A stretch of 64,000 nucleotides of DNA from Xylanimonas cellulosilytica DSM 15894. Lineage in GTDB: Bacteria; Actinomycetota; Actinomycetes; Actinomycetales; Cellulomonadaceae. Of the stretch, positions 1 to 64,000 are shown one piece after another; the first letter of the stretch is position 1, and every line of letters starts with the position of its first letter. The stretch lies in the NCBI RefSeq assembly GCF_000024965.1, contig NC_013530.1, positions 1 to 64,000 of the forward strand, given 5' to 3'. The notes beneath the pieces are model-generated. The model saw only the letters and a program-made list of their open reading frames with translations. It was not told the DNA's origin and did not search any database. The translations under genes and the position numbers were made by a program.

Positions 1-149
1 TTGTGGACAGAGAGGATGTGGCAGTGCCCTGGGCGTGACACACTCCCAGGTCTGACCACCCTGGCGCCTCCCGACGGACGGACGGCTCCGCCGGGACAAG
101 GTCGGGCCCAGCATACGGAACGGTGATCGTGATCGAAGGAGTGCCCGCG
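1..149 (+). promoter_or_regulatory. dnaA upstream region
   Basis: This is the leader of dnaA. A near-consensus DnaA box in inverse orientation, TGTGGACAG, lies at 2-10, one base from TGTGGACAA, which would fit autoregulation by DnaA. I cannot define a confident -35/-10 pair. A Shine-Dalgarno-like GAAGGA at 135-140 lies inside the longest open frame and points to a start at 150. Confidence 0.5.
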
Positions 150-1556
150 GTGGCGGACGAGGACATCAGCAAGGTCTGGGCCCAGACGCTCGAGGTGCTC
201 GAGACGCGTCCGGAGATCACCGCCCGCCAGCTCGCGTTCGTCCGCCTGGCCAAGCCGATGGCTGTCCTGAACGGGACCGTGTTCATCGCCGTGCCCCACG
301 AGCAGACGCGCACCTACCTCGAGACGAGCGTCCGCGACCAGCTCATCTCCGCGCTGTCCTCCGTGCTGGGCTTCGACGTCCGCTTCGGCATCACCGTCGA
401 TCCCGAGATCAGCGCCGAGTCGCTCACCGGCCCGACGCAGGACTACGTCGAGCCCGAGGAGGAGGACGACGTCGACGCCCCGGCGCCGCCCCTCCCCCAG
501 CCGGTGCGCCCCGCGGCCGAGCCGACCCGCCTCAACCCGCGGTACGTCTTCGAGACCTTCGTCATCGGCGCGTCCAACCGGTTCGCGCACGCGGCCGCCG
601 TCGCCGTCGCCGAGGCACCCGCGAAGGCGTACAACCCGCTGTTCATCTATGGCGACTCAGGGCTGGGCAAGACCCACCTGCTGCACGCCATCGGGCACTA
701 CGCGCACAACCTCTATCCACACGTGCGGGTGCGGTACGTCAACTCCGAGGAGTTCACCAACGACTTCATCAACAGCATCGGTGACAAGAAGCAGGGCGCA
801 TTCCAGCGGCGCTACCGCGACGTCGACGTCCTCCTCATCGACGACATCCAGTTCCTGCAGGGCAAGGAACAGACGATGGAGGAGTTCTTCCACACCTTCA
901 ACGCGCTGCACAACGCGAACAAGCAGGTCGTGATCACCTCCGACGTGCCGCCCAAGCAGCTCAACGGGTTCGAGGACCGCCTGCGGTCCCGGTTCGAATG
1001 GGGCCTGATCACCGACGTGCAGCCGCCGGACCTGGAGACGCGCATCGCGATCCTGCGCAAGAAGGCCGCGAGCGACAAGCTCGACGTGCCGCAGGACGTG
1101 CTGAGCTACATCGGCTCACGCATCTCCACCAACATCCGCGAGCTCGAGGGCGCGCTCATCCGCGTCACGGCCTTCGCGAACCTCAACCGCCAGCAGGTGG
1201 ACCTGCCGCTCGCGGAGATCGTGCTGCGCGACCTCATCATCGACGACGACCCGGCCGAGGTCACCCCCGCCGTCGTCATCGCCCAGACGGCCGCCTACTT
1301 CGGCCTGAGCATCGAGGACCTGTGCGGCAGCTCGCGCTCGCGCGTCCTTGTCACAGCGAGGCAGATCGCGATGTACCTGTGCCGTGAGCTCACCGACCTG
1401 TCGCTGCCCAAGATCGGTCAGCAGTTCGGCGGCCGCGACCACACCACGGTCATGCACGCCAACAAGAAGATCGCGGGCCAGATGGCGGAGCGCCGCTCGA
1501 CCTACAACCAGGTCACCGAGCTGACGAGCCGCATCCGCCAGCAGCACCGCGGCTGA
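150..1556 (+). CDS. dnaA: Chromosomal replication initiator DnaA
   Basis: DnaA binds DnaA boxes at oriC, opens the duplex and recruits the helicase. All family landmarks are visible: an N-terminal partner-binding domain, an acidic/proline-rich linker at about residues 95-130, the AAA+ Walker A GDSGLGKT at about 168, Walker [10 protein letters not shown] at about 228, and the DNA-binding signature [11 protein letters not shown] at about 427-437. I start at GTG 150 (468 aa) because GAAGGA at 135-140 is 9 nt upstream. The frame is open back to GTG 123, which lacks a ribosome site and would give 477 aa. It is followed directly by oriC and dnaN, the usual order. Identification is secure; only the start is open. 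Confidence 0.97.
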
Positions 1557-2110
1557 GACCTCGCCCACGCGGCTGAGGAGTCGTACACATTCCACCCACA
1601 GGTGTGGACAACTCTGTGGACCCATGGGCTTCCGCGCGCCCCAGGACGATTCACACCTGTGCACAAGGCTGTGGACGGCTGTGGATGGAGCACCCCATCG
1701 CTGTGGACTTCCCGGGGTCGATCGGTGGACGGCTGTGGGGAACGAACCCGCGATCCACAGGTGCCCCTAGTTCACCCACAGGTGCACCCCCAGCTCGTCC
1801 ACACCACGAAACTGGCTCTGACCTGCGAAAACACACGATTTCAACATGTTCCACAGCACCGACAACGACGACTCTGCCGTTGAGAAGAAGGAATCCACCG
1901 CGCCTTCATCGGGCGCGACCGCCCGCACCGTCCACCGGCCCCGGGTCTGCGCCCTGACCTGTGCGAACCTCGGTGGTGCACAACCCGACGAACCGGGTGC
2001 CGAGACGGCCACGACTCGCGTAGGGTTCGAGGACGAAGGGGTTGGACGACAGGGACGACAGGGTTCGACGACGCCAACCGCAGACACGAAGCCTTGACCG
2101 AGGGAGTGGG
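1557..2110. other. Replication origin oriC (dnaA-dnaN intergenic)
   Basis: This 554-bp gene-free stretch holds a dense cluster of DnaA-box-like 9-mers. A perfect TGTGGACAA (inverse of TTGTCCACA) is at 1603-1611. Near matches include TGTGCACAA 1658-1666, TGTGGACGG 1670-1678, TGTGGATGG 1680-1688, TGTGGACTT 1702-1710, CGATCCACA 1751-1759 and TGTTCCACA 1847-1855. The locally AT-richer part at about 1826-1850 is the best candidate unwinding element. Boxes occur in both orientations, as in other actinobacterial origins. The right part (about 1900-2100) shows no further obvious boxes and probably carries the dnaN promoter. Confidence 0.9.
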
Positions 2111-3244
2111 ATGAAGTTCCGGGTCGACCGCGACGTCCTGGCAGATGCCGTCACCTGGACTGCACGCACCCTCCCCACCCGTCCGCCGGCCCCCGTGCTC
2201 GCGGGTGTGCGCATCGAGGCGGACGCGACCGGAGTCATCAGCCTCTCGAGCTTCGACTACGAGGTCTCGGCACGCTCCGAGATCCCGGCCGAGGTGTCCG
2301 AGCCCGGCACGGTGCTCGTCTCGGGCCGCCTCCTCGCCGACATCGCGCGCGCACTGCCGCACAAGCCGGTGGACGTCAGCCTCGAGGGCACCAAGGTGGT
2401 CGTCACCTGCGGCGCCTCGCGGTTCACGCTCCTGACCATGCCCGTCGAGGACTACCCGACGCTCCCCCAGATGCCGGAGCTCAGCGGCACGGTCTCGGGG
2501 GACGCGCTGACCCTCGCCGTCACCCAGGTCTCCGTGGCCGCGAGCCGCGACGAGACGCTGCCGCTGCTGACGGGCGTCCGGATGGAGATCGAGGGCGAGC
2601 GCATCACGCTGCTCTCCACCGACCGGTACCGCCTCGCCCTGCGCGAGCTGACCTGGACGCCCGCCACCCCGGGCTTCTCCGCCGTCGCGCTCGTCAAGGC
2701 GAAGACGCTCATCGACGTCGCCAAGTCCCTCGGTGCGGGCGGCGGCCTCGTCAACGTCGGCCTGTCCACAGGCTCGGGCCTGGACCTCATCGGCTTCGAG
2801 GCCGGCGGCCGCCACACGACGTCGCAGCTCGTCGACGGCGACTACCCCGCCGTCCGCCGCCTCTTCCCGGACGCGACCCCGATCCACGCCGTCGTCCCCA
2901 CCCAGGCGCTCATCGACGCGGCCCGCCGCGTCTCGCTCGTCGCCGAACGCAACACCCCGATCCGGCTCGCGTTCACCGAGGGCCAGGTGGTGCTCGACGC
3001 CGGTCAGGGCGACGACGCGCAGGCCTCGGAGGCGCTCGAGGCGGTGCTGGTGGGCGAGGACATCACGGTCGCGTTCAACCCGCAGTTCCTGCTCGACGGC
3101 CTGACGGCGCTCGGCACCGACTTCGTGCGGCTGTCGTTCACGCACCCGAACAAGCCGGTCGAGTTCACGGGCCAGGAGTCGCTGGACGGCGAGGACTCCT
3201 CCGACTACCGCTACCTCCTGGTCCCCATCCGCTTCGCCGGCTGA
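2111..3244 (+). CDS. dnaN: DNA polymerase III beta sliding clamp
   Basis: DnaN is the ring clamp that tethers DNA polymerase III to DNA. The 377-aa product has the family length and three-domain character, beginning MKFRVDRDVLADAV and ending in a typical clamp C-terminus with LLVPIRF, the motif that closes domain III. The frame is open upstream to 2042, but ATG 2111 has GAGGGAGTGGG just upstream and gives the normal N-terminus. It follows oriC and precedes a 6-phosphogluconate dehydrogenase-like gene and recF. Confidence 0.97.
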   Translation: MKFRVDRDVLADAVTWTARTLPTRPPAPVLAGVRIEADATGVISLSSFDYEVSARSEIPAEVSEPGTVLVSGRLLADIARALPHKPVDVSLEGTKVVVTCGASRFTLLTMPVEDYPTLPQMPELSGTVSGDALTLAVTQVSVAASRDETLPLLTGVRMEIEGERITLLSTDRYRLALRELTWTPATPGFSAVALVKAKTLIDVAKSLGAGGGLVNVGLSTGSGLDLIGFEAGGRHTTSQLVDGDYPAVRRLFPDATPIHAVVPTQALIDAARRVSLVAERNTPIRLAFTEGQVVLDAGQGDDAQASEALEAVLVGEDITVAFNPQFLLDGLTALGTDFVRLSFTHPNKPVEFTGQESLDGEDSSDYRYLLVPIRFAG

Positions 3245-3296
3245 CGTGCCGGGCGGGCCGCTGGTCGACGACAGTCACGTCACGCAAGGAGCAAGC

Positions 3297-4190
3297 ATGG
3301 TCAGCCACATCGGCCTGGTCGGGCTCGGCAAGATGGGCAACAACATGCGTGCCCGGCTGCGCCAGGGCGGCATCGAGGTCACCGGGTACGACCCCCGGCC
3401 CGAGGTGACCGACGTCCCGACGCTCGCCGCACTGGTCGAGGCGCTGCCTCCCGGCCGGCGGGTCGTCTGGGTGATGGTCCCCGCCGGCGAGCCGACGCGC
3501 GGTGTGCTCGCTGAGCTGCGGACCGTCCTGACCAGCGGCGACATCGTCGTCGAAGGTGGTAACTCGCACTACGTCGAGGACCAGGAGCGTGCCGCCGAGC
3601 TCGCCGAGAGTGGTGTCGGGTATGTCGACGTCGGCGTCTCGGGTGGGGTGTGGGGCCTGGAGAACGGCTACGGCCTGATGGCGGGCGGCAGCGACGACGA
3701 CATCGCGGCGCTCATGCCCGTCTTCGACGCGCTGCGACCGGCAGGCCCGCGCGAAGAGGGCTTCGTGCACGCCGGTCCGGTCGGCGCCGGCCACTTCGCC
3801 AAGATGGTCCACAACGGCATCGAGTACGGCCTCATGCAGTCGTACGCCGAGGGCTACGAGCTGCTCGCCGCCAAGGGCCTCATCACCGACGTGCACGGCA
3901 CGTTCAAGGCGTGGCAGCGCGGCACCGTGGTGCGATCCTGGTTGCTGGACCTCATGGTCCGCGCCCTGGAGGACGACCCGCAGCTCGCGAAGCTGGACGA
4001 CTGGGTCGAGGACTCGGGCGAGGGTCGCTGGACCGTGGACGAGGCCATCGAGGCGGCCGTCCCGCTGCCCGTCATCTCCGCCGCGCTGTTCGCACGGTTC
4101 GCCTCGCGGCAGGAGGCCTCCCCCGCGATGAAGGCCGTGGCGGCGCTGCGCCAGCAGTTCGGCGGCCACGCGGTCAAGTCCGCGCCGTAG
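3297..4190 (+). CDS. gnd: 6-phosphogluconate dehydrogenase, decarboxylating (short, YqeC/GntZ-like)
   Basis: Predicted to oxidise and decarboxylate 6-phosphogluconate to ribulose 5-phosphate in the oxidative pentose phosphate pathway, probably with NAD. At 297 aa it belongs to the short subfamily rather than the roughly 470-aa Gnd. The N-terminus has the Rossmann motif GLVGLGKMGNN, followed by the substrate-loop GVSGGVWGLENGYGLM and the catalytic HFAKMVHNGIEYG (Lys and Asn conserved). ATG 3297 is preceded by GCAAGGAGC; the frame is open back to 3246 but without a better ribosome site. Its place between dnaN and recF is common in Micrococcales and does not imply a replication role. Confidence 0.9.
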   Translation: MVSHIGLVGLGKMGNNMRARLRQGGIEVTGYDPRPEVTDVPTLAALVEALPPGRRVVWVMVPAGEPTRGVLAELRTVLTSGDIVVEGGNSHYVEDQERAAELAESGVGYVDVGVSGGVWGLENGYGLMAGGSDDDIAALMPVFDALRPAGPREEGFVHAGPVGAGHFAKMVHNGIEYGLMQSYAEGYELLAAKGLITDVHGTFKAWQRGTVVRSWLLDLMVRALEDDPQLAKLDDWVEDSGEGRWTVDEAIEAAVPLPVISAALFARFASRQEASPAMKAVAALRQQFGGHAVKSAP

Positions 4191-4198
4191 ACCCCCAC

Positions 4199-4330
4199 GG
4201 TGGTTGAGCTTGTCGAAACCACCCCACCACGGTGGTTGAGCTTGTCGAAACCACCTGATCCGATGGTTGGGTGGTTTCGACAGGCTCAACCACCGGGTTC
4301 GGCTCAACCACCGGGTTCGGCTCAACCACA
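4199..4330. repeat. REP-like palindromic repeat cluster 1
   Basis: Three full 25-nt elements lie here: 4199-4223 and 4231-4255 in one orientation, and 4270-4294 inverted. Two half elements (GGCTCAACCACC-like) follow at 4301-4312 and 4319-4330. Each full copy has 7-bp arms GGTGGTT and AACCACC around GAGCYTGTCGA. The cluster fills the gap between gnd and recF and may fold into hairpins that end gnd transcription. No reading-frame stop occurs in it, so recF appears falsely extended upstream to 4200. Confidence 0.9.
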
Positions 4331-4355
4331 GTTGCTTCCGACGACGAGAGGTTCG

Positions 4356-5813
4356 ATGTACGTCTCCCATCTCTCGTTGCTCGACTTCCGCTCGTACGCG
4401 TCCGTCGACGTCGAGCTCGAGCCGGGGCCCAACGCGTTCGTGGGCCGCAACGGCCAGGGGAAGACGAACCTCGTCGAGGCGATCGGCTACGTCGCCACCC
4501 TCGGCTCCCACCGGGTCTCGAACGACGCACCTCTGGTCCGTGCGGGCGCCGAGCGGGCCGTCGTGCGCACCCGCATCGTGCGCGGTGACCGTGCCTCGAC
4601 CGTCGAGCTGGAGATCACGCCCGGCCGCGCGAACCGGGCCCGCATCAACCGCGGTCAGCTCGGCCGCGCCCGCGACGTGCTCGGCATCCTGCGCACCGTC
4701 CTGTTCGCCCCCGAGGACCTCGCCCTCGTCAAGGGCGACCCGGACGGACGCCGCAAGCTGCTCGACCAGCTCGTCGTCCAGCTCCTCCCGCGCGCGGCAG
4801 GGCTGCTCGGGGACTACGAGCGCGTGAACCGCCAGCGTTCGGCGCTGCTGAAGTCGCTGCGCGGTCAGCGTGCGGCAGGCCGCAGCCCGGACCTGGGCAC
4901 GCTGGAGGTGTGGGACGCCAAGGCGGCGCAGCTCGGCGGTCAGATCCTCGGCATGCGCCTTCAGCTCGTACAGGCGATGCGTCCCCATGTCGCGGCGGCG
5001 TACGCGCAGGTCAGTGACGCGGACGGCCATGCGGAGCTCGGCTACCGGTCGAGCCTCGACGCCGTCCTGCCTGACGACGCGGGGGCGTCCGCGGGGGGTG
5101 CGGCGATCCTCCCCGCGGACCTGGCGGATGCCCCGCCGTCGGCCGTCGAGCTGGAGACGCTCCTGCTGGCCGGCATGGCGGCCGCGCGGTCGCAGGAGGT
5201 CGACCGCGGGGTCAGCCTGGTCGGCCCGCACCGCGACGACCTCGTCCTGACCCTCGGTGGGCTTCCTGCGAAGGGGTACGCGAGCCACGGGGAGTCGTGG
5301 TCGTTCGCGCTCGCGCTGCGCCTCGCGTCGTACCGCCTCCTCGGCGGCACCCCGGCTGACGACGGCACCCGAGCTGACGACGGCACCCGAGCTGACGACG
5401 GCACCCGAGCCGACGACGGCGACCGAGCCGACGACGGCGACCGGTCGATGTCGGCGGATCCCACGTCGGCGGACCCTGCGCTTGGCAACCCTGCGCTTGG
5501 CAACCCCGCGCCTGGCGACTCCGTGACCGCAGTTCCCGTGACCGCACACGTGCCGAGACCGGAGCGCCCGCCCGCCGCGTCGCCCTCCGGCGCCCGGTTC
5601 TGGACCGAGGAGCTCGGCCACGACGCCGAGCCCGTCCTCATCCTCGACGACGTGTTCGCCGAGCTCGACCTGCGCCGCCGGGACCGCCTGGCCGAGCTCG
5701 TGGCCCCGGCCCGCCAGGTGCTCGTCACGGCCGCGGTGCCCGACGACGTGCCGTCGGGTCTCATGGCGACGCGCTTCGACGTCGTGACGGGGGCGGTGAC
5801 CCGTGCGTCCTGA
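4356..5813 (+). CDS. recF: DNA replication and repair protein RecF
   Basis: RecF is an SMC-like ATPase that loads RecA at single-strand gaps with RecO and RecR. Walker A GRNGQGKT is at about residues 30-37, and the C-terminal Walker [14 protein letters not shown] at about 426. The product is 485 aa, some 80-100 longer than most RecF. The excess is a low-complexity insert at about residues 330-410, just before Walker B, built from 18-nt units encoding RADDGT-like hexapeptides and 15-nt units encoding PALGN. I start at ATG 4356 because [14 protein letters not shown] is the family N-terminus and the upstream frame only reads through REP repeats. The stop overlaps the dciA-like gene by 11 nt. Confidence 0.95.
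5355..5519 (+). repeat. Tandem minisatellite inside recF
   Basis: Five 18-nt units (consensus GCYGACGACGGCRMCCGR) run at 5355-5444. After a short spacer, three 15-nt units (consensus CCYGCGCYTGGCRAC) run at 5475-5519. Both unit lengths are multiples of three, so copy-number change keeps the RecF frame. The encoded peptide is hydrophilic and looks disordered. Confidence 0.92.
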
Positions 5814-6360
5814 GCCAGACAAGCACCCTGTGGACAACCCTGACGTGCCGCCGGCCGAGGCCGTGATCCCCCCGGCGGAGGTCGCGCGTGCGGCGCTCAA
5901 CCGGGCCAAGGCCGCGGCCCGGGCGAAAGGGCTGCGTCCGGGGTCGCCGGCCCGCCGGTCGCCGCTCGTCGAGCCCCGCACGTCGGGTTCCGGCCCGTCC
6001 GCGCGCGACCCCCAGCTCGTCTCCGACGTCGTCGGCAGGCTGCTGCGCGACAAGGGCTGGCGCGAGGAGGTGTCGGTGGGTGGCGTCGTCGGGCGCTGGC
6101 GGGAGGTCGTGGGCGACGACGTCGCGGACCACTGCACGCCGGAGACCTTCGAGGACAAGGTGCTGGTGGTGCGGGCGAGCTCGACGGCGTGGGCGACGCA
6201 GGTGCGGCTGCTGACCCCGACGCTGCTGCGCCGGCTGGCCGAGGAGGTCGGCGAGGGCGTCGTCGAGGACGTCAAGGTCCTGGGCCCGGCAGGCCCGGGG
6301 TTCGGCCGCGGACCGCGGTCCGTCCGGGGTGGTCGCGGGCCCCGGGACACCTGGGGATGA
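5803..6360 (+). CDS. DUF721/DciA-family protein
   Basis: 185-aa member of the DUF721 family, related to DciA, which helps load the replicative helicase in bacteria lacking DnaC/DnaI. The Ala/Pro-rich N-terminus (about 1-65) includes [14 protein letters not shown]. The conserved domain at about 70-155 has the typical pattern of a tryptophan-containing [20 protein letters not shown], followed by strands such as [20 protein letters not shown] 5803 overlaps the recF end by 11 nt, so the two are probably cotranscribed and translationally coupled. A perfect DnaA box, TGTGGACAA, lies inside the gene at 5829-5837. Helicase-loading function is inferred from family and place, not shown. Confidence 0.88.
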
Positions 6361-8700
<2,340 letters not shown>

Positions 8701-8732
8701 CACCTCTGGGTGATCGACCCTGGTGAACCCAG

Positions 8733-8755
8733 GTGATTGAGCCTGTCGAAATCAC
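8733..8755. repeat. Single REP-like element between gyrB and gyrA
   Basis: A diverged copy of the dispersed palindrome: GTGATT ... AATCAC arms around GAGCCTGTCGA. It ends 3 nt before the AAGGA ribosome site of gyrA at 8758-8762, so a hairpin here could affect gyrA translation or stabilise the upstream mRNA. Confidence 0.85.
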
Positions 8756-8772
8756 ATTAAGGACTTGAACGA

Positions 8773-11343
8773 ATGACGGACGAGATTCCCGGCGGCATCC
8801 CGGAGCTCCCCGAGGTGCACCACGGCCACGTCGAGCAGGTCGACCTCAACCTCGAGATGCAGCGCAGCTACCTCGACTACGCCATGAGCGTCATCGTCGG
8901 CCGTGCGCTGCCCGACGTGCGCGACGGTCTCAAGCCGGTGCACCGCCGCGTGATCTACGCGATGTACGACGGCGGCTACCGCCCCGACCGCGGCTTCTCG
9001 AAGTGCGCCCGCGTCGTCGGCGACGTCATGGGCAAGTACCACCCGCACGGCGACTCGGCGATCTACGACGCCATGGTGCGTCTGGTGCAGGACTGGTCGC
9101 TGCGCTACCCGCTGGTCGCCGGCCAGGGGAACTTCGGCAGCCCGGGCAACGACCCCGCGGCCGCCCCGCGCTACACCGAGTGCCGCATGGCTCCCATCGC
9201 CATGGAGATGGTCCGGGACATCGACAAGGACACCGTCGACTTCCAGGACAACTACGACGGCGAGGAGCAGGAGCCGGTCGTCCTGCCGGCCCGGTTCCCG
9301 AACCTGCTGGTCAACGGCTCGGCGGGCATCGCCGTCGGCATGGCCACGAACATCCCGCCGCACAACTTGCGCGAGGTGGCCGAGGGCGTGCGCTGGCACC
9401 TGGCCCACCCTGAGGCGTCGCGCGAGGAGCTGCTGGCCGCGCTCATGCAGCGCGTCAAGGGCCCCGACTTCCCCACGGGCGCGCAGATCCTCGGCACCAA
9501 GGGCATCGAGGAGGCGTACCGCACGGGCCGCGGGTCGATCACGATGCGCGCGGTGGTCAACGTCGAGGAGATCCAGAACCGGATCTGCCTGGTGGTCACC
9601 GAGCTGCCGTACCAGGTCAACCCCGACAACCTGGCCGCGAAGATCGCCGACCTGGTCAACGACGGCCGCCTGCAGGGCATCGCCGACATCCGCGACGAGA
9701 CCTCCGGCCGCACCGGCCAGCGCCTCGTCATCGTGCTCAAGCGCGACGCCGTCGCCAAGGTCGTCCTCAACAACCTCTACAAGCACACGCAGCTGCAGGA
9801 CAACTTCGGCGCGAACATGCTCGCGCTGGTCGACGGCGTGCCCCGCACGCTGAGCCTCGACGCGTTCATCCGGCACTGGACGACGCACCAGATGGAGGTC
9901 ATCCGACGTCGGACCGCGTACCTGCTCGCCGACGCCGAGAAGCGCATCCACATCCTGCGCGGCTACCTCAAGGCGCTGGACGTGCTCGACGACGTCATCG
10001 CGCTCATCCGCCGCTCCCCCGACGCCGACCAGGCGCGGGCGGGGCTCATGGAGCTGCTCGAGATCGACGAGATCCAGGCGAACGCCATCCTCAACCTCCA
10101 GCTGCGCCGTCTGGCCGCCCTGGAGCGGCAGCGGATCATCGACGAGCACGCCGCGATCGAGGCGGAGATCACCGACCTGCAGGACATCCTGGCCAAGCCG
10201 GAGCGGCAGCGCTCGATCGTGGGCGAGGAGCTCGACGGCATCGTCGAGAAGTACGGCGACGAGCGCCGCACGCACATCCTCCCGTACGACGGCGACATGT
10301 CGATGGAGGACCTCATCCCCGAGGAGGAGGTCGTCGTCACGATCACGCGCGGCGGCTACGCCAAGCGGACGAGGTCGGACGCCTACCGCCAGCAGAAGCG
10401 CGGCGGCAAGGGCGTGCGCGGCACCCAGCTGCGCGAGGACGACATCGTCGACCACTTCTTCGTCACCACCACGCACCACTGGCTGCTGTTCTTCACGAAC
10501 TTCGGCCGGGTGTACCGGGCGAAGGGTTACGAGCTGCCCGAGGGCTCGCGGGACTCGAAGGGCCAGCACGTCGCCAACATGCTGGCGTTCCAGCCGGGCG
10601 AGCACATCGCGCAGGTCCTGGACCTGCGGGACTACGACGCGGCCGAGTACCTCGTGCTCGCCACGCGACGCGGCCTCGTCAAGAAGACCCGCCTGCAGGA
10701 GTACAACTCGCCGCGCTCGGCCGGCCTCATCGCCATCAACCTGCGCGAGGACGAGGACGGGCAGCCGGACGAGCTGATCGGCGCGATGCTGGTCGACTCC
10801 TCGCAGGACCTCATCCTCGTGTCCCGCAAGGGCCAGTCGATCCGGTTCCCCGCCGCCGACGAGAGCCTGCGCCCGCTCGGCCGTGCGACGTCGGGCGTGA
10901 CGGGCATGAAGTTCCGCGAGGGCGACGAGGTGCTCACCGCCGCCGTCGTGCGCGAGGACGCGTTCCTGTTCACGGTCACCGAGTCGGGCCTGGCCAAGCG
11001 GACCGAGCTGTCGGTGGACAACTACCGGCAGCAGGGCCGCGGCGGCCTCGGCATCCGCGTGGCGAACCTGCCCGAGGAGCGCGGCGACCTGGTCGGCGCG
11101 CTCGTCGTGGACGACGACGACGAGGTGCTCGTCATCATGGAGCGCGGCAAGATCGTGCGCTCCGCCGTCGCCGAGGTCCGTGCCACCGGCCGCACCACCC
11201 AGGGTGTGACGTTCGCCAAGCCTGACAAGGGTGATCGGATCATCGCCGTGGCGCGGAACGTCGAGCGACGCGAGGAAGAGGAGTCCGCTAGCGTGGACGA
11301 GTCCGTGCCGGTCGACGAGGCCGACGACGACGCCGAGAAGTGA
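8773..11343 (+). CDS. gyrA: DNA gyrase subunit A
   Basis: DNA cleavage and religation subunit of gyrase. The catalytic tyrosine is Tyr134 in [10 protein letters not shown]. The quinolone-resistance region [15 protein letters not shown] has Ser95 and Asp99, matching E. coli Ser83 and Asp87, so no classical resistance substitution is present. The C-terminal beta-pinwheel has GyrA-box-like QQKRGGKGV followed by further blades. 856 aa is the normal length; the acidic tail may modulate supercoiling. ATG 8773 has AAGGA at 8758. The DUF3566 gene starts 11 nt after the stop, suggesting a gyrB-gyrA-DUF3566 transcription unit. Confidence 0.97.
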
Positions 11344-11354
11344 CGAGGGAAGCG

Positions 11355-12350
11355 ATGACGACGGAGAACGACACCAAGCAGGGCGCTGCGGGCTCGGTGC
11401 CGCCGGTGCCCCCACCTCCGGTCCCTGCTCCCGCGGCGCGTCCCGCCCAGCCTGCTGCGACGGATCGCCCGAAGTCCGCGCCGGCGGGTGGGTCGAAGCC
11501 GGCTGCGAAGCCCGCTGCGGCATCTGCTCCGGAGCCTGCTCCGGCGAGCACCCCAGCGTCCGCCCCAGCGTCCGCCCCGGCGGGCGCTCCGGCGGGTGCG
11601 GACGACGGCGGCAAGGCGGACGGCGTCCGCACCGACGCGGTGAAGGCTGCCCGGGCTGCCCTGGCGGCCGCCCGTGACGCGGCGAAGCGGGTCCAGGCCG
11701 GTGCCACCGCCAAGGTGAGCGCCGAGCCGGCCACGCCCTCGTCGGTGCCGTCCTCGGTGCCGCCGTCCTCCGTGAAGCCGTCGCCTGCGAAGGGCCAGGC
11801 GGGGAAGGGCAAGCCGGCCACCGGCGCTACCCCGCGCGCGGACATGCACTACCGCACCGGACCCGTGCAGTTCGCGGCTGACGGTCGCACCCAGGCCCCT
11901 GCGGCAGGTGTGCCGGGTGCCCCGGGAGGTCCGGGTCAGCCGGGCCAGCCCGCTCCGGTGCGTCCTGGCCAGCCCGCGAACGTCGGCGCACCGCGTCGGG
12001 TGCGGCTGACCGTCTCGCGCGTCGACCCGTGGTCGGTCATGAAGCTGGCGTTCCTGCTGGCGGTGGCGATCGCGATCATGACCGTGGTCGCGGCAGCGGT
12101 GTTCTGGCTCGTCGTCGATGGCCTGGGCACGTTCGACGAGATCCAGCAGTTCATCAACCAGGTGATCGGGCAGAACGCGACGATCGACCTGGCGGAGTTC
12201 ATCGCCTTCGACCGGGTGGTCTCGCTCGCGACCCTCGTCGCCATCGTGAACATCGTGCTCATGACGGCGATCGCGACGATCATGGCGATCGTGTACAACA
12301 TCACGGCCGCGCTGGTGGGCGGCGTGCACCTGACCCTGACGGACGACTGA
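11355..12350 (+). CDS. DUF3566 domain membrane protein
   Basis: 331-aa protein of unknown function that in many actinobacteria follows gyrA. Residues about 1-210 are a Pro/Ala-rich, probably disordered cytosolic region. The DUF3566 domain follows, starting RRVRLTVSRVDPWSVMKL, with two membrane segments (about FLLAVAIAIMTVVAAAVFWL and VVSLATLVAIVNIVLMTAI) and a conserved C-terminus ending VHLTLTDD. I chose ATG 11355 over GTG 11340 because GAGGGA at 11345-11350 fits it. Its synteny with gyrase is conserved, but no role in supercoiling is shown by the sequence. Confidence 0.85.
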   Translation: MTTENDTKQGAAGSVPPVPPPPVPAPAARPAQPAATDRPKSAPAGGSKPAAKPAAASAPEPAPASTPASAPASAPAGAPAGADDGGKADGVRTDAVKAARAALAAARDAAKRVQAGATAKVSAEPATPSSVPSSVPPSSVKPSPAKGQAGKGKPATGATPRADMHYRTGPVQFAADGRTQAPAAGVPGAPGGPGQPGQPAPVRPGQPANVGAPRRVRLTVSRVDPWSVMKLAFLLAVAIAIMTVVAAAVFWLVVDGLGTFDEIQQFINQVIGQNATIDLAEFIAFDRVVSLATLVAIVNIVLMTAIATIMAIVYNITAALVGGVHLTLTDD

Positions 12351-12354
12351 CGGG

Positions 12355-12374
12355 CGGCCGACCCGGGTCGGCCG
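12355..12374 (+). terminator. Palindrome after the gyrase operon
   Basis: A perfect 20-nt palindrome with arms CGGCCGACCC and GGGTCGGCCG, starting 5 nt after the DUF3566 stop. It has no loop and no T-tract, so intrinsic termination is plausible but weak. Confidence 0.5.
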
Positions 12375-12490
12375 AGGGTGGCTGACGCACCCTGACCGGA
12401 CGCGGCGCACGTCACGCTCCGTGGTTTTGGTCAGGAGCAGCGGCTACGGTAAGGTTTCGTGCTGCACGCGCCCCACGGGGAGCGGGCGTT

Positions 12491-12567
12491 GGGGCTATAG
12501 CTCAGGCGGTTAGAGCGCTTCGCTGATAACGAAGAGGTCCGAGGTTCAAGTCCTCGTAGCCCCACCA
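12491..12567 (+). tRNA. tRNA-Ile (anticodon GAT)
   Basis: A complete cloverleaf can be read: acceptor arms GGGGCTA and TAGCCCC, D-arm with AGCTCAGGCGGTTAGAGC, anticodon loop CTGATAA with GAT, and a T-arm around GGTTCAAGTCC. The 3' CCA is encoded (12565-12567). Confidence 0.97.
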
Positions 12568-12660
12568 GCACGGCGTCCTGGCGAGCACCGCATCCGCGGT
12601 GCACGGCGAGGACGCCGTCGGTGCTCACGGTGAGTTCCCGTCCGGACGAGGAGGCATTCG

Positions 12661-12780
12661 ATGAAGAAGCTGATCGTGCTCCTGATCGCAGCAGCGGCAG
12701 GCTACGCAGTCTGGCGAAAGTACACCGAGGGCAACGCCGAGCGTGACCTGTGGTCGGAGGTCACGGACACGCTCGACTGA
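12661..12780 (+). CDS. DLW-39 family protein (39 aa)
   Basis: A 39-residue peptide matching the DLW-39 family, conserved in actinobacteria and named for its length and a DLW motif, here at residues 30-32. It starts MKKLIVLLIAAAAGYAVWRK, a single hydrophobic helix of about 15 residues, followed by a charged tail with RDLW and EVTDTLD. GAGGAGG lies at 12648-12654 with good spacing to ATG 12661. It sits between tRNA-Ile and tRNA-Ala, the family's usual place. Function is unknown; a small inner-membrane peptide is the likely form. Confidence 0.9.
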   Translation: MKKLIVLLIAAAAGYAVWRKYTEGNAERDLWSEVTDTLD

Positions 12781-12809
12781 GATCTCGCGGTCCCCCGGGG
12801 CCGCGACGC

Positions 12810-12885
12810 GGGGCCATGGCGCAATTGGTAGCGCACCTGCTTTGCAAGCAGGGGGTTAGGGGTTCGAGTCCCCTTGGCTCCACCA
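12810..12885 (+). tRNA. tRNA-Ala (anticodon TGC)
   Basis: Acceptor arms GGGGCCA and TGGCTCC (one G-U pair), D-arm GCGCAATTGGTAGCGC, anticodon stem CCTGC/GCAGG with loop TTTGCAA (TGC), and T-arm GGGGTTCGAGTCCCC. CCA is encoded at 12883-12885. Confidence 0.97.
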
Positions 12886-12890
12886 CACGA

Positions 12891-12919
12891 AAGGGCCGCT
12901 GACCACGTCAGCGGCCCTT
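12891..12919 (+). terminator. Intrinsic terminator after tRNA-Ala
   Basis: Perfect 13-bp stem, AAGGGCCGCTGAC paired with GTCAGCGGCCCTT, and a 3-nt loop, 5 nt past the tRNA. The A-tract on one side and TTCTC on the other fit intrinsic termination. Confidence 0.85.
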
Positions 12920-12960
12920 CTCGCGCGATACACACCCCGGCAGCGGCGGCGACATCCGCT

Positions 12961-12995
12961 GGATGACTCGGTATCCGGGCGTTGGCGAGTCATCC
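12961..12995 (-). terminator. Hairpin downstream of the 13018 minus-strand gene
   Basis: 10-bp arms GGATGACTCG and CGAGTCATCC separated by 15 nt, starting 22 nt past the stop of the minus-strand gene at 13018. A terminator is the likely use, although the loop is large. Confidence 0.5.
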
Positions 12996-13017
12996 GACGG
13001 ACGTCGATGTCGGGTGG

Positions 13018-14043
13018 TCAGTCGTTCTTGTCCGGGGTGGCTTCCTTGGCGTCGTCGACCGCTTCGTCGACCGCGTCTGTCGCCTTCTTCGCGGTCGTGC
13101 GGGTGCGTGTCGTGGCCTTCTTGGTGACCTCCGAGGCGCGCTCGACGACGTCCTCGCGGACCTCGGCCAGCTTCTCGCTCGCCTCGGCGGCCTTCTCGGC
13201 GAGCTCGTCACGTACCTCGGCGGCCTTCTCGGCCAGGTCCTCGCGGACCTCCGCGGCGCGCTCGGCGATCTTCTCCCCCGCTCCCCGGCTGATCGCCACG
13301 GCGGCGCCGGCGGCCTCGCCCACGGCCTCCGCGGCGTCGGCGGCCCGATGCTTGGCCTCCCGAGCGACGCCCTCGTAGTCGGGCGTGGTGTCCTGCTCCC
13401 ACGGCTCGGCCCACGGGTCGTTCTGCGGCTGCGCGCGGCGCCAGAAGACGTAGCCGACGGCGGCGGCCGCGCCGGCGACCAGCAACCAGAACAGACCGCC
13501 CTTGCGCTTGCGCTTGGCGGGCTCCACCGCGGCGGCCACGGCTGCTGCGGCCGCATGCCCGGAGTCGGCCGTCCGTGCAGCGGCGTCGTTGAACGCGGTC
13601 ACCAGGCGCGGCAGATAGTCGTCGACCAGCTTGTCGTGCGCGACGTCGACGGCCTCGCCCACGCGGACGTGCGCGGTGTCGACCATCGGCACGAACTTCT
13701 CGTGCGCCGTGTCGATGAGCGGTACCAGCCGCTCGTGGGCGGTGTCGATGAGCGGGGACGCCTGGTCGGCGAGCTTCTCGACGCGCGGTGCGGCCGCCTG
13801 CACGGACTCCTGCCATGCCCGTTCCGCGCGGGGCTTCAGCCAGGCGAGGAAGTCCTTGGCGTGCGGCTCGGCCCAGTCCTTCGCGTGCTCGGCGGCGTCC
13901 TTGGCCTGTGCGGCGAGAACGCTCGCTTCCTTGGCCGCCTTGGACCCGACGTCGGACAGCGACGCCGCCGCGCGTGCGGCCGAGTCCTTGAAGGCCTCGG
14001 CGTCGATGGACTGGACGGTCTCCGTCACGCTCTTTCGCACCAT
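13018..14043 (-). CDS. Coiled-coil membrane protein, apolipoprotein-like repeats
   Basis: 341 aa, function unknown. The N-terminal half is Ala/Lys/Asp-rich amphipathic helix. It includes a visible ladder of related segments (IDTAHERLVPL, IDTAHEKFVPM, VDTAHVRVGEA, VDVAHDKLVDD). After a basic stretch (AKRKRKGG), one membrane segment, about LFWLLVAGAAAAVGYVFW, is followed by a second repetitive helix with EVREDLAEKA- and EVRDELAEKA-like 11-mers. Such 11-residue periodicity resembles apolipoprotein or late-embryogenesis proteins that lie on membranes or stretch as coiled coils. It is divergent from the cyclophilin gene with a 75-bp gap. ATG 14043 is the first plausible start after that gap. Confidence 0.75.
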   Translation of the reverse strand: MVRKSVTETVQSIDAEAFKDSAARAAASLSDVGSKAAKEASVLAAQAKDAAEHAKDWAEPHAKDFLAWLKPRAERAWQESVQAAAPRVEKLADQASPLIDTAHERLVPLIDTAHEKFVPMVDTAHVRVGEAVDVAHDKLVDDYLPRLVTAFNDAAARTADSGHAAAAAVAAAVEPAKRKRKGGLFWLLVAGAAAAVGYVFWRRAQPQNDPWAEPWEQDTTPDYEGVAREAKHRAADAAEAVGEAAGAAVAISRGAGEKIAERAAEVREDLAEKAAEVRDELAEKAAEASEKLAEVREDVVERASEVTKKATTRTRTTAKKATDAVDEAVDDAKEATPDKND

Positions 14044-14118
14044 GACCCCACAATGCCACCCCCCAGGAACGGTCGCAGGAGGTGGGGCGCTGGACGGCTG
14101 CGTGCGAGGATTGGGCGC

Positions 14119-14658
14119 ATGTTCGCAACCCTCCACACCACGCTCGGCGACATCCGCATCGAGCTGCTGCCGAACCACGCACCCAAGACCGTCCGCAACT
14201 TCGTGGGCCTCGCCACGGGCGAGCAGCCCTGGGCGGACCCGAAGACGGGCGAGGAGAAGACCACGCCGCTGTACGACGGCGTCATCTTCCACCGCGTCAT
14301 CGAGAACTTCATGATCCAGGGCGGCGACCCGCTGGGTACCGGCACGGGCGGCCCGGGCTACACGTTCGACGACGAGATCCACCCCGAGCTGGGCTTCGAC
14401 GAGAAGTACCTGCTCGCGATGGCCAACGCGGGCAAGCGCCGCAACCCGGTGACCGGCGAGACCGGCGGCACCAACGGGTCGCAGTTCTTCATCACCACCA
14501 CCGAGACGCCGTGGCTCAACGGCAAGCACACGATCTTCGGCCGGGTCGCCGACGACGCGTCCAAGGCCGTCGTCGACGCCATCGGGACCGTCCGCACCCG
14601 CCCGGGCGACCGCCCGGTCGAGGACATCGTGATCAGCTCGGTCACGATCGAGGACTGA
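14119..14658 (+). CDS. ppiA: Peptidyl-prolyl cis-trans isomerase, cyclophilin type
   Basis: 179-aa cytosolic cyclophilin that catalyses proline isomerisation during folding. Core motifs are present: FHRVIENFMIQGGDP, GPGYTFDDE, and GTNGSQFFIT with the active-site region, then WLNGKHTIFGRV. There is no signal peptide. ATG 14119 gives the family N-terminus MFATLHTTLGDI; the frame is open far upstream but that region encodes the oppositely oriented neighbour. The same cyclophilin lies near the origin in many actinobacteria, usually followed by a rhomboid protease as here. Confidence 0.95.
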   Translation: MFATLHTTLGDIRIELLPNHAPKTVRNFVGLATGEQPWADPKTGEEKTTPLYDGVIFHRVIENFMIQGGDPLGTGTGGPGYTFDDEIHPELGFDEKYLLAMANAGKRRNPVTGETGGTNGSQFFITTTETPWLNGKHTIFGRVADDASKAVVDAIGTVRTRPGDRPVEDIVISSVTIED

Positions 14659-14745
14659 CCCCCGCACGACGCGGGCCCCGATCACCGCAGCACCGCTCAC
14701 TGCAGCACCGAACACCGCAGGCACCGATCAGGACGAGGGCGAACC

Positions 14746-15594
14746 ATCAGCACCGACCAGCCGTACCCGGCCGCACCTGAAGCCGTCCCTGTCTGCCCGC
14801 GACACCCTGACCGGGTGTCCTATGTGCGCTGCCAGCGGTGCGGCCGGCCTGCCTGCCCGGAGTGCCAGCGACCGGCCGCCGTCGGCATCCAGTGCGTGGA
14901 CTGCGTGCGGCAGGCCGCACGCACGGCACCACGGACGACGACGGCGGTCGGCGGGCGCGTGCGACGCGGTCGTCCGGTGGTCACGTTCACCCTGATCGGG
15001 ATCTGCGCGGTGAGCTTCGTGCTCCAGCTCGCGGTGCCGGGCTGGACGCAGCAGTTCATGTACGCCCCCGTGCTGGGGGTGGGCGAGCCGTTCCGGTTCC
15101 TGACCGCCGCGTTCCTGCACTCGACCGGGTTCTTCGGCCACATCCTGTTCAACATGTGGGCCCTGTACGTCACGGGCCAGTTCCTCGAACCGGTGCTCGG
15201 GCGGGCGCGGTTCATCGCGTTGTGCGTGCTCTCCGCGATCGGGGGCAGCGTCGCGGTGCTGCTGCTCGCCAGCCCGGTGCAGGCCGTCGTCGGCGCCTCG
15301 GGCATGGTGTTCGGCCTGTTCGGGGCCATGGTCCCCGTGCTGCGGCGGCTCGGCGGGAACGCGGCGCAGATCATCGGCCTGATCGCCATCAACGGCGTCA
15401 TCGGGTTCCTGGTGCCCGGCATCTCCTGGCAGGGGCACCTCGGCGGGCTCGTCGTCGGGCTCGCCCTGGGCTACGCGTTCGCGCACGCGCCCCGCGGCCG
15501 GCAGAAGCTCTTCGGATGGCTCCTGCCGGCAGTGGTGGCGGTGGTGCTGCTGGTCGTGGTGCTCGCCAAGTACGCCGCCGTCGGCGTCTTGTAG
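14746..15594 (+). CDS. Rhomboid family intramembrane serine protease with N-terminal zinc finger
   Basis: Predicted to cleave membrane proteins within the bilayer. The catalytic Ser is in GASGMVFGLFG and the His in WQGHLGGLVVGLALGY, with six to seven membrane helices and the HILFNMWAL motif. An N-terminal zinc-binding segment has paired ligands CPRH, CQRC and CPEC. The first pair lies upstream of the first ordinary start codon (GTG 14815). No ATG, GTG or TTG occurs in this frame between the cyclophilin stop and 14815. ATC 14746 follows GAGGG (14735-14739) by 6 nt and would give a typical N-terminus (M)STDQPYPAAP, so I propose an AUC start (282 aa). GTG 14815 (259 aa) would lose the first zinc pair. 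Confidence 0.85.
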   Translation: MSTDQPYPAAPEAVPVCPRHPDRVSYVRCQRCGRPACPECQRPAAVGIQCVDCVRQAARTAPRTTTAVGGRVRRGRPVVTFTLIGICAVSFVLQLAVPGWTQQFMYAPVLGVGEPFRFLTAAFLHSTGFFGHILFNMWALYVTGQFLEPVLGRARFIALCVLSAIGGSVAVLLLASPVQAVVGASGMVFGLFGAMVPVLRRLGGNAAQIIGLIAINGVIGFLVPGISWQGHLGGLVVGLALGYAFAHAPRGRQKLFGWLLPAVVAVVLLVVVLAKYAAVGVL

Positions 15595-15636
15595 GCAGGC
15601 ACGCCCCAGGCAGTCACCTGCCGACGACGCAGCGGG

Positions 15637-15921
15637 TCACTTCCAGCGGGTCGTCAGGCCGAACCCGGTGATGATCAGCGCGAACCCGACGGCGAGGTTC
15701 CACGCGCCCAGGGGCGGGATGGGGAACCCGCCGCCGACGCGGGACGCGGTCAGGTAGTACGTGACGATCCAGATCAGGCCGAGGATCATCAGGCCGAGCA
15801 TGACCGGGACGAGCCACGGCGGGTTGCCGGCCTTCTCCTTCTCGGCGGCCTTGGCCATGCGCTCGACGAACTCGGGGTCGGAGGGCCGGACCTTCTTCTT
15901 GCGGGACTTCGACTCGGGCAC
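15637..15921 (-). CDS. crgA: Cell division protein CrgA
   Basis: 94-aa membrane protein of the CrgA/UPF0233 family, which works at the actinobacterial septum and interacts with FtsZ and penicillin-binding proteins. A basic N-terminus (PESKSRKKKVRPSDPEF) precedes two helices, about LVPVMLGLMILGLIWIVTYY and WNLAVGFALIITGFGL, ending TTRWK as is typical. It is divergent from the DUF881/sortase genes. Location near the origin with trpG/pabA and the pkn operon matches other actinobacteria. Confidence 0.93.
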   Translation of the reverse strand: MPESKSRKKKVRPSDPEFVERMAKAAEKEKAGNPPWLVPVMLGLMILGLIWIVTYYLTASRVGGGFPIPPLGAWNLAVGFALIITGFGLTTRWK

Positions 15922-16045
15922 GGCGACGCGCTCCTCGATCTTGGGTGACGGCCGGCAACCTGCCGGACGTGGACGACACTTCGTCGACTAGCGTAGTGGT
16001 CCGACCCCGCAGGTCCCGAGCCGCTGCCCGACAGGAGGTGTGACC

Positions 16046-16819
16046 GTGACGCGCCCCGCCCTGCCGCGCCTGCTGCGGCTGCCCTCCTCGGCCGGCCGGG
16101 TCCGCCCTGGACTGACCGTCGCGGCCGTCGCCGGCATCGCGGGTCTGATGTTCGCGGCCAGCGCGCAGCTTGCCAGCGGATCGTCGGGGCTGCGCCATCC
16201 CACCGACCTCGCCGAGCTCGTCGGCGCCGAGGCCCAGCGCGTCGACCAGCTCACGGAGACGGTGGAGGCGTTGCGGCTCGAGGTGGACGACCTCGCCGCC
16301 GCCGCACCGACCGGCACCACCGAGGATCCGGCGCTCGTCCGGCTCGAGGGGATGCGGGTCGGCTCCGTACCCGTCACCGGCCCCGGTCTGCGGGTCCAGC
16401 TCGACGACGCCCCGGCGTCGAACATCTCGATCCCGAACGTCACCGTGGACGACCTGGTGGTGCACCAGCAGGACCTCCAGCACGTCATCAACGCCCTGTG
16501 GGCGGGCGGCGCCGAGGCGATGACCCTCCAGGGCGAGCGCGTCATCATGACGTCCGCGTTCCGCTGCTCGGGCAACATCCTGCTGCTGCACGGCCGGGTG
16601 TTCAGCCCGCCGTACGTCGTGGAGGCGGTCGGCGACCCGACGGCGCTGCGGGCGGCGCTGGCCGCGTCACCGGGTGTGCAGCGGTACCTCGGCTGGGTGC
16701 AGGTGGTCGGCCTCGGCTGGAGCGTGCGCGACGTCGACGCCTTGGAGCTGCCCGCGTACACCGGGTCCACGGAGCTGCGGTTCGCGGAGCTTCCGCCCGG
16801 GACGGACCCGCTGCGGTGA
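16046..16819 (+). CDS. DUF881 family membrane-anchored protein
   Basis: 257 aa, one N-terminal membrane helix (about VAAVAGIAGLMFAASAQLA), a short coiled coil (EAQRVDQLTETVEALRLEVD) and an extracytoplasmic DUF881 domain with GPGLRVQLDDAP and VDDLVVHQQDLQHVINALW. DUF881 proteins are linked by neighbourhood to cell division, but the role is unknown. AGGAGG at 16033-16038 suits GTG 16046; GTG 16040 is too close. The stop overlaps the sortase start by 4 nt (GTGA), so the genes are translationally coupled. Confidence 0.85.
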   Translation: MTRPALPRLLRLPSSAGRVRPGLTVAAVAGIAGLMFAASAQLASGSSGLRHPTDLAELVGAEAQRVDQLTETVEALRLEVDDLAAAAPTGTTEDPALVRLEGMRVGSVPVTGPGLRVQLDDAPASNISIPNVTVDDLVVHQQDLQHVINALWAGGAEAMTLQGERVIMTSAFRCSGNILLLHGRVFSPPYVVEAVGDPTALRAALAASPGVQRYLGWVQVVGLGWSVRDVDALELPAYTGSTELRFAELPPGTDPLR

Positions 16820-17628
16820 GCGCCGCCGCCGTTCCCGCGCACGCGCGCGTCAGGGTGCCCCGGCACAGCGCCGGCTCCGTGGCCGCCGGTGTCTTCGGCG
16901 AGCTGCTGATCACGGTCGGGGTGCTGCTCGGCCTGTTCGTCGTGTGGCAGCTCTGGTGGACCGACGTCGTCGCCGTGCGCGAGCAGCACCAGGTGCTCCA
17001 GGCGCTCGACTGGGAGGCGCCGCCACCCGCCCCGGAGGCCCCGGCCGGGGTGGAGCCGGCCGCTCCCGTGGAGCGGCGCGACCCGCCGCCGGTCGATGAG
17101 GAACCGGCGTTCGCCGAGGTGTTCGCGCAGCTCTACATACCCCGGTTCGGGTCCGACTACGTCGCCCCCGTCGCCGAGGGCATCGACCGGCAGCAGGTGC
17201 TCGACGTCCTCGGCGTCGGGCACTACCCCGGCACCGCCATGCCCGGCGAGCTCGGCAACTTCGCCACCGCCGGGCACCGCACCACCTTCGGGCGCCCGTA
17301 CCACCTCGTCGCCGACCTGGTGGAGGGCGACCCCGTCGTCGTGCGCACGGCGGCCACGTGGTACGTCTACCGCGTCGTCAGCCACGAGATCGTCATGCCG
17401 TGGCAGACCGAGGTGATCTCCCCCGTTCCCGGGCTCCGGGCGGGGGACCCGATCCCCGAGCTCACGCAGCGGCTCATGACGATGACGGCGTGCCACCCGA
17501 TGTTCTCGGCCCGCGAGCGGTACATCGTGCACGCCGAGCTGGACTTCTGGATGCCGGTGTCCGCCGGCGTCCCCGCGGTGCTCACCGACGCCGGTGTCGA
17601 CGTCGTCGGCGTCGAAGGAGGCGACTGA
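16816..17628 (+). CDS. Class E sortase
   Basis: 270-aa membrane-anchored transpeptidase that would attach surface proteins with LAXTG-type signals to the cell wall. One signal-anchor helix (about LLITVGVLLGLFVVWQLWW) and a Pro-rich linker precede the sortase domain at about 110-265. Catalytic residues appear as His in ATAGHRTTFG, Cys in TMTACHPMFS and Arg in ARERYIVHAEL. The start is GTG 16816, coupled to the DUF881 gene. The stop overlaps the next ATG by 1 nt. Substrates are not visible in this window. Confidence 0.93.
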   Translation: MSAAAVPAHARVRVPRHSAGSVAAGVFGELLITVGVLLGLFVVWQLWWTDVVAVREQHQVLQALDWEAPPPAPEAPAGVEPAAPVERRDPPPVDEEPAFAEVFAQLYIPRFGSDYVAPVAEGIDRQQVLDVLGVGHYPGTAMPGELGNFATAGHRTTFGRPYHLVADLVEGDPVVVRTAATWYVYRVVSHEIVMPWQTEVISPVPGLRAGDPIPELTQRLMTMTACHPMFSARERYIVHAELDFWMPVSAGVPAVLTDAGVDVVGVEGGD

Positions 17629-17783
17629 TGTACGGGGCGCTGTGGCGTGTCCTGCCCGGACCGTGGTGGGTCAAGGTGCTGTTGCTGCTGGTCATGGCGT
17701 CAGCCGTCGTCTGGGTGTGCTTCCAGTGGCTGTTCCCGTGGATCTCGGCGTACGTGCAGCTCAACGAGAACACGGTCGGCTGA
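17628..17783 (+). CDS. 51-aa membrane protein downstream of sortase
   Basis: A short, Trp-rich peptide with one or two close membrane segments (VKVLLLLVMASAVVWVCFQW then LFPWISAYV). GAAGGAGG at 17614-17621 and the TGATG overlap with the sortase stop indicate real, coupled translation. Small proteins of this kind are often found after sortase E and before the glutamine amidotransferase in actinobacteria. Function unknown. Confidence 0.8.
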   Translation: MYGALWRVLPGPWWVKVLLLLVMASAVVWVCFQWLFPWISAYVQLNENTVG

Positions 17784-17810
17784 GGCACGGCCGCCGCTTA
17801 GGCTGGGCTC

Positions 17811-18479
17811 GTGAACCCGCGGATCCTCGTCGTCGACAACTACGACTCGTTCGTCTACACGATCGTCGGCTACCTCGACCAGCTCGGGGCCGCCACCGTG
17901 GTGGTGCGCAACGACGCCGTGCCGGCGTCCGTCCTCGCCGCGGGTGACGGGGAGCGAATCACCGACGCCGACGGCGTGCCCTTCGACGGCGTGCTCGTCT
18001 CCCCCGGCCCGGGCACCCCGCACGACGCCGGGGCCTCCGAGGACGTCATCCGCGCGTGCGCCCGCACCCGCACGCCCATGCTGGGCGTCTGCCTGGGCCA
18101 CCAGGCGCTCGCCGAGGTGTTCGGCGCCACCGTGTCGCACGCACCCGAGCTCATGCACGGCAAGACGAGCCTCGTGGAGCACGACGACGCAGGGGTCGTC
18201 GCCGGGCTGGCGCAGCCGTTCACCGCGACCCGCTACCACTCGCTCGCCGTCGAGCCGGAGACGGTGCCCGCCGAGCTCCAGGTGACGTGCGCGACGGCGT
18301 CGGGCATCGTCATGGGGCTCCAGCACCGCGAGCTGCCCCTGCACGGGGTGCAGTTCCACCCCGAGTCCGTGCTGACACAGGGCGGACACCGCCTGCTCGC
18401 CAACTGGCTCGAGCTCTGCGGGGACGCCGGGGCCGTGGCGCGGTCGGCAGGCATGGCCCCGCTGGTGCACACCGCCTGA
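17811..18479 (+). CDS. pabA: Class I glutamine amidotransferase, anthranilate/aminodeoxychorismate synthase component II
   Basis: 222-aa glutaminase subunit that releases ammonia from glutamine for chorismate amination in folate or tryptophan synthesis. Motifs: VDNYDSFVYT, oxyanion SPGPGTP, nucleophile Cys in GVCLGHQA, and catalytic His/Glu in VQFHPES. GTG 17811 starts the canonical N-terminus. Partner components I are not in the window, so pabA and trpG cannot be told apart by context; the origin-proximal position beside pknB is usually annotated as trpG/pabA in actinobacteria. Confidence 0.9.
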   Translation: MNPRILVVDNYDSFVYTIVGYLDQLGAATVVVRNDAVPASVLAAGDGERITDADGVPFDGVLVSPGPGTPHDAGASEDVIRACARTRTPMLGVCLGHQALAEVFGATVSHAPELMHGKTSLVEHDDAGVVAGLAQPFTATRYHSLAVEPETVPAELQVTCATASGIVMGLQHRELPLHGVQFHPESVLTQGGHRLLANWLELCGDAGAVARSAGMAPLVHTA

Positions 18480-18494
18480 CGGCTCCCCACACCC

Positions 18495-18703
18495 GGTGGT
18501 TGAGCACGCCCGGGTGGTTGAGCGCGCCCGGGTGGTTGAGCCTGTCGAAACCACCTCTGCTGGGACCCGCCCCGGTGGTTGAGCCTGTCGAAACCACCCC
18601 TGGGGGAACCCGCCCCGGTGGTTGAGCTTGTCGAAACCACCCCGACATCGAAGGCGTGGGGTGGTTTCGACAGGCTCAACCACCGGTGTGCGGTTCAACC
18701 ACC
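18495..18703. repeat. REP-like palindromic repeat cluster 2
   Basis: Between pabA and the convergent pknB. Half elements GGTGGTTGAGC are at 18495 and 18512. Full elements in one orientation are at 18531-18555, 18574-18598 and 18617-18641, with an inverted full element at 18660-18684 and a half at 18692-18703. The arms are GGTGGTT and AACCACC with core GAGCYTGTCGA. Lying between two convergent 3' ends, the cluster may serve as a bidirectional terminator. Confidence 0.9.
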
Positions 18704-18720
18704 ACCGGAAGTCGGCGGGG

Positions 18721-20802
18721 TCAGTCGTCCTCGTCGCCCTCCGGGGGCGGCGTCGTCGCGGTCCCGTCGTCGCCTGGCTCGTCGGGCGGCGTTGCCGGAC
18801 CCTGGGAGATCACGACGATGACGGTCGAACCTTCGTCCAGCATCGTGCCTGCGCTGGGCTCGGTGCTGATCACGGAGCCGAGCGGCACCGTCGGGTGGTT
18901 CTCGTAGGACGGGCTGCAGTTCAGCGGTGCGCAGAGACCGATGGCGGTGTTCCACGGCTGGCCCACCAGGTCCGGAACCGGGATCTGCTGGATCTCCGGT
19001 GCGACGGCGACGCCGATGGTCACGCGCTGGTTCTGCGGGACGAACCCGGGTTCGGGGGTCTGCTCGGCGATGCGGCCAACCTCGACCTGATCGGTCTGGA
19101 CGTCGTGCTGGCTGAAGCTCAGGCTGAGGCGGTCGAGCTCGGCAGTCGCCTCGTCGACGGTCATACCCCGCAGGTCGGGCAGCTCCACGGTGCCGTCGGA
19201 CACGAACAGGTCCACGGTGGAGCGGGCGGTGACGGCCTGGTTCGCTGCCGGTGCGGTCCGGGTGACCCGGCCCTCGTCGACGTCGGAGCTCGGCTCTGGC
19301 GTGATCTCGCCGACGACGAGGTCCACGGACTCCAGCGCGGCGCGCGCCTCGTCCTGCGTCATGCCCGCGACGTCCGGGACACCGATCGTGTTGGGGCCGC
19401 CCGAGAAGAACGCCCGGACCGTCGAGTTGGGGCGAACCATCTCGCCGGCCTCGGGATCCTGCTTGGTGAACGTGCCCTCGGGCTCGTTGGAGTCGGGGTC
19501 GATGGCGTCCGCGAACACCAAGCCCTCGTCCTCGACGAGCTGGCGGGCCTCTTCGCGGGTCATGCCCGCCTGGATCTCGGGGACCTCGACCAGGGCGACT
19601 TCCTGCTGCCGTCCGTTGAGCAGGATGATCGTGACGATCGCGGCCACGGCGAGGACGCCGATGGTGATGAGCGTCCACATCAGGGTCTTCTTGCGGCGGG
19701 CGTCGGCCTGCTCCTGGCGGCTCGGCCCGGTCGGGCCTGCGGGGCCGCCGACGCCTGCCGCCGGCATCGCCTGGGGCAGACCCGTGGCACCCCACTGCTG
19801 GGTGGCCGCCGTCTCCGGGGTCAGCAGCTGCGTGCCGGCCTCGCCGAACCCGGGGGCGCCGAACGCCACGGTCGGGGCGCCGCCCAGGGCGGCACCGGCC
19901 GCCGCGAGCCCGGCACCCACGGCCGGGGCTCCGACCGCGCCGCCGCGCATCGCGGCCTCGAGGTCGGAGCGGAACTCCGCCGCCGACGAGTAGCGGGTGC
20001 CGCGCTCCTTGGCCAGCGCCTTGAGCGTGATGCGGTCGAGCACCTCGGGCACGTCGGAGGCGATCTCCGACGGGCGCTGCGGTGCCTGACCCACGTGCTG
20101 GTACGCGACCGCGACCGGCGAGTCGCCCACGAACGGCGGGCGGCCGGTGAGCAGCTCGAACAGCGTGCAGCCGGTCGAGTACAGGTCACTGCGGGCGTCC
20201 ACCTGCTCGCCGCGCGCCTGCTCCGGGGAGAGGTACTGCGCGGTGCCGATGACGGCGTGCGTGGCCGTCATCGTCGCGGCCGAGTCGGCGACCGCGCGGG
20301 CGATGCCGAAGTCCATGACCTTGACCGCGCCCGTGGGCGTGATCATCACGTTGGCGGGCTTGATGTCCCGGTGGACGATGCCCGCGTGGTGCGAGTACTC
20401 CAGCGCCGAGAGGACGCCGACCGTGATCTCCACGGCCTCCTCGATCGGCACCGCGGCACCGTCCTGGAGGATGTCGCGGACCGTGTGCCCCTCGACGTAC
20501 TCCATGACGATGAACGGGATGTGCACCTGGTTGCCCGTGGCCGGGTCGGTGTGCACGTCCTCGCCCGTGTCGTACACGGCGACGATCGCAGGGTGGTTCA
20601 GGGCTGCGGCCGCCTGGGCCTCACGCCGGAAGCGGGCGAGGAAGGACGGGTCGCGCGCCAGGTCGGAGCGCAGCACCTTGATCGCGACGGTGCGGCCCAG
20701 CCGGGCGTCGTGGCCGATGTGCACCTCGGCCATACCGCCACGGCCGATGAGCTCACCGACCTCGTACCGGCCCGCGAGCACGCGGGGCGTGTTGTCCACC
20801 AA
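18721..20802 (-). CDS. pknB: Serine/threonine protein kinase PknB with PASTA domains
   Basis: 693-aa transmembrane kinase that senses peptidoglycan fragments and phosphorylates division and envelope proteins. The kinase domain has the G-loop GRGGMAEV 20-27, Lys42, HRDIKPAN 144-151, DFG 164-166, and the activation-loop Thr179/Thr181 before VIGTAQYLSPEQ. A Gly/Ala-rich juxtamembrane linker leads to one membrane helix (about LMWTLITIGVLAVAAIVTIILL) and four extracellular PASTA repeats (VEVPEIQAGMT, IGVPDVAGMT, VELPDLRGMT, IPVPDLVGQP). The tail is acidic. It is last in the fhaA-pknB operon. TTG 20802 has AAGGA 8 nt upstream; GTG 20799 is the alternative start. Confidence 0.96.
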   Translation of the reverse strand: MVDNTPRVLAGRYEVGELIGRGGMAEVHIGHDARLGRTVAIKVLRSDLARDPSFLARFRREAQAAAALNHPAIVAVYDTGEDVHTDPATGNQVHIPFIVMEYVEGHTVRDILQDGAAVPIEEAVEITVGVLSALEYSHHAGIVHRDIKPANVMITPTGAVKVMDFGIARAVADSAATMTATHAVIGTAQYLSPEQARGEQVDARSDLYSTGCTLFELLTGRPPFVGDSPVAVAYQHVGQAPQRPSEIASDVPEVLDRITLKALAKERGTRYSSAAEFRSDLEAAMRGGAVGAPAVGAGLAAAGAALGGAPTVAFGAPGFGEAGTQLLTPETAATQQWGATGLPQAMPAAGVGGPAGPTGPSRQEQADARRKKTLMWTLITIGVLAVAAIVTIILLNGRQQEVALVEVPEIQAGMTREEARQLVEDEGLVFADAIDPDSNEPEGTFTKQDPEAGEMVRPNSTVRAFFSGGPNTIGVPDVAGMTQDEARAALESVDLVVGEITPEPSSDVDEGRVTRTAPAANQAVTARSTVDLFVSDGTVELPDLRGMTVDEATAELDRLSLSFSQHDVQTDQVEVGRIAEQTPEPGFVPQNQRVTIGVAVAPEIQQIPVPDLVGQPWNTAIGLCAPLNCSPSYENHPTVPLGSVISTEPSAGTMLDEGSTVIVVISQGPATPPDEPGDDGTATTPPPEGDEDD

Positions 20803-20803
20803 C

Positions 20804-22474
20804 TCACATGTCCTTCGATGTCATGGTCACGACGGCTTCGCCGCGCAACACGTTACGGAGCATCATCCCAGAGTCCGGCAGGCTCGACGCCGCGGCCGTG
20901 ACTCGGTCGTTCGACTGGGGGGCGGCAGCAGCGCCGTCGTCGCCACCCGACAGGTTGCGGATCAGCGTGGCGATCAGCAGCACCACGAGCAGCACGGCGA
21001 GCCCGACCAGCGGCCACGACACGTTCCCCCACCGGCCCAGCCGCAGGCCGGTCGTGGTAGAGGTGCGCCGCTGTCCCTCGGCGGGGGTGCGCGGGTCCGC
21101 CTGCTGGCGGTGCGCGGACGGGTCCGCCGGACGGCGCCCCGCCCCCCGCGTCTCCTCGCCGCGGTGCGGGGACCGACGGGCCAGGTCGCGGCGCAGGGCG
21201 TCCACGGTGCGGGACGCCTCCGGCGAACGGCCGGTCGGGCGCGCCCCGTGCACGTCTCTGCGCAGCGGGAGCGGCGTCGGGCGGGCGCCCGCGTGCTGCG
21301 GGCTGGTCCGCTCGCCAGGGCGCGACTCGCCCACCAGCTCGCCGAAGCTCCGCGAGTCGTCCGTCAGGTCGGACGCCGCGGTGCCGCCGACACCCGCCGC
21401 CGTCTGCGGCCACGAGGCCCGCAGCGGCTCGGCGCCGGGCGTCGTCGGGCCTGAGGACGGGCGTTCCGACGACGACGCGGCGGCCGATGACGCAGCCGAC
21501 GATGCAGCCGACGCCGATGACGCAGAAGACCTCGCTGCGGAAGACGACGACGCCGACGACGCGGCCCGCGAGGAGGCCGCCGCGGAACGCAGGCGGCGCG
21601 CGGTGCGGGACCGGGCGCCGAGCGGGTCCGCGGCGATGTCGGCCCCGAGCGCCTCGAGCTCGTCGGCCAGCGCGCCCGCGGACGTGGGCCGCTTGACCGG
21701 GTCCTTCTCCAGCAGCCGGTAGACCAGGGCGGCGAGCTCGGGGTGCACCGTCGTCGGGAGCGGTGGCACGGGGTTGTTGACGTGCGCGACGGCGATGTCC
21801 ACCGGGGTGCTGCCCGTGAAGGGCCGCTTGCCCGCCGTGGCCTCGTAGGCGACGACGCCGAGCGCGTACACGTCGGAGAGCGGGGTCGCGGGCTGGCCGA
21901 CGGCCTGCTCGGGCGAGAGGTACTGGGCGGTGCCCATGACCATGCCCGTGGCCGTCATGGGCGCCTGGTTGGCGGCGAGCGAGACGCCGAAGTCGGTGAT
22001 CTTGACGATCGACTGGGCGCCTGCCGCGCGGCCGGGGTGCTCGAGCAGGATGTTGCCGGGCTTGACGTCGCGGTGCACGACCCCGCACTCGTGGGCGTGG
22101 TGCAGCCCGCGCGCGGTCTGCGCGAGGATCGGCAGCAGCCGCTTGGGCGGCAGCACCGGCTCGCGCTCGAGCAGGTCGGCGAGCGGCTCGCCCAGCACGA
22201 GCTCCATGACCAGGTAGCCGGTGCCGCCCTGCTCGCCGTAGTCGTACATCTGCGCGATGTTGACGTGCGAGAGCGCGGCCGAGTTGCGTGCCTCGGTGCG
22301 CAGGCGCTTGAGGAAGTCCTCCTGGCCCGTGTACTCCTCGCGCAGCACCTTCACGGCGACGTCGCGGCCCAGGAACGCGTCGTCCGCGACCCACACCTCG
22401 CCCATGCCGCCGACGGCGACCTGGCGGGTCAGGTGGTAACGGTCGCCCAGGGCGAGGCCGGCAACGGGTCTCAT
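20804..22474 (-). CDS. pknA: Serine/threonine protein kinase PknA-like
   Basis: 556-aa kinase partner of PknB. The catalytic domain (about 12-275) has VGGMGEV, Lys42, HRDVKPGNILL, DFGVS and GTAQYLSPEQ. A long low-complexity Ser/Ala-rich linker (about 290-345) is followed by a basic, Pro-rich stretch and one membrane helix near VSWPLVGLAVLLVVLLIATL. A short extracellular tail without PASTA repeats ends the protein. The start (ATG 22474) overlaps the pbpA stop by 4 nt, and its stop is next to the pknB start. It probably controls cell shape and septation with PknB; the unusual Ser-rich linker could itself be phosphorylated (inference). Confidence 0.94.
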   Translation of the reverse strand: MRPVAGLALGDRYHLTRQVAVGGMGEVWVADDAFLGRDVAVKVLREEYTGQEDFLKRLRTEARNSAALSHVNIAQMYDYGEQGGTGYLVMELVLGEPLADLLEREPVLPPKRLLPILAQTARGLHHAHECGVVHRDVKPGNILLEHPGRAAGAQSIVKITDFGVSLAANQAPMTATGMVMGTAQYLSPEQAVGQPATPLSDVYALGVVAYEATAGKRPFTGSTPVDIAVAHVNNPVPPLPTTVHPELAALVYRLLEKDPVKRPTSAGALADELEALGADIAADPLGARSRTARRLRSAAASSRAASSASSSSAARSSASSASAASSAASSAAASSSERPSSGPTTPGAEPLRASWPQTAAGVGGTAASDLTDDSRSFGELVGESRPGERTSPQHAGARPTPLPLRRDVHGARPTGRSPEASRTVDALRRDLARRSPHRGEETRGAGRRPADPSAHRQQADPRTPAEGQRRTSTTTGLRLGRWGNVSWPLVGLAVLLVVLLIATLIRNLSGGDDGAAAAPQSNDRVTAAASSLPDSGMMLRNVLRGEAVVTMTSKDM

Positions 22475-23940
22475 CGGTTCAGCGCCGCCTGGAGGACGGA
22501 GCGGGCCATGGGGGCGGCGAGGCGCCCGCCGGTGGCGCCCTGGCTCAGGTTGCCGCCGTTCTCGACGATGACGGCCAGCGCGATCTGCGGGTCGTCGGCG
22601 GGGGCGAACGCGGTGAACCAGGCGTGCGGCTGCTCGCCCTCACGGCCCGTCTCGGCCGTACCCGTCTTGCCGGCCACCTGGACGCCGGAGATCTGGGCGG
22701 CCGTCCCGGAGCCCGACGCGACCGTGTTGACCATCATGTCGCGCAGCCCGTCGGCCGTGGTGCGCGAGACCGCCTCGCGGATCACGGACGGCTCGTTCTG
22801 CTGGACGATCTCCAGCTCGGGGTCGCGGATCCGGTCGACCAGGTACGGCTGCATGAGGGTGCCGTGGTTCGCGATCGCCGCCGAGACCATCGCCATCTGG
22901 AGCGGCGTGGCCGTGACGCTGCCCTGACCGATGCCCGCAAGCGCGGTCTGGGGTGCGTTCTGGTCCGCGGGGACGTCGCTCACGGCCGTCGTCATCGGGA
23001 CGCGGAACGGGTCGAGGAACCCGAACTGCGCCGCGGTGTCACGCAGCGTGTCGTTGCCCAGGTCGACGGCCAGGCCCAGGAACGCGGAGTTGCACGAGAT
23101 CCGCATGGCGTCGTCGATCGACTGCTCGCCCGTCGGTGAGCAGCGCGCGTTCCCGAAGTTGCGGACGGTCGTCTGGGTGCCCGGCAGCACGAAGCTGTCC
23201 GGTGCGGGGATGACCGTCTCGGGCGTCATCCCGGCGTGCTCGAACGCGGCGGCCGCGGTGACCAGCTTGAACGTCGACCCCGGCGGGTACAGGGCCCGGA
23301 TGGTCCGGTTGGTCAGCGGCCCGTTCTCCGCGTTGAGCAGCTCCTGGTACGCCTGCCCGGCCTGGCTCGTCGAGTGCACGGCCAGCACGTTCGGGTCGAA
23401 CGACGGCTTCGAGACCATCGCGAGGATGCGGCCGGTCGACGGCTCGACGGCGACGATCGCGCCGCGCTGCCCGCCGAGGGCGTCCCAGGCCGCCTGCTGG
23501 ATCACGGGGTCGATGGTCAGCTCGACGGACGAGCCCTGCTGCGGGCGGCCCGTCAGCAGGTTCTGCAGCCGGTCGATCCACAGGGCGTCGGCCTGCCCGT
23601 TGAGGAACGAGTTGGTGGCGCTCTCGATCGCCGTCGACCCGTTGACCAGCGAGAAGAACCCGGTCACCGGCGCGTACATCTGTGCCTGCTCCGGGTCGCC
23701 GCCCGAGTAGACGCGCTGGAACCCGAACGGGGTGTCCACCGGCACCGACTCCACGATCGGCTGCCCGGCGACGACGATCGGCCCGCGCGCGTTGTTGAAC
23801 TCGCGGAAGATGCTGCGCACGTTGCGCGAGTCGTTGTTGAGCGTGTCCGCCCGGAAGAACTGGGTGTACGTCGTCGCGACCATGAGGCCGAGGAACATCA
23901 CCATGACGACGGACGAGAGCCGTCGCAGCGTCGTGTTCAC
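22471..23940 (-). CDS. pbpA: Penicillin-binding protein 2 (PbpA-type transpeptidase)
   Basis: 489-aa class B transpeptidase that cross-links peptidoglycan with its SEDS partner encoded just upstream. A signal-anchor helix is near residues 7-27. The active-site Ser is near 222 in PPGSTFKLV (SxxK), then SCNSA (SxN) and KTGTAE (KTG). The GTG start at 23940 overlaps the rodA stop by 4 nt (GTGA), and its own stop overlaps pknA likewise. All catalytic motifs are intact. Confidence 0.96.
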   Translation of the reverse strand: MNTTLRRLSSVVMVMFLGLMVATTYTQFFRADTLNNDSRNVRSIFREFNNARGPIVVAGQPIVESVPVDTPFGFQRVYSGGDPEQAQMYAPVTGFFSLVNGSTAIESATNSFLNGQADALWIDRLQNLLTGRPQQGSSVELTIDPVIQQAAWDALGGQRGAIVAVEPSTGRILAMVSKPSFDPNVLAVHSTSQAGQAYQELLNAENGPLTNRTIRALYPPGSTFKLVTAAAAFEHAGMTPETVIPAPDSFVLPGTQTTVRNFGNARCSPTGEQSIDDAMRISCNSAFLGLAVDLGNDTLRDTAAQFGFLDPFRVPMTTAVSDVPADQNAPQTALAGIGQGSVTATPLQMAMVSAAIANHGTLMQPYLVDRIRDPELEIVQQNEPSVIREAVSRTTADGLRDMMVNTVASGSGTAAQISGVQVAGKTGTAETGREGEQPHAWFTAFAPADDPQIALAVIVENGGNLSQGATGGRLAAPMARSVLQAALNR

Positions 23941-25427
23941 CGCTCCCCCTCCTTCGGCAGGTCCGGCGTGATGACCTGCGTCGGCAGGGTGCTCGGGATG
24001 GCGGGCGACCCGGCGTCGTCGGGCACGATGCGGCCCTGGCCCACCTGCCCGCGCATGGGCAGCGAGGACGGACGCCGGGCGCTGTCGGAGATCTTCAGCA
24101 GCAGCCCCGCGAGGATCCAGTTGGACAGCAGCGAGGACCCGCCCTGCGCCATGAACGGCAAGGTCAGGCCGGTCAGCGGGATGAGCCGCGTGACGCCGCC
24201 GACGACGACGAAGGTCTGCAGGGCGATCGTGAACGCGAGACCGCCGGCGAGCAGCTTGCCGAAGCCGTCACGCACGGTGATCGCGGTACGCAGGCCGCGC
24301 TCCACGAAGACGAGGTACACCATGAGGATCGCGAGGATGCCCGTGAGCCCGAGCTCCTCGGCGAGCGAGGTGAAGATGAAGTCCGAGAACGAGAACGGGA
24401 CCAGGTAGGGGAACCCCTGCCCCCAGCCGGTGCCGATCAGCCCGCCGTTGGCCATGCCGAACAGGCCGGCCACGAGCTGCCCGGAGCCGCCGCGCGCGTT
24501 GAAGACGGCCGGGTCGAACGCGTTCAGCCACCCCGTCATCCGCTGCGCGACGTGCGGGAACGTCTGCCAGGCGACGAAGGCGCCGCCCGCGAACAGCACG
24601 AGGCCGATGAGTGCCCAGCTCACGCGGTCGGTCGCGAGGTAGAGCATCGCGACGAACAGGCCGAAGAGCAGCAGGGACATGCCCAGGTCGCGCTGGAAGA
24701 TCAGCACCGCGAGCGACGCCGCCCACACCAGGAGGAGCGGCCCGAGGTCGCGGATGCGCGGGAGCTGCAGGCCGAGCACCTTGGGACCCGCGAGGGCAAG
24801 GGTGTCCCGGTTGGTCACCAGGTACCCGGCGAAGAAGATCGTCAGGGTGATCTTGGCGAACTCGGCGGGCTGCAGCGAGAACCCGAACATGGAGATCCAG
24901 ATCTGGGCGCCGTTGATGCTCCGGCCGATGCCCGGCACCAGCGGCAGGCCCAGCAGCACCAGGCTGGCGATCATCGCCGTGTAGGTGAGCTTGCGCAGGT
25001 TGCGGTGGTCCTTGAGGAACCACATGACCAGGCACGCGAGCACGACGCCGAGCGCGGACCACTGCGTGTTGCGTACGACGTCGGCGCCGGCCGCGCCGCG
25101 CGCCCCCGACTCCTGGATCCGCAGGATCATGGCCAGCCCGACGCCGTTGAGCAGCACGACGGCGGGCAGGATCGTCTGGTCGGCGAACGGCGCCTTGATG
25201 CGCACGACGACGTGGGCCACCAGCGCCAGGGCCACGAGCGCGAAGGACTCGCGCCAGAAGTTCTCCGGCAGCGTGTCGTTGACGCCGAGGCCCACCAGCG
25301 CGAACGCGCCGACGCTCGCCGCGACCGCGAGCACCAGCAGCCACAGCTCCGCGAGCCGCAGCGGCCGCCGCACCCGGGGCTCGACCTGCTCCGCCTCGAC
25401 GACGGCGCCCTGCTCGACCGCGCTCAT
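23937..25427 (-). CDS. rodA: SEDS peptidoglycan glycosyltransferase (RodA/FtsW family)
   Basis: 496-aa polytopic protein with about ten to twelve helices that polymerises glycan strands from lipid II. Family signatures include GRSINGAQIWI, LQPAEFAKITLTIF, GWGQGFPYLVPFSFSDFIF, SLAEELGLTG and PFMAQGGSSLLSNW. Location in the pkn operon directly before pbpA marks it as the RodA-type copy rather than the dcw-cluster FtsW. A charged N-terminal tail of about 25 residues precedes the first helix. The ATG overlaps the pstP stop (ATGA). Confidence 0.95.
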   Translation of the reverse strand: MSAVEQGAVVEAEQVEPRVRRPLRLAELWLLVLAVAASVGAFALVGLGVNDTLPENFWRESFALVALALVAHVVVRIKAPFADQTILPAVVLLNGVGLAMILRIQESGARGAAGADVVRNTQWSALGVVLACLVMWFLKDHRNLRKLTYTAMIASLVLLGLPLVPGIGRSINGAQIWISMFGFSLQPAEFAKITLTIFFAGYLVTNRDTLALAGPKVLGLQLPRIRDLGPLLLVWAASLAVLIFQRDLGMSLLLFGLFVAMLYLATDRVSWALIGLVLFAGGAFVAWQTFPHVAQRMTGWLNAFDPAVFNARGGSGQLVAGLFGMANGGLIGTGWGQGFPYLVPFSFSDFIFTSLAEELGLTGILAILMVYLVFVERGLRTAITVRDGFGKLLAGGLAFTIALQTFVVVGGVTRLIPLTGLTLPFMAQGGSSLLSNWILAGLLLKISDSARRPSSLPMRGQVGQGRIVPDDAGSPAIPSTLPTQVITPDLPKEGER

Positions 25428-26959
25428 CCGGCCGACTCCGTGGTCTCGCCCTGTGACTCGTCCGGCGGCTCGACGGCGGCCGCGGGCTCGACGGACTGCC
25501 CGTCCGCGGGTTCCTTGTCAGCGGACTGTTCGTCCGCGGGCTCCTGCGACGGGTCCGGGGACGGCGTCCCCGACGGAGTCCCGCTCGGCGTGGGCGTGGG
25601 CGTCGGCGAGGGAGAAGGAGACGGCGTGGGCGTCTGCGCGGCCTGCTCCGCCTCCTCCGCCTGCTCGATGAGCCGGGCGGCTCGCTGCTGTGCGTCCGCG
25701 AGCGACGACGCCCGGATCGTGCCGTCGAGGCGGGCCGCGAAGAACGCCGGCAGGTCACTGACCCGGGTGCCGGTCAGCTCCACCGGGTGCGACAGCGTGA
25801 CCGGTCCGGCCGAGGCCGGGATGCCGCGGAAGATCGCCACCTGGTCGTCCGAGACCCCCACAAAGTACTGCTGCTGCGTCCATTGGTAGGCGCCCCAGCC
25901 ACCCGCGCCGAGCGCGGCGAGGACCACCAGGGTCACCAGGGTCGCGATCACCGGGTGGCGGCGGGGGGCCGGGCGCGCGTCGGCGTCGTCGGGGTCCTCG
26001 TCGTCGGGCCCGTCGTCGTCGCTCGGGGGGTGTGCGTCGTCGTCGTGCGGCGAGCCGTCCACACCGTCGTCGGACGACGTCGACGGCGTGGTGTCCTCCG
26101 GCGGGACCGACCCGGGGATCGGGCCGGTGCCGGTCGCTGCGCCGACCACCTGTACGCCGCCGACGCCCCCGGAGGCCGCCGCAGGCAGGCCGGGATCGCC
26201 TTCGGCCTCCGCGGCGATGTCGTCGTCGCCGTCATCGTCGACGACGTCGGCGACGATCACCGTGATGTTGTCGGTGCTGCCGCCGTGCATCGCGGCGAGG
26301 AGCAGCAGGTCGGCCGCCTCACCCGGGTCGTGCGCCTCGGACAGGATCTCGCCGAGCACGTCCACGTGCACGAACCCGGACAGGCCGTCGGAGCACAGCA
26401 GCCAGCGGTCGCCGACCTTGGCCTCACGCACCGACATGTCGGGGTGCAGGTCGACGTCGAAGTCGCTGAGCACCCGCATGACGACGTTGCGCTGCGGGTG
26501 GTGCTCCGCCTCGTCGGGCGAGATGCGGCCGGTGTCGACCAGGTGCTGGACGAACGTGTGGTCGACCGTGACCTGGGTGAGCGCGCCGTCGCGCAGCAGG
26601 TAGGCGCGCGAGTCGCCCATATGGGCCATGACCAGCGTCGACCCGGTGCGCAGCAGCGCCGTGACCGTGGTGCCCATGCCCGCGAGCTCGGGTTCGGTGG
26701 TGCTCGCGCGGACCAGCCCTTGCCGCGCCTCCTCGACAGCCGCCTCCAGGTCCGCGAGGGCGGCGTCGGGCGTGTGCGTGGCGGTGTCGAGGTGCCGCAG
26801 GTTCTCGATCGCGATGCGCGAGGCGATGTCGCCCCCGGCGTGCCCGCCCATGCCGTCGGCGACCACCAGCAGGTGAGGGCCCGCGTACGCGGAGTCCTGG
26901 TTGCTGGCACGCACCAGTCCGACGTCGGAGCGCGCGGCGTAGCGCAGGGACACGGTCAC
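25424..26959 (-). CDS. pstP: PP2C-family serine/threonine phosphatase PstP
   Basis: 511-aa membrane phosphatase that opposes PknA and PknB. The metal-dependent PP2C domain (about 1-240) has SDVGLVRASNQDS, VADGMGGHAGG, MGDSRAYLL, VGDRWLLCSDGLSGFV and GGSTDNITVIV, carrying the metal-binding Asp residues. A long acidic Asp/Ser/Pro linker precedes one membrane helix (about VIATLVTLVVLAALGAGGWGAY) and an extracytoplasmic domain with a Ser/Pro/Thr-rich tail. The frame is open to 27376, but that overlaps fhaB; GTG 26959 gives the standard N-terminus MTVSLRYAARSD, with AGGGA 10 nt upstream. Confidence 0.95.
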   Translation of the reverse strand: MTVSLRYAARSDVGLVRASNQDSAYAGPHLLVVADGMGGHAGGDIASRIAIENLRHLDTATHTPDAALADLEAAVEEARQGLVRASTTEPELAGMGTTVTALLRTGSTLVMAHMGDSRAYLLRDGALTQVTVDHTFVQHLVDTGRISPDEAEHHPQRNVVMRVLSDFDVDLHPDMSVREAKVGDRWLLCSDGLSGFVHVDVLGEILSEAHDPGEAADLLLLAAMHGGSTDNITVIVADVVDDDGDDDIAAEAEGDPGLPAAASGGVGGVQVVGAATGTGPIPGSVPPEDTTPSTSSDDGVDGSPHDDDAHPPSDDDGPDDEDPDDADARPAPRRHPVIATLVTLVVLAALGAGGWGAYQWTQQQYFVGVSDDQVAIFRGIPASAGPVTLSHPVELTGTRVSDLPAFFAARLDGTIRASSLADAQQRAARLIEQAEEAEQAAQTPTPSPSPSPTPTPTPSGTPSGTPSPDPSQEPADEQSADKEPADGQSVEPAAAVEPPDESQGETTESAG

Positions 26960-26966
26960 GTGGGGA

Positions 26967-27479
26967 TCATCCCTGCAGCTCGACGACGGACCGGCCGATC
27001 TGCACGCCGACCCCCGGAGCGAGAGGCATGACGCCGGTGAGCTGCTCGTCGCCGACGAACGTGCCGTTGGTGGAGCCGAGATCCTCGACGAACCACTGGC
27101 CGCCCTGCGGGAAGATCCGCGCGTGCCGTGACGACGAGTAGTCGTCGTCGAGCACCAGCGTGGAGCCCGGCGAGCGGCCGATGAGGATACTGGAACCGGT
27201 GAGCGGGAGCGACGTGCCCTGCAGCGGGCCGGCGACGACGACGAGGCGGGTGGGCGCGACGGCACCCCGCGGCGCGGGAGGCGCCGGTGCGGGGGCGCCC
27301 GCGGGCGGTGGCGCGGCACCCGCACGCTGTCGCCGACGCTCGGCACGCCCGCCTGCGGCGCGGCCACCCGTGGCACGCGTCGACAGATCGCGGCGCAGCA
27401 CCCCGATCGCGGTGAGCACGAACACCCAGAGCAGCACCAGGTAGCCCAGCCGCAGCAGGGTGAACGTCAGTTCGCTCAT
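26967..27479 (-). CDS. fhaB: FHA domain protein FhaB/FipA
   Basis: 170 aa: an N-terminal membrane helix (about LLRLGYLVLLWVFVLTAIGVL), a basic Ala/Pro-rich linker, and a C-terminal FHA domain (about 80-168) with IGRSPGSTLVLDDDYSSSRHA and STNGTFVGDEQL, the phosphothreonine-binding surface. In mycobacteria this protein links kinase signalling to cell division. It lies between fhaA and pstP, as expected. Confidence 0.94.
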   Translation of the reverse strand: MSELTFTLLRLGYLVLLWVFVLTAIGVLRRDLSTRATGGRAAGGRAERRRQRAGAAPPPAGAPAPAPPAPRGAVAPTRLVVVAGPLQGTSLPLTGSSILIGRSPGSTLVLDDDYSSSRHARIFPQGGQWFVEDLGSTNGTFVGDEQLTGVMPLAPGVGVQIGRSVVELQG

Positions 27480-27489
27480 GTCAGCGTGT

Positions 27490-28197
27490 TCACCAGTCCT
27501 CGGTGGCGGCCGTGCCCGACCAGAACATGATCCGCGTGCGGCCGATCGTCAGGGTGTTCCCGTCGAGCAGCGTCGCGGCCGGGACCTGGTGCCCCTCGAC
27601 GTACAGACCGTTGGTGGAGCCGAGGTCCGTGGCGACGACGCCGTCGGGCGTCACCCGGATCTCCAGGTGCCGGCGGCTGACGCCGGGGTCGTCGACGACG
27701 ATGTCGGCGTCGGCGTCACGGCCGATCACCGTGACGGGCCCGGTCAACAGGTAGCGCTGGCCGTCGATGTCGATGAGCGGGTGGCGGGTGCTCGGGGCCG
27801 ACGTCGTCGCCGGTGCGACGGCGCCGCGCACGCTCGCCGAACGGACCTGGAAGCGGCCGCCCGTGAGCTCCTCGTGCTCCTCGAAGGAGACGCTCACCGG
27901 GCCGACGAACGCGTAGTGCTGGCTCGCGGCGTACTCGGTGAGGTTGGTGGCCAGCTCGTCCGCGAGCGTCTCCGCACCCCACGCCTCGATCTGCGCGAAG
28001 TCCTCGGGGGAGAGCTCGATCGTGAAGTCGTTCGGCGCGACCGTGCGGTCGCGGCCCATGACGGCGGCACGGTCGTCGAGCTCGCGACGCAGACGGCCGG
28101 CCAGCTCGACGGGCTTCACCTCGCTGCGGCCGATCTTGGAGAACGCGCCGTTCATGGCACGCTCGACACCCTTCTCAAAACGATCCAGAACGCCCAT
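27490..28197 (-). CDS. fhaA: FHA domain protein FhaA (DUF3662)
   Basis: 235 aa: an N-terminal DUF3662 domain beginning MGVLDRFEKGVERAMNGAF and a C-terminal FHA domain with IGRDADADIVVDDPGVSRRH and STNGLYV. FhaA-type proteins bind phosphorylated partners such as PknB and MviN and restrain peptidoglycan synthesis. The N-to-FHA linker is short (about 140-155). GAGGAGG lies just upstream of ATG 28197. First gene of the seven-gene operon; a possible -10 TACGAT on the minus strand lies near 28245-28250. The frame is open to 28224 without a ribosome site. Confidence 0.94.
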   Translation of the reverse strand: MGVLDRFEKGVERAMNGAFSKIGRSEVKPVELAGRLRRELDDRAAVMGRDRTVAPNDFTIELSPEDFAQIEAWGAETLADELATNLTEYAASQHYAFVGPVSVSFEEHEELTGGRFQVRSASVRGAVAPATTSAPSTRHPLIDIDGQRYLLTGPVTVIGRDADADIVVDDPGVSRRHLEIRVTPDGVVATDLGSTNGLYVEGHQVPAATLLDGNTLTIGRTRIMFWSGTAATEDW

Positions 28198-28404
28198 GGC
28201 CACCTCCTCTCGCACGCCCGACACACCGCGGGCAGACTACCTAGATCGTAGGCAGCGGCACAGGGTCATGACCGGGAATCATGTGAACGACTGGCGGACG
28301 ACCGGGGGAAATCGGCACTCCTGGGCGGCTGAGCCCCGCCGAAACCCGGCCCTGACCGGGCGATTCGGGGCCCTGGCCGGTGCTGTGCTAGGTTTCTCCA
28401 GCAC

Positions 28405-28488
28405 GCGCGAGTGGCGGAATAGGCAGACGCGCACGGTTCAGGTCCGTGTGCCCGAAAGGGCGTGGGGGTTCAACTCCCCCCTCGCGCA
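28405..28488 (+). tRNA. tRNA-Leu (anticodon CAG)
   Basis: Class II tRNA with acceptor arms GCGCGAG and CTCGCGC, anticodon stem CACGG/CCGTG with loop TTCAGGT (CAG), a long variable arm (TGCCCGAAAGGGCG) and T-arm GGGGGTTCAACTCCCCC. Discriminator A at 28488; CCA is not encoded. A 77-bp direct repeat begins at the very next base. Confidence 0.95.
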
Positions 28489-28565
28489 CGTTGCAGAAGG
28501 GCCAGGATCGTTGGATTTCCAACGATCCTGGCCCTACGTCGTGCCCGCGCAGGTGCGGGTTTGAG
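28489..28565 (+). repeat. 77-bp direct repeat, left copy (with terminator)
   Basis: This 77-nt segment recurs at 36663-36739 with 71/77 identity and no gap. It abuts the 3' end of tRNA-Leu. Its first half is a perfect 18-bp stem (28498-28515 with 28518-28535); the second half, CGTCGTGCCCGCGC onward, is unstructured. It may be an attachment-site-like boundary, or a dispersed terminator repeat. Confidence 0.85.
28498..28535 (+). terminator. Terminator after tRNA-Leu
   Basis: Perfect 18-bp stem, arms from AGGGCCAGGATCG to its complement, with a 2-4 nt loop, 10 nt past the tRNA. No clear T-tract follows (ACGTCG). Termination is likely from stem strength and position. Confidence 0.75.
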
Positions 28566-28598
28566 GCCAAACGTTTGATGGCTCCGGCGTGTCGCGGG

Positions 28599-28990
28599 TC
28601 AGTTGGGGCGTCCGGCCCAGCCCTTGCGGTCCCGGGGCCCTTCCTCGGCGGTGGGGGTGGTGCCGTACCCGCCGGATACGGGTTGGTCGGCGGTGATCCG
28701 CGGTCATGCCACGGTGGCGGCGCTGGAGGTCCTTGACGGGGTGGTTGGCTCCGCCCTCGATCTGGTTCATGGTCGAGCTGATTGCTAGGCCGTCGAGGTC
28801 CTCGCGCAGGTGGGTGAACAACACTTGCTGGCGGGTGAGTCGTTCCAGGAGCCGGTAGGCGTGCCGGAGGCGGTCATGGGTCCACCACAAGGTCGCGTTC
28901 GCTCGGGGCGGTGGCCTGCTCCCGGGCCTGGATGCGGGTCAGGGCCAGCGAGATCGCCCGTAGCCCCGAAGGGTGTGGCTGTTCCCGCAC
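28599..28990 (-). pseudogene. Degenerate transposase remnant (IS256/IS1249-like C-terminus)
   Basis: On the minus strand, frame pieces encode REQPHPSGLRAISLALT, then after a frameshift near 28885 WWTHDRLRHAYRLLERL, and ISSTMNQIEGGANHPVKD leading to RRHRGMTADHRR. The pattern TNxxEGGxN ... HRGM recalls the catalytic Glu region of IS256-group transposases such as IS1249. A second frame change leads to a GRPN stop at 28599. The 5' two thirds are absent and I see no terminal inverted repeats. This is a fossil, showing past transposition at the left edge of the accessory block. Confidence 0.6.
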
Positions 28991-29081
28991 CGGGTACGGG
29001 CAACTGCTCGCTGGCGTAGGCAGGACATCGCGGCGATCCATGTGGACGCGCCGAGTATGAACACGTGCCGATACGCAGAGC

Positions 29082-29112
29082 GGCCCCGGTCCGCCACAGG
29101 CGGACCGGGGCC
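29082..29112 (-). terminator. Terminator of the secreted-protein gene
   Basis: Perfect 14-bp stem, GGCCCCGGTCCGCC paired with GGCGGACCGGGGCC, and a 3-nt loop, 18 nt beyond the stop of the minus-strand gene at 29131. Confidence 0.8.
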
Positions 29113-29130
29113 ACTCGAGTCGACTGATGA

Positions 29131-29520
29131 CTACCCGAAGTCGGCCGAGGAGATCCGGTTGGCCCAGTTCGCCGACGTGGCGTCGGTGCCGTTCGACAGC
29201 TTCGGGTCGCGGATCTGGCCGCCGCGCGCGGGGTTGTTGAGTGAGATGTTCACGCCCGTGTGGTTGGCCGCGTCGTAGAAGTGCGCGATGCTCGTGCGGC
29301 CGTTGTTGACGATCGAGTTGATGAGGTTGTTCGAGCTGGTCAGCACGACCGAGTTCGCGTAGGTGGCATTCGGAGCGCCGAGATAGTTCTCCGCGATCCA
29401 CAGCCCAGCGCTTCCGACGGGGACGTCGGAGTACGCCGCGTGGGCGGGGGCGGTGCTGGCGAGAAGCCCGGCCAGAGCGATCCCGACGGCGACAGCCGAG
29501 CGGGAGAGGTGACGACGCAT
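29131..29520 (-). CDS. Small secreted protein, beta/gamma-crystallin or I36-inhibitor-like
   Basis: 129 aa with a clear Sec signal peptide: basic MRRHLSR, a hydrophobic core, and cleavage after APAHA. The mature part of about 100 residues has no cysteine. It reads as beta-strands with aromatic and Asn-rich turns (FYDAANHTGVNISL, SANWANRISSADFG). The pattern of hydrophobic-x-aromatic-Gly and a terminal NxxSS stretch resembles secreted crystallin-fold or peptidase-inhibitor I36 proteins of actinobacteria; I rate this match as tentative. A strong terminator follows. ATG 29520 begins the signal peptide; the longer frame to 29670 is rejected. Confidence 0.65.
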   Translation of the reverse strand: MRRHLSRSAVAVGIALAGLLASTAPAHAAYSDVPVGSAGLWIAENYLGAPNATYANSVVLTSSNNLINSIVNNGRTSIAHFYDAANHTGVNISLNNPARGGQIRDPKLSNGTDATSANWANRISSADFG

Positions 29521-29776
29521 GGTCGTGGTCCTTCCGGTTGGTGGCGCGAGCCGGAGATCCCGACCCGCTGCCTCTAGCCTGCCGGGCGAAAACAGGCGGA
29601 ACGAGGAGGTCGGCGCTCTCGAGGCTCGTGAGAAGAACCTCTGTTGCATCCGCGCTGTCTCGTTCGACAACAGCGTCAGCAGAGGTGAGTCGTCAATTTA
29701 TGGCCGTTCGCAGAACTATTAGCCACGTCACATGTTCTCACTGTTTCGTCTTGGGCTGAGAAGCGACGTACTTGGC

Positions 29777-30679
29777 ATGAGACACACCAACCTCGTTGTC
29801 AGGACACGGCTGATCCTGGGCGCATCGGTCGTCTGCGCCGCCGTCGCCTCGCTCACGGCCTGTTCGGCAGAATCCGAGACGACTGGCCTGTCGGCGGACG
29901 CGGTCGCCGAGCGCTACGGCTACCGGGCGACCGAGTCAGCCCTGTCGCCCGTCTACGCGCTCGTTCCGCAGTTTCGTGATCCGGCGGACGGGTACGCCCG
30001 GGATCTCCTTGCACGTCAGTGCCTCCAGGACATCGTCGAGTACACGCCGGTGGTCCCTGGGGCATCCGGTGGTTTCAAGGACGAGCGCACGGGTCAGTGG
30101 GTGCTCGACGAGCCGACGGCGCAGGCGAGCGGGTATCCGTACCTCCGCCCGAAGGACGGGCCCGTTGGCGGCGTGCCCGACGACGTCGTCCTGACGGACG
30201 CGACCCTCGCGGAGATGGAGCGATGCGGCGTCGCTGCCGACGAGCGGCTTGGAACGCCGCCGGCGCGTCTCCTCAACGACATCGAAGCGACCGGCTGGTT
30301 CGCTGCCACCGACTCGCCGGACATGGCCGACGTGATCGGCCAGTGGCGAGAGTGCATGGTCCCGCTCGGTCTGGCGGACCTTCCTGAGGACCCGACGCTG
30401 ATGCCCCCTCGTTCCGTCATCAACGCGGTCGTCGATGCAGAGTCCGAGGCGGCGAACGGTGGATATGGAGCGATGCCGCTCACCGATCGCGAACGCGAGG
30501 TGGCGGTGAGCGACGCGAAGTGTCTCGCACAGGTCGACTACTACGGCATCCAGAATCGCGTTCGGGCGGAGGCCGAGCTGAGCATGATCGGTGAGAACCT
30601 CAAGGAGTTCGAGGCTGTCCGTCGGGAGTACGAGACCTACCAGCGCGGCGTGGACGCCGTGATCGCCGAGCTCGGCTGA
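29777..30679 (+). CDS. Lipoprotein of an ECF-linked export locus
   Basis: 300 aa with a lipobox: hydrophobic LILGASVVCAAVASLTAC with lipidation predicted on the Cys in SLTAC. The mature domain is hydrophilic, has several further Cys residues (QCLQ, RCGV, ECMV, KCLA), and ends in a helical region. No named domain is recognised. It precedes a peptidoglycan-binding adaptor and a MacB-like transporter by only 15 nt and is probably their extracytoplasmic partner. I start at ATG 29777 (MRHTNLVVRTR); the frame is open to 29732. Codon use is somewhat less GC-biased than in the flanking core genes. Confidence 0.75.
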   Translation: MRHTNLVVRTRLILGASVVCAAVASLTACSAESETTGLSADAVAERYGYRATESALSPVYALVPQFRDPADGYARDLLARQCLQDIVEYTPVVPGASGGFKDERTGQWVLDEPTAQASGYPYLRPKDGPVGGVPDDVVLTDATLAEMERCGVAADERLGTPPARLLNDIEATGWFAATDSPDMADVIGQWRECMVPLGLADLPEDPTLMPPRSVINAVVDAESEAANGGYGAMPLTDREREVAVSDAKCLAQVDYYGIQNRVRAEAELSMIGENLKEFEAVRREYETYQRGVDAVIAELG

Positions 30680-30694
30680 GCGTGGGTGACGGTG

Positions 30695-31834
30695 ATGGCG
30701 AACCGAACCGTTCTCAAAGCAGGCGCAGCGGTGCTGGCTGGTGCACTGCTGGTCGGTGGGGGGTGGGTCCTTGCTCAGCAGATGGTCTCTCCGGAACAGG
30801 TGGCCGCCCAGGCCGAACCGCCGCCCCCGACGCCGGTCGTGGCGGCACTGCGCGAGGGCTACCTGCACGGAACTATGACCATGACGGCCACGGCCGTGAG
30901 CAGCGGCGTTCACGAGGTCGTGGCTCCGAAAGCGCTCGACGGGGTCGTGACGTTCAGCGACTTCGCCGTGGCGGGCGAGGTGCAAGCCGGGTCGGCGGTC
31001 GTCCGGGTGAACGGACGTCCGGTGATCGTCATGGCGGGGCCGTTCCCGCTGTACCGGGACCTGACCTCGGGTGACACGGGTGACGACGTGCTCATGCTTC
31101 AGCGGGCGCTCGTCGACGCCGGACACCTGCGCGGAACCCCGGACGGTGTCTTCGGAGCACGCACCGCAGCCGCCGTCCGCGCCCTCTACAGGACGGTCGG
31201 GTTCCCCGCTCCGACCACGGCCGTCGCGCCCGAGCCCGCCGTAGCGGCCTCATCCGCGACGGCGGATGGCGAGCCGCTGGTGGCGCCGGTCCGGCCTGCG
31301 ACGATGGTGCGAGCAGCGGAGCTGGTGTTCACTGGCGCGCTACCCGCGCAGGTCGGGTCTGTCGTACCGGTCGGGGCCACCGTCGAACCGGGCACGGTGC
31401 TGGCGAGCCTCACGGTGGGCGCAACAGAGCTGCGCGCCGATGTGCCACCTGAGGCGATCGGCCCGCTCGCCGTCGGCGCGGCGGCGACGTTCGTTGGTGA
31501 TGGCGGCGCAGCAGGGTTGGCCCAGGTGGAGTCCATCACGCCGGGTCAGGACGGGCAGATGCAGGTGCACTGGTCCCTCGAGGGTGCCGTGGCGGTCGGG
31601 ACGGACTACGTCCTGACGGTGGAGAACCCGGCGGCGCAGGATGCGCCTACCCTGCTGGCACCGATCGCGGCCCTGGTGAGTCGCGGCGGTGTGGACACGG
31701 TCACCGTGCGTGAGGATGACGTGTTCCGTGAGGTCGCGGTCGAGGTCCTCGGCATGCAGGGCGCTGTCGCCGCGATCCGTGCCCAGGACGACGCCGGCGT
31801 GCTGCGCGCGGGGAGCGAGGTGCGCCTTGTCTGA
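30695..31834 (+). CDS. Membrane-fusion-like adaptor with peptidoglycan-binding domain
   Basis: 379 aa. An N-terminal signal anchor (about VLKAGAAVLAGALLVGGGWVL) precedes an extracytoplasmic part. A PG_binding_1 domain (LTSGDTGDDVLMLQRALVDA ... DGVFGARTAAAVRALYR) is inserted in an HlyD/MacA-like adaptor with barrel-sandwich character (VGATVEPGTVLASLTVG). This combination accompanies MacB-type ABC transporters in Gram-positive bacteria and would dock the pump to the cell wall. Start ATG 30695 or GTG 30686; neither has a strong ribosome site. The 3' end overlaps the ABC gene start by 8 nt. Confidence 0.82.
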   Translation: MANRTVLKAGAAVLAGALLVGGGWVLAQQMVSPEQVAAQAEPPPPTPVVAALREGYLHGTMTMTATAVSSGVHEVVAPKALDGVVTFSDFAVAGEVQAGSAVVRVNGRPVIVMAGPFPLYRDLTSGDTGDDVLMLQRALVDAGHLRGTPDGVFGARTAAAVRALYRTVGFPAPTTAVAPEPAVAASSATADGEPLVAPVRPATMVRAAELVFTGALPAQVGSVVPVGATVEPGTVLASLTVGATELRADVPPEAIGPLAVGAAATFVGDGGAAGLAQVESITPGQDGQMQVHWSLEGAVAVGTDYVLTVENPAAQDAPTLLAPIAALVSRGGVDTVTVREDDVFREVAVEVLGMQGAVAAIRAQDDAGVLRAGSEVRLV

Positions 31835-33713
31835 TCAGACGACAGGCACGGCGCCGCTGCTGAGGCTGCGCGATGTCACGCGCACGTTCGGGGACGGGAC
31901 GATCGCTCTCGACGGCGTCAGCGTCGACGTGCGCGCGGGCGAGGTGGTGGCCATCGTCGGCCCGTCAGGGTCGGGCAAGTCGACGCTCCTGAACATCCTC
32001 GGGCTCCTTGACACCCCGACGGAGGGGACGGTCATCCTCGCCGACACCGACGTCGGCGCGCTCGGCGACGGCGCGCGTTCTGACCTGCGCTCCCGTGATC
32101 TCGCGTTCGTGTTCCAGCGCGCCCACCTGCTGTCGAGCCTGTCGGTCGAGGAGAACGTCCGGCTCGGCATCGAGTACTCGCCCGATCATGGCGACGCCCA
32201 CGCGCGAGCGATCGATGCGCTGCGACGCTGCGGCCTCGACGACAAGGCGGCCGCACAGGCACGGACGCTGTCGGGCGGAGAGATGCAGCGCGTCGCCATC
32301 GCGCGCGCACTCGTCCGGCGCGCCCGGCTGTGGCTTGCCGACGAGCCGACGGGGAACCTCGACACCGTCCAGTCCGTCGCGATCATCGACGAGCTGCGCA
32401 ACCACGCACGACAGGCCGGCGCCGCGCTCATCGTCGTGACCCACGAGCCCGAGATCGCCGCACGCCTCGACCGCACGATCACCCTGCGCGACGGTCGCAT
32501 CGTCTGCGACACCGGCACCTGTCTGGCGCCCGTCGTGGCGGCGTCGCCGACGCGACGGCCCCGAGGACACGGCGGGCTGGCACGAGCGATCCGCACCAGC
32601 ACGACCATGCTTCGTGCACGCACGCCCGGCAGCCGCGCCGGAGTCGTCGCGACCGCGCTGGCTGTAGCCCTCGCGGTCACGGCACTCGGTCTGTCGCAGA
32701 GCGCGTCCGCGCAGGTCACGAGCATGTTCGATGCTCAACGCGTCGCTCAGGTCACCGCTTCCCTCTCCCGGAACGCCGATCCGATCGACGCGACTCAGAT
32801 TCGCCTCGACGAGGTACGTGGTTTCCCGGGTGTCACCGGCGCCGAACTGTGGCTCCAGCACCAGCAGGTTCCGCTGAACGTCGGCAACCTCGCAGCCACG
32901 ACGGCCGACGTCGTCGAGACGACGAAGACACCGGACAAGACGACGGGAAGCACCATCGTCTGGGCCGCCGGCGCTGGACCAGAGCTCGGCCCCGGAGACG
33001 CCATCCTCGGCACCGGCCTTGCACGGCGCATCGGGCTGGGCCCGATCGACGCGGGCGCCGAGGTCACTGTGGCCGGGCAGCGCCTGCGCGTCGTCGGGCT
33101 CATGGAGTCGACCCGATCCGGCACAGCCGCGGGCAACGCCTTCGTTGCGGCCGGTTCGGTGGCTGCACTGCCCGGGTCCCGCAACGCCACCCTCTACGTG
33201 ACCACCGCACCGGGCGCCGCTCGACAGGTCGCCGAACGGCTCGCTCCCCTCGCCGATCCCTTCCGGCAGACCGTCATGGAGATCGACCCTGTCCTTGGAG
33301 CCGAAGCGTTCGCCGGCGCCCTCACCGAGTCCGTCGGCGCGAGCCTCCAGGTGCTCGCCGTCGTCGCCGCCTTCGCCGGACTCGGCACCGTCGTGTTCGT
33401 CAACCTTCTCGGCATCACCTCACGCACGGCAGAGCTCGGCGTGCGCCGTGCCTTCGGAGCCAAACGACTCGAGACCGCCGCAATGGTGGCGAGCGAGTGC
33501 GCCGCACGCTCATTCACGGGGGCCATCATCGGTCTCGTCGTCGGCCTCACTGCCATCCTCGCCGTGACGATCACCGCCCGCTGGGAACCCGTGCTCGACC
33601 TGCGCCTGCTCGCCGTACCCCTCCTCGGCGCGCTCGTCTTCGGGCTCGTCGGCGCGATCGCACCCGCGATCCACGCCGCCCGGGTGGAGCCCGCCGATGC
33701 TGTGCGCTCCTGA
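31827..33713 (+). CDS. MacB-like ABC transporter, ATPase fused to FtsX-type permease
   Basis: 628 aa. The N-terminal ATPase (about 1-235) has Walker A GPSGSGKST, Q-loop VFQRAHLL, signature LSGGEMQRVAIARAL and Walker B LWLADEPTGNLD. The permease follows with a membrane helix near 275-295, a large extracytoplasmic MacB_PCD domain, and three C-terminal helices near 520, 570 and 605. MacB-type pumps use ATP to drive extracytoplasmic substrate movement, often of peptides or antibiotics. The start is TTG 31827 with GCGAGG 6 nt upstream, overlapping the adaptor gene by 8 nt. Fusion of both modules plus a PG-binding adaptor suggests a complete pump; substrate unknown. Confidence 0.88.
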   Translation: MSDQTTGTAPLLRLRDVTRTFGDGTIALDGVSVDVRAGEVVAIVGPSGSGKSTLLNILGLLDTPTEGTVILADTDVGALGDGARSDLRSRDLAFVFQRAHLLSSLSVEENVRLGIEYSPDHGDAHARAIDALRRCGLDDKAAAQARTLSGGEMQRVAIARALVRRARLWLADEPTGNLDTVQSVAIIDELRNHARQAGAALIVVTHEPEIAARLDRTITLRDGRIVCDTGTCLAPVVAASPTRRPRGHGGLARAIRTSTTMLRARTPGSRAGVVATALAVALAVTALGLSQSASAQVTSMFDAQRVAQVTASLSRNADPIDATQIRLDEVRGFPGVTGAELWLQHQQVPLNVGNLAATTADVVETTKTPDKTTGSTIVWAAGAGPELGPGDAILGTGLARRIGLGPIDAGAEVTVAGQRLRVVGLMESTRSGTAAGNAFVAAGSVAALPGSRNATLYVTTAPGAARQVAERLAPLADPFRQTVMEIDPVLGAEAFAGALTESVGASLQVLAVVAAFAGLGTVVFVNLLGITSRTAELGVRRAFGAKRLETAAMVASECAARSFTGAIIGLVVGLTAILAVTITARWEPVLDLRLLAVPLLGALVFGLVGAIAPAIHAARVEPADAVRS

Positions 33714-33804
33714 CCGCGCCCACCCGGACACCGATCGGCGCCCCCGCCACGGCGCGCCGGTCAAGGCCGGAGATGCTGGACCGACCTGGCGAGAGAGGGC
33801 ACTG

Positions 33805-34350
33805 ATGCAGGACGAGACGCGCGACGAGGCGTCGTTCACCACCGCGTTCCGCGCCTCCTACGACGACGTGCGCGCCTTCCTCGCCCGACGCGTCGACCCC
33901 CAGGCCGCTGAGGACCTCACCGCCGAGGTCTTCACCCGCGCCTGGAACACCTGGCACCGCTCACCCATCCCGCCCCAGCCCTGGCTCTTCGGCATCGCCC
34001 GCCACCTCGTCGTCGACCGTTACCGCGACACGGAGCGACGCCAACGACTCCAGTCCCGCATGGAGAACGATCGCCCACTCGACCTCGACGAAGCGCGAGC
34101 CATCGACACGAGCCTCGACTTCCGCCACGCGTGGGCCCAGCTCTCCGACCGAGACCGCGAAGTCCTCGCCCTCATCGCCTGGGACGGACTGTCCGTGACC
34201 GACGCTGCCACCGTCATCGGCACGACCCGCGCCGCCTACTCCGTCCGCCTCACACGGGCACGACGCCGACTCGCACACCTGCTCGACCAGGCGGGCCCCA
34301 CCACCGCGTCCGCCACCAGATGCACGACCGTCGAAAGGAGCCGGGTATGA
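33805..34350 (+). CDS. ECF-type RNA polymerase sigma factor
   Basis: 181 aa with sigma region 2 (FRASYDDVRAFLARR, then AEDLTAEVFTRAW and PWLFGIARHLVVDRYR) and region 4 (LSDRDREVLALIAWDGLSVT and the recognition helix AYSVRLTRARRRL). GAGAGAGGG precedes ATG 33805; an earlier in-frame start at 33697 would overlap the transporter. The stop overlaps the next gene by 4 nt, so sigma and partner are translationally coupled. The factor probably controls the lipoprotein/adaptor/ABC genes upstream; its target promoter motif cannot be named from one locus. Confidence 0.9.
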   Translation: MQDETRDEASFTTAFRASYDDVRAFLARRVDPQAAEDLTAEVFTRAWNTWHRSPIPPQPWLFGIARHLVVDRYRDTERRQRLQSRMENDRPLDLDEARAIDTSLDFRHAWAQLSDRDREVLALIAWDGLSVTDAATVIGTTRAAYSVRLTRARRRLAHLLDQAGPTTASATRCTTVERSRV

Positions 34351-35333
34351 ACCACCGCACCGCCGACGACGTCATGGCGATCGTCGCAGCCGCGAACCCC
34401 GTCACCACCCGATCCACGCGCACCGAGACGCTCGACGACCCCTACGCCGAAGGCCTCCTCGCCCGGATCACCGCCACACCCCCCACCCGGCGCGCCGTGG
34501 CCCGTCGGCCGCGACGGCTCTGGACCCGTGCCACCGCACTCCTGTCCGCACTCGCTGCGGCACTCGCCGCCGTGTTCGCCGCCGCCCCAGCCACCGCCAG
34601 CGACGTCCTGCGAGACGCGGCCACGGCCGCCGCCGAGCAAGTCCTCGACACGGGCCAGTACTGGTACGTCAACACCGAGGTCGAGTACCCGGGCCAACCA
34701 GCATTCCCCCTGGAGAGCTGGCACTCCGCAGACATCTACCTGCAACGCAACGGACGCGCCGCCGCGACCGATGCCGCACAGAACGGCCGCGACGAGCTCG
34801 ACCCGGACCTCATCCGGGTCCGCGAGGTCCGCGATCAGGACGGCCACACCGTCGGGTTCGGCGGTGAGCTACGCCTGACCCGCAGCCAGGTCGCGATGCT
34901 CTCGACCGACCGCGACACGCTCCGCCGCCAGGTCCTCCAGCACACCGACCACACCCCGCACGGCGACGACTTCGCCGCCTGGCAGGCCACCGTCGGACTC
35001 CTCTGGTCCGCGCCACTGACACCCGAGCAGCGCCACGCCGCGTGGGAGCTCCTCGCAGACAGCCCTTCGATCCGACACCTCGGCACCATGACCGACTCCG
35101 CCGGGCGAAGTGGTGAGGGCATCGAGGCCGACTGGTCCCTCCGACGCCTCGGACGCCAGACGATCATCGTCGACGTCGAACACGGCACCCTCCTCGAGGT
35201 GCGCGACCATGAGAACGACGGCGTCACCCAGGTCCACCGAACCACCATCCTCGACGCAGGAACCCGCGACCACGCGCCCGACATTCAGCCCTCGGCCTGC
35301 GGCTCGGACAACGCGATCACAACGAGTTGCTGA
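34347..35333 (+). CDS. Membrane protein coupled to ECF sigma (CU044_5270-like), probable anti-sigma or sensor
   Basis: 328 aa. A cytosolic N-terminus (about 1-60) leads to one membrane helix (about ALLSALAAALAAVFAAAPATA) and an extracytoplasmic domain of about 240 residues with GQYWYVNTEVEYPG, then a C-terminal half with VDVEHGTLLEVRD. The layout matches the family called CU044_5270, found downstream of ECF sigma genes. No zinc anti-sigma HxxxCxxC motif is present, so an anti-sigma role is inference from coupling alone. ATG 34347 overlaps the sigma stop (ATGA) and has AAAGGAG upstream. Confidence 0.75.
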   Translation: MNHRTADDVMAIVAAANPVTTRSTRTETLDDPYAEGLLARITATPPTRRAVARRPRRLWTRATALLSALAAALAAVFAAAPATASDVLRDAATAAAEQVLDTGQYWYVNTEVEYPGQPAFPLESWHSADIYLQRNGRAAATDAAQNGRDELDPDLIRVREVRDQDGHTVGFGGELRLTRSQVAMLSTDRDTLRRQVLQHTDHTPHGDDFAAWQATVGLLWSAPLTPEQRHAAWELLADSPSIRHLGTMTDSAGRSGEGIEADWSLRRLGRQTIIVDVEHGTLLEVRDHENDGVTQVHRTTILDAGTRDHAPDIQPSACGSDNAITTSC

Positions 35334-35368
35334 CGGGTTCTGCGCGGCCATCACGGGCAGAACCCGTC
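35332..35368 (+). terminator. Terminator of the ECF locus
   Basis: 12-bp perfect stem, GACGGGTTCTGC with GCAGAACCCGTC, and a 13-nt loop, followed by CTTC. It begins at the last bases of the stop codon. Confidence 0.7.
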
Positions 35369-35465
35369 CTTCGGGCGCCACGGCGCCAGCCCGGGTGGGC
35401 TTTACGCCATCCGGCCCATATTATCAAGTCTTGTTAAGAACGTTGTGTCGCGTTAAGTTTTACGC

Positions 35466-36656
35466 ATGGATCGTGCTCGGAACCCGTACACGCCCAACGC
35501 CGGCGCGCCGCCTCGCTACTTCGCTGGCCGTGCTGCGGAGGTCGAGGACTTCCGCATTCTCCTGAAGCGGCTTGCGGCCGGGTACACGGAACAGTCCGTC
35601 GTCGTGACTGGCCTCCGGGGTGTGGGCAAGACGGTCCTGCTTGGGGAGTACCGACGGATCGCCGATGAAGAGAGTTGGGTGGCCGTCGACGCGGAGGTCT
35701 CGAAGAACACGGACTTCGGCCCGCAGATGGCGAACCTCGCCCGGCGTGCGCTCCTCCAGGTCTCGCCTCGTGCACGTTGGGGTGATCGAGCGAAGGCCGC
35801 CGCCGCCGCGGTGAAGTCCTTCTCGTTGACGGTGCAGCCGGACGGGTCGCTCGCCGGCGGCCTCGACGTCGAGCGCGCCTGGGGCAAGGCCGACACGGGC
35901 ATCCTGAACGAGGACCTCGCGGACGTCTTCGAGGCGGTCGGCGAGGCCGCAAGAGAGAAGGACTCAGGGGTGGTCTTTCTCTTCGACGAGATCCAGTTTC
36001 TCCACAAGACAGCGCTCGAGGCCCTCATCGGCGCCGTGCACCGCACGGTGCAACGACGGCTTCCGGTGACGTTCGCTGGTGCCGGACTGCCGCAGCTTCC
36101 CGGGCTGGCGGGCGAGGCCAAGTCGTACGCCGAGCGCCTCTTCAAATTCCCCCTCATCGGGGAGCTGCCCGAGCCGGCAGCACGGGACGCGCTCGTGCGT
36201 CCCGCCCGGGCGGAGGGTGTCGACTACGAACCCGCAGCGGTCGACGAGATCATCCGCTACACGGAGGGCTACCCGTACTTCCTCCAGGAGTACGGCCGAG
36301 CGGCGTGGAACATCGCCGAAGGGCCGACGATCACCGCGAGCGACGTCGCGCTGGCCGGTGAGGTCGTCGATGCCGAGCTCGACGAGAGCTTCTTCCGGGC
36401 GCGAGCCCAGCGGTCGTCTCCGGAGGAGCTCCGGTACATGCGGGCGATGGCCGAGCTGGGTGCGGACGCCCAGAAGGCGGGTGACGTCGCCACGGTGCTC
36501 GGCAAGGCTTCCGAGCAGGTCGCGCCGATCCGTGCCCGCCTCATCAACAAGGGACTGCTGTTCACGCCGCGGCACGGGTACGCGAAGTTTACGGTCCCGC
36601 AGTTCGACCGGTTCATGAAGCGCTACATGGAGCTCGACTCCGTCCCGCCCGCCTGA
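35466..36656 (+). CDS. AAA ATPase, Orc1/Cdc6-STAND-like ATP-binding protein
   Basis: 396 aa. An N-terminal motif (PPRYFAGRAAEVEDF) precedes Walker A GLRGVGKT (about 55) and Walker B VVFLFDEIQFL (about 170). A sensor-like GAGLPQLPGL and a C-terminal winged-helix-like region (VATVLGKASEQVAPIRARL, HGYAKFTVPQFDRFMKRY) complete it. This is the common stand-alone actinobacterial ATP-binding protein related to STAND/MalT-type NTPases. Such genes occur in mobile or defence contexts, but no partner is seen here. The short upstream region is AT-rich (about 35418-35465). The right 77-bp repeat begins 7 nt after the stop. Confidence 0.8.
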   Translation: MDRARNPYTPNAGAPPRYFAGRAAEVEDFRILLKRLAAGYTEQSVVVTGLRGVGKTVLLGEYRRIADEESWVAVDAEVSKNTDFGPQMANLARRALLQVSPRARWGDRAKAAAAAVKSFSLTVQPDGSLAGGLDVERAWGKADTGILNEDLADVFEAVGEAAREKDSGVVFLFDEIQFLHKTALEALIGAVHRTVQRRLPVTFAGAGLPQLPGLAGEAKSYAERLFKFPLIGELPEPAARDALVRPARAEGVDYEPAAVDEIIRYTEGYPYFLQEYGRAAWNIAEGPTITASDVALAGEVVDAELDESFFRARAQRSSPEELRYMRAMAELGADAQKAGDVATVLGKASEQVAPIRARLINKGLLFTPRHGYAKFTVPQFDRFMKRYMELDSVPPA

Positions 36657-36662
36657 CAGCAC

Positions 36663-36739
36663 CGTTGCAGAAGGGCCGGGATCGTTGGATGTCCAACGAT
36701 CCTGGCCCTTCGTCGTGCCCGCGCGGGTGCGGGCCTGAG
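36663..36739 (+). repeat. 77-bp direct repeat, right copy (with terminator)
   Basis: Second copy of the repeat that follows tRNA-Leu at 28489, differing at six positions. The stem (36671-36710) is kept with one G-U pair and gains a terminal A-T pair, which suggests selection for the hairpin. It follows the AAA ATPase stop and closes the accessory block. No tRNA fragment is present here. Confidence 0.85.
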
Positions 36740-36782
36740 CGGCGTCGCTGCGAATGGTTCGTCGTCGGGCGACGATGGAGCC

Positions 36783-37136
36783 GTGCCCGCAGACCTGGTC
36801 CTGAAGCGCATCTATGACGAGGTGTCGCCCGACGACGGTTGCCGCGTCCTGGTCGACCGGCTGTGGCCGCGCGGGGTGTCGAAGGAGCGGGCGGCGCTCG
36901 ACCTGTGGCTCAAGGAGGCGGCCCCCTCCCCCGAGCTGCGCACGGCGTGGCACCACGACCCGGCACGGTTCGACGAGTTCGCCGAGGCCTACCGCGCGGA
37001 GCTGGCCACGAACCCTGCCGTCGAGCAGCTCCGGGAACTCAGGGCCTCGCACGAGCGGGTGACGCTCCTCTTCGCCGCGCACGACCCGGAGGTCAATCAC
37101 GTGGTGGTGCTCCGGGACGTCATCGTCGGCGAGTGA
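36783..37136 (+). CDS. DUF488 family protein
   Basis: 117 aa of the DUF488/YeaO family, of unknown biochemical function. Typical motifs are seen: LKRIYDEVSPDDGCRVLVDR, LWPRGVSKERAALDLWLKE, APSPELRTAWHHDPARFDEF, and a C-terminal VTLLFAAHDPEVNHVVVL. A conserved Arg/Trp/His set suggests an enzyme-like surface. GTG 36783 is the likely start. It stands alone, just outside the right direct repeat. Confidence 0.9.
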   Translation: MPADLVLKRIYDEVSPDDGCRVLVDRLWPRGVSKERAALDLWLKEAAPSPELRTAWHHDPARFDEFAEAYRAELATNPAVEQLRELRASHERVTLLFAAHDPEVNHVVVLRDVIVGE

Positions 37137-37520
37137 GCCGCCCGGAGGCTCGCTGCCGACATCGGCGCGCCACCGACCGCGTGCGGAGGCAAATGCAACT
37201 TCAAATGTCACCAAGGTGGTTACATTTTGAGGTGTCTGGACCGCCGGAGGCATGGAAGAGCCCGCGGGCTGGGAGTCGCCTCCCTGCCGTGCTGGACGAG
37301 GGCACGGCGCCCGCGGGCTCCGGTGGTCGCGTCGAGGTCGCCACCGAGTCCTGTCGTCGTCGGCCCTGACGGGTGTCGGCGACGGGAGAATCAGGACGCG
37401 CTAGCGCGCGGCCACCTCATCGGTCCGAAGGAACTTCATGTTCTCGGATCACCTCCCTTCTGATGTGCGAGCGACGTTACGCCCGCCCGCCCCGCCGGTC
37501 TACGGGTTTTGGCCAGGAAG
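37137..37520. other. Gene-poor interval with a dyad
   Basis: 384 bp. An imperfect dyad lies at about 37203-37232: CAAATGTCACC on the left and GGTGGTTACATTTTG on the right, an AT-rich island in GC-rich surroundings, possibly an operator. A 58-codon open frame (37193-37369) runs through it and has no clear ribosome site; I do not call it a gene. The 3' part holds nothing I recognise. Confidence 0.45.
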
Positions 37521-38426
37521 TCAGCGCCGCAGGTGCGCCCACTGGTCCGGGTAGTCGTCCAGCCAGTCCGCGAACGAGCGGGCCGGGCGGCCCACCAGGC
37601 GGGCGACGTCGTCGGACACGTGCTCCAGCTCGCCCGCCGCGATGGCGGTGTAGCTGGTCACCCAGCCCTCGACCTCCGCGCGCCCGGCGCCGTAGTGCGC
37701 CCGCGACGCGTAGGCCTGCTCCACCGTCTCGGTCTCGTACCGGATCGAGCGGCCCGTGAGCTCGGCCAGCGTGGCGGCGGCCTCCGCGAGCGTGATCGCC
37801 GTCGGGCCCGTGAGCTCGTAGGTGCGGGCGTCGTGCGCGTGCGTGCGTTCGTCCAGCAGGACGGCGGTGGCGACGTCGGCGACGTCGTCGTGCGAGACGG
37901 ACGCGACCCGGCCGCGGCCGGCGGGGCCGCGGATCACGCCGTCGTCCCCGACGAACGTGGTCAGGGCGTGGTGGTACAGATTGTCGCGCAGGAACGTCCA
38001 CCGCAGCCCTGACCTGCGCAGATGCTGCTCGGTGGCGAAGTGGTCGCGCGCGAAGGTGAAGACGGCGTCGGCGGCCGCTCCCAAGAACGAGGTGTAGACG
38101 ACGCGCTCGACCCCCGCCGCCACCGCGGCGTCGACGGCGGTCAGGTGCTGGGCGACACGGTCGGGCGTCTCGCGCGCGCTCACCAGGAACAGCACGCGCA
38201 CGCCGTCGAGCGCCCGGCGCATCGCCGCGCCGTCGCCATAGGACCCGACGACGGCGACGTCGGCGTCGGGGAGCACCGTGCCGTCCGGGAGGCGCGGCAC
38301 CCGGGCGAGGTCACGGACGATCAGGCGCTGGTGTGCGCCCTCGGCGGCAAGGCGCAGCGCGAGGCGGGTGCCGAGCCTGCCGCTCGCACCCGTCACGGCG
38401 ACGACGTCGTCCCCCTGGCGAGGCAT
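37521..38426 (-). CDS. NmrA-like / atypical SDR family NAD(P)-binding protein
   Basis: 301 aa with the N-terminal Rossmann motif VTGASGRLGTRLALRL, typical of NmrA-like SDRs and quinone oxidoreductase QorB-type proteins. Further marks are VRVLFLVSARE, ERVVYTSFLGAA and FLRDNLYHHAL. Such proteins bind NADP and either reduce quinones or act as redox sensors; no catalytic YxxxK is evident, so a sensor or reductase role is open. ATG 38426 starts the conserved region. Divergent from the phosphatase gene by 73 bp. Confidence 0.85.
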   Translation of the reverse strand: MPRQGDDVVAVTGASGRLGTRLALRLAAEGAHQRLIVRDLARVPRLPDGTVLPDADVAVVGSYGDGAAMRRALDGVRVLFLVSARETPDRVAQHLTAVDAAVAAGVERVVYTSFLGAAADAVFTFARDHFATEQHLRRSGLRWTFLRDNLYHHALTTFVGDDGVIRGPAGRGRVASVSHDDVADVATAVLLDERTHAHDARTYELTGPTAITLAEAAATLAELTGRSIRYETETVEQAYASRAHYGAGRAEVEGWVTSYTAIAAGELEHVSDDVARLVGRPARSFADWLDDYPDQWAHLRR

Positions 38427-38499
38427 GGGATCACCGTAGGACGGGTGCGTGCGCGCCGCGCGGCCTCCCGACCCAGCGACCTGAGGCAGGATCGTCGCC

Positions 38500-39048
38500 A
38501 TGACCGTGCCCTACCGCGTGATGATCGTGTGCACCGGCAACATCTGCCGTTCGCCGATGGCCGAGATCGTGCTCCGCGAGGCGTTCGCCGCCGGTGGTCT
38601 GGACGGCGCCGTCGTCGTCGACTCCACCGGCGTCTCCGGCGAGGAGCAGGGCAACCCGGTGGACGACCGTGCGCGCCGGGTGCTCACCGCGTTCGGATAC
38701 CCCGGCGGCGACGCGCACACGGCCCGCCGGGTCGCGTCGTCGGAGCTGGCCGAGCGGGACCTGGTGCTCGCCATGACCGCCCACCACGCGCGCGCCCTGC
38801 GCCGGCTGGCCGGGAGCGAGCCCGCCGGGGAGCTCTCCGCACCGGCCGCCGACGGCCCCGAGATCCGCATGTTCCGGTCCTTCGACCCCGAGGCGCCCGT
38901 GCTCTCCGACGGCGACGGCGAGCACCTGCTCGACGTCGAGGACCCCTGGTACGGCGGAGCGGACGACTTCGAGGTGTGCCTGCGCGAGATCGAGGCGGCG
39001 ACACCGGGGATCGTGGCGTACGTGCGGGACCGGCTCGCCGCCCGGTAA
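38500..39048 (+). CDS. Low-molecular-weight protein-tyrosine phosphatase
   Basis: 182 aa with the P-loop CTGNICRS starting at Cys11, Arg17 as phosphate binder, and the general-acid Asp148 in DPWYGG. The family size is about 150-165; a Pro/Ala/Asp-rich segment in the middle adds length. Likely a cytosolic phosphotyrosine phosphatase; substrates unknown. Confidence 0.93.
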   Translation: MTVPYRVMIVCTGNICRSPMAEIVLREAFAAGGLDGAVVVDSTGVSGEEQGNPVDDRARRVLTAFGYPGGDAHTARRVASSELAERDLVLAMTAHHARALRRLAGSEPAGELSAPAADGPEIRMFRSFDPEAPVLSDGDGEHLLDVEDPWYGGADDFEVCLREIEAATPGIVAYVRDRLAAR

Positions 39049-39088
39049 AGCCGTGAACGCGCAGGTCAGCCTCTGACAGGATGCGCGC

Positions 39089-39619
39089 ATGGGGTACACG
39101 GTGCGGCGCGTGCGCGCGCAGGAGTGGGAAGCCGTCCGAGCGCTGCGCCTCGAGGCGTTGCAGGACCCGGTGGCCCCGCTCGCCTTCCTGACCAGCCACG
39201 AGTTCGAGGCCGCGCACGTCGACGACTTCTGGAAGCAGCGGACGAGCGCCGCCGCGTCCGGAGGGTCCGTCGCACAGTTCGTGGTGGCCGACGACGACGG
39301 ACGCTGGGTCGGGTCCGCGACCGGTCTGCTGGAGGAACCCGGCACCGACGACTACGCCCACCATGGCGTCGAGCAACGACAGGTCCACGTCGTCGGCGTC
39401 TGGCTGCACCCCGAGCACCGCGGACGCGGGCTCATCCAGCAGGCGATCGACGCCGTCGTCGGCTGGGGGCGCGAGCACGGGGCCCTGCGGGCACGGCTGT
39501 ACGTGCACGCCGACAACCCGCGGGCGCAGGCCGCCTACCTCAAAGCGGGTTTCGAACGAACCGGGCTGACGTTCGAGAGCAAGGTCGGGCCCGAGGTGGA
39601 GCTGGCGAAGCCGCTCTGA
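39089..39619 (+). CDS. GNAT family N-acetyltransferase
   Basis: 176 aa with the acetyl-CoA binding motif A VGVWLHPEHRGRGLIQQAID and a downstream LYVHADNPRAQAAYLKAGFE (motif B). The substrate cannot be inferred. ATG 39089 is the first start after a short gap; no close neighbour shares a pathway. Confidence 0.93.
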   Translation: MGYTVRRVRAQEWEAVRALRLEALQDPVAPLAFLTSHEFEAAHVDDFWKQRTSAAASGGSVAQFVVADDDGRWVGSATGLLEEPGTDDYAHHGVEQRQVHVVGVWLHPEHRGRGLIQQAIDAVVGWGREHGALRARLYVHADNPRAQAAYLKAGFERTGLTFESKVGPEVELAKPL

Positions 39620-39626
39620 CGGGCCG

Positions 39627-40664
39627 TCACGGGGCGGGCCAGAACCGGTGCCACCACGGGCGCCTTGGCTCTGGTGCCGGTGCTGGCGGCGTGACGTAGG
39701 CGCCCACCCAGCGCGTGATCTCGCGCCAGACCTGGTCGCGGACGGCCCGCTCCGACAGGGTCACGTCGTGCAACGCGCCCTCGAACCGGGCGAGCGTGAC
39801 CAGCGTGCCCAGGTTCGGCACGCGCCGCATGATGCCCGGGACGTCGAGCACCGAGTCGGTCCGCTTGAGGTCCTCCGACCACCGCACCGGCGGCGTCGAT
39901 CGCGCAGACAGCAGCACCAGGATCGGCACGTCGATGTGCAGGCCCTGCGCGACGCGCTCGTGCCCGCTGAACACGGCCGCGAGCCACGCCGGGGTGGCCC
40001 GCCACCCCAGGTCGGGGCGCCACCGCTCGTCGTAGTCCCACTCCCCCTCGAACCGGCGCGAGATCGTGCGGGCGTAGAAGCCCTGGTCGACGTTGACCAG
40101 GTGGCTGCGCGGCGCCACCGCCGCCTGCGCGCGCACCGGGCCCTCCAGCACCCGGCGGCCCAGGTAGCGGGTCTGGAACTCCAACCACGGGGCGTTGAGG
40201 ATCAGGGCGTCGGCGCGACCCGGATGCCGGTCCGCCCACAGCGGGAGGGTGAGACCGCCCGTGGAATGGCCCATGAGCAGCAGCTTGCGGTCCGTCGCGC
40301 CACCCTCGCCGTGGCCGAGCACCGCGAGGGCCGCCTCCAGCTCCTCGTCGTAGGTGCGCAGGTCGGAGACGTAGCCCGGGGTCTGGTGGTCACGCAGGCT
40401 GCGCCCGTACTTCCGCAGGTCCAGGGCATGGAAACGGATGCCCAGCCCTTCGAAGAGGTCCGCGACATGCACCTGGTGGAAGTAGTCGATCCAGCCGTGC
40501 ACGTAGAGGAGGTCCACACCGGCGTCGGTAGGGCCGGGGCGCTCGCGGCGGACGAGGGTCGCGACGACCTCGCCCTCGTCGTCGTCGGCGAGCGGGAGCG
40601 TGAGCTGCTCGAAACCCGGCAGGACGTCGGGGAGCCAGGTCTGCTCGGGCGGGGTTGCGCTCAC
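39627..40664 (-). CDS. Alpha/beta hydrolase (lysophospholipase-like)
   Basis: 345 aa with an alpha/beta-hydrolase core: oxyanion region LLYVHGWIDYFHQ, nucleophile elbow MGHSTGGLT, and a likely catalytic His near FEGALHDVTLSE. The family resembles serine aminopeptidase S33/lysophospholipase proteins; the substrate is unknown. The C-terminus is Pro/Trp-rich. GTG 40664 gives MSATPPEQTW but its GGAGG is very close, so the start is uncertain; the frame is open to 41234. It converges with the GNAT gene (7 nt apart). Confidence 0.88.
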   Translation of the reverse strand: MSATPPEQTWLPDVLPGFEQLTLPLADDDEGEVVATLVRRERPGPTDAGVDLLYVHGWIDYFHQVHVADLFEGLGIRFHALDLRKYGRSLRDHQTPGYVSDLRTYDEELEAALAVLGHGEGGATDRKLLLMGHSTGGLTLPLWADRHPGRADALILNAPWLEFQTRYLGRRVLEGPVRAQAAVAPRSHLVNVDQGFYARTISRRFEGEWDYDERWRPDLGWRATPAWLAAVFSGHERVAQGLHIDVPILVLLSARSTPPVRWSEDLKRTDSVLDVPGIMRRVPNLGTLVTLARFEGALHDVTLSERAVRDQVWREITRWVGAYVTPPAPAPEPRRPWWHRFWPAP

Positions 40665-40689
40665 CCTCCGGACGGTAACAACGGGCAGG

Positions 40690-41505
40690 TCAGAGCGCGC
40701 GGAAGGTGTCCGGCGTCGGCACGTGGACGACGGGGACGGCGTGCCCGGCTGCCGCCAGGACGCCGGGCAGCCAGGCCGCGACGGCGCGCATGCCGGCCTG
40801 CTCGCTGGGCACGTGCCCGACGGCGATGAGCCCCGTGGCCACCCCCGTCGCGACGGCGTCGACCGCGTAGCCGCCCGACTCCCACTCGTGCAGCTCGCCG
40901 CAGATCGCGACGTCGACGTCGGCACGACGCAGCAGGGCGCGGTTGCGGCCGAAGCCGCGGAACCCGAGGTCGAGGCCGACGCGGGTGACGACGGCGGAAG
41001 GGTCGCCGATGTACCGCAGCGCCTGGGCGCCGAGCGTCCGGGCGACGTGCAGGGCCAACGCTCCCAGCGTGGTGGGGTCGATGGTGGCCGTGCTGATCCC
41101 CTGCGCCGCGTCCGCGGGGTCCAGCGTCCAGCCGAGCTCCGCCGTGGTGGCGGCGTCGACGCCGTCGGGGCGGGTGTCGTGCTGCTGGTCGTGCAGGTGC
41201 CAGACGACGAGGGAGTGGTCCTGTACAAGGGCACGCTTCCGGCTGTACACGGGATCTTCCTCGGCCTCGAGATCGTCGCGGGCGGCGTCGTGGTGGTCGT
41301 AGTACAGCGGCTCGTGGGTGATGACGAGGTTCGCCCCGGCCTCGACGGCCGCCAGCAGCACGTCGAACGTGGCCGTCGTCGTGACCGCGACTCCGGTGAC
41401 CGGCGTGGCCGGGTCGCCGTCGAGGAACTGGTCCACGGTGACGGGCCGCGGCGCGGCAGGCAGAGCGGACTGGAGGGCGGCGACGACGTCGGCGGCGGTG
41501 GTCAC
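40690..41505 (-). CDS. Nif3-like dinuclear metal-centre protein (DUF34)
   Basis: 271 aa of the Nif3/YbgI/DUF34 family. Metal ligands are suggested by ITHEPLYYDHH, HLHDQQHDTRPDG, and the late CGELHEWESGGYA with VGHVPSEQAG. The family is present across life with an unsettled biochemical role, proposed as a GTP cyclohydrolase I-related hydrolase. GTG 41505 gives the family N-terminus; the frame is open upstream only through REP repeats. It is followed at 25 nt by the hydrolase gene. Confidence 0.9.
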   Translation of the reverse strand: MTTAADVVAALQSALPAAPRPVTVDQFLDGDPATPVTGVAVTTTATFDVLLAAVEAGANLVITHEPLYYDHHDAARDDLEAEEDPVYSRKRALVQDHSLVVWHLHDQQHDTRPDGVDAATTAELGWTLDPADAAQGISTATIDPTTLGALALHVARTLGAQALRYIGDPSAVVTRVGLDLGFRGFGRNRALLRRADVDVAICGELHEWESGGYAVDAVATGVATGLIAVGHVPSEQAGMRAVAAWLPGVLAAAGHAVPVVHVPTPDTFRAL

Positions 41506-41532
41506 GGGGACCACCGTACGGGTATCGCCCCC

Positions 41533-41733
41533 GGTGGTTGAGCTTGTTGAAACGACCCAGCCCTCCGGTGGTTGAGCCTGTCGAAACCACCCAAGACTCC
41601 CAGCGTGGGGTGGTTTCGACAGGCTCAACCACCGGAGTGGGGTGGTTTCGACAGGCTCAACCACCGAGTGGGTGGGGTGTTTTCGACAGGCTCAACCACC
41701 GGGGGACAGGCCGTTTCGACAGGCTCAACCACC
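41533..41733. repeat. REP-like palindromic repeat cluster 3
   Basis: Six elements: 41533-41557 (diverged) and 41567-41591 in one orientation, then 41609-41633, 41641-41665, 41676-41700 and 41709-41733 inverted. It fills the gap between the Nif3-like start and the serpin 3' end. The last copy supplies the serpin stop codon (41725-41727). Confidence 0.92.
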
Positions 41734-43071
41734 GGGGCGGGGGTCGCGGATCGCGGCCTGGAAGAGCGGCCAGGACGTCGACGTGTGGGCGATCTCTATG
41801 AGGAACGGGCGGTCGAGGGTCAGCTCGACGGGGCGGTCCACGGGGGCGGAGCCGGCCTCGGCTCCCAGCTCGGTCACGGCGGCCGCCCGGGTGCCCTCCT
41901 CGTCGAGCTGCAGCACGGCCTGCTGCATCGCCTGGCCCAGGTACAGCCTCTCGCCGGCGTCGTCGGTGCCGATCCCGGTGAGATCCGCCGCACCCGGATC
42001 GAGCACGGTCGGCGCCCCGAGGGTGGCGATCGCGTCGCGCAGGTCGAGGGGGTCGGGACGCAGATCGAGGACGGGCAGCGTGACCCGGACCGGCTGATCC
42101 TCGGCGTCGTCGAGGGCGGCCGCCAGCGCGGCCAGCAGCTCCGGGTGCGCGGCGGCCGGGTTGACGCCGTCGGGCGGCAGGATCACGTCGGCGTGCAGCT
42201 CATGCCCGGTGTACGGCAGCCGGGCCGCGCGCCAGCCGTCCACCTCGGCGTACGCCCGGGGCGCCTCGCCGCTCATGGTGGGCACCGACACCTCGGTGCC
42301 GTCCGCGGTCGTGAACGGCCGGTCGCCCGTGGCGTGCCCGGGGAACGGGGTGTACCAGCGAGCCGCGAGCACCACCGCGTCCTGCAGCACGAGGCGCAGC
42401 GAGTCTTTCGGTGTGATCGCCGACTCCTCGACCAACCCGCCCGAGTGGTGCTGCACCCAGGCGTCGAGAGCGGACTTGCCGTCGTCCGAGCCCAGGTCGA
42501 CGCGCTGCACGCCCGCGCCGTACACGTCGGCGAGCGTGGTCAGGTAGGCGTCGTCGGGCGTGAGCTGGTCGTCCACGACCACCTGCGCGGCGAGGTGGAC
42601 CACCGGATCGTCGGGCAGCTCCTCGTCGCGGACGACGGCGGGGTCGCCGTCGTGGCGAAGGAGCGTGCCGCGCAGGGCGGCGACGGCGTCGCGCCGGTCC
42701 TCCCCCGTGGCGCCGAGCACCTGGTCGAGCTCGGCGAGGGTGCCGCCCCGGGCGCCGTCCGCCAGCATCGACAGGGCGACGGCCACGCTCGACGGCGAGA
42801 CGACGGCGTTCGCATCGGCGGGTGACGCCACCAGCAGGGCGGCACCGATGCGGCGGGTGGCACCGACGACGTCGGCGGCGGCACCGGCGTCGCTCACCGC
42901 GACCTGACGGGCCTCGACCCCGTCGGCGACCAGCATCCCCTGCGACGGATCGGGACCGGAGCATGCGGCGAGCGCGGCAAGGACCACCGCTGCGGTGGCC
43001 CCGCCCGCGCGGCGACCGTGCCGTGACCGGAGGGTGCCTGCGTCGGTGCCGTGCTGCCCGGGAGCGCTCAT
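41725..43071 (-). CDS. Serpin family lipoprotein
   Basis: 448-aa secreted serine-protease inhibitor. The lipobox is in VVLAALAAC with the Cys near residue 37. Serpin hallmarks include VVSPSSVAVALSMLADGARG near the N-terminus, a breach region, the reactive-loop hinge DEEGTRAAAVTE, and a C-terminal strand pair with LDRPFLIEI. The intact hinge (Glu-Glu-Gly-Thr ... Ala-Ala-Ala) indicates an inhibitory, not merely structural, serpin. It was probably acquired, as bacterial serpins are patchy. Its last codons encode DPRPGG and the TGA stop inside a REP element. ATG 43071 starts a signal peptide. Confidence 0.9.
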   Translation of the reverse strand: MSAPGQHGTDAGTLRSRHGRRAGGATAAVVLAALAACSGPDPSQGMLVADGVEARQVAVSDAGAAADVVGATRRIGAALLVASPADANAVVSPSSVAVALSMLADGARGGTLAELDQVLGATGEDRRDAVAALRGTLLRHDGDPAVVRDEELPDDPVVHLAAQVVVDDQLTPDDAYLTTLADVYGAGVQRVDLGSDDGKSALDAWVQHHSGGLVEESAITPKDSLRLVLQDAVVLAARWYTPFPGHATGDRPFTTADGTEVSVPTMSGEAPRAYAEVDGWRAARLPYTGHELHADVILPPDGVNPAAAHPELLAALAAALDDAEDQPVRVTLPVLDLRPDPLDLRDAIATLGAPTVLDPGAADLTGIGTDDAGERLYLGQAMQQAVLQLDEEGTRAAAVTELGAEAGSAPVDRPVELTLDRPFLIEIAHTSTSWPLFQAAIRDPRPGG

Positions 43072-43155
43072 GGCCCCATCGTGGCCAGCGGGAGCCGCGC
43101 GGTCCAGCACGGACGGGCAACGATCACCGCAGTCCGGCACGGGCATCATGGGGCC

Positions 43156-44325
43156 ATGAAGGTCTCGCGCCGCTCGCACGTGCCCCCGTTCGCCGTCATG
43201 GAGATCCTCGCGGCCGCCAACCAGCGCCGGGCCGCCGGCCGTGACGTGCTCAACCTCTGCGCGGGAGAGCCGTCCACCGGGGCGTCCGAGGTGGTGCGCG
43301 CCCGCGCGATCGAGCTGCTCCAGACCGGCGATCTCGGGTACACGGAGGCGCTCGGCGTCCCGGCGCTGCGGGAGGCGATCGCGGGGCACTACCGGCGCTG
43401 GTACGACGTCGAGGTGGATCCCGGGCGCATCGCCGTGACCACGGGGTCGAGCGGCGGGTTCGTGCTCGCGTTCCTCGCCGCGTTCGACGTCGGCGACCGC
43501 GTGGCGCTGGCCCGGCCGGGGTACCCCGCGTACAAGAACATCCTCGCGGCGCTCGGCTGCGAGGTGGTCGAGCTCGACTGCGGGCCGGGCACGCGGTACC
43601 AGCCCACGGTGTCCCAGCTCATGGAGGCGTACTACGGCGGCGGGCTCGACGGCGTCGTCGTCGCGAGCCCGGCGAACCCCACGGGCACGATGATCGAGCC
43701 GGCGGAGCTGGCGGCGATCGCCCGCTGGTGCGCCGAGCACGACGTGCGCCTGATCAGCGACGAGATCTACCACGGCATCGCCTACGGCACAGATGTACAC
43801 CAGGCCACTGCTGCGACGTACACGGGTGAGGGCGCCGTGGTCGTCAACTCGTTCTCCAAGTACTGGGCCATGACCGGGTGGCGGCTGGGATGGCTCGTGC
43901 TGCCCGACGAGCTGGTCCGCCCCGTCGACGCCCTGGCCGGGAACGTCGCCCTCTCTCCCCCGGCGCTCTCCCAGCACGCGGGCGTCGCCGCATTCAGCGA
44001 GGCCGGGTACGCGGCCGCCGCGGCCAACGTCGAGCGGTACGCCACCTCCCGGGCGGCGCTGCTCGCCCGAGCGACCGAGCTGGGCTGGGACCCGGTGGCC
44101 CCGGCCGACGGGGCCTTCTACCTGTACGGCAACATCGCCGCCACCGGCCTGGACTCGCGCACCTACTGCGCCCGCCTGCTCGAGGAGGCCGACGTCGCCA
44201 TCACGCCGGGCACCGACTTCGACGCGGTGGGCGGGCACGAATGGGTGCGGCTGTCCTTCGCCGCCTCTGTCGACACCGTGACGCGTGCCGTCGAACGCAT
44301 CGCCGCCTGGCAGCGCACGCTCTGA
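43156..44325 (+). CDS. PLP-dependent aminotransferase class I/II
   Basis: 389-aa fold-type I aminotransferase of the aspartate/alanine type. Cofactor features are the PLP-Lys in VVNSFSKYWAMTGWRLGW, SPANPTGTMI, the DEIY turn (LISDEIYHGIAYG), and a terminal Arg in GHEWVRLSFA. It likely uses a 2-oxo acid and an amino acid; the exact substrate is not readable. ATG 43156 lies 84 bp from the divergent serpin. Confidence 0.92.
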   Translation: MKVSRRSHVPPFAVMEILAAANQRRAAGRDVLNLCAGEPSTGASEVVRARAIELLQTGDLGYTEALGVPALREAIAGHYRRWYDVEVDPGRIAVTTGSSGGFVLAFLAAFDVGDRVALARPGYPAYKNILAALGCEVVELDCGPGTRYQPTVSQLMEAYYGGGLDGVVVASPANPTGTMIEPAELAAIARWCAEHDVRLISDEIYHGIAYGTDVHQATAATYTGEGAVVVNSFSKYWAMTGWRLGWLVLPDELVRPVDALAGNVALSPPALSQHAGVAAFSEAGYAAAAANVERYATSRAALLARATELGWDPVAPADGAFYLYGNIAATGLDSRTYCARLLEEADVAITPGTDFDAVGGHEWVRLSFAASVDTVTRAVERIAAWQRTL

Positions 44326-44394
44326 CACCGCGCACGCCGGGCACGGGCCACGCCGGACTCGCAGGCCGCGGGCGGTCCCGTCACGATGGGAGCG

Positions 44395-45375
44395 ATGAGC
44401 CTGCGCCTGGCGACGTTCAACGTCCAGCACGGGCGGATGCCCGACGGGAGGGTCGATCCGCCCTTCCTCGCCGCGGCAGTCTCGACGCTCCGCGCCGACG
44501 TCGTCGCCCTGCAGGAGGTGGACCGCGGGCAGGTGCGGTCCGCCGGCGCGGACCTCGCCGCCCTCGTCGCGCAGGCGATGGGCGCCGCCGACCATCGTTA
44601 CGTCCCGGCCGTCGTCGGGCGGGTCGAGCCACGGCGGGCCGCCCCCGGGCAGGCGCCCGGCGATGACGATCCGGCGCTCGCCCTCGCCCCGCTCGCGCAG
44701 GCCACGGGACCGGCACTCCTGCCCGCGGCGGGTCGGGTGCTGCGGTCCCGCGCCGGTCGGGCGGCGGCCCGCGCCTACCTGGGCACCTGGGTCTCCCGCC
44801 GTCGGGCACGCGGTGACGAGCCCGACGACGTGCCCGCCTACGGCATCGCGCTGATCTCGCGGTACCCCGTCCGGCAGTGGCGGCAGGTGCGGCTCCCGCT
44901 CGGCTCCCCCTGGCTGTTCGGGCGCCTCCAGCTCGGCACCGACCAGCCGCGGGTCGCCGTCTGCGCCGTCGTCGAGACGCCGGACGGGCCGCTCACGGTG
45001 GTGACCACGCACCTGTCGTCCGGTTCGACGTGGAACCAGACGCAGCTCCGGTGGCTCGCCGAGCGGCTGCGTGGCGCACCCCGGCCTCTCGTCCTGATGG
45101 GCGATCTCAACCTGCGCGGGAGCGTGCCGACAGAGCTCACCGGGTGGCGGGACCTCGTGGAGATCGACACCTACCCGCGGCACCGGCCGTGGATCGGGAT
45201 CGACCACGTCCTGGTCGACGACGTCGCGCCCGCCGTCGGCGAGCCCATCGACCCCGGCGCACCGCATCCCGGCGGGCGCGTCCACTCGCTCGCCCCCGCC
45301 CGGGCCGTCGACCTCGGCATCAGCGACCACTGCGCCGTCGTCGTCGACGTGCGCCTGGGCCCACCGCGTCCGTAG
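44395..45375 (+). CDS. Endonuclease/exonuclease/phosphatase family hydrolase
   Basis: 326 aa with EEP motifs: RLATFNVQHGR, ALQEVDRGQ, ISRYPV, VVTTHLSSGSTWNQTQLRWL, MGDLNLRG and SDHCAVVVDV. Metal-dependent hydrolase of phosphodiester or phosphate monoester bonds; the substrate is open. It has no obvious signal peptide. ATG 44395 or 44386 (MGAMSLRL) could be the start; the former gives the family N-terminus. Confidence 0.88.
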   Translation: MSLRLATFNVQHGRMPDGRVDPPFLAAAVSTLRADVVALQEVDRGQVRSAGADLAALVAQAMGAADHRYVPAVVGRVEPRRAAPGQAPGDDDPALALAPLAQATGPALLPAAGRVLRSRAGRAAARAYLGTWVSRRRARGDEPDDVPAYGIALISRYPVRQWRQVRLPLGSPWLFGRLQLGTDQPRVAVCAVVETPDGPLTVVTTHLSSGSTWNQTQLRWLAERLRGAPRPLVLMGDLNLRGSVPTELTGWRDLVEIDTYPRHRPWIGIDHVLVDDVAPAVGEPIDPGAPHPGGRVHSLAPARAVDLGISDHCAVVVDVRLGPPRP

Positions 45376-45401
45376 TCAGGGCGAGAGTTACGGTCGTCGT
45401 C

Positions 45402-45881
45402 ATGGACGATGACGACCGGGGTCGCAAGGAGACCGCCGACGAGCGCTCCGACCGCAACTGGGTCGAGCTGCTCCAGGAGCTGCGCGTCATGCAGACCGGC
45501 GTCCAGATCCTCACGGGCTTCCTGCTCACCGTGCCGTTCCAGCCGCGGTTCGAGACGCTCACGGCGTTCCAGCGCGGGTTCTACCTGGTGCTCGTGGTGC
45601 TCGCGGCGCTGACGACCGGCATCGCCGTCGCTCCCGTGGCGCTGCACCGCGCCCTGTTCCGCCGCCACCTCAAGCCGCGGCTCGTCACCGTCGCCGACCG
45701 CATCACGCGGGCGGCACTGATCCTGCTCGCGCTGCTGGTCACGGGGGTGGTGGGGCTCGTGTTCGACGTCGTCGTCGGACGCGGGGCGGCGATCACCGCC
45801 GTCGCGCTCGCGCTGGCGTTCCTCGGCGTGCTGTGGGCGGTGGTCCCGGAGGTGGTCAAGGAGCGGTCCGCGCGGGACTGA
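45402..45881 (+). CDS. DUF6328-like four-helix membrane protein
   Basis: 159 aa: a charged N-terminus (MDDDDRGRKETADERSDRN), then a segment WVELLQELRVMQTGVQILTG and about four membrane helices, ending VVPEVVKERSARD. It matches the DUF6328 pattern of actinobacterial integral membrane proteins; function unknown. The 3' 301 nt overlap the antisense frame of the following gene. Confidence 0.8.
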   Translation: MDDDDRGRKETADERSDRNWVELLQELRVMQTGVQILTGFLLTVPFQPRFETLTAFQRGFYLVLVVLAALTTGIAVAPVALHRALFRRHLKPRLVTVADRITRAALILLALLVTGVVGLVFDVVVGRGAAITAVALALAFLGVLWAVVPEVVKERSARD

Positions 45882-46132
45882 GTCCGACGACGACGCAGGA
45901 TGACGGTCGTGGAGTGCGCGCCGATGACGATCCACGCGACGTTGGCCGCGGCGGACGGCCACACCCCGTTGATCGCGGCGACCAGGAACATGGCGGTGGC
46001 CGCGCTGAGGTTGGTGAGCTGGAACGCGAAGGAGCCCGGGCCCCAGCTGCCGCGACTGACCATGGCATACGCGAGGATCCCGGCGAGGGCGCCGACCCAT
46101 CCGAAAGCGGTGATCACGGCGATCAGCGTCAT
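45581..46132 (-). CDS. Small integral membrane protein (CBU_0592-like), read-through 3' end
   Basis: The N-terminal part (about 70 residues; AVITAFGWVGALAGILAYAM, then FQLTNLSAATAMFLVAAING and an AWIVIGAHSTTVIL helix) looks like the roughly 90-residue CBU_0592-type three-helix family. The reading frame does not stop there but continues for about 100 residues of Thr/Ser/Arg-rich sequence antisense to the DUF6328-like gene, to 45581. The tail is probably an artefact of a lost stop codon, or a long convergent overlap. ATG 46132 is divergent from the LysR gene. Confidence 0.6.
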   Translation of the reverse strand: MTLIAVITAFGWVGALAGILAYAMVSRGSWGPGSFAFQLTNLSAATAMFLVAAINGVWPSAAANVAWIVIGAHSTTVILRRRRTQSRADRSLTTSGTTAHSTPRNASASATAVIAAPRPTTTSNTSPTTPVTSSASRISAARVMRSATVTSRGLRWRRNRARCSATGATAMPVVSAASTTSTR

Positions 46133-46314
46133 GGCGTGCTCCGAGCAGGGTCGAGGCGCGTCTGAGCGACGCGGCCTGGTGGGGCGAGGTGGGTCCCGCG
46201 GTGCCGAGATGCCGTCTGCGGCCTCGGTCGCGTGCGGGTGCGCACGGCAATGATGAGCCTTTGGAGGCTTCAGCACAATCGAACAAATCTGCAGCCGCCT
46301 TGTAGCATCGCTGT

Positions 46315-47223
46315 ATGGCCACGGATCCCCGTCGACTCTCGTTCCTGCTCGCCGTGCACCGCGCGGGCGGAGTGCTCGCCGCCGCCGATCTGCTCGGCGT
46401 GACGGCGTCGGCGGTGTCGCAACAGATCGCACGGCTGGAGGCCGAAGAGGGCTTCGCCGTGCTGGACCGAGGCCCCCGCGGAGTCACCCTCACCCCTGCG
46501 GGGCGAGTGCTGGCCGAGGCCGCGGAGCGCATCGAGAGCGAGCTGGTCGAGGCCCGCCAAGCCATCGCGGCGCTCGGGGACGGGGTGTCCGGGCGGGTGG
46601 CGATCGGCGCCTTCCAGACGGCGATCCGCGCCGTCGTGGCCCCCGCTCTGGCACCGCTGGCCGAACGCTTCCCGGGCGTCGAGCTCGACGTGCGGGAGCA
46701 CGAGCCGGCCGACTCCGTGCGCATGCTGCGGGCGGGCGACCTCGACGTCGTCGTGCTCGAGCGTGACGCCGAGAACGCGAACCCGGCGCCGCGGGGTTCG
46801 CAGGACGTGCCGCTGGTCGACGAGCCGTGGCGCCTCGTCGTCCCCGCGAGCACCGCGGCCCCTGAGCGGCTCGAGGACCTGGCCCGCCTGACGTTCGTCG
46901 GTTCCGAGGTGGGGACGGCGTCGTCCCGTGCGCTGCAGCGGCTGTCGCGCACGCTCGGCACCGACATCGGCACCCGGCACGCGACGTACGACTTCGACAC
47001 CACGCTGGCTCTCGTCGCCGCAGGTCAGGGCGTCGCCCTGCTGCCCGCGCTGGCCCTCCAGGACGTCGCGCTGATGGACAGCCTGCAGGTGGTGCGCCTG
47101 GCCGGGCTGGGCGAACGCCGGCTCGTCGCCCGGCACCGCGTGACCCGGCACGAGCCCAGCCCCGCGGTCCGCGCCGTCGTGGACGTCATGCGCGAGGTCG
47201 CCGCACGGCTCGACCTCGCGTGA
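46315..47223 (+). CDS. LysR family transcriptional regulator
   Basis: 302 aa. The N-terminal winged helix-turn-helix (RRLSFLLAVHRAGGVLAAAD ... SAVSQQIARLEAE) is followed by a LysR substrate-binding domain from about 90 (VSGRVAIGAFQTA). It is divergent from the small membrane protein gene, its likely target. A possible -10 TAGCAT (46303-46308) lies only 7 nt before ATG 46315, so the mRNA may be leaderless. Downstream genes are the glycine cleavage operon, but that has its own riboswitch. Confidence 0.92.
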   Translation: MATDPRRLSFLLAVHRAGGVLAAADLLGVTASAVSQQIARLEAEEGFAVLDRGPRGVTLTPAGRVLAEAAERIESELVEARQAIAALGDGVSGRVAIGAFQTAIRAVVAPALAPLAERFPGVELDVREHEPADSVRMLRAGDLDVVVLERDAENANPAPRGSQDVPLVDEPWRLVVPASTAAPERLEDLARLTFVGSEVGTASSRALQRLSRTLGTDIGTRHATYDFDTTLALVAAGQGVALLPALALQDVALMDSLQVVRLAGLGERRLVARHRVTRHEPSPAVRAVVDVMREVAARLDLA

Positions 47224-47296
47224 CGCCTGGACCCGCCCTGGCCGCCGACTGAGTAGGATCGGGCGCGCAAGACGCGCACGAACGCCGATCAAATCG

Positions 47297-47520
47297 CGAC
47301 GGGAGAGCTCGCCGCCGGCCCTGGCCGACGACGACGCCGAAGGAGCAAACCCTCCCCGGGAATCTCTCAGGCCCCCGTACCGTCGTGACGAGGCAACTCT
47401 GGAAAGCGGCTGCGCGCGGGCCTCCCGCGCGTGACCCACCGACGGTGCAAGTCGTCACCCCTGTCACCAGGGGGGACGGCAAAACTCTCAGGTCCGATGA
47501 CAGAGCGGGGAGGGGCCCCA
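47297..47520 (+). promoter_or_regulatory. Tandem glycine riboswitch
   Basis: Two glycine aptamers in series upstream of gcvP. Aptamer 1 has GGGAGAGC (47301), the GCCGAAGGAGCAA core and CTCTCAGGC (47363). Aptamer 2 has GACGGTGCAAG (47441), GACGGCAAAACTCTCAGG and ACAGAGCGGGGAGG. These match the glycine riboswitch consensus. Glycine binding would allow gcvP-gcvT-gcvH expression. The start of gcvP follows within 20-35 nt, so control may act on translation or on an early terminator. Confidence 0.93.
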
Positions 47521-47537
47521 GCAGTCCCCCACGCCTC

Positions 47538-50500
47538 ATGACCGGAGCGCTCGTGACCAGCCACTCCCCCGCCCTCGACCCGGATCTCTTCGCCACCCGC
47601 CACGTCGGGCCCGGCGGCGCCGAGTCCGCGCAGGTGCGCGCCATGCTCGACGTGCTCGGGTACCCGTCGCTCGACGCCGTCGTCGACGCGGCCGTCCCTG
47701 CTGCCATCCGCACGCAGCGGCCGCTGGACCTCCCGGCGGCCCGCACGGAGCCCGAGGTGCTCGCGGACCTGCGCGCGATCGCGGCGAAGAACCAGGTCAA
47801 GCGCCAGATGATCGGGCTGGGCTACTACCCCACCCACACGCCGCCGGTGATCCGCCGCAACGTGCTGGAGTCGCCGGCCTGGTACACCGCGTACACGCCG
47901 TACCAACCCGAGATCAGCCAGGGCCGCCTCGAGGCGCTCCTGAACTTCCAACAGGTGGTCGAGGACCTCACGGGTCTCGAGGTCGCGGGTGCGTCCCTGC
48001 TCGACGAGGCCACGGCGGTCGCGGAGGCCGTCGCCCTGATGTGGCGGGCGTCCCGCGCGACGACGGGGTACGTCGTCCTCGACGCCGACCTCTTCCCCCA
48101 GACCCTCGCCGTGACGCGCGGCCGCGCCGAGGCGATCGGCCTGCCGGTAGTTGTCGCGAACCTCGACCAGGGCCTCGCCGCGGGCCTGGAGGCCGCCGCG
48201 TCCCACGCCGCATCCGACCCCGCGTCCGACGTCGCCGCCGCTTCCGCCGGCCTGTCCAGCGGGCTGCCCGAGGGCGACGTGGTCGGAGTCGTCGTCGCCC
48301 AGACCGGCGCCAGCGGCCGCGTCCTGGACGCCCGCCAGGTGATCGCCGAGGCCAAGGAGCGCGGCGCCCTGGTCACGATGGCCACCGACCCGCTGGCCCT
48401 GACGATCCTGGTCAGCCCGGGCGAGCTCGGTGCCGACATCGCCGTGGGCTCCGCCCAGCGCCTGGGCGTCCCGCTGTTCTACGGCGGCCCGCACGCCGCG
48501 TACATCGCGGTCCGCAAGGGCCTGGAACGCCAGCTTCCGGGCCGCCTGGTCGGCGTGAGCGTCGACGCCGACGGCGCCACCGCCTACCGCCTGGCCCTGT
48601 CGACGCGCGAACAGCACATCCGCCGCGAGAAGGCCACGAGCAACATCTGCACGGCCCAGGCCCTCCTGGCGATCACGGCCGCCATGTACGCCGTCTACCA
48701 CGGCCCCGACGGCCTCCGAGCGATCGCCGAGCGCATCCACACCCACGCCACCACCCTGACCACCGCGCTCCGCGCCGCCCACATCACGGTCGAGCACGAC
48801 ACCTTCTTCGACACGATCCGCACCCACGTCCCAGCCCAGGCCGCCACCATCGCCGCTCAAGCCCGAGCCGCCGGCCTCAACCTGTACACCCCAGACCACG
48901 ACCACGTACAAATAGCCTGCGACGAGACAACAACAGACGCAGACATCGCCGCCGTCCTCCAAGCCTTCACCCAGGCGCTGGGCTCGCACACCTCCGCGCC
49001 GGAAGCCGCACCGATGCACGAGGCTGGGAGGTCGGACGACGCGCGCGCGGCAGTCAACCCCAGAGTGGAGGGCCCCCGAGGGCCCGTGAACGCTGCCGCG
49101 CGCGCGTCGTCCGACGTCCCAGCCGCCCCAGCCGAGACGCTGCCCGAGCCCCTCAAGCGAACGACACCGTTCCTCCAGCACCCCGTCTTCCACCAGCACC
49201 GCAGCGAGACCGCGATGCTCCGCTACCTGCGTTCCCTGAGCGACAAGGACCTCGCCCTCGACCGCACGATGATCCCGCTCGGCTCCTGCACGATGAAGCT
49301 CAACGCCACGGCGGAGATGGAACCCATCAGCTGGCCGGAGTTCGCCGACCTGCACCCGTATGTGCCTGCTGACCAGGCCGAAGGCTACGAGGAACTCATC
49401 AGCGCGCTGGAGGCCGGGCTCGCGGAGATCACGGGGTACGCGGCGGTCAGCCTCCAGCCGAACGCGGGTTCTCAGGGGGAGTTCGCGGGTCTGCTGGCGA
49501 TCAGGGCGTACCACCGGTCGCGGGGCGAGGAGGGGCGGGACATCGTCCTGATCCCGGCGAGCGCGCACGGTACGAACGCGGCGTCGGCGGCTCTGGCGGG
49601 CCTGCGGGTGGTGGTGGTCAAGACGGCTGCCGACGGTGAGATCGCGCTCGATGATCTGCGCGAGAAGCTGGCGCAGCACGGCCCGCAGGTGGCGGCGATC
49701 ATGATCACGTACCCGTCGACGCACGGGGTGTACGAGGAGCATGTGCGCGAGGTCTGCGACGCCGTACATGATGCTGGTGGTCAGGTGTACATCGACGGGG
49801 CGAACCTCAACGCCCTCGTGGGTCTGGCCCGGCCGGCGGAGCTCGGTGGGGACGTGTCGCACCTGAACCTGCACAAGACGTTCTGCATCCCGCACGGGGG
49901 TGGCGGACCGGGGGTGGGGCCGGTGGCGGTGGCCGCGCACCTGGCGCCGTTCCTGCCGGGGGATCCGGTGGGTGGTGGGGTGGTTTCGACAGGCTCAACC
50001 ACCGGGGACGGCTCAACCACCGTGGGCGGCTCAACCACCGGTGGGGGGGTTCCTGTCAGTGCCGCGCGGCACGGGTCGGCGGGGATCCTGCCGATCTCGT
50101 ACGCGTATGTCGCGCTGATGGGCCCGGACGGCCTGACGCACGCGACCAAGACGGCCGTGCTGGCCGCGAACTACGTCGCCCGCCGCCTCGCGGACCACTA
50201 CCCGACGCTGTACACGGGCCCCGGTGGACTGGTGGCCCACGAGTGCATCCTGGACCTGCGGCCCCTCACGGCGGCGACCGGGGTGAGCGCCGAGGACGTC
50301 GCCAAGCGCCTCATGGACTACGGCTTCCACGCCCCGACGCTGAGCTTCCCGGTGGCCGGCACCCTCATGGTCGAACCCACGGAGTCCGAGGATCTCGCGG
50401 AGCTGGACCGGTTCGTGGACGCGATGATCGCGATCAAGGGCGAGATCGACGCCGTCGGGGCGGGGGAGTGGCCCGCGGATGACAACCCGCTGCGCAACGC

Positions 50501-50684
50501 CCCGCACACCGCGCAGTCCGTCAGCGCGGACGAGTGGACCCACCCGTACCCGCGCAGTCTGGCCGCCTACCCGGTGCCGGCGCTGCGAGGGGCCAAGTAC
50601 TGGCCTCCGGTGCGGCGGATCGACGCGGCCCGCGGGGACCGCACCCTGATCTGCAGCTGCCCGCCGCCCGAGTCGTACGCCTGA
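47538..50684 (+). CDS. gcvP: Glycine dehydrogenase (decarboxylating), P protein
   Basis: Decarboxylates glycine and passes the aminomethyl group to lipoyl-GcvH. 1048 aa, longer than the usual roughly 950-960. Both P-protein halves are present; the PLP-Lys is about residue 780 in [18 protein letters not shown]. Extra length comes from three inserts: an Ala/Ser stretch near 217-232; one at about 490-535 coded by a large palindrome (49022-49124); and a Gly/Ser/Thr insert at about 812-840 encoded by a REP element (49979-50039). All are in frame and avoid the catalytic motifs. ATG 47538 or GTG 47553 (GGAG 5 nt upstream) is the start. Confidence 0.95.
49022..49124 (+). repeat. Long inverted repeat inside gcvP
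   Basis: 32-nt arms (49022-49053 and 49093-49124) are complementary at 31 of 32 positions, GGCTGGGAGGTCGGACGAC versus its reverse complement. The intervening 39 nt contain a smaller palindrome GGGCCC-CCGA-GGGCCC. The whole is open in the gcvP frame and encodes an extra linker of about 35-45 residues between the two P-protein halves. It is unrelated to the 25-nt REP. Confidence 0.88.
49979..50039 (+). repeat. REP-like array inside gcvP
   Basis: One full inverted REP (49979-50003) and two half elements GGCTCAACCACC (50010-50021, 50028-50039) inserted in frame. They encode VVSTGSTTG and GSTT repeats in a loop upstream of [13 protein letters not shown]. The REP is open in five of six frames, which explains tolerance. 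Confidence 0.92.
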
Positions 50685-50694
50685 GGAGACCGTT

Positions 50695-51834
50695 GTGAGT
50701 GACCTGAAGTCCACGCCGCTGGAGGCCGAGCACCAGGCCGCGGGGGCGACCCTGACGGGGTTCGGTGGCTGGCTGATGCCGCTGCGCTACACCTCCGACC
50801 TCGCGGAGCACCGTGCGGTGCGTGAGGCGGCGGGCCTGTTCGACCTGTCCCACATGGGGGAGATCCACCTCGAGGGCCGGCAGGCGGCCGCCGCGCTCGA
50901 TCACGCGCTGGTCGGCAACGCGACGTCCATCGCCGTCGGGCGTGCGAGGTATTCGATGCTGTGCGCCGAGGACGGCTCCGTGCTCGACGACCTCATCGTC
51001 TATCGGCTCGGCGAGGTGCACTTCCTCGTCGTCGCCAACGCGGGGAACGCGGAGCTCGTCAGCCGTGAGCTGGTCGCCCGTGCGGCGGACTTCGACGTCG
51101 CCGTGACGGACCGCTCCGCGACGACGGCGCTCATCGCCGTCCAGGGACCGCGCGCCGAGCAGATCGTCGCCGAGCTCACGGCACCCGACGACGTCGAGAC
51201 CCTGCGTGGCCTGCCGTACTACGCGGCGGCCCCAGTCACGCTGTCTACCGGGGCGCGGGCGCTCGCCGCCCGCACCGGCTACACCGGCGAGGACGGGTTC
51301 GAGCTGTTCGTCGATCGCGACGACGCCGGCGTGCTGTGGCGTGCAGCGCTCACGGTGGGGGAGCCGCACGGCCTGGTCCCGGCAGGTCTCGCCGCCCGCG
51401 ACTCCCTGCGGCTGGAGGCGGGCATGCCGCTGTACGGCCACGAGCTCGACACGACGACGACGCCGTACGAGGCGGGCCTGGGCCGCGTCGTGCGACTCGA
51501 CAAGGTCCACGACGACGGCGCCTCGGTCGAGTTCGTCGGTCGTGCCGCCCTGGCCGCCCGGAAGGCGTCGCCGCCGGCCCGCGTGCTGGTGGGCCTGCGC
51601 GGCGAGGGCCGCCGCTCCGCGCGCGCAGGGTACGACGTCGTCACCCCGGCCGGGACGCGCGCCGGCACGGTGACCTCGGCAGCGCCGTCGCCCACCCTGG
51701 GCTACCCGATCGCGATGGCGTACGTGACCCCGGAGGTCTCGGCGGAGGGCACTGCCCTCGCCGTCGACGTCCGGGGGCGGCACGAGCCGTTCACGGTCGT
51801 CAGCCTTCCGTTCTACCGCCGCCCGACGGCGTAG
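50695..51834 (+). CDS. gcvT: Aminomethyltransferase, glycine cleavage T protein
   Basis: 379 aa; transfers the methylene of aminomethyl-GcvH to tetrahydrofolate. Landmarks: FDLSHMGEIHLEG, ALIAVQGPRAEQI, GYTGEDGFELFV, LRLEAGMPLYGHEL and the C-terminal barrel (GTVTSAAPSPTLGYPIAMAYV). GTG 50695 lies 10 nt after the gcvP stop with GAGGAGACCG between, so the genes are cotranscribed. Confidence 0.95.
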   Translation: MSDLKSTPLEAEHQAAGATLTGFGGWLMPLRYTSDLAEHRAVREAAGLFDLSHMGEIHLEGRQAAAALDHALVGNATSIAVGRARYSMLCAEDGSVLDDLIVYRLGEVHFLVVANAGNAELVSRELVARAADFDVAVTDRSATTALIAVQGPRAEQIVAELTAPDDVETLRGLPYYAAAPVTLSTGARALAARTGYTGEDGFELFVDRDDAGVLWRAALTVGEPHGLVPAGLAARDSLRLEAGMPLYGHELDTTTTPYEAGLGRVVRLDKVHDDGASVEFVGRAALAARKASPPARVLVGLRGEGRRSARAGYDVVTPAGTRAGTVTSAAPSPTLGYPIAMAYVTPEVSAEGTALAVDVRGRHEPFTVVSLPFYRRPTA

Positions 51835-51862
51835 CCTGCACCCCACACCTCAAGGAGAAGCC

Positions 51863-52231
51863 ATGGCCAGCTACCCCGAGCACCTGCAGTACTCGCGCGA
51901 GCACGAGTGGGTCGACGCGTCATCGCCCGCCGTCATCGGCATCACGTCGCTCGCCGCCGACGCGCTCGGCGACGTCGTCTACCTCGAGCTGCCCGAGGTG
52001 GGGGCGGCGATCGAGTCGGGCGCCGTCGTCGGCGAGATCGAGTCCACCAAGTCGGTCTCGGAGCTGTTCTCGCCCGTGACCGGCACGGTCGTCGAGGTCA
52101 ACCAGGCCGCGATCGACGACCCGGCCGTCGTCAACGCCGACCCGTTCGGGGCCGGCTGGTTGTTCAAGGTGGAGGTCACCGCGCTGGGCGAGCTGCTCGA
52201 CGCCGAGGCCTACGCCGCGCTCGCGGAGTGA
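51863..52231 (+). CDS. gcvH: Glycine cleavage H protein
   Basis: 122-aa lipoyl carrier between P, T and L proteins. The lipoylated Lys is about residue 63 in EIESTKSVSELFSP. CAAGGAGAAG precedes ATG 51863. The L protein (lpdA) is not in this cluster and must come from elsewhere in the genome. Third gene of the riboswitch-controlled operon. Confidence 0.96.
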   Translation: MASYPEHLQYSREHEWVDASSPAVIGITSLAADALGDVVYLELPEVGAAIESGAVVGEIESTKSVSELFSPVTGTVVEVNQAAIDDPAVVNADPFGAGWLFKVEVTALGELLDAEAYAALAE

Positions 52232-52428
52232 TCTGCGACACACCCCTGACCGGGTGATTGAGGGGGTGAAACGACTTCCATCATCCCAGGTCAGCGGGTT
52301 GTGGCACGGAAAGTCGGAAAAGTTGGCGCGAATCGCGTCATGATCGCTCCCGCCAGAGCTCTCAAAGGTCAGCAGCACATCGCAGGTCGGTGACCCCGAA
52401 ACCGACCGGCTGCACCCGGAGGAGCACA

Positions 52429-52671
52429 ATGAGCATCATCGAGCTGGAGCGCACGGCTCCCGCTGCGTCCATCAACCCGCTGACGCGTCGCGAGCAGGTC
52501 GTCCTGTCCAACCTGACGGAGGACGTCACCCTCGAACAGATCGCGACGAAGCTGTTCGTCACCCGCAACACCGTGAAGTCGCAGGTGCGCAGCGTCTACC
52601 GAAAGATCGGCGTGTCCACCCGCGCCGACGCGGTCGCCTGGGCCCGCCAGGCCGGCATGTACACCGCCTGA
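52429..52671 (+). CDS. 80-aa LuxR/GerE-type HTH protein
   Basis: A free-standing LuxR C-terminal HTH: LTRREQVVLSNLTEDVTLEQ followed by LFVTRNTVKSQVRSVYRKIG and TRADAVAWARQAG. No receiver or sensor domain exists; the N-terminus is only about 15 residues. CGGAGGAG precedes ATG 52429. Could be a small regulator of nearby genes or bind with a partner. The 197-bp gap after gcvH shows no gene or terminator that I can name. Confidence 0.88.
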   Translation: MSIIELERTAPAASINPLTRREQVVLSNLTEDVTLEQIATKLFVTRNTVKSQVRSVYRKIGVSTRADAVAWARQAGMYTA

Positions 52672-52760
52672 GCCCACCCGGGCCGTCGGGGCAACGACCG
52701 CAACCTCCGCCGAGTTCCGCTCACCAGGGCGCGCGGGCGCGTGGATGACACACTCGGTGC

Positions 52761-53261
52761 ATGACGTACCAGCCTTCCGCGGATCCGACCGACGCCATCA
52801 CGGGCGAGTGGTCGGCGTCCGACGGGAGCGGTCTCGCGTCCCGGCGACTGGTGGTCGCCGCGGTGATCGTCGACGACGTCGTCACCCCCACCCGGTTGCT
52901 CGGTGCGCGCCGGGTGCGCCCCGAGGAGCTCGCCGGCCGCTGGGAGTTCCCCGGTGGCAAGGTCGACGCGGGGGAGACCCCCGTAGGGGCGTTGCACCGT
53001 GAGTTGCGCGAGGAGCTGGGGGTCGCCGTCGAGCTCGGTGCCGAGCTGATGGGGCCCGACGACGGTGGCTGGATCATCACCGACCGGCACGTGATGCGGC
53101 TGTGGTTCGCCCGCGTCACGGACGGCGACCCGGAGCCGCTCGTCGAGCACGACGAGCTGCGCTGGCTAGACGCCGACGGGCTCTTCGACGTGCACTGGCT
53201 GGACGGCGACGTCCGCATCGTCGAGGCGCTGGCCTCGCACCTGGACCGGGACGGCGGCTGA
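52761..53261 (+). CDS. Nudix hydrolase (MutT-like)
   Basis: 166 aa with the Nudix box GGKVDAGETPVGALHRELRE followed by ELG. The WEFPGGK start of the box is that of the 8-oxo-dGTPase MutT group, so nucleotide-pool cleaning is likely. The 3' end overlaps the convergent MFS gene by 96 nt. ATG 52761. Confidence 0.92.
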   Translation: MTYQPSADPTDAITGEWSASDGSGLASRRLVVAAVIVDDVVTPTRLLGARRVRPEELAGRWEFPGGKVDAGETPVGALHRELREELGVAVELGAELMGPDDGGWIITDRHVMRLWFARVTDGDPEPLVEHDELRWLDADGLFDVHWLDGDVRIVEALASHLDRDGG

Positions 53262-54608
53262 CTCCGCGGTGTCGCGGGGCGCGGGTGCCTCGGACCGGGC
53301 TGCCTCGGACGCAGGCACATCGGACCGCGCTGTCTCGGGGCGGGCCGCCTTGGCCGCGGCGAGGCTGATCACCATCGCGACCGTGATGACGAGCAGCGCC
53401 TGGCGCACGCCCCAGGAGTCGGCGAGGAGGCCGAGCACGGGCGGCATCGACAGCGAGGCGATCGACCCGAAGGAGCCGACGACGGAGACGCGGGCGGCAG
53501 CCCGGGTCGGGTCGTCGGCCGCGGCGGCCGTGCCCAGCGGCCAGGCCATCGCGGCACCGACGCCCCACAGGGCGATGCCCGCCCAGGCGAGCGGCAGGTT
53601 CGGGGAGAGACCGAAGGCGAGTAGACCCACCAGAGCGGAGACGCCGGAAGCGCGCAGCACGGTCACGCGCCCGAACCGGTCGATGAGGCCGGCACCCAGC
53701 AGCCGGACGGTGAGCATGGCGACGACGAACGTCCCGTAGGCCGCGGCGCCGACGGCCTCGCGAGTCGCGAACCCGTCGACGACGCCGAGGTTGAGCCAGT
53801 TGGCGGCGGCGCCCTCCGACATCGACGCGGCGAGGATCACGAGTCCGATGAGGAGAGTGCGGCGCTCGGTCCAGGCCCGCAGCACTCCGCCGCTCCCGTT
53901 GCGGCGCGCCACCCGACGGCGTTCGGCGTCGTCGGCGGTCTCGATGGCGCGGGTGCGGCGCGACACGCGCAGCGGGGCGTCCGCGAGCTCGGTGCCGGGC
54001 GCGATGAGCACGGCGCGGCCGACGGTGACCAGCAGCGCGACGCCGACGATGTGCCAGGCGACGTGGATCTGGAACGTCGACGTCGCGGCGGCGACGGCGC
54101 TGCCCAGCAGGGCGCCGACGGAGAACGAGGCGTGCACGTGCGGCAGGATCGAGGTGCGCAGCAGCTTCTCGACCCGCGCGGCTTCCAGGTTGATCGGCAC
54201 GTTGGTCGCGGCGACGACCAGGCCGTTGAGCAGGAGGCCGGCCGAGAACAGGGGCACGGACCCGAGCGCGGTGCCGGCCCCGACGAGCGCGAAGCCGACG
54301 ACGGTGCCCACCATGCCGAGGCGCAGCGTCGCCCGGCTGCCGAACCGCACGATGATCGCGCCCGTGAGCGTCACGCCGACGAGCGAGCCGACCGCACCGA
54401 TCACCAGCACGCCGCCGAGCTGGCCGGCCGTGATGTCGAGGCTCTCGCGGACGGACGGCAGGCGGCCCATCCAGGAGGTCTGCACGATGCCGAACAGGCC
54501 GAACATCGTCACGAGCGACCAGCGGACGCGCTGGAGCTGGGCCCTGGTCGGGGTGATCGGCGCGGTCGCGGTGGTCGTGGCGTGGAGAGCGGGGGTGTGC
54601 GTGGGCAC
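53166..54608 (-). CDS. Major facilitator superfamily transporter
   Basis: 480 aa, about 12 membrane helices, with an MFS-type loop 2-3 region. The first helices run VRWSLVTMFGLFGIVQTSWM; a mid-loop of charged residues (about 220-245) divides the halves. A drug or sugar transporter of the FucP/YbjJ-like group is plausible but not determined. The C-terminal tail past about 415 is Ala/Ser/Pro-rich and hydrophilic, and its last 32 codons overlap the Nudix gene, so the true end may be longer than ancestral. Confidence 0.87.
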   Translation of the reverse strand: MPTHTPALHATTTATAPITPTRAQLQRVRWSLVTMFGLFGIVQTSWMGRLPSVRESLDITAGQLGGVLVIGAVGSLVGVTLTGAIIVRFGSRATLRLGMVGTVVGFALVGAGTALGSVPLFSAGLLLNGLVVAATNVPINLEAARVEKLLRTSILPHVHASFSVGALLGSAVAAATSTFQIHVAWHIVGVALLVTVGRAVLIAPGTELADAPLRVSRRTRAIETADDAERRRVARRNGSGGVLRAWTERRTLLIGLVILAASMSEGAAANWLNLGVVDGFATREAVGAAAYGTFVVAMLTVRLLGAGLIDRFGRVTVLRASGVSALVGLLAFGLSPNLPLAWAGIALWGVGAAMAWPLGTAAAADDPTRAAARVSVVGSFGSIASLSMPPVLGLLADSWGVRQALLVITVAMVISLAAAKAARPETARSDVPASEAARSEAPAPRDTAESAAVPVQVRGQRLDDADVAVQPVHVEEPVGV

Positions 54609-54802
54609 GGAGGGCCTCGGGGGGTCGCGGGTGGGCGGAGATGCGTCGAAGTCGGAGTCGGTCGCTGCGGTCGAACCGATTCGTGTCGAATCGATTCTAT
54701 GGGCGTCGGGACGCGGCTGAGCGGTCCAGGGCGTCGAACGTCGGCCATCTCACGTTCCGAGGGGGTCGCGCAGCGCCTGGACAGGGGCCCTACCGTGTGG
54801 GC

Positions 54803-55021
54803 ATGAGTGAGTTTCAGGTGACCCGGCGCGTGAAGCCGGAACCGACGGCCGCCGTCGTCGGCCGTGTGCTGCTGTCGTTCGTCCTGTTCCTCGGCGGCCT
54901 GGTGCTGCTGGGCGCGGGCGCGTCGGACGCGAGTTCGACGCCGTGGCTGTGGTTCGGCCTCGGCCTGCTGGCCGTGGCGCTGTCCTTCGGCCTGCCGATG
55001 CGCGGAGCGTCGCAGCGGTAG
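54803..55021 (+). CDS. 72-aa membrane protein
   Basis: Two helices (about AAVVGRVLLSFVLFLGGLVLL and WLWFGLGLLAVALSFGLPM) with a basic N-terminus MSEFQVTRRVKPEP. GTGTGGGC precedes ATG 54803. Not recognised; small transmembrane protein, convergent with metF. Confidence 0.65.
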   Translation: MSEFQVTRRVKPEPTAAVVGRVLLSFVLFLGGLVLLGAGASDASSTPWLWFGLGLLAVALSFGLPMRGASQR

Positions 55022-55041
55022 TCGTCTCGAGGCTGCGCGGG

Positions 55042-56013
55042 TCAGACCGCTCCGGGCGTGAGCACGCTCGCGGGCTGCTCCGTACGCTCCAGCAGGCCGA
55101 TGCCGGCCAGCAGGTCCAGCGCCGGGCGGTGCTTGTTGAACGTGTAGACGTGCAGGCCGGGCGCACCGGCGTCGAGCACCGCCCGCGCGAGCTCCACCGA
55201 GCGGGCGATCCCGTACTCGTGCTGAGCCTCGGCGTCGGGCAGCGCGTCCAGGGCGTCGAGGAGATCCGGCGGGGCGACGACGCCGGTCAGCTCCTCGACC
55301 CGACGCAGGCGACGCGGCTCCGTCGTCGGGAGCAGGCCCGCGAGGATCGGGATCGTGACGCCGGCGGCACGCGCCTCGGCGACGAACTGGATGTAGGAGT
55401 CCGCCTCGTAGAAGAGCTGGGTGATCGCGAAGCTCGCCCCGGCGGACTGCTTCGCCAGCAGGCGCTGAACCTCCTGCGCGCGGGTGGTCCCCGCGGCGGG
55501 ATTGCCGTCCGGGAACGTGGCGACGGCGATCGACAGCGGGTGGGCGGCGCCGCGCAGCGCGGAGCTCGGGTCCGCGGCGGCGCGGGCGCTCTCGACCTCG
55601 CGCAGCAGGCGGACGAGCTCGTCTGCGGAGTGGACGCCGTCGACGGGCGGCCGCCAGTCGGGCTGGTCCTTCGGGGGGTCGCCCCGCAGCGCGAGGAACG
55701 CGCGTACACCCGCTTCGAGGAAGTCGTCGATGACCTCCGAGACGTCCTCGCGGGAGGCGCCGACGCAGGTCAGGTGGGCGATCGGCAGCACCGGGGTGCC
55801 AGCGAGCAACGTGGCGACGACCTGGCGGGCCGTGGCCCGGTCGCCGCCGCCCGCGCCGTAGGTCACGGAGACGAAGTCGGGCTGGACCGCGACCAGGCGG
55901 CGCGCGGTCTCCCAGAAGTTGGGGGCCGCGTCGGGGCGGCGCGGAGGCATCAGCTCGAACGACACCGTGGGGCGGTGGTTGGCGGTGTGCCTCGGGTGGG
56001 TCGGATCGACCAT
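55042..56013 (-). CDS. metF: 5,10-methylenetetrahydrofolate reductase
   Basis: 323-aa flavoenzyme that reduces methylene-THF to methyl-THF for methionine synthesis. Family motifs: SFELMPPR with Glu20, FVSVTYGAGGGDR, PIAHLTC, LALRGDPPK, FAITQLFYEAD and a C-terminal HVYTFNKH. GTG or ATG near 56013 begins MVDPTHPRH. The upstream 213 bp to the NYN gene contains a 7-bp hairpin (GTGCGAC/GTCGCAC, 56046-56065) but no SAM or cobalamin riboswitch that I recognise. Confidence 0.95.
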   Translation of the reverse strand: MVDPTHPRHTANHRPTVSFELMPPRRPDAAPNFWETARRLVAVQPDFVSVTYGAGGGDRATARQVVATLLAGTPVLPIAHLTCVGASREDVSEVIDDFLEAGVRAFLALRGDPPKDQPDWRPPVDGVHSADELVRLLREVESARAAADPSSALRGAAHPLSIAVATFPDGNPAAGTTRAQEVQRLLAKQSAGASFAITQLFYEADSYIQFVAEARAAGVTIPILAGLLPTTEPRRLRRVEELTGVVAPPDLLDALDALPDAEAQHEYGIARSVELARAVLDAGAPGLHVYTFNKHRPALDLLAGIGLLERTEQPASVLTPGAV

Positions 56014-56226
56014 GGGCGCTCCCTCGTCTCGGAACGGAAATCGCCGTGCGACACCAGGGTCGCACCGGCACTGTTCCTCGGGAGGCTTCCGTCGGCCCCG
56101 CGATGCTATCCCCGCTCTCGCCCCCCGGACACCCCCGGCTCACCTCCTGAGACCACGACGCGAGCGCCGGGGGTGGGTGGCGCCGTGGGGGCGGCCGTTG
56201 TGGCGTGGGGCGGATAGCGTGGCGGC

Positions 56227-57639
56227 ATGGACAACGAAGAGCGCTTGGCCGTCTTCCTCGACTACGAGAACCTGGCGCTCGGTGCGCGTGAGCACCTCGG
56301 GGGCATGCAGTTCGACTTCGGCCCCATCGCCGACGCCCTCGCAGTGCGCGGCCGCGTGGTGGTGCGCCGCGCCTACGCGGACTGGTCCTACTTCGACGAG
56401 GACCGGCGGGCCCTGACCCGGCACCAGGTCGAGCTCATCGAGATGCCGCAGCGCATGGGCGCCTCCCGCAAGAACGCGGCCGACATCAAGATGGTCGTCG
56501 ACGCCATCGAGATGGCGTTCGAGCGCGAGTACATCTCGACCTTCGTCATGTGTACGGGTGACTCGGACTTCTCGCCGCTCGTGCACAAGCTGCGCGAGCT
56601 CAACAAGCGGGTCATCGGCGTCGGCGTGGAGAAGTCGACCTCCCGGCTGCTGCCCGCCTCCTGCGACGAGTTCCTCTTCTACGACCGGCTCGAGGGCGTC
56701 GACGTGCCCGACGCCGACGAGACCGCCGCACGCCGCGGCCGCCCGGGACGCGGCGGCAGGGCCGCGCCCGCACCCCAGAAGCGCTCGACGCGCGCCGCCG
56801 AGGCCGTCGCCGAGGTGCTTGCGGGGACGAGCACAGGCGGCGCCGAGCCGGCCGAGAACCCGGCCGAGCCGGCGCCGAAGGGACGCACGCGTCGCAAGCC
56901 GGCGGCATCGAAGGCCGGCGCCGAGCCCACGGGTGCTGCGGCCGAGCAGGTCACCGCCGAGCCCGCCGCCGAGCCCGCGCCCACCTCCGCGTCACCCGCG
57001 GAGCCCGCACCGACGACCAACGGCGGACGCCGTCGTGCCGGCAAGGCGGCCACCACCAAGGAGGCGGCACCCTCGGTCGAGGCACCGTCGTCGGACGTGG
57101 CATCGAACGACGTGCCGACGACGTCGGACGCGAGTGCCGAGGAGCACGAGACCACCGAGGAGCGCGAGGCCCCGAGCATGGAGGTCCAGGTGGTGCAGAC
57201 CCTCGCCAACCTGGCCTCCTCCACCAGCGGCTCGGTGACCGCCTCCATGCTCAAGCGGACGCTGCTGCGCAAGGACCCCACGTTCGCGGAGACCGACTAC
57301 GGGTTCCGCACCTTCACCGAGTTCCTGGAGTTCCTCGCGGAGCGGGAGTTCGTCGAGCTCGGCCGCGGCCCGGCCGCCGGCGACCCCGAGGTCTCGCTGC
57401 CGAAGCAGGGCACGAGCGACGAGACCTTCGCGCTGGTGCGTGACGTCGTCGCTGAGGCCGGGGCCCCCGTCCCACTGTCCGGACTGAAGAACCGGCTGCG
57501 CAAGCGCCGCCCCGACTTCTCCGAGAAGGCGCTCGGGTACCGCGGGTTCCTGCAGTTCTGCCGGGCCGCCGAGGCGGCCGGCGCGGTCGCGCTGACCTGG
57601 GACGACGACGCGGACGACTACCTGGTGACGGCCGCCTGA
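56227..57639 (+). CDS. NYN-domain ribonuclease-like protein with C-terminal LOTUS/OST-HTH domains
   Basis: 470 aa. The N-terminal NYN domain (PIN-like, about 5-160) has acidic residues in VFLDYENLAL, NAADIKMVVDAIE and CTGDSDFSPLV. A long, Ala/Pro/Glu-rich disordered linker (about 175-310) follows. Two C-terminal winged-helix-like units are ASMLKRTLLRKDPTFAETDY and LSGLKNRLRKRRPDFSEKAL, matching the OST-HTH/LOTUS pattern that binds RNA. The family (LabA/DUF88) is implicated in RNA degradation; substrate and role in this organism are unknown. Confidence 0.88.
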   Translation: MDNEERLAVFLDYENLALGAREHLGGMQFDFGPIADALAVRGRVVVRRAYADWSYFDEDRRALTRHQVELIEMPQRMGASRKNAADIKMVVDAIEMAFEREYISTFVMCTGDSDFSPLVHKLRELNKRVIGVGVEKSTSRLLPASCDEFLFYDRLEGVDVPDADETAARRGRPGRGGRAAPAPQKRSTRAAEAVAEVLAGTSTGGAEPAENPAEPAPKGRTRRKPAASKAGAEPTGAAAEQVTAEPAAEPAPTSASPAEPAPTTNGGRRRAGKAATTKEAAPSVEAPSSDVASNDVPTTSDASAEEHETTEEREAPSMEVQVVQTLANLASSTSGSVTASMLKRTLLRKDPTFAETDYGFRTFTEFLEFLAEREFVELGRGPAAGDPEVSLPKQGTSDETFALVRDVVAEAGAPVPLSGLKNRLRKRRPDFSEKALGYRGFLQFCRAAEAAGAVALTWDDDADDYLVTAA

Positions 57640-57647
57640 GGCGAGCC

Positions 57648-57675
57648 CTCCGCGGGCCCTGCTGGGCCCGCGGAG
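57648..57675 (+). terminator. Terminator after the NYN gene
   Basis: Perfect 12-bp stem, CTCCGCGGGCCC with GGGCCCGCGGAG, and a 4-nt loop, 8 nt after the stop. Confidence 0.78.
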
Positions 57676-57755
57676 CTCCCCTGCCGCCCGGCCCGGCCGG
57701 GGCGCGGCGGGGGAGCGGGTGCCGGGCGGCCCCGCGCCAGGGGCAGAATGCTCCG

Positions 57756-58400
57756 ATGACCTACCGGCTGCTCCGCCTGATCCTGTCGCTCGTCGCCTAC
57801 CTGGCGCTGCGCCCGCAGGTGAGCGGGCTGCACAACGTCCCGCGGCGCGGACCGGTCATCCTGGCCAGCAACCACCTGTCGTTCATCGACTCGATCCTCA
57901 TCCCGCTCGTGGTGCCGCGGCACGTCACCTTCATCGCGAAGGCCGAGTACTTCACCGGCCACGGGATCAAGGGCCGCATCAGCCGGTGGTTCTTCACCAC
58001 GATGGGCAACATCCCCGTGGACCGGCAGGACCCGCGCGCCGGGCAGCGATCGCTCGAGGACGCGCTCGACGTGCTGGGGCGCGGCGGCGCGTTCGGCATC
58101 TACCCCGAGGGCACGCGCTCGCGTGACGGCAAGCTGCACGAGGGCCACACCGGCGTCGCCTGGCTGGCGCTCGCGGGCGGTGCCCCGGTGGTGCCGGTCG
58201 CGCTGATCGGCACCGACCGGGTGCAGCCCGTCGGCCAGCGGTTCCCGCGCCCGTACCGCGGGGTGCAGATCCAGTTCGGCGCCCCCATCGACCCGAACCG
58301 CCAGCTCACCACCGGGCTGCGCCCGGCTCAGGCGCGCCGCGAGCTGACGGACCAGATCATGACCCAGATCCACGTGATGAGCGCCCAGCCCCGCGCCTGA
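57756..58400 (+). CDS. 1-acyl-sn-glycerol-3-phosphate acyltransferase (PlsC-like)
   Basis: 214-aa membrane-associated acyltransferase of phospholipid synthesis. Catalytic NHxxxxD is NHLSFID at 39-45; the substrate-binding IYPEGTRSRDG and VPVVPVALIGTDR are also present. A hydrophobic N-terminus anchors it. ATG 57756. Confidence 0.92.
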   Translation: MTYRLLRLILSLVAYLALRPQVSGLHNVPRRGPVILASNHLSFIDSILIPLVVPRHVTFIAKAEYFTGHGIKGRISRWFFTTMGNIPVDRQDPRAGQRSLEDALDVLGRGGAFGIYPEGTRSRDGKLHEGHTGVAWLALAGGAPVVPVALIGTDRVQPVGQRFPRPYRGVQIQFGAPIDPNRQLTTGLRPAQARRELTDQIMTQIHVMSAQPRA

Positions 58401-58416
58401 GCCCTTGCGCCCCTGG

Positions 58417-59508
58417 CTAAGGGGCGAGCAGGTGGGGGACCGACTCCAGGCCCGCGGCCAGGTCGTCACCGTCCCGCCCGACGACGGTCGGCACGTCCGG
58501 TCGCGGCGGTGACGTCGGGCGCGTGGGGCGGTTCGTCGGCGCGTCGTCCTTGGCGGCACCGGCCGTGGCGATGACGCGCTCGGTGCGGGTCAGGGTCCGG
58601 ATGCCGATCGCGACGACCTGTTCCGGGTGGGTCTTGGCGGCCGCGGCGTAGATCTCGGGATCGGCCTGGCCGTCGTCGCCGATGAGCACCCAGCGGATCC
58701 GGGGGAAGGTCGCCATCAGCCGCCGCAGCGACGTCGTCTTGTGGACGCGGCCGCTGCGGAACCAGCCCGTGTCGGTGGGGCCGAAGTCCGTCAGCAGGAG
58801 CGGGCCGGGCGGGAAGCCGTGCCGCGCGAGGAACCGGCGCAGCGTGCGTGCCGTGTTCCACGCCCCGGAGGACAGGTAGACGAACGGGGCGTCCGGGTGG
58901 GCGGCCGCGATCCGCCCGTAGAGCGCGGGCATCCCGCGCACCGCGCGCCGGGCGGCGGCGCGCACCCACAGCATGTTCCACGCGGCGACCAGGAGCTGCG
59001 GGACGGCGGTGATCATCGCGGTGTCGTCGATGTCGCTGACGACGCCGAGGCGCACGTCGTCGCCGATGACGAGCAGCCCGGCGCGGGCCTCGGCGCCGGT
59101 CGCCGTGCGCAGCGTGGCACCCTGCCAGCCGGGGTGCAGCGGAGCCTCGGGCGGCACGTCCACCTCGACGTCGATGTAGCCGGCGCGGTCCGAGACCGTC
59201 TCCACGACCGTGTCGCCCACGGTCACCACGACGCGATGACCGGGCTCGGGCAGCGTGAGGAACGAGCGGAACCCGCGCTGCACGGGGCGCGGCGGCCCGG
59301 ACCCGATGCGGCGCGGCCCGAGCAGCACCCGTCCCAGGACGCGCACGCGACGCGGCGTGCCGAAGCAGGTGTACGCGTCGATGCGGGGGACCCACCCGGC
59401 GGTCCGGTGGAGCAGCCTGCCCACCACGGCGATGATCCGGTCCTCGATGACGGCGGCGATGTGCGCCCCCGTGCGCCGGCCCTCGGTGGGCGCCTCCTGC
59501 TCGATCAC
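58417..59508 (-). CDS. App1-type phosphatidate phosphatase
   Basis: 363 aa with the App1/DUF2183 HAD-type catalytic motif DIDDTAMI, then SSGAWN and IGDDGQADPEIY. It is named for the yeast lipid phosphatase that removes phosphate from phosphatidate; here the substrate is inferred. It converges with the acyltransferase gene that makes phosphatidate, an interesting functional pair. GTG 59508. The C-terminus is Pro/Thr-rich. Confidence 0.9.
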   Translation of the reverse strand: MIEQEAPTEGRRTGAHIAAVIEDRIIAVVGRLLHRTAGWVPRIDAYTCFGTPRRVRVLGRVLLGPRRIGSGPPRPVQRGFRSFLTLPEPGHRVVVTVGDTVVETVSDRAGYIDVEVDVPPEAPLHPGWQGATLRTATGAEARAGLLVIGDDVRLGVVSDIDDTAMITAVPQLLVAAWNMLWVRAAARRAVRGMPALYGRIAAAHPDAPFVYLSSGAWNTARTLRRFLARHGFPPGPLLLTDFGPTDTGWFRSGRVHKTTSLRRLMATFPRIRWVLIGDDGQADPEIYAAAAKTHPEQVVAIGIRTLTRTERVIATAGAAKDDAPTNRPTRPTSPPRPDVPTVVGRDGDDLAAGLESVPHLLAP

Positions 59509-59512
59509 CCCC

Positions 59513-60097
59513 CTACCTTGCCCGGGTGCCCGCCGCCTCGCGCGCCAGCACCACCGGGCAGGTCGCGAGGTGGTCGTCCACGAGCCCGCACGCCTGCATC
59601 GCCGCGTACGCCGTCGTCGGGCCGAAGAACCGGAAGCCGAGCTTCTTCAGCGCCTTCGCCATCGCGATCGACTCCGGGGAGGTCGAGCCCATCTCGTCGT
59701 ACGACGCGAGCGGCGCCGGGCGCGGCGGGGGAGCGAAGGACCAGAACAGCTCGTCGAGGGTGCGGCCCGCGTCGTGCAGCGCGAGCACCGCCTGCCCGTT
59801 GGTGATGGTCGCCTCGATCTTCTGCCGGTTGCGGATGATCCGTGCGTCCCCGAGCAGGCGGACGACGTCGTCGGGCGTCATGGCGGCGACGGCCGCCGGG
59901 TCGAACCCGTGGAAGACCTCGCGGAACGCGTCGCGCTTGCGCAGGACGGTGATCCAGGAGAGCCCGGACTGGAAGCCCTCGAGCGCGATCCGTTCGAGCA
60001 GCGCGGCCTCGCCGTGCACCGGGACGCCCCACTCGGTGTCGTGGTACGCCTCGTAGAGGGGGTCGCCGTCGCCGAAGCAGCGTGCAGTCGGTTCCAT
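59513..60097 (-). CDS. tag: DNA-3-methyladenine glycosylase I
   Basis: 194 aa; removes 3-methyladenine in base-excision repair. Family features are RCFGDGDPLYEAYHDTEWG near the N-terminus, GFQSGLSWITVLRKRDAFRE, and a C-terminal AMQACGLVDDHLATC, with Cys and His zinc ligands at both ends. ATG 60097. It reads toward the App1 gene with a 4-nt gap, so the two may be cotranscribed. Confidence 0.93.
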   Translation of the reverse strand: MEPTARCFGDGDPLYEAYHDTEWGVPVHGEAALLERIALEGFQSGLSWITVLRKRDAFREVFHGFDPAAVAAMTPDDVVRLLGDARIIRNRQKIEATITNGQAVLALHDAGRTLDELFWSFAPPPRPAPLASYDEMGSTSPESIAMAKALKKLGFRFFGPTTAYAAMQACGLVDDHLATCPVVLAREAAGTRAR

Positions 60098-60187
60098 GCG
60101 CCCAGCCTGCCCGCATCCACCGACACCGCGCGCGGCCGCGACCGCGGCCTGTGCACGACGACGTCGCGGCGGCTCCTGTGGACGACG

Positions 60188-61057
60188 TCAGGCCGTTGCG
60201 GCGCCGTCCGACGACGGTGTGGCACTGCCCGACGACGCGGCGCTGTCCGGCGACGCGGCGCTGCTCGGAGGCGACGCGGCCTGGCGGCCGGCGACGTACG
60301 CCTCGAGCCCGTCGAGGACGACGTTGAGCCCGAACGTGATCTCCTCCTCGACCGCCGCGGCGGCGTCGGGCGGCATCACGGGCACGCGCGTCTCGCCCTC
60401 CGCGGTCTCGATGGCGGCCATGAGGTGCGGGAAGTCGGCGGGGTCGGCGAAGGCGTGCAGCAGCGTCCCGAGATCGCCGAACGGATCGGCCGACGTCGCC
60501 GCGCCCGGTTCGGCTGCGGCCGCCGCGCGCTGCGACTCGACGAGGATGCGGGCCTCGCCGAGCACGTGCTGGGCGAGCAGCCCGGCGAACGCGAACTTCT
60601 CGTCGACGCTCAGCGGGGTCTCCGCGAGGAGGCCGAAGAGGGAGTCGATCCAGCGCAGCCGGTGCGGGCCGGGCATGACGGTGCTCAGCGGAAGGTCGAG
60701 GAACCAGGGGTGCTCGAGGACCATCATGATCTGCGCGCGCGTCCACAGGTCGAGGCCTTCGCGCCAGGTGGCGACGTCTCCGATCGGCGGCAGGTCGCGC
60801 GCCAGGCGGTCGGCGAGCAGGGTGAGCAGCTCGTCCTTGTTGCTCACGTGCCGGTACAGGGCCATGGCGGAGACGCCGAGCGAGCTGCCCAGCCGCGCCA
60901 TGGACACCGCCTCGATCCCCTCGGCCTCGGCCAGCTCGTAGGCGGCCTCGATGATCCGGTCGACGCTCAGACCGGGCTTGGGTCCGCGCCGGGGCGGGGT
61001 CGGCGGCGCCCACATGCGCTGGACCAGGCGGGCGGTGGCGTCGTCGGGCGTGCTCAT
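60188..61057 (-). CDS. TetR/AcrR family transcriptional regulator
   Basis: 289 aa. The N-terminal HTH (GLSVDRIIEAAYELAEAEGI ... GVSAMALYRHVSNKDELLTL) is TetR-type with the TetR_C-like Gly-rich ligand domain following. It is divergent from an ABC efflux pair and probably represses it. GGGAG precedes ATG 61057. A 98-bp intergenic carries the likely operator. The C-terminus ends in a Ser/Ala-rich tail of about 30 residues. Confidence 0.92.
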   Translation of the reverse strand: MSTPDDATARLVQRMWAPPTPPRRGPKPGLSVDRIIEAAYELAEAEGIEAVSMARLGSSLGVSAMALYRHVSNKDELLTLLADRLARDLPPIGDVATWREGLDLWTRAQIMMVLEHPWFLDLPLSTVMPGPHRLRWIDSLFGLLAETPLSVDEKFAFAGLLAQHVLGEARILVESQRAAAAAEPGAATSADPFGDLGTLLHAFADPADFPHLMAAIETAEGETRVPVMPPDAAAAVEEEITFGLNVVLDGLEAYVAGRQAASPPSSAASPDSAASSGSATPSSDGAATA

Positions 61058-61078
61058 GTCTCCCTTTCTGGCGCGGTC

Positions 61079-61106
61079 TTGACAGACCAAGTGTACGCCG
61101 TATACA
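61079..61106 (+). promoter_or_regulatory. Promoter and operator of the ABC efflux genes
   Basis: Near-consensus sigma-70 type promoter: TTGACA at 61079-61084, 16-nt spacer, TATACA at 61101-61106. An inverted repeat GTGTAC-GCC-GTATAC (61091-61105) overlaps the -10, a fitting operator for the divergent TetR protein. The arms differ at one base. Confidence 0.7.
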
Positions 61107-61155
61107 AATCTGTGTAGCCACTAAACAGTGGATGCCATACGCATAAGGAGGAGCC

Positions 61156-62244
61156 ATGACCGACGTCGTCGTGAGCGCCGAGGGCCTGCGGAAGTCCTAC
61201 GGGACCACGCCCGTCCTGGAGGGGGTGGACCTCACGCTGCACCGCGGCGAGGTCCTCGCGCTCCTCGGCCCCAACGGGGCCGGCAAGACCACCACCGTCA
61301 AGATCCTCTCGACGCTCCTGCCGTTCGACGGCGGCACCGCGACCGTCGCCGGCTTCGACGTCGCGCGCGACGCCGCCCAGGTGCGCCGAGCCATCAGCCT
61401 CACCGGTCAGCAGGTCGCCCTCGACCTCAAGCAGACCGGGCTCGAGAACCTCACCATGATCGCGCGGCTGTCGCGCATCCCCCGTCGTCAGGTCCGTGCG
61501 CGGGTCGCGGAGCTGCTCGCCGGCGTCGGGCTCGCCGACGTCGCTGACCGCCGCGTCGCCACCTACTCGGGCGGCATGCGCCGCCGCCTCGACCTCGCCG
61601 CCGGGCTCGTCGCCCGACCGCAGGTGCTCTTCCTCGACGAGCCGACCACCGGCCTCGACCCGCGCAGCCGCCGCGACCTGTGGGAGCTCGTGCGCGAGGT
61701 CGTCGCCGGGGGCACCTCCCTCTTCCTGACGACGCAGTACCTCGAGGAGGCCGACGAGCTCGCCGACCGCATCGCCCTGATCGACGGCGGTCGCGTCGCC
61801 GCCGAGGGCACCGCCGACGAGCTCAAGCGGCGCGTCGGCGAGGCCCGCGTCGAGCTGGAGCTCGCCACGCCGGCGGACGCGCTGCGCGTCCGTTCCGCGC
61901 TGCGCGTCCGTTCCGCGCTGCTCGCGGGCGATCCCTCGACGCTGTCAGGCGCTCAGCGCGCCGTGGCGCTCCCTGGGCCTGACAACGTGGTGGGGGGCGA
62001 CGGCGTGTCAGGGGCACAGCGCGCCGCGGTGCTCCCTGGGCCTGACAGCGCAGAGGAGGAGAAGCTCGTCGGGCTGCCCACCGACGGCTCCCTCGCGCAC
62101 GTGCGCGAGCTGCTCGCCCGCGTCGAGGCCACCGGCGTCGTGCCGACGTCGTGGAAGCTGCGCGAGCCCACGCTCGACGACGTCTTCCTCACCCTGACCG
62201 GCCACGCGGCCACCACCCACGAGGACCAGGAGAAGGCCGCATGA
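61156..62244 (+). CDS. ABC transporter ATP-binding protein, DrrA-like
   Basis: 362 aa. Walker A GPNGAGKTTT, Q-loop SLTGQQVALD, signature YSGGMRRRLDLAA and Walker B VLFLDEPTTGLDPRSRRDL, with the LFLTTQYLEEADELAD His-loop equivalent. The C-terminal DUF4162-like region carries an insert (about 240-300) with a tandem RSALRVRSAL and two 42-nt palindrome copies. Couples to the DrrB-like permease to export drugs or lipids. AAGGAGGAG precedes ATG 61156. Confidence 0.93.
   Translation: MTDVVVSAEGLRKSYGTTPVLEGVDLTLHRGEVLALLGPNGAGKTTTVKILSTLLPFDGGTATVAGFDVARDAAQVRRAISLTGQQVALDLKQTGLENLTMIARLSRIPRRQVRARVAELLAGVGLADVADRRVATYSGGMRRRLDLAAGLVARPQVLFLDEPTTGLDPRSRRDLWELVREVVAGGTSLFLTTQYLEEADELADRIALIDGGRVAAEGTADELKRRVGEARVELELATPADALRVRSALRVRSALLAGDPSTLSGAQRAVALPGPDNVVGGDGVSGAQRAAVLPGPDSAEEEKLVGLPTDGSLAHVRELLARVEATGVVPTSWKLREPTLDDVFLTLTGHAATTHEDQEKAA
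61943..62047 (+). repeat. Palindromic repeat pair inside the DrrA-like gene
   Basis: Two 42-nt copies (61943-61984, 62006-62047), 38/42 identical, each with terminal inverted arms TGTCAGG and CCTGACA. In frame; translated as SGAQRA-V-LPGPD repeats. A third palindrome family, unlike the REP and the gcvP hairpin. Confidence 0.88.
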
Positions 62245-63056
62245 CCGCCCTCACCACCACCACGACCCCGATCGCGAGCCTGCGCGACACGCTCTCCGAC
62301 GCGGGCACCATGATCGGCCGCGCGGTCCGCCTCGCGACGCGTGACGTCGACTCGATGATCACGGCGGTCGTGCTGCCGGTGATCATCCTGATGATGTTCA
62401 CGTTCGTCTTCGGCGGCGCCATCGACGTCGGCGTGGACTTCGTCCAGTACGCCACGCCCGGCATCATCCTGCTGTGCGCCGGGTTCGGCGCCGCGAACAC
62501 CGCGATGGCCGTGGAACAGGACATGGCGGGCGGGATGGTCGACCGGCTGCGCTCGCTACCCATGCGCCCGTGGACGTTCGTCCTGGGTCACGTCGTCGCC
62601 TCGCTGGCCAAGACCCTGCTGACGACCGCCGTCGTGTTCGGCGTCGCCGTGGCGATCGGCTTCCGGCCGACGGCGGGCCTGCTCGGCTGGCTCGGCGCCG
62701 TCGGGCTCATCCTGCTGTTCGTGCACGCCATCGCCTGGGCGGCCGCCTTCACCGGCATCATGGTCAGGTCGCCCGACGCCGCCGGCGGGTTCAGCTTCGT
62801 GGTCATGTTCCTGCCGTACGTCTCCAGCGCGTTCGTGCCGGTGGAGACCATGCCGTCGTGGATGCGCGGTTTCGCGCAGCACCAGCCGGTGACGCCGGTC
62901 ATCGAGTCGGTGCGCGGGCTGCTGGTCCCGGGCTCGCCCGGCGCCGTCGTCGGCAGCGAGCTCGGCTCGACGGCGCTGCTCGCCATCGTCTGGTGCGTCG
63001 GGATCGGCGCCGTGTTCGCGGTGGCCGCGGCGCTGGGGTTCCGCGCGCGACGCTGA
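62241..63056 (+). CDS. ABC-2 type permease, DrrB-like
   Basis: 271 aa, about six membrane helices typical of ABC-2 exporters (VVLPVIILMMFTFVFGGA, then GIILLCAGFGAANTAM), and the family motif MVDRLRSLPMRPW. ATG 62241 overlaps the ATPase stop by 4 nt (ATGA), so pump subunits are translationally coupled. Likely drug or antibiotic export under TetR control. Confidence 0.93.
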   Translation: MTALTTTTTPIASLRDTLSDAGTMIGRAVRLATRDVDSMITAVVLPVIILMMFTFVFGGAIDVGVDFVQYATPGIILLCAGFGAANTAMAVEQDMAGGMVDRLRSLPMRPWTFVLGHVVASLAKTLLTTAVVFGVAVAIGFRPTAGLLGWLGAVGLILLFVHAIAWAAAFTGIMVRSPDAAGGFSFVVMFLPYVSSAFVPVETMPSWMRGFAQHQPVTPVIESVRGLLVPGSPGAVVGSELGSTALLAIVWCVGIGAVFAVAAALGFRARR

Positions 63057-63063
63057 CCTCCCC

Positions 63064-63130
63064 CCGTTTGAACGTATCGCCCACTGTCGCTCTGGCCGCC
63101 AGAGCGACAGTGGGCGATACGTTCAAACGG
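63064..63130. repeat. Perfect 32-bp-stem palindrome
   Basis: A 67-nt sequence whose 32-nt left arm (63064-63095, starting CCGTTTGAACGTATCGCCC) pairs perfectly with its right arm (63099-63130), leaving a 3-nt loop CCG. It follows the DrrB-like stop by 7 nt and is AT-richer than its surroundings at the ends. It may end transcription of the efflux operon but is far longer than needed; more likely a mobile or dispersed palindrome. Confidence 0.9.
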
Positions 63131-63206
63131 AGTTGCGTCACGCCTGGTCACGGGTCACGGTGGGTGCGGCGGCGATGGTGCCGTCGCACCGACGCGTGGA
63201 GGGGAC

Positions 63207-64000
63207 ATGAGTCAGGGGACGCAGGGCACCGGCGGCGCGGTCGCCACCGAGAAGCTCGCAGGGCAGGCCGACCTCAAGCGGGTCATGGGCCCCAAGCTGC
63301 TCCTGCTGTTCATCGTCGGCGACATCCTCGGCACGGGTGTGTACGCCCTGACCGGGTCGGTGGCCGGGGAGGTCGGGGGCGCCGCCTGGGCGCCGTTCCT
63401 CATCGCGTTCGTCGTCGCGACGATCACCGCCTTCAGCTACCTGGAGCTCGTCACCAAGTACCCCGCCGCCGCGGGTGCCGCGCTGTACACGCACAAGGCG
63501 TTCGGCATCCACTTCATCACGTTCGTCGTCGCGTTCATGGTGATGTGCTCGGGCATCACCTCGGCGTCGACGGCGTCGAACGCGGTCGCGGGGTTCGTCT
63601 CCGACGCGTTCCGCCTCGACCTGGCCGCCGGCAGCGGCGGCCGGCTGGGGATCGCGCTCGGGTTCATGGTGCTGGTCGGCCTGATCAACCTGCGCGGCGT
63701 GGGGGAGAGCGTCAAGGCCAACGTGGTGCTCACGCTCGTCGAGCTCTCCGGCCTGCTGCTGGTCATCTTCGTGGGCCTGTGGGCGATGACGCAGGGCCGG
63801 GCCGACCTGTCCCGCGTCGTGGTGTTCGAGTCCTCCGACGACAAGTCCGTGTTCCTGGCGATCACCGCGGCGACGACGCTGGCTTTCTTCGCGATGGTCG
63901 GCTTCGAGGACTCGGTGAACATGGCCGAGGAGTGCCAGGACCCCGTGCGCGACTTCCCGCGCATGATGCTCACCGGCCTCTCGATCACCGGGGCGATCTA
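63207..64000 (+). CDS. APC family amino-acid permease (truncated by window end)
   Basis: The visible 264 residues start MSQGTQGTGG and include the APC N-terminal motif MGPKLLLLFIVGDILGTGVY, a LELVTKYPAAAGAALYTHKA segment (helix 2-3), and later LAFFAMVGFEDSVNMAEECQ. Cationic or neutral amino acid transport is likely. GTGGAGGGG precedes ATG 63207. The 3' end is outside the window. Confidence 0.88.
   Translation, partial: MSQGTQGTGGAVATEKLAGQADLKRVMGPKLLLLFIVGDILGTGVYALTGSVAGEVGGAAWAPFLIAFVVATITAFSYLELVTKYPAAAGAALYTHKAFGIHFITFVVAFMVMCSGITSASTASNAVAGFVSDAFRLDLAAGSGGRLGIALGFMVLVGLINLRGVGESVKANVVLTLVELSGLLLVIFVGLWAMTQGRADLSRVVVFESSDDKSVFLAITAATTLAFFAMVGFEDSVNMAEECQDPVRDFPRMMLTGLSITGAI

Follow-up and report, generated by a model that had tools for sequence, protein, structure and literature searches.

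The window analysed here comprises the first 64,000 nucleotides of contig NC_013530.1 from the soil actinobacterium Xylanimonas cellulosilytica DSM 15894. Between positions 29777 and 35333 it contains five open reading frames, all present and all on the + strand, which the first-pass annotation described as consecutive genes with overlaps or short gaps. These coordinates and the strand are right and the five genes do form a unit, but the description left out a divergent gene at 29131-29520 that encodes a small secreted protein of the I36 family. The features of the region are as follows:

28405-28489, + strand: tRNA-Leu(CAG), called by ARAGORN; left marker of an integration hotspot
29131-29520, - strand: small secreted I36-family protein (PF03995) with a Sec signal peptide
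29635-29659, + strand: speculative ECF promoter candidate ahead of the lipoprotein gene, GAACC-N15-CTGTC
29777-30679, + strand: lipoprotein with lipobox LTAC/S
30695 (or GTG at 30686)-31834, + strand: membrane-anchored, MacA/HlyD-like adaptor with PG_binding_1
31827 (TTG)-33713, + strand: MacB-type ABC fusion, with ATPase, four transmembrane (TM) segments, MacB_PCD ectodomain and FtsX in one chain
33805-34350, + strand: ECF sigma factor, regions 2 and 4
34347-35333, + strand: CU044_5270-like sigma partner, single-pass, putative anti-sigma/sensor

The adaptor and ABC fusion genes overlap by 8 bp and the sigma and partner genes by 4 bp, while a 91-bp gap, in which no terminator-like site was found, separates the ABC fusion gene from the sigma gene. 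The I36 gene is divergent from the lipoprotein gene, 256 bp apart. The candidate promoter site resembles the MibX consensus GAACC-N15-GCTAC (PMC4973701). Its conservation in relatives is not above chance, a search for a shared ECF promoter of the form GAAC-N15-18-YGTC gave matches in 2 of 29 upstream regions, where 1.0 would be expected, and an unbiased dyad search of the upstream regions did no better than shuffles. Because no shared promoter motif was found, GAACC-N15-CTGTC at 29635 remains a candidate only.

The pump and the lipoprotein

The earlier domain calls, namely a lipoprotein, a peptidoglycan-binding adaptor, an ATPase-permease and an ECF sigma factor, are borne out by the lipobox in the sequence and by Pfam scores above their cut-offs, and the same holds for the assignment of a MacB-type pump with a PG-binding adaptor. 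The ABC fusion combines ABC_tran (115.6 bits), MacB_PCD (46.3 bits) and FtsX (42.2 bits) on one chain, each above its Pfam cut-off, which places it in the MacB family of transporters, and in it Walker A, the Q-loop, the signature and the H-loop are all preserved. Its best solved relative is MacB 5nik (E 6e-57), the match lying mostly in the ATPase. It is not assigned to the macrolide MacB equivalog NF007826, as it scores 216 bits against a curated cut-off of 966. Searches of anti-phage defence libraries gave generic ABC/AAA matches only.

The adaptor has one N-terminal TM segment and a PG_binding_1 match of 31.1 bits (Pfam cut-off 23) that covers 36 of the 57 profile positions; a homologue (L037) scores 36.8 bits. 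Residues 224-361 give a weak match to a CzcB-type adaptor profile (20.2 bits vs a cut-off of 319). Read by eye, PG_binding_1 (residues 128-163) appears to occupy the place of the MacA alpha-hairpin, between two apparent lipoyl halves, which suggests that a MacA-like adaptor may carry a wall-binding domain in place of the hairpin that docks to the outer membrane. The basis for the proposed docking of this adaptor to the wall is that match of 36 residues, which covers the PG-binding profile in part.

Besides the lipobox Cys29, alignments of the lipoprotein show four conserved cysteines (Cys82, Cys150, Cys193 and Cys249). Its AlphaFold2 model is all-helical (mean pLDDT 87.5), and Foldseek and VIA-align found no credible match to this fold in the PDB (best Z 3.9), from which a new fold does not follow. 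For 26 members of its family no Pfam or NCBIfam match was found; by sequence comparison, the lipoprotein is a member of a predicted helical family absent from both. No relative was found in plasmid and phage collections.

The sigma factor and its membrane partner

The sigma gene product contains Sigma70_r2 (39.2 bits) and Sigma70_r4_2 (36.3 bits), both above their Pfam cut-offs, and matches TIGR02937 at 54.9 bits (cut-off 42.9); having regions 2 and 4 only, it is an ECF sigma factor. Its partner aligns over 250 residues with NF038083 (the CU044_5270 neighbourhood family) at 88.1 bits, just under the curated cut-off of 100, which two of its homologues pass (C2:72944 at 156 and C1:926023 at 103).

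The earlier description of a single-pass protein that lacks the zinc anti-sigma motif is correct. The model (pLDDT 78.8) has one TM helix at 59-78 and a cytoplasmic N-terminus, the first 58 residues include a single His and no Cys, and a zinc anti-sigma (ZAS) is ruled out by the lack of HxxxCxxC in the cytoplasmic domain. The outer domain (81-325) was modelled by AlphaFold2 at high pLDDT, and its leading structure matches are nearly all RseB, MucB, LolA, LprG or other LolA-like folds, with a Foldseek E of 7e-5 to LolA/RseB folds. In VIA-align, RseB and MucB match at Z 8-8.5, with LprG and LolA next, on a scale where common folds score near Z ~8; the RseB alignment has Z 8.5 and rmsd 4.6 over 146 residues, and the best matches range from 4.6 to 4.9 in rmsd. 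A search of the partner sequence against the PDB found nothing, and the likeness to RseB is therefore one of predicted fold, with no HMM sequence match. Because its outer domain is predicted to be RseB/MucB/LolA-like, the partner is probably a one-piece anti-sigma/sensor. A putative non-zinc anti-sigma role is plausible, and what speaks for it in function is the topology and the overlap with the sigma gene. Paper searches on CU044_5270 and on inhibitor family I36 returned nothing, and no source consulted describes an RseB/LolA-like fold or an I36 linkage of the CU044_5270 family.

The I36 protein, conservation and mobility

Disulfide bonds stabilise the SMPI-like I36 inhibitor. The window protein, which matches PF03995 at 29.5 bits (cut-off 21.1), as do all 10 of its aligned homologues, has a Sec signal peptide (AHA/AYSD) but no cysteine, and is thus not an SMPI-like disulfide-stabilised inhibitor; several aligned homologues retain a D-C...C pair. 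I36 proteins are known as protease inhibitors and not as toxins.

Of 28 related loci, 18 have an I36 gene no more than 1.5 kb from the lipoprotein gene, whereas 0 of 14 do so for the housekeeping paralogue; at some loci (L136, G229) the two genes diverge, as they do here. Five loci have an I36-lipoprotein pair without adaptor and pump (L085, L142, L143, L096, L164), and other loci have pumps without a nearby I36 gene (L034, L084/L086/L088, L138-L140, L144, L040). Across 148 Actinobacteria genomes, 22 of 94 I36 genes have a CU044 gene no more than 6.5 kb away, where 0.35 would be expected (~60 times chance), and outside Micrococcales the count is 14 of 86 (0.25 expected). In the X. cellulosilytica genome all five I36 genes and all four strong CU044 genes sit together. 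I36 and the pump components co-diversify (Spearman 0.43-0.68 over 13 loci), although co-inheritance alone correlates trees.

The identical five-gene order is found, decayed, in a sister species (G001, locus L034) and in three species of a second genus (G179, G180 and G181), and the arrangement is therefore not due to chance. The expected co-conservation of the neighbourhood is accordingly observed in four genomes, but the combination is not fixed and the sigma-partner pair is optional. The most widely shared core is lipoprotein-adaptor-MacB with a secreted I36-family gene. By the partner HMM, 9 of 28 loci have the pair at a distance of up to 6 kb, it repeatedly accompanies I36 and the pump in several families and in three arrangements, and the pump-linked sigma genes come from at least three branches of the sigma tree, which does not support a single origin. 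Judged from these sequences, the pair is a frequent but optional, interchangeable attachment to the pump core.

The module occupies a hypervariable hotspot at a tRNA-Leu gene, where five sister genomes have different cargo after the same tRNA, and a related version in the sister genome G003 is present as three near-identical copies of an 8.79-kb transposon with terminal inverted repeats. The gene set is a real, mobile module that includes the I36 protein.

Proposed function and known systems

We propose, with a probability of roughly 0.45, that this is a sigma-regulated, horizontally moving envelope-protection module of the YknWXYZ/MacAB-like kind, with a secreted I36-type protein as its dedicated object. 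This I36-family protein, which is small, exported by Sec and putatively cognate to the pump, would be produced beside the lipoprotein, and the wall-anchored adaptor and MacB-type ABC machine would act as a mechanotransmission-style exporter, taking the I36 protein, or molecules that attack the envelope at the same place, off the outer membrane face and driving them on into the wall or beyond it. On the membrane, the lipoprotein may serve as a substrate-capturing or immunity subunit. The ECF sigma factor would be held by the CU044_5270-like membrane protein until the RseB/LolA-like outer domain of the latter senses ligand or envelope damage, and the freed sigma factor would then raise expression of the module. 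From its sequence, the module looks like a self-regulated device to handle or survive the I36 protein or other envelope-attacking molecules.

The idea of the first-pass annotation, a generic exporter of peptides or antibiotics with an envelope-stress sigma factor of its own, is somewhat unlikely; I36 would then be a co-regulated defence product such as an inhibitor of foreign proteases. Such a pump would fit the MacB-type domains, the antibiotic and antimicrobial peptide resistance given by the Gram-positive MacAB-like Spr0693-0695 (PMC5768738) and the pumping of a peptide toxin by YknWXYZ (PMC4887032), but I36 repeatedly accompanies the lipoprotein even at loci that lack the pump, which exceeds what a generic defence product needs. 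The closeness of the I36 gene to the lipoprotein gene could instead indicate an exporter or assembly machine, in which ABC and lipoprotein release, fold or wall-anchor I36 after Sec and I36 is a delivered effector or surface protein that poses no threat. The LolCDE branch of the same superfamily does extract lipoproteins, and I36 co-diversifies with the pump components, yet the Sec signal peptide makes a pump unnecessary for I36 export and correlated trees also arise from co-inheritance alone, and we regard this reading as improbable. Least credible is an FtsEX-like machine driving a cell-wall enzyme through the PG-binding adaptor; the FtsX domain and wall-binding adaptor would suit it, but the pump ectodomain is MacB_PCD, and we set such wall remodelling low because the module encodes no hydrolase.

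It is also conceivable, if rather doubtful, that sigma factor and partner form an independent regulator sharing the island, the pump being constitutive or sigma-70 driven. The 91-bp gap, the lack of a shared promoter and the fact that most pump loci are without the pair, which comes from several branches, argue for this, whereas its recurrence with I36 and pump in several families and three arrangements, and the lack of a terminator-like site in the gap, argue against.

Three families, namely the CU044_5270 sigma-coupled proteins, the lipoprotein family and those I36-type secreted proteins that fall outside the classical inhibitor, share a genomic setting, which gives them a directly testable role. 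It is an unlikely but wider possibility that a signalling and self-protection system widespread among actinobacteria uses small secreted I36 proteins as its variable effector. Such a system would be made up of an ECF sigma factor, a one-piece RseA/RseB-like CU044_5270 protein, a dedicated new-family lipoprotein and often a wall-anchored MacB exporter; in it I36 would be both the signal to the sensor and the molecule guarded against, and it would spread by transposons and tRNA hotspots.

Of the known systems, YknWXYZ is controlled by the ECF sigma factor sigma-W. It combines a MacA/MacB-like adaptor with an ABC exporter in a Gram-positive cell, as here, and shields Bacillus from its own SDP toxin (PMC4887032), a self-made secreted peptide, much as the module may protect against a secreted protein of its own. 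In YknWXYZ, however, YknYZ is split, no PG-binding domain is named, the sigma gene lies outside the operon and there is no I36 protein. As fourth component it has YknW, a membrane protein of the Yip1 family, where the module has a lipoprotein without a Pfam match and no YknW gene in the operon, and the pump is thus not of the YknWXYZ type. The Spr0693-0694-0695 pump of Streptococcus pneumoniae is likewise Gram-positive and MacAB-like, and its adaptor is proposed to span the inner wall zone (PMC5768738). That adaptor forms an alpha-helical hairpin nanotube where the window adaptor seems to have a PG-binding domain, and the system has no sigma factor, lipoprotein or I36 protein.

Microbisporicin immunity includes a lipoprotein, MibQ. 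This system, MibX/MibW with MibEF, MibYZ and MibQ, which is implicated in immunity, resembles the module in joining an actinobacterial ECF sigma factor, a membrane anti-sigma (putative here) and ABC transporters (PMC4973701). It is tied to a lanthipeptide cluster, whereas the module lacks biosynthesis genes and has, as its candidate ligand, a folded I36 protein; a lanthipeptide immunity cluster was set aside, as no Lan biosynthesis genes were found in the island (no Lan enzymes among seven Pfam-scanned proteins at 28.5-37.2 kb). The partner is closest to the CU044_5270 family, in its 250-residue match (88 bits, below the cut-off of 100) and in adjoining an ECF sigma gene. With RseA/RseB and MucA/MucB it has in common a membrane-spanning protein coupled to an ECF sigma factor and a predicted RseB-like outer domain. 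Those systems consist of two proteins and the window partner of one. Going by this likeness, which is by predicted fold only, Gram-positive actinobacteria may possess an RseA/RseB-type stress sensor condensed into a single protein.

Anatomy of the module

The genome of X. cellulosilytica holds 3,831,380 bases, as a chromosome of 3,742,776 and a second replicon of 88,604 (these match the replicon sizes published for strain XIL07T; PMC3035249); the window opens the chromosome. The first-pass annotation described five genes in it as a cell-wall pump coupled to an ECF sigma factor, and a check of coordinates, domains and motifs confirmed that all five exist as described, the partner protein indeed having no zinc anti-sigma motif. 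It overlooked a component, however, the I36 gene that heads the following list.

29131-29520 (-), secreted peptidase inhibitor I36 family protein
29777-30679 (+), lipoprotein
30695-31834 (+), adaptor (alternative GTG start at 30686)
31827-33713 (+), MacB fusion
33805-34350 (+), ECF sigma factor
34347-35333 (+), partner, a CU044_5270-like (NF038083) single-pass membrane protein

Lipoprotein and adaptor genes lie 15 bp apart (6 bp if the GTG start is used), adaptor and MacB overlap by 8 bp, 91 bp separate MacB from sigma, and sigma and partner overlap by 4 bp; a scan for terminator-like sites, which is weak on such G+C-rich DNA, found none in the operon region. The I36 protein, encoded divergently from the lipoprotein, has 129 residues (PF03995, 29.5 bits) and no cysteines, and a profile built from its relatives matches beta-gamma crystallin Protein S weakly (E 0.002). 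The lipoprotein, in which four cysteines besides the lipobox are conserved, is all-helical in its predicted model (mean pLDDT 87.5); the model found no credible match in the PDB, and its family (26 members) matched none in Pfam or NCBIfam.

The predicted outer domain of the partner (residues 81-325) best matches RseB, MucB, LprG and LolA (Foldseek E from 7e-5). Against RseB it gives a VIA-align Z of 8.5 (rmsd 4.6, 146 aligned), and although a Z near 8 is attainable by common folds, almost all the leading matches belong to this one superfamily. RseB and MucB are envelope sensors acting on the RseA/MucA anti-sigma factors, and LolA and LprG carry lipid-linked molecules. Judged by its predicted fold, the partner would be an anti-sigma candidate and a sensor in one chain.

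Recurrence and linkage of the parts

Adaptor and lipoprotein served as queries in the search for relatives. The order lipoprotein-adaptor-MacB-sigma-partner recurs in a sister genome (G001, L034) and in three genomes of another genus (G179, L084; G181, L086; G180, L088). L034, the nearest syntenic copy, is decaying: its lipoprotein gene contains a stop, and its partner gene is broken by an insertion that resembles a transposase.

Other arrangements of the module
I36-sigma-partner-I36-lipoprotein-adaptor-MacB: G001, G003
similar, but with a split ABC: the window's own genome, 880 kb, L153
sigma-partner-lipoprotein-adaptor-ATPase-permease: G002, L040
divergent sigma-partner adjoining I36-lipoprotein-adaptor-MacB: G284, L135
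I36-lipoprotein-adaptor-MacB alone: G007, G108, G054, G036, G060, G342, others

The 28 loci of module type are not independent events, since some are related, and most of them were picked by similarity of lipoprotein or adaptor and not by I36. In 18 of them an I36 gene lies no more than 1.5 kb from the lipoprotein (L153 and L164, which entered via the I36/CU044 search, are not counted among these 18). With a limit of 6 kb, 13 loci have a sigma gene and nine a partner gene. The corresponding figures for a vertically kept lipoprotein-adaptor-ATPase-permease paralogue are 0/14, 1/14 and 0/14. At L039 (G007) a LuxR-type regulator gene (4357-5421) stands upstream of I36-lipoprotein-adaptor-MacB, where sigma-partner stands elsewhere. 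The window's own genome has further adaptor-ATPase-permease paralogues (L041, L043, L044), and upstream of each is a short protein whose W..CM-like motif resembles part of the lipoprotein.

I36 genes number five in the window's genome and strong CU044_5270 genes four, and all of them are grouped at four places, plasmid included. The plasmid set (L152, G000:C2, near 72.9-74.7 kb) comprises sigma, CU044_5270 and I36 genes with no pump, and its CU044_5270 gene is the genome's top match (156 bits). A survey of 148 genomes from the class counted 94 I36 genes, 22 of which have a CU044_5270 gene no more than 6.5 kb away, against 0.35 expected by chance, CU044_5270 genes being counted at E below 1e-12 among the matches listed, outside which only weak scores fall; the 6.5-kb limit was chosen after the window's own spacing was known, and most pairs are much closer (<2 kb). 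Without Micrococcales the count is 14 of 86 (0.25 expected).

The tightest pair is I36-lipoprotein, because the two genes adjoin with no adaptor-MacB pair in five loci (L085, L142, L143, L096, L164), and this persistence argues that the lipoprotein may act on, or with, the I36 protein. Over 13 complete loci, I36 and the other three proteins (lipoprotein, adaptor and MacB) show correlated divergence (Spearman 0.43-0.68), as expected from whole-module inheritance. Downstream of the operon, an AAA_16-type ATPase (35466-36656) has a 37.5% identical relative adjoining the I36-lipoprotein pair of L142 (10298-11410).

Mobility

On one side of the operon is tRNA-Leu(CAG)/fhaA and on the other a conserved NAD(P)-binding-type gene; the place is a hypervariable hotspot (28405-37520) whose cargo is different in each of five sister genomes. 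The operon's genes fit local codon usage worse (0.24-0.30 per residue) than nearly all neighbours, for which 0.4-0.7 is typical. Sister genome G003 holds three copies of a related transposon-like module (L036, L037, L038), 99.97-99.99% identical over 8.79 kb with flanks all different; the unit combines I36-sigma-partner-I36-lipoprotein-adaptor-MacB with a DDE transposase gene (PF13701), and is bounded by the imperfect inverted ends CTCAGCCCAAATCCACCG and CTGAGCCTGAATCCACCG. G001 has a single copy (L035), 99.9% identical, with a gap at the I36 gene. The stretch 37252-37466 (-) matches the Rfam model of Ms_IGR-5, a small RNA of actinobacteria (RF02471, 61.6 bits).

Proposed function and precedents

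The earlier interpretation as an envelope-stress or peptide-efflux device is supported in part, and needs extending to a modular, mobile system of six parts. Anatomy, linkage and mobility are the established steps of this proposal. In the remaining ones the sigma factor would be held by the partner, whose RseB/LolA-like domain may sense either the I36 protein or damage to the envelope, while lipoprotein, adaptor and MacB would together protect the cell. Against over-reading count several pumps with no I36 or sigma gene, the spread of pump-adjacent sigma genes over several branches of the sigma tree, and a search for a common promoter, which found none. Precedents are YknWXYZ, which counters the SDP toxin made by the same cell (PMC4887032), the MacAB-like Spr0693-0695 (PMC5768738), and the immunity circuit of MibX/MibW with MibEF/MibYZ/MibQ (PMC4973701).
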